A program made the position numbers and the translations under genes. Source: Bacteroidaceae bacterium (GTDB lineage Bacteria > Bacteroidota > Bacteroidia > Bacteroidales > Bacteroidaceae). Taken from it: a DNA stretch of 10,191 nucleotides. Positions 1 through 10,191 of the stretch are shown here, in pieces (the stretch's first letter is position 1; every line of letters begins with the position of its first letter). The notes under the pieces were generated by a model. That model did not search any database and was not told where the DNA came from. It saw only the letters and a program-made list of their open reading frames with translations. The stretch lies in assembly GCA_017466965.1 (NCBI GenBank), contig JAFTTD010000051.1, forward strand, positions 1 through 10,191, read 5' to 3'.

Positions 1-120
1 AAGTTCCCTTTGCTCGCCAATAGGCAAGACAACAGATTCACAAGAGTGTCTTGCAGACATTATCTTGATGATTATAGAAGTAATCTTATAGGTTGTCGTT
101 TAGTCCTTAATAAAAAATGA
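1..120 (+). CDS. C-terminal end of a SUMF1/formylglycine-generating-enzyme-like protein (5' partial)
   Basis: Frame 1 is open from the first base of the window to a TGA at 118-120, giving 39 residues. The end contains the pattern R-x-S-C-R-H-Y followed by YRSNLIGCRLVLNKK. This resembles the C-terminal tail of SUMF1 (FGE-sulfatase) domains, where a conserved arginine-rich strand is followed by G-F-R-L-V; here Cys replaces the usual Phe. The stop overlaps the start of the next gene as ATGA, as in translationally coupled genes, which supports it being real. Bacteroidetes SUMF1-like proteins are often exported lipoproteins with no proven sulfatase-activating role, so the function is open. With only 39 residues the family assignment is tentative; the reading frame is more secure than the name. 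Confidence 0.55.
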   Translation, partial: KFPLLANRQDNRFTRVSCRHYLDDYRSNLIGCRLVLNKK

Positions 121-1901
121 AGAATATGAAAACAAAAATAATGTTTTTTCTTTTATGCATTACAATAGTGTCATGCACCAAAGACTTAATTTACAACAAT
201 GGAATGTATTCTGATGATATGGAGGTTAATACTCCTAAATCAAAAGTATTGAATGTTGCTGAGCCTGGAACGTTGTCTTTGTTGATTTTAGGTGAGGAGA
301 AGGATAATGTTATTTCACTAAAACTGTCTGGTGCTCTGAATAGTGACGATTTAAGGTTTATAAGAGAAATGGCAGGCTCAGATTCTTATGGCAATAAAAC
401 TAATGGGTCTTTAGAAACTCTTGATTTATCTGAAGTGACCTTTGTAAAAGGAGGAAATCCGTATTATTATTATGTGACAGATGATGCTGTTGAAGAGTGT
501 TGTATTAGTGATGGTCATATCAGTAGATATGCTTTTGGATATTGTAACAAGTTAAAGCATGTGATTCTTCCAGATGGGGTTACTCATATAGACTCCCAGG
601 CTTTCTACGACTGTTCACAACTTCTTACAATAAATATACCTTCTACAGTTAAGTCTATGGGTAGAAGTGTTTTTTGTTACTGCAATAGTTTATCTTCAAA
701 AATAGTTGTGCCTGAAGGCATTAGAATTATTAATGACTTTACATTTTATGAATGTAACTCTATAGTGGAAATATCACTTCCTTCTACTATTGAATCAATA
801 GGCTATTCGGCTTTTGAAGGTTGTCATAAGATTGTGTCTCTTGGTGATTTAAAGAACTTGAGAGGCTTTGAGGAATATGCTTTTAAAGAATGTAGGAATT
901 TAGAGACAATAAATATTCCTTCTGAAATGGAGTATATACCCGAAGGAGCGTTTTATGGCTGTTATAAATTAAATAATATATCGTTGCCACAAAATGTTAA
1001 ATATATTGGTAAAAGTGCTTTTTATTTCACAAAAGAACTTTTGTCAATAGAATTAACTGAAAATTTGGACAGTATTGCGGAATATGCTTTTTATTCATCT
1101 GGGCTTAATGTCGATTTAGTGTTGCCAAAATCATTGAAATTTGTTGGGGCTGCTGCTTTTGGCCAGACAAGTATAACCGGTGTTTTAATACAGTCCAATA
1201 TTGAAACCCAAAATAACTTTTATGATGTGTTTTACAATTGTAACGATCTTGTGAATTTAACGTTAGCTGAGGGGTGTGAATTTTTGCATATAGGTTTTTC
1301 TGGTTGTAGCTTGTTGACAAATATTAGTCTTCCGGAATCTTTGAAAGAAATTGGCTCTTACTATTATTTAGATTACGGATTGATATATGAAGAAAATTAC
1401 AGTATTTTTTCTAATTGTGAGAATTTATCAAAAATTATAATACCTAAGAATGTAAGCCATATTGGAAGTTATACATTTTCTAATTGTACTTCATTAAATG
1501 AAGTGGTGCTTTTGGGTGATTTGAGAGTGTTGAATCAAGGTGCTTTTTCGGGTTGTACTTATTTGACAAAAATAAATTTGCCAGAAGGTTTGGATTCAAT
1601 CAATTATAGGGCTTTTGAGGATTGTGCTTATCTTAAAACTATAGAAATTCCAGAATCTGTTAAATTTATTGATAGAGAAGTATTTAAAGGTTGTTCTAAC
1701 TTAGAGAAGATAACTATTCCTAGTAATATACAAAAATTAGAGGATGGAACGTTTAATGGTTGTACCAGTCTTGCAGAAATTTCTATGCAAAACGTACAGT
1801 CAATAGGAAACTCTTGCTTTTATAAATGTTCAGCTCTGAATATAGAAAACATGCCAAAGGGTTTGCTTATTGTGGGTGATTATGCTTTGCTGAATGTGTG
1901 A
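117..1901 (+). CDS. BspA-like LRR_5 surface lipoprotein, frameshifted before its C-terminus
   Basis: The protein has 594 residues and a type II signal peptide ending in ITIVSC, with the lipidated Cys at residue 20. A start at 126 would also keep it. Residues 50-115 carry the N-terminal block common in Bacteroidetes LRR proteins (LKLSGALNSDDL, IREMAG, LETLDLSE). From about residue 138 onward there are some 19 repeats of 20-25 residues with the pattern aF-x-x-C-x-x-L followed by I-x-(I/L)-P and a turn, the Treponema/BspA-type LRR_5 signature. Related proteins bind host proteins or other bacteria at the cell surface; the ligand here is unknown. The frame ends in LLNV and a TGA in mid-repeat. The remaining repeats and the normal C-terminus follow in the -1 frame (1898-2206). 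Adding one T to the TTT run at 1886-1888 gives DYAFAECVKLDD, a perfect repeat, and a 696-residue protein. Confidence 0.85.
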   Translation: MKNMKTKIMFFLLCITIVSCTKDLIYNNGMYSDDMEVNTPKSKVLNVAEPGTLSLLILGEEKDNVISLKLSGALNSDDLRFIREMAGSDSYGNKTNGSLETLDLSEVTFVKGGNPYYYYVTDDAVEECCISDGHISRYAFGYCNKLKHVILPDGVTHIDSQAFYDCSQLLTINIPSTVKSMGRSVFCYCNSLSSKIVVPEGIRIINDFTFYECNSIVEISLPSTIESIGYSAFEGCHKIVSLGDLKNLRGFEEYAFKECRNLETINIPSEMEYIPEGAFYGCYKLNNISLPQNVKYIGKSAFYFTKELLSIELTENLDSIAEYAFYSSGLNVDLVLPKSLKFVGAAAFGQTSITGVLIQSNIETQNNFYDVFYNCNDLVNLTLAEGCEFLHIGFSGCSLLTNISLPESLKEIGSYYYLDYGLIYEENYSIFSNCENLSKIIIPKNVSHIGSYTFSNCTSLNEVVLLGDLRVLNQGAFSGCTYLTKINLPEGLDSINYRAFEDCAYLKTIEIPESVKFIDREVFKGCSNLEKITIPSNIQKLEDGTFNGCTSLAEISMQNVQSIGNSCFYKCSALNIENMPKGLLIVGDYALLNV

Positions 1902-2206
1902 AATTAGATGATGTGCTTTTTGCGGATGGTATTAAAACAATAGGAGAATCCGCTTTTGGAAATTGCATTACATTGAATACCGTATTCATCCCTGCAACTG
2001 TTGAAACTTTAGGTTATAATTGTTTTAACAATTGCTATAAATTAGCCGATTTTACAATAAGACATGAATCGCCATTAGTGGTTAATAATAATGTTTTTGA
2101 AGGTTGCGCTCTTAAAAATGCCGTTTTAAATGTACCTATAGGTACGATAGAAAAATATAAAGAAGCTTCAGTCTGGAGTGAATTTGGAATTATTAATGAA
2201 GTGTGA
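1898..2206 (+). pseudogene. 3' fragment of the same LRR_5 lipoprotein gene, detached by a frameshift
   Basis: This frame begins with a GTG that merely overlaps the upstream TGA. It lacks a signal peptide and is very unlikely to be a separate gene. It encodes three more LRR_5 repeats (SAFGNCITL, NCFNNCYKL, NVFEGCAL) and then the standard C-terminal cap of BspA-like proteins: a V-P-x-G-T strand, a Y-K-x-A turn, a W, and a short hydrophobic tail ending GIINEV. The complete cap and the exact repeat phase show it was joined to 117-1901 until a single base was lost from a T run. Whether the loss is a real mutation, population variation or a sequencing or assembly error cannot be told from one sequence. 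Confidence 0.85.
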
Positions 2207-2221
2207 TTATTTTAATAAACA

Positions 2222-3061
2222 ATGAATATGATGAATAAAAAAATTGAATTTTTACTATTGCTTTTAATCTGTTTGTGCACATTCTGTTCTTGTGGTAAAG
2301 ACGAAGAGGAGAATGATGAGATGGTTGAGCTTTCTATGCCTGATATTCGTGATGTTGGAATTGAAAGAAAATTATTTCAATATGTGGGAAGTAGGTATTA
2401 TATGTTCCATTGGGATAATTATAAAGTGAAAAATGTTACCAGCACTTACACTCAATCCAATTGGGTAATGAGCACATCTCCATTGTCTTTTAAGTTTACT
2501 CGTAGTTGGGATGATTTTGTATATTATGAGTCCTACCAGGATATAGTTCAGAATGATAAGGGGCTGATAATGAATATGAATCTTGTAATAACAAGAGATT
2601 TTATAACTGAAAACAAAATAGAGAATGTTATCAGTGCGTATTCTTTTTTGTACGATAAGAACGATCGTCTGATTGAAATAAATGAGGTGACAGAAGGAAA
2701 TAAGATTATAACAAAATTAGAATGGAATGAAGATGGTGCATTGAACTCATGTATAAAGTATTCAGGTGATGAAATTCTGCTTGAATATCATTATTATTAT
2801 GATGGAAAAATTAATAATGATGGTTTATATGTAGAATTACAAATGCCAGAATTTGGGGATGCTCCTTTCTTGTATCTTTCTGGATTGTTTGGACGAGCAT
2901 CTTCCATGTTACCTTATGCTGTAGTGCTTGTAGAAGATGGTTCGGAAAGTACATACGAATTAAATTATGATATAAATGAAAAGGGTAATCTTCAGCAGAT
3001 TTTTACAACTTTATATTATGATGGGGAAGAAGTCCTTTCTTATGAAAATGTATATGAGTAA
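2222..3061 (+). CDS. small predicted surface lipoprotein, family not recognised with confidence
   Basis: The protein has 279 residues and begins 15 bases after the LRR fragment, so it is probably cotranscribed. Three nearby ATGs (2222, 2228, 2231) could start it. All keep a hydrophobic type II signal peptide ending TFCSC, with the lipidated Cys at residue 24. The mature N-terminus reads C-G-K-D-E-E-E-N-D. An acidic stretch right after the Cys is the lipoprotein export signal that sends Bacteroidetes lipoproteins to the outer face of the outer membrane. The rest is rich in Tyr, Asp and Glu, with beta-strand repeats of the type LIEINEVTEGN, LEWNEDGAL, YHYYYDGKI and YELNYDINEKGNL. These recall DUF4595-like or YD-like Bacteroidetes lipoproteins, but I would not assign a family from this alone. 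No catalytic motif is visible. A strong terminator follows. Confidence 0.8.
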   Translation: MNMMNKKIEFLLLLLICLCTFCSCGKDEEENDEMVELSMPDIRDVGIERKLFQYVGSRYYMFHWDNYKVKNVTSTYTQSNWVMSTSPLSFKFTRSWDDFVYYESYQDIVQNDKGLIMNMNLVITRDFITENKIENVISAYSFLYDKNDRLIEINEVTEGNKIITKLEWNEDGALNSCIKYSGDEILLEYHYYYDGKINNDGLYVELQMPEFGDAPFLYLSGLFGRASSMLPYAVVLVEDGSESTYELNYDINEKGNLQQIFTTLYYDGEEVLSYENVYE

Positions 3062-3083
3062 ATAAACGTATTTTTCAGAGATG

Positions 3084-3126
3084 TCAAGCCTGATGCTCAT
3101 TCGTTGAGTGTCGGGCTTGATTTTTT
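3084..3126 (+). terminator. Rho-independent terminator after the lipoprotein gene
   Basis: A stem begins TCAAGCC at 3084 and closes with GGCTTGA at 3114-3120. The arms pair over about 16 positions, allowing three G-U wobbles, around a TTCGT loop, and six T follow directly. It sits 22 bases after the lipoprotein stop codon and marks the end of the surface-protein operon. Confidence 0.9.
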
Positions 3127-3183
3127 CAATGTTTTATTTTAAGGTATTAGGTGGAAAGGGCTATAATTGAGTTGTAAGGTATT

Positions 3184-3210
3184 GAGGCGTATTTGAGTTT
3201 GTAAGTTTTT
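3184..3210 (+). repeat. 27-bp degenerate dispersed repeat, upstream copy
   Basis: It starts GAGGCGT and continues with TTTGAG and TTGTAAG. A direct copy with about four mismatches lies at 4584-4610, so the pair flanks the acetyltransferase gene. Its reverse complement resembles the AACCTTAT-type octamers at 9651-9690. Confidence 0.5.
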
Positions 3211-3214
3211 GGAA

Positions 3215-3243
3215 GGAGATTCCTCACATACGTTCGGAATGAC
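3215..3243. repeat. Short REP-like palindromic element
   Basis: The arms ATTCC (3219-3223) and GGAAT (3236-3240) form an inverted repeat inside a GGAGATTCC...CGGAATGAC context. From memory, similar GAGATTCCTC...CGGAATGAC sequences recur between genes in many bacterial genomes; I could not search to confirm it. Confidence 0.4.
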
Positions 3244-3303
3244 TAGATGGAAAGGGGAGACGTGGCAAAGCACTATTTAAGGTTATGAGGTAAGCAACTA
3301 AAA

Positions 3304-3335
3304 AACTCAAAAACTTAAGAACTCAAAAACTAAAA
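3304..3335 (+). repeat. Tandem array of four 8-bp units, AACTNNNN type
   Basis: Four consecutive octamers each begin with AACT; the first and third are both AACTCAAA, so the array also has a 16-bp periodicity. It shares the 8-bp period and the AAC start with arrays at 4631-4662, 4722-4774, 9516-9550 and 9651-9690, although the unit sequence differs. Confidence 0.65.
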
Positions 3336-3404
3336 TGCGCTTGCGGTGCGGTGGCAATAGTCAAAAAAAGGGAGGGGATAGCTAAGAATCAAGAATAAAA
3401 TTCG

Positions 3405-3412
3405 TATATTTG
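3405..3412 (+). promoter_or_regulatory. Bacteroidetes-type -7 element for the acetyltransferase gene
   Basis: TATATTTG matches the TAnnTTTG -7 consensus of Bacteroidetes housekeeping promoters exactly and lies 21 bases before the ATG at 3434. No clear TTTG -33 element is present at the expected distance, so the promoter is supported by one box only. Confidence 0.5.
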
Positions 3413-3433
3413 CCCATCTTATGTTCTATAGAT

Positions 3434-4573
3434 ATGGCAAATAATATTATTATCAAGCAGGTAGAGGGTAAAAAGGAACTGAAAAAGTTTATCCGTTTCA
3501 ATTATGAACTTTATAAGGATAATGCTTATTCTGTTCCGGATCTCTATGAAGATATGCTGGCTACGTTCTCTGACAAGAATGCGGCAATGGAGTTTTGCGA
3601 GGCTGTCTATTTCCTTGCATATAAGGATGGCAAGATTGTGGGACGTGTTGCCGGCATCATAAACCATAAGGCTAATGCTACTTGGGGCCTCAAGGCTGTG
3701 AGGTTTGGTTGGATTGACTTCGTTGATGATGAAGAGGTGAGCCGTCTGTTGATTGAGGCTGTTGAGAAATGGGGACGCCAGAAGGGCATGACTGAGATTC
3801 AGGGACCGCTCGGCTTCACTGACTTTGATGCAGAGGGTATGCTTATTGAGGGCTTTGAGGAACTGAGCACTATGGCTACCATTTATAATTATCCTTATTA
3901 TCCTAAACATATTGAGAAACTTGGGTTTGAGAAGGATGCTGACTGGATTGAGATGCTGATTAAGGTGCCGAGAGAAACGGGGCTTCCTGACAGGTTCAAG
4001 AGGATTGCAGAGATTGTGATGCAGAAATATAATCTTAAACTGAAGAAATATACTTCTGCAAAAAAACTGAAGGATGATTACGGCCAGGAAATTTTCAAGC
4101 TTGTGAATGAGGCTTTCAAGCCTTTGTTCGGATATTCGGAGTTGTCGCAGAAGCAGATTGACCAGTATGTGAATATGTATTTGCCTGTTCTTGACTTGAA
4201 ACTTATCTCGTTGATTACTGAGGCTGACGGGCGACTGGTTGGTGTCGGCATTTCCATGCCTTCAATGTCGCGTGCGCTTCAGAAGGCCAAGGGCAAGCTT
4301 TTCCCTTTCGGGTGGTGGCATTTGCTTAAGAACCTTAAGATTAAGAAACCTAAACTGCTTGACCTCATGATTGTGGCTATCAGTCCTGAATATCAGGGCA
4401 AGGGTGTCAATTCGCTGTTGTTCTACGACCTTCTTCCTATATATGTGTCTGAGGGATATGAGTATGTGGAGACGAATGTAGAGCTTGAGTCAAATTCTAA
4501 GGTGCAGCAGCAGTGGATATACTTTGAGCGCCGTCAGCATAAGCGCAGAAGGTGCTTCAAAAAGAAGTTGTGA
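3434..4573 (+). CDS. GNAT-superfamily N-acetyltransferase-like protein
   Basis: I start this gene at the ATG at 3434, giving 379 residues. The longer frame needs a TTG at 3410 that lies inside the -7 box. The N-terminal half has a GNAT-like strand pair (YFLAYKDGKIVGRVAGII, near residues 59-76). The C-terminal half has the acetyl-CoA motif A, VAISPEYQGKGVN, with Q-G-K-G at 321-324. Two tandem GNAT folds are therefore likely, the second bearing the better cofactor site. The tail is very basic (ERRQHKRRRCFKKK); I recall similar tails in Bacteroidales homologues. The substrate is not predictable. The gene stands alone between repeat-rich spacers, and its codon use is closer to the core genes than to the AT-rich operon upstream. 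The protein appears full length, cytosolic and without a signal peptide. Confidence 0.75.
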   Translation: MANNIIIKQVEGKKELKKFIRFNYELYKDNAYSVPDLYEDMLATFSDKNAAMEFCEAVYFLAYKDGKIVGRVAGIINHKANATWGLKAVRFGWIDFVDDEEVSRLLIEAVEKWGRQKGMTEIQGPLGFTDFDAEGMLIEGFEELSTMATIYNYPYYPKHIEKLGFEKDADWIEMLIKVPRETGLPDRFKRIAEIVMQKYNLKLKKYTSAKKLKDDYGQEIFKLVNEAFKPLFGYSELSQKQIDQYVNMYLPVLDLKLISLITEADGRLVGVGISMPSMSRALQKAKGKLFPFGWWHLLKNLKIKKPKLLDLMIVAISPEYQGKGVNSLLFYDLLPIYVSEGYEYVETNVELESNSKVQQQWIYFERRQHKRRRCFKKKL

Positions 4574-4583
4574 AGTAGGTTGT

Positions 4584-4610
4584 GAGGCGTTTTTGAGGTT
4601 GTAAGGTTTC
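4584..4610 (+). repeat. 27-bp degenerate dispersed repeat, downstream copy
   Basis: This is a direct copy of 3184-3210 with about four mismatches. It begins 10 bases after the acetyltransferase stop codon and abuts the composite element at 4610. Confidence 0.5.
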
Positions 4611-4728
4611 TATGTTGAAGAATGATTTTTAGGAGTTCAGAAGTTCAGGAGTTCGGTAGTTCAGACGAATCTATGGGGTGTTTACATCCTATGCTATTGT
4701 CCCCTTTTAACTTCTTACTTTAACTCCT
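4610..4728 (+). repeat. Composite intergenic element, copy A (inverted partner at 9695-9839)
   Basis: In order: a short lead ending in ATTTTT, four 8-bp units of AGGAGTTC type (4631-4662), an invariant core, and two 13-bp pyrimidine-rich units (4702-4714 and 4715-4727). Aligned by eye with the reverse complement of 9695-9839, it shows about eight mismatches in 119 columns plus one 26-bp length difference. Bases 4656-4697 are identical to the complement of 9752-9793 over 42 positions. It encodes no protein. Confidence 0.9.
4673..4692. repeat. Imperfect dyad inside the core of the composite element
   Basis: ATGGGGTGT and ACATCCTAT flank a central TT; the complement of the right arm is ATAGGATGT, so 7 of 9 positions match, centred on TGTTTACA. 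As RNA on this strand the two mismatches become G-U pairs. It could be a protein-binding site or a weak hairpin. The same dyad lies in copy B at 9757-9776. Confidence 0.5.
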
Positions 4729-4774
4729 CTAACTCCTTAACTTCTTAACTCCTTTAACACTTCCTTAACTCCTA
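4722..4774 (+). repeat. Array of AACTCCTT-type octamers upstream of parE
   Basis: Units beginning AAC start at 4722, 4731, 4739, 4747, 4756 and 4767. Most are 8 or 9 bp (AACTCCTT, AACTTCTT); one is 11 bp. The array overlaps the right end of copy A and stops 29 bases before the parE start codon. No TAnnTTTG promoter box is evident between 4574 and 4803. Confidence 0.65.
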
Positions 4775-4803
4775 AAATATAAATTCCTTAAACTATAAAT
4801 ACC

Positions 4804-6762
4804 ATGCAAGAAACAGAGGGTATGAGCGTGCAAGAAATGCCGCAGACGGTTGAATATACAGACGATAACATCCGACATTTGTCTGACATGGACCATGTGC
4901 GTACTCGTCCGGGAATGTATATCGGCAGACTTGGCGATGGTTCTCATGCGGAGGACGGCATTTATGTTCTTCTGAAAGAAATCATGGACAACTCTATTGA
5001 CGAGTTCAAGATGAATGCCGGCAAACGCATTGAAATTGACATTACGGACAATCTGGCGGTGACAGTACGCGACTATGGACGAGGCATTCCTCAGGGAAAG
5101 ATGATTGAGGCTGTCAGTATGCTGAACACCGGAGGAAAGTATGACTCTAAGGCGTTCAAGAAGAGCGTTGGTCTCAATGGTGTAGGCACGAAGGCTGTGA
5201 ATGCCCTTAGCAGCAAGTTTGAGGTGAGGAGCTACAGAGAGGGGAAGGTGAGGACTGCCGTGTTTGAAAAGGGTAACCTCATGTCTGACGGCTGGGCTGA
5301 TTCGCAAGACGAAAACGGTACATACATACATTTTCAGCCAGACAATACTCTGTTTCTGAACTATCATTTCCATCCTGAATTTGTTGAGACGATGCTTAGA
5401 AACTATACGTATCTCAACACGGGACTGGAGATATTCTATAACGGCAAGCGCATTATCTCGCGCAATGGTCTGAAGGACCTCCTGACTGACACCATGACGA
5501 CTCAGCCTCTGTACCCGATTGTCCATTTGAAGGGAGAGGACATTGAGATTGCTTTCACTCATACCAATCAGCAGTATGGCGAAGAGTACCATTCGTTTGT
5601 AAATGGTCAGCACACCATTCAGGGCGGTACTCATCAGAGTGCTTTCAAGGAGCATATTGCCCGAACCATAAAGGAGTATTACAACAAGAACTATGAGTAT
5701 GGCGACATAAGGAACGGCATAGTTGCCGCCATAGCGATAAATGTGGAAGAACCGCAGTTTGAGAGCCAGACAAAGATAAAGCTCGGTTCGCTCACCATGG
5801 AACCTAACGGTGGAGTAAGTGTGAACAAGTTTGTTGGCGACTTCGTCAAGAACGAGGTTGACAACTATCTTCACAAGAATACTGACATTGCGGAGATTAT
5901 ACTGCAGAAGATACAGGACAACGAACGCGACCGCAAGGCTATTGCCGGAGTTACAAAACTGGCGCGCGAGCGTGCCAAGAAAGCCAATCTGCACAACCGC
6001 AAGCTGCGCGACTGCCGTGTGCATCTGAACGATGCCAAGGGCGACAGAAAGGAAGAGAGCTGCATATTCATCACTGAGGGTGACTCGGCGAGCGGAAGCA
6101 TCACCAAGAGCCGTGATGTGAACACTCAGGCTGTCTTCTCGCTCAGAGGAAAACCGCTGAACTCGTTCGGACTGACAAAGAAAATCGTTTATGAAAACGA
6201 GGAGTTCAATCTGCTGCAGGCGGCATTGAACATTGAGGACGGCATTGACGGATTGCGCTACAACAAGGTGATTGTTGCAACCGATGCCGATGTCGATGGA
6301 ATGCACATCCGCCTGCTGATGATAACATTCTTCCTGCAGTTTTTCCCCGAACTCATCAGAAAGGGCCATGTGCACATTTTGCAGACTCCGCTTTTCAGAG
6401 TGAGAAACAGGAAGAAGAAGATTCGCAAGGCGGCTCTTGAAGAACTGACAAAGGACAAGCCTCTTGACAAGGGCGACTTCGTAACGCTGTACTGCTACAA
6501 CGAGGAGGACCGCTTGAGAGCCATTGACTTGCTCGGACCTGATCCGGAAATAACACGATTCAAAGGACTTGGAGAAATATCGCCCGATGAGTTCAAGAAT
6601 TTCATCGGACCAGACATCAGGCTTGAGCAGGTGACGCTGCGCAAGACCGACAAGGTGAAGGAACTCCTTGAATACTATATGGGCAAGAACACCATGGAGC
6701 GCCAGAACTTCATCATCAACAACCTCGTGTTCGAGGAGGACAAGCCAGAGGAAGATTTCTGA
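4804..6762 (+). CDS. parE: DNA topoisomerase IV subunit B (ParE)
   Basis: This 652-residue type IIA topoisomerase ATPase subunit, with ParC, relaxes and decatenates DNA using ATP. The GHKL ATPase fold shows EIMDNSIDE (59-67, Asn63 for Mg-ATP), GRGIP (92-96), the GVGTK lid motif (126-130) and the transducer Q-T-K loop (322-324). The TOPRIM domain shows EGDSASG (425-431) and DADVD (494-498), the metal-binding acidic residues. FKGLGEIS follows near 575. The protein is full length, without the insertion seen in proteobacterial GyrB. I prefer ParE to GyrB because of the [15 protein letters not shown] form of the ATPase motif and the coaD neighbour, both of which I recall for Bacteroidales topoisomerase IV. 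The first ATG, at 4804, is used; no strong ribosome binding site is seen, as is usual in the phylum. coaD follows after 23 bases, so the two are probably cotranscribed. Confidence 0.88.
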
Positions 6763-6785
6763 ACCATAGACAAATTAAGGCAGTT

Positions 6786-7241
6786 ATGAAGAAAGCACTT
6801 TTTGCAGGGAGTTTTGACCCCTTCACACGTGGTCATCAGTCGATAGTAGATCGTACACTTGCCATTGCCGATGAAGTGGTGATAGCCATAGGTGTCAATT
6901 CGGGAAAGACACCGATGTTCAGCCTTGAACAGCGCACCGAGATGATACGTCGTGTGTATGCAGGCAATGAGCGTGTCAGTGTAGAATCATACAGTGGCCT
7001 TACCACCGATTTCGCTCAATCCGTAGGGGCCACATTCCTTGTAAGGGGCGTTCGCTCAATAATGGATTTTGAAACGGAAAAGAACATAGCCGACGTTAAC
7101 AGAAAACTTACAGGCATAGAGACTGTGTTGCTGATAACAGAGCCGGAGTTTTCAAGCATAAGCTCCAGCATTGTGCGCGAACTGATGAGCTATGGCAGGG
7201 ATGTGACAGAGTTTTTGCCAGACGGAATGGGCGATTTTTAG
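6786..7241 (+). CDS. coaD: Pantetheine-phosphate adenylyltransferase
   Basis: CoaD transfers AMP from ATP to 4'-phosphopantetheine to make dephospho-CoA, the penultimate step of coenzyme A synthesis, in the cytosol. The 151 residues fit the family's usual 150-165. The nucleotidyltransferase signature appears as AGSFDPFTRGH (7-17), where the T-x-G-H form of the H-x-G-H motif is normal for CoaD. The substrate-binding LVRGVRSIMDFETE segment lies near 85-98, and the second ATP motif, ISSSIVREL, near 124-132. The gene follows parE by 23 bases. A hairpin with a T run begins 12 bases past its stop, so transcription may end there before the toxin-antitoxin promoter. Confidence 0.95.
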   Translation: MKKALFAGSFDPFTRGHQSIVDRTLAIADEVVIAIGVNSGKTPMFSLEQRTEMIRRVYAGNERVSVESYSGLTTDFAQSVGATFLVRGVRSIMDFETEKNIADVNRKLTGIETVLLITEPEFSSISSSIVRELMSYGRDVTEFLPDGMGDF

Positions 7242-7253
7242 AATCTTTTTTAC

Positions 7254-7275
7254 AGTGTACCAATTTGTGTACACT
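7254..7275. promoter_or_regulatory. Probable YefM-type autoregulatory operator
   Basis: A perfect GTGTACAC palindrome (7267-7274) contains the hexamer TGTACA (7268-7273). A one-mismatch hexamer, TGTACC, lies at 7256-7261, 12 bp away centre to centre. As I recall, E. coli YefM and YefM-YoeB bind adjacent long and short palindromes with TGTACA cores at that same spacing. The site ends three bases before the -33 box of the antitoxin promoter, where binding could block RNA polymerase. Confidence 0.6.
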
Positions 7276-7281
7276 TTTTTT
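7254..7281 (+). terminator. Possible coaD terminator, overlapping the toxin-antitoxin control region
   Basis: A 7-bp perfect inverted repeat (AGTGTAC 7254-7260, GTACACT 7269-7275) with an 8-base loop runs into seven T (7275-7281). The layout fits an intrinsic terminator, but the stem is short and AT-containing, and the same bases read equally well as an antitoxin operator. Confidence 0.45.
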
Positions 7282-7309
7282 GTTTTCTGTTTTTTTTCTT
7301 TTACCTTTG
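7279..7309 (+). promoter_or_regulatory. Bacteroidetes-type promoter of the toxin-antitoxin pair
   Basis: A TTTG -33 box (7279-7282), a 19-bp spacer and TACCTTTG (7302-7309) match the TTTG / TAnnTTTG consensus in sequence and spacing. Transcription would start near 7316, about 20 bases before the antitoxin ATG. It also shows that the upstream in-frame ATG at 7255 cannot be the start. Confidence 0.8.
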
Positions 7310-7335
7310 TGCCGTTAAACAAAAACAACGAAGAT

Positions 7336-7590
7336 ATGATTACAGTCAGTTCAAGAGAGTTCAGAAGCAATCAAGCCTACATTTTCGACAAAGCCGACAG
7401 TGGAGAGAAGATAATCATCCGTAGAGGTAAGAAGCGTGCCTATACGCTTGTTCCGATTCTTGACGAAGAATTAGACATCACCACGGAACTTCAGGCGAAG
7501 ATAGACAAGGCAAGGCAGGAATACAAGGAGGGCAAAACTCTCCACTTTGAATCTGCAGAAGCGGTGCAAAAATGGATGGATGAGTTATGA
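7336..7590 (+). CDS. yefM: Phd/YefM-family antitoxin
   Basis: I start this 84-residue protein at 7336, just after the promoter; a longer frame from 7255 would begin upstream of the transcription start. The N-terminus, MITVSSREFRSNQ, has the Phd/YefM pattern of a short beta strand followed by a helix beginning near residue 6. It continues to GEKIIIRRGKKRAYTLVPI, the strand pair that completes the DNA-binding dimer. The charged C-terminal half (helical, ending VQKWMDEL) would be the disordered segment that wraps the toxin. It overlaps the toxin start by ATGA, so the two are translationally coupled. By family knowledge it neutralises the toxin and represses its own promoter through the TGTACA-type site upstream. 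Family identification is firm; the yefM name rests on the partner and operator. Confidence 0.85.
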   Translation: MITVSSREFRSNQAYIFDKADSGEKIIIRRGKKRAYTLVPILDEELDITTELQAKIDKARQEYKEGKTLHFESAEAVQKWMDEL

Positions 7591-7862
7591 GTTATAATAT
7601 TGATTTCTCGGACGATGCAGCAAAGGTTATAAAGAAATGGAAAAAGTCCAACCCTATAGCCTTTAAGAAGTTTTATAAGCTGCTACCCGAACTTGAACAA
7701 CATCCACGCTCCGGTACAGGTCATCCCGAACCGTTGAAAGGGGGTAAGGAAATCACCTGGTCCAGACGCATAACGGCGCACGACCGGATTATATATGACA
7801 TTTATGAAGAGACCATAACCGTCCTTGTCGTTGAAGTGGAAGGACATTACAACGACAAGTGA
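7587..7862 (+). CDS. yoeB: Txe/YoeB-family mRNA interferase toxin
   Basis: The protein has 91 residues, close to E. coli YoeB (84). YoeB is a RelE-fold ribosome-dependent endoribonuclease that cuts mRNA in the A site. The family core aligns well: GHPEPLK (45-51), WSRRIT (58-63), DRIIYDI (66-72) and a C-terminal GHY. By alignment with E. coli Glu46, Arg65, His83 and Tyr84, the catalytic residues are Glu48, Arg67, His87 and Tyr88, all present, so the toxin should be active. There is a short NDK extension after the usual C-terminal Tyr. The start lies within the antitoxin stop (ATGA). The protease gene begins 44 bases after its stop, with no terminator seen between, so read-through is possible. 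Confidence 0.9.
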   Translation: MSYNIDFSDDAAKVIKKWKKSNPIAFKKFYKLLPELEQHPRSGTGHPEPLKGGKEITWSRRITAHDRIIYDIYEETITVLVVEVEGHYNDK

Positions 7863-7906
7863 TTTCATATAGCCAGAATAAAACAAACAACAACAAACAT
7901 AAGAGT

Positions 7907-9508
7907 ATGAATATCAAGAAACTGTTTGCGGCGGCATTCGTTATGCTGCCGTCAATAATAAACGTAAATGCACAGCAGTCATTGGAACAGTTGCGTAAAG
8001 ATATGATAGAGAACCCTATACGCAAACTGCAGTTTGCTGAATTTGCAGTGAACAGACTGTATGTTGACAGCATAGATGAACACAAGCTCGTGGAGGATGC
8101 CATCATAGGAATGCTCAAGGGGCTGGACCCTCATTCCACATATACCCCTGCCAAGGATGTGCAGAAGCTCAACGAACCTCTGCAGGGCAGTTTTGAAGGT
8201 ATTGGTGTGCAGTACAACATGATTGAAGACACGCTCATGGTGATACAGCCCACAAGCGGCGGACCTTCAGAGAAAGCCGGAATAATGGCTGGCGACCGTA
8301 TAGTGTTTGTCAACGACACTACCATTGCCGGAGTGAAAATGAGCCGCGAGGAAATAATGCGCAGGCTCAGAGGACCTAAAGGTTCGAAGGTGAAGGTGGG
8401 AATACTCCGCAACGGAGTGAAGGGAATACAAGACTTCACCATCCAGCGCGACAAGATACCTGTGTTCTCTATCGATGCAAGGTATATGATTGACGATGTA
8501 ACAGGATATGTCAGAATAAACAATTTCGGCGCAACGACATACGAGGAATTCATGACTGCCACTAAAGACCTGAAGAAGAAGGGCATGAAGCATCTTGTGC
8601 TCGATCTTCAGGGCAACGGAGGCGGCTACCTGCAGGCGGCTGTCCAGATAGCAAACGAATTCCTGCAAGAGGGAGAGATGATTGTATATACCGACGGACG
8701 TGCCACAGGGCGCAAGGACTACAGGGCAAACGGACAAGGAACCCTGAAGGAAGGAACAGTCGTGGTGCTTGTTGACAGCTACACTGCTTCCGCGTCTGAA
8801 ATTGTAAGCGGAGCGATACAGGACAACGACCGAGGCACGATAGTGGGCAGACGCACCTTTGCGAAAGGATTGGTTCAGCGTCCTGTCGATTTGCCTGACG
8901 GCTCGCTCATACGTCTGACCATCGCCCACTACTATTCTCCTTCGGGCAGATGTATTCAGAAACCATACGAGAAAGGTGACAGGAAGAACTACGACAGCGA
9001 CATCACACAGCGCCTGAACAGTGGAGAGCTGCTCCATGCCGACAGTATACATTTTGCCGATTCGCTGAAGTTCAAGACCCTGAAGCTCGGCCGCACAGTC
9101 TATGGCGGAGGAGGAATAATGCCCGACGTGTATGTACCGCTCGACACTACTGAATATACGCCGCTTCACAGGGAACTTTCAGCCAAGAGCTGCATCGTGA
9201 ACACAAATCTGAAGTATATTGACAGCAACCGCAAAAAACTGCAGAAGGCATACCCGGACTTCAGCAAGTTCCTGGCAGAATTTACCCCTGGCAACGACAT
9301 CATAAAGATATTGCTCGACTATGCGAAGAAGGCTAATGTAAAATATGATGACTCAACTTTGAATGCAACTATGCCGCTCCTGAAGCAACAGCTGAAAGCG
9401 CTCATCGCCCGCGACCTCTGGGACATGAACGAATACTATCAGATTATGAACAACGAAACAGACATCTATAAGAAAGGTGTGGAAGTGGTTAGAGAGAAGA
9501 GGAAGTGA
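7907..9508 (+). CDS. Periplasmic S41-family C-terminal processing protease
   Basis: I choose the ATG at 7907 (533 residues) over a GTG at 7859. It opens directly into a signal peptide, MNIKKLFAAAFVMLPS, with likely cleavage after NVNA. An N-terminal helical region with GLDPHSTY (73-80) precedes a PDZ domain around residues 92-180, which recognises substrate C-termini. The peptidase S41 domain follows: DLQGNGGGYL (233-242), SASEI with catalytic Ser295, and FAKGLVQ with general base Lys320 and Gln324. The Ser-Lys spacing of 25 and Lys-Gln spacing of 4 match CtpB and Prc. A C-terminal region of about 170 residues follows. It resembles CtpA/Prc proteases that trim or degrade envelope proteins; the substrate is unknown. 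I recall this protease near coaD in Bacteroidales, with no toxin-antitoxin pair between them. Confidence 0.92.
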   Translation: MNIKKLFAAAFVMLPSIINVNAQQSLEQLRKDMIENPIRKLQFAEFAVNRLYVDSIDEHKLVEDAIIGMLKGLDPHSTYTPAKDVQKLNEPLQGSFEGIGVQYNMIEDTLMVIQPTSGGPSEKAGIMAGDRIVFVNDTTIAGVKMSREEIMRRLRGPKGSKVKVGILRNGVKGIQDFTIQRDKIPVFSIDARYMIDDVTGYVRINNFGATTYEEFMTATKDLKKKGMKHLVLDLQGNGGGYLQAAVQIANEFLQEGEMIVYTDGRATGRKDYRANGQGTLKEGTVVVLVDSYTASASEIVSGAIQDNDRGTIVGRRTFAKGLVQRPVDLPDGSLIRLTIAHYYSPSGRCIQKPYEKGDRKNYDSDITQRLNSGELLHADSIHFADSLKFKTLKLGRTVYGGGGIMPDVYVPLDTTEYTPLHRELSAKSCIVNTNLKYIDSNRKKLQKAYPDFSKFLAEFTPGNDIIKILLDYAKKANVKYDDSTLNATMPLLKQQLKALIARDLWDMNEYYQIMNNETDIYKKGVEVVREKRK

Positions 9509-9515
9509 GGAGGGG

Positions 9516-9550
9516 AGGAGTTAAGGAGTTAAAGGGAGTTAAGGAGTTAA
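9516..9550 (-). repeat. Octamer array after the protease gene
   Basis: Units of GGAGTTAA type repeat four times with 8- to 10-bp spacing; read on the minus strand they are AACTCCTT-type units, as at 4722-4774. The array begins eight bases after the protease stop codon. Confidence 0.65.
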
Positions 9551-9582
9551 GTTTTTAATTATGAACAATCGTGCAAATGAGA

Positions 9583-9609
9583 GCAGAATCAAGTTTACTT
9601 GAATTATGC
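9583..9609. repeat. Imperfect hairpin in the protease-ybeY spacer
   Basis: TCAAGT and ACTTGA pair perfectly around TT (9589-9602). After a bulged A and a G-A mismatch the pairing continues through AA/TT and GCA/TGC. No T run follows, so it does not look like a normal terminator. It lies in the only part of this spacer not made of octamers. Confidence 0.45.
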
Positions 9610-9650
9610 CGAGTGCAGCTGATTGTAGGCGAAGCCAATTATGATAGCCT

Positions 9651-9690
9651 ACCTTATAACCTCATAACCTTACAACCTTATAACCTTATA
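9651..9690 (+). repeat. Five tandem 8-bp units, ACCTTATA type
   Basis: Five exact octamer steps fill 40 bases; three units are ACCTTATA, and the others differ by one or two bases. In the phase used for the other arrays the unit reads AACCTTAT, again starting with AAC. Confidence 0.8.
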
Positions 9691-9694
9691 AAAA

Positions 9695-9839
9695 AGGAGT
9701 TAAAGTAAGAAGTTAAAAGAGGAAGTTAAAAGAGGGAGTTAAAAGAGGACGATAGCATAGGATGTAAACACCCCATAGATTCGTCTGAACTACAGAACTT
9801 CTGAACTCCTGAACTCCTAAAAATCGTTCTTTAAAATAG
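9695..9839 (-). repeat. Composite intergenic element, copy B (inverted partner at 4610-4728)
   Basis: This is the reverse-complement copy of 4610-4728. It has four 13-bp units (9696-9747, three GRAGTTAAAAGAG and one variant) where copy A has two. The identical 42-bp core is at 9752-9793, and four AACTNNNN octamers lie at 9788-9819. The extra 26 bp, exactly two 13-mers, account for the full length difference between the copies. It ends 21 bases before the ybeY start codon. Confidence 0.9.
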
Positions 9840-9860
9840 AGAACTTAAATACTAAAACGC

Positions 9861-10191
9861 ATGATTACATACAACACTGACGGCATATCAATGCCTAAAA
9901 TTAAGAAGCGCGATACGAGCGCATGGATTAAAGCCGTAGCGCAGACTTACGGCAAGAAAGTGGGCGACATTGCCTACATCTTCTGCAACGACGAGAAGAT
10001 TCTTGAAGTGAACAGACAGTATCTGCAGCACGACTACTATACCGACATCATCACTTTCGACTACACAGAGGACGACATCATCAGCGGCGACCTCTTCATC
10101 AGCCTTGACACCGTCCGCTCAAACTCGGAAGAGCAGAACACTTCCTACGATGAAGAACTCCACCGCGTCATCATTCATGGCATCCTCCACC
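9861..10191 (+). CDS. ybeY: Endoribonuclease YbeY, rRNA maturation factor (3' partial)
   Basis: The frame is open from the ATG at 9861 to the window end, giving 110 residues of a protein usually 135-155 long. YbeY is a zinc-dependent single-strand endoribonuclease involved in 16S rRNA 3'-end maturation and ribosome quality control. Family features seen are IAYIFCNDEKILEVNRQYL (near 38-56), the Y-T-D-I-I-T-F-D-Y segment (60-68), a G-D-L-F-I-S strand, and RVIIHGILH at the edge. The last contains the first two histidines of the H-G-x-L-H-L-x-G-Y-D-H zinc site; the rest lies beyond the window. It starts 21 bases after copy B, so the element may occupy its promoter region. Confidence 0.92.
   Translation, partial: MITYNTDGISMPKIKKRDTSAWIKAVAQTYGKKVGDIAYIFCNDEKILEVNRQYLQHDYYTDIITFDYTEDDIISGDLFISLDTVRSNSEEQNTSYDEELHRVIIHGILH

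Follow-up and report, generated by a model that had tools for sequence, protein, structure and literature searches.

Several described families of small bacterial repeats share features with the elements reported here. As outlined in PMC3733652, CGTC-tagged REPs are small dispersed palindromes, mostly arranged as head-to-head pairs, whose CGTC tag is often altered to TGTC or CCTC, and for which the authors report finding no dedicated transposase; the GTAG REPs, presented in the same source, are dispersed hairpin repeats mobilized by RAYT transposases. Among Bacteroidales, Porphyromonas gingivalis carries the BrickBuilt MITE, an intergenic element with an internal tandem array that is present in 19 copies in one strain (PMC4596501). 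Rickettsia palindromic elements are palindromes located in frame inside genes (PMC10969869), and palindromic RNA candidates of Bacteroidetes are listed in PMC8040213. PARCEL (PMC2996958), by its description a 25-residue protein repeat, was set aside.

The window, i.e., the entire analysed stretch of 10,191 nucleotides from a Bacteroidaceae bacterium, contains two oppositely oriented copies of a palindromic element. Copy 1 (4587–4755; core read on the minus strand) is located between a gene for a GNAT acetyltransferase (3434–4573, plus strand; PF00583) and a parE/gyrB-type gene (4804–6762, plus strand; PF00204, PF01751, PF00986), and copy 2 (9693–9860, plus strand) between a gene for an S41 protease (7907–9508, plus strand; PF03572) and the gene start of ybeY (9861–10190, plus strand; PF02130). 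The kinds of genes named in the preliminary description (GNAT, ParE/GyrB-type, CoaD-type, a YefM/YoeB-type pair, S41 protease, and YbeY) were borne out. Over the full extent of their similarity, the copies are identical in 146 of 173 columns of a pairwise alignment, and their local alignment score of 202 compares with a maximum of 32 among 1000 dinucleotide-preserving shuffles. The run of 42 identical bases (4656–4697 against the complement of 9752–9793) is positioned exactly as first described; the inverted similarity between 4610–4728 and 9695–9839 is real, but its identity of “about 93%” was set slightly too high (107 of 119 aligned bases, or 90%, with 26 columns unaligned).

Each copy consists of a core of about 38–39 nt between short tandem arrays; because these arrays are in inverted orientation, a strand is able to fold back with the core at its tip. 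The core (GACRATAGCATAGGATGTAAACACC in the window) is bounded by GACRA at one end and TYGTC at the other. In copy 1, the core (4664–4701, minus strand; model R1, 31.2 bits, E 8.9e-8) is preceded by four AGTTC-type octamers after a T run (4631–4663, plus strand), recognized by reading the sequence and base-paired to the opposite arm when the RNA is folded, and is followed by TTAACTCC-type octamers (4702–4760, plus strand), recognized by sequence reading and clustering and partly paired in the fold. In copy 2, the core (9748–9785, plus strand; model R1, 33.0 bits, E 2.6e-8) is located between GGAGTTAA-type units at 13-bp spacing (9695–9747, plus strand; D1 repeat family and clustering) and GAACTCCT-type octamers that end in an A run (9786–9822, plus strand; sequence reading and clustering).

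The two copies are very probably separate members of a dispersed, non-coding, and non-autonomous family of palindromic repeats of Prevotella-type Bacteroidaceae, whose copies would spread in trans. A core pattern common to the window and genome G027 (at most three mismatches) has 10 matches in G268, 8 in G172, and 6 in G027, and its reversed control has none in these three genomes. One of the G268 matches (L268) falls in coding DNA by chance and was removed before arm scores and core placements were counted, which leaves six to nine related cores per genome. Across 399 genomes, the same pattern matches 28 and the reversed control 14, so that single matches are near chance level; a separate candidate scan, which scored no more than two candidates in each genome, gives at least 53 of 399 genomes. 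Model R1, which comprises 24 distinct cores from outside the window (29 rows before duplicates were collapsed; the right ends of the rows from L282, L285, and L287 were re-cut by hand before model building), ranks both window copies first, on opposite strands, a retrieval that is not fully independent because the core set was chosen by a pattern containing letters of the window. A 25-nt piece of the window core had no match with up to three mismatches in six genomes, nor had copy 2 among plasmids and phages or the patterns of three exact scans among viral contigs; a 126-base piece of copy 1 was without a match in three genomes of the genus of G001, where an empty answer carries no weight.

Across the family, the cores measure 34–42 nt, and most of them end in TCGTC or TTGTC, with four GAG-type copies ending in CCTC (three) or TCTC (one). 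Both the dispersal of small palindromes and the presence of CGTC, or its variants TGTC and CCTC, at one end of the core are reminiscent of the CGTC-tagged REPs outlined in PMC3733652. In contrast to the latter, the tag here bounds a core of 34–42 nt between tandem arrays, which by inspection occupy the place of the 8–9 bp stem starting with AT and the 4–5 nt loop beside the tag. With BrickBuilt, the elements share the occurrence in Bacteroidales, the intergenic location, and a tandem array, but whereas that MITE is described with a 23-nt unit in a single direct array and short IS5-like terminal repeats (PMC4596501), the units here are about 8–13 nt long and lie inverted on both sides. As is typical of MITEs, single genomes other than that of the window contain numerous non-coding copies that carry inverted repeats. 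The family is apparently undescribed: its repeat strings do not occur in the papers of the open-licence library searched, and no description was found in the open-licence literature among the matches listed, judged by titles and abstract openings; the palindromic RNA candidates of PMC8040213 enter this comparison by their description and not by their sequences.

A sister family with AGTTC-type arms is present in all 18 genomes of a set chosen from earlier matches, with 82 matches in G271. At one mismatch, the AGTTC pattern occurs in 19 of 399 genomes of the family-wide set, 16 of which contain two or more matches (control in 3); its occurrence in 8 of 393 genomes of an order-wide sample, seven of them with a single one-mismatch match, was taken as chance level (control in 2). 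Among 18 copies inspected, nine have both arms and the rest are one-armed. A Y1 transposase (PF01797), the only transposase class searched, was detected in 6 of the 18 genomes and in neither G271 nor G248. Its absence from G271, the genome richest in copies, leaves mobilization by a RAYT unsupported and sets the elements apart from the GTAG REPs as presented in PMC3733652, which they resemble as dispersed hairpin repeats.

Comparison with related loci is consistent with two insertions. The three closest loci (L001, L002, and L003) carry five genes in the same order and strand as the window but lack both elements, and no core was detected in any of the 26 loci fetched (L001–L026). The genes for the S41 protease and YbeY overlap in all three and are 352 bp apart in the window; parE follows the GNAT gene after 10 bp in L001 and L002, after about 113 bp in L003, and after 230 bp in the window. 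Together with the multi-copy cores of other genomes, the absence of both elements from these loci strongly supports the alternative already raised in the preliminary description, namely that a small non-autonomous element with a preference for spacers has inserted twice. Such elements lengthen spacers, as here between the S41 protease gene and ybeY, which overlap at the closest loci.

Elements of the AGTTC type are located in spacers between co-directional genes in 60 of 69 cases, compared with 144 of 259 background spacers (Fisher P 7e-7), and core-family copies outside the window in 21 of 24. The background stems from loci that had been retrieved for other purposes and whose genes were called with a simple ORF caller. 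Nine spacers whose repeats resemble arms but which lack a junction (seven co-directional, one divergent, one convergent) were excluded from both sides. The mobility of the elements is inferred: a trans-acting enzyme would spread the copies, their tandem arms would turn over via slippage and recombination, and insertions would survive where promoters, terminators, and reading frames stay unbroken; in the window, the elements separate the GNAT gene from parE and the S41 protease gene from ybeY, where they are probably transcribed as intercistronic hairpins. Such turnover of the arms would explain why similar cores have different arms or only a single matching one.

It is possible, if rather unlikely, that the elements are cis-acting RNA hairpins under selection, which may tune, e.g., the relative expression within a polycistronic mRNA, and that their dispersal, if any, is old. 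The preference for co-directional spacers, the occurrence of similar cores with different arms, and the stable RNA fold of copy 1 (−42.7 kcal/mol, z −5.6), in which the arms pair across the core, are in agreement with such a role; the fold of copy 2 is weaker (z −2.2 and −0.6). However, many copies are located beside unrelated genes, others are one-armed or, in the AGTTC family, lie within proteins, and the core shows no more covariation than shuffles do. At the elements, Rfam yields only long-hairpin miRNA families under their gathering scores: two such families in the window, both far below them (E 0.13 and 0.84), and in 15 loci three long-hairpin miRNA families, besides one tRNA. A role as cis-acting RNA is nevertheless compatible with a dispersed-repeat family.

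A more specific version of the dispersed-repeat family is doubtful. In this version, the conserved core at the tip would be what is recognized, moves, or acts, and the stem could be exchanged: micro-repeat arrays of the host would supply its arms repeatedly, and the class would be characterized by the sequence of the loop and the symmetry of the arms instead of by terminal repeats. The cores are flanked by at least four types of arms, which differ even within G268, and in the core family the arms of the same copy match each other better than swapped ones (scores of 10 to 34, mean 17.1 vs 14.0; 4 of 2000 shuffles as high). This reading is weakened because many copies are one-armed or have poorly matching arms; some flanks of the core family hardly match one another. 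In the AGTTC family, arms pair no better with their own partner than with those assigned by shuffling within genomes (525 vs a mean of 532 after shuffling; 685 of 1000 shuffles reached as much) among 35 of 40 elements, four with cores over 61 nt (three of them nested composites) and one with a short flank having been omitted; this test was negative for arm-by-arm correction by quasi-palindrome repair. If the arms were indeed interchangeable, the family would lend itself as a natural test case for the spread of hairpin repeats that have no obvious enzyme.

Copying of one spacer into the other, through one local duplication or through gene conversion, is improbable. The similarity of the copies extends about 45 bp past the arm on one side (4587–4630), i.e., beyond the foldback itself, which would fit local copying, but no local event is required because core and architecture occur at many sites of other genomes; conversion after insertion is a possible source of the extra 45 bp.

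The active inversion cassette considered in the preliminary description, in which the block is flipped through recombination of the two copies, giving parE and ybeY a different upstream sequence, is very improbable. Inversion, also within a population, is physically possible, as the copies are oppositely oriented and share 42 identical bases. However, order and strand are unchanged in the three closest loci, and those of the genes for GNAT, ParE, and the S41 protease are kept in all 15 of the 26 loci in which all three were detected; the comparison of gene order proposed at the outset thus revealed no inverted arrangement and left the invertible block unsupported. Moreover, related elements elsewhere are general dispersed repeats, and a scan for sigma-70 types found no promoter-like site in either spacer. 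Inversion of the block would be a theoretical side effect of the elements and not their function. That the hairpins formed by the spacers are intrinsic terminators is scarcely credible, as a scan for a T run downstream of a GC-rich stem detected none in either spacer (0 in both), the polarity is reversed (the AGTTC arm has its T run in front and its A run behind), and only 4 of 69 spacers with AGTTC-type elements are convergent, compared with 61 of 259 others.

Members of the sister family also enter conserved proteins in frame, a behaviour encountered in the AGTTC family only. The spacer counts used the bare AGTTC pattern, whereas half-elements, and the list of copies inside open frames, were restricted to those with an intact GAC junction; of 115 half-elements counted in this way, 25 lie in open frames, of which some are spurious. 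The elements resemble Rickettsia palindromic elements (PMC10969869) in this respect, by description and not by sequence and in a different phylum. Neither at the MiaB site nor at the sister loci is the sequence similar enough to fix the ends of the elements, and no target-site duplication was definable. The element in the MiaB-like gene is absent at that place from all 18 other genomes of the genus. The MiaB-like, M16 peptidase, and FAD proteins each show their Pfam match in two stretches, and in a radical SAM protein the element is located between the domains. Annotators of Prevotella-type proteins should be alert to peptides, such as GVQEFRSS, that are encoded by in-frame repeats.

The two oppositely oriented palindromic repeats, copy 1 in the gnat–parE spacer and copy 2 in the S41–ybeY spacer, share a run of 42 identical bases (4656–4697 and the complement of 9752–9793), as reported in the preliminary description. 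The roughly 93% identity claimed there for 4610–4728 and 9695–9839 is slightly too high, with 107 of 119 aligned bases identical and 26 columns unaligned. The best local alignment (4587–4755 against 9693–9860) comprises 146 matches in 173 columns and reaches a score of 202, compared with no more than 32 across 1000 shuffles. Copy 1 consists of TTTTTAGGAGTTCAGAAGTTCAGGAGTTCGGTAGTTCA, a 38-nt core, and a run of TTAACTCC-type units; the three outer units of its two arms are mutually inverted except at a single position (C or A). The RNA of copy 1 is predicted to form one long hairpin, with the core at its tip, in either direction (−42.7 and −41.8 kcal/mol; z −5.6 and −4.6); the predicted fold of copy 2 is weaker (z −2.2 and −0.6), and a 9-bp stem with G-U pairs within the core is predicted on one strand only. 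Scans of both spacers yielded neither terminator-like nor sigma-70-like sites. The spacer holding copy 2 is a patchwork of repeat types; core-less arrays of GGAGTTAA-type and AACCTTAT-type units lie beside the element at 9518–9550 and 9658–9688. Another foldback, whose AGTTTTTG-type arms enclose a 96-nt loop, is located at 3192–3327, in the spacer upstream of the GNAT gene.

Two sites in a related genome (G027) match across the window core. A search pattern of the letters common to both, allowing up to three mismatches, matched 28 of 399 genomes and its control 14, so that single matches are near chance. Multiple matches were found in G268 (10), G172 (8), and G027 (6), with none for the control in each; copy numbers here and below are those of relatives' genomes. 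One of the ten matches in G268 (L268) was rejected as a chance match in coding DNA. The fetched copies have a single core near GACGATACCATAGGATGYAAACAYCAGCAAWSWTTYGTC and varied flanks, which are of AGTTC-type, GTGAGTGGTGA/TTACCTC-type, GAAGTTACCGCTTGAGC-type, AGTAGTGACAGG-type, or AAAGGAGTTAAAGG-type. In the four TTACCTC-armed copies, the bounding GAC/GTC is replaced by GAG/CTC, a paired change; pairing within the core is otherwise no better than in shuffles. A core model built from 24 distinct cores, with the window excluded, ranks the two window copies first and on opposite strands (33.0 bits, E 2.6e-8, and 31.2 bits, E 8.9e-8); the independence of this test is incomplete, since letters from the window were part of the search pattern. 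Cores of the sister family with AGTTC-type octamer arms score weakly against this model (best of the set 19.7 bits, E 0.005, in L103), and it is possible but unproven that the two families share an origin.

The sister family was traced with copy 2 as query; with at most two candidates scored per genome, matches were obtained in at least 53 of 399 genomes of the bacterial family. The AGTTC arm is present in all 18 inspected loci with a match over this arm, most of which have an AGAC-type junction; the complete layout, (AGGAGTTC)n, AGACRA, core, TYGTCT, (GAACTCCT)n, was recognized by reading in nine, the others being one-armed or doubtful. The pattern AGTTCAGRAGTTCAGACRA (up to two mismatches) occurs in all 18 genomes, all picked from copy 2 matches. 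Its matches, some of which lie in arrays and not at junctions, number 82 in G271, 49 in G248, and 38 in G150; the reversed control gave 0 or 1 per genome. With one mismatch, it is found in 19 of 399 family genomes (63 matches in G271, a single match in three; control in three) and, order-wide, in 8 of 393, seven with a single match (control in two). The fetched loci yielded 40 different complete elements, including three nested ones; most have the ends GACRAW and CTATYGTC in common and differ in their middles. Several junctions in G271 (e.g., L179 and L157) read TAGTTTTG or TACCTTTG, which are absent from the window copies and resemble the Bacteroides −7 promoter motif (TAnnTTTG).

Copies also occur inside genes. 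Among 115 distinct AGTTC-type half-elements, 25 lie in open frames 70 codons or longer, some of which are spurious; several encode recognizable proteins that contain an in-frame repeat peptide, for example GVQEFRSS. In three of four proteins checked (a MiaB-like protein of G271, an M16 peptidase, and an FAD protein), the Pfam match falls into two stretches, as would be expected if the insert splits a domain; in the fourth, a B12-binding radical SAM protein, the insert lies between domains. The element in the MiaB-like gene of G271 is absent from its counterpart in all 18 other genomes of the genus. The same loop carries a different foldback of GTCAACAA-type units in L194 (G203), a CCCCTCCC/GGAGGGGAGG-type insert in L195 and L196, and a shorter C-rich insert in L197; the variety of inserts among these related species (L178, L194–L197) therefore indicates a tolerant loop used by several repeat families.

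The window DNA is from Bacteroidales and encodes BspA-like LRR, DUF4595, GNAT, ParE/GyrB-type, and CoaD-type proteins, a YefM-like/YoeB-like pair (the YefM-like match scoring under the Pfam gathering score), an S41 protease, and YbeY. The BspA-like LRR_5 gene (117–2206) is apparently frameshift-split near 1.89 kb, with one frame stopping at 1901 and LRR-like sequence, recognized by eye, in another frame to 2206, which represents either a disrupted gene or a sequencing error. The nearest loci found by S41 protease, L001 and L002 (74% protein identity over the best segment) and L003 (72%), are labeled Bacteroidaceae, Prevotellaceae, and Roseburia, the last probably by mis-binning. In all three, the stop codon of S41 overlaps the start of ybeY, and the gnat–parE gap is 10 bp (L001, L002) or about 113 bp and unlike the element (L003); the corresponding window spacers measure 352 and 230 bp. 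The core model has no match among L001–L026. This pattern is consistent with both spacers having been gained in the lineage of the window. The toxin–antitoxin pair between coaD and the S41 gene (7336–7862) was undetected in L001–L003, where these genes are separated by no more than about 90 bp.

Because cores are multi-copy, element-free loci exist, and copies occur within genes, dispersal by insertion, also raised in the preliminary description, is the simplest reading. A Y1 transposase was detected in 6 of 18 genomes and not in the genome richest in elements, and no target duplication could be fixed. Arm types appear to track the units that are common in a given genome, and their inverted placement around the core seems to be frequent but not constant. 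Copy-specific correction of arms is unsupported in the AGTTC family; in the core family together with the window copies, own arms match modestly better than swapped ones (4 of 2000 shuffles as high). Inversion of the intervening block by recombination between the copies is unsupported, since gnat, parE, coaD, S41, and ybeY keep the order and strand of the window in L001–L003, gnat, parE, and S41 have a constant order on a single strand in the 15 of 26 fetched loci that contain all three, and the opposite strand of ybeY in two more distant loci (L007, with coaD, and L041) differs from the proposed flip.

The elements of both families are found preferentially between co-directional genes. Spacers with AGTTC-type elements are co-directional in 60 of 69 cases (5 divergent, 4 convergent), whereas element-free spacers are so in 144 of 259 (54 divergent, 61 convergent; Fisher P 7e-7) or, within element-bearing loci alone, in 27 of 55 (P 8e-6); both divergent and convergent classes are depleted. 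Core-family copies outside the window with both flanks seen show 21 of 24 (P 0.002); three further copies lie at contig or locus edges and two within open frames. All P values are rough, as orientation came from a simple, crude ORF caller and the genomes are related, not independent.

A search of open-licence papers found no prior description of this repeat family. CGTC-tagged REPs have the bounding motif and its variants in common with the window-type elements but differ in hairpin design (PMC3733652), BrickBuilt likewise carries a tandem array inside a MITE (PMC4596501), and in-frame insertion is also a feature of Rickettsia palindromic elements (PMC10969869). These partial likenesses place the elements, as a variant, among dispersed palindromic repeats. 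In locus L058 (G196), a different foldback with arms of ATTAGAGA type occurs twice (721–843 and 1905–1986), and the element design is therefore common to other foldback families.
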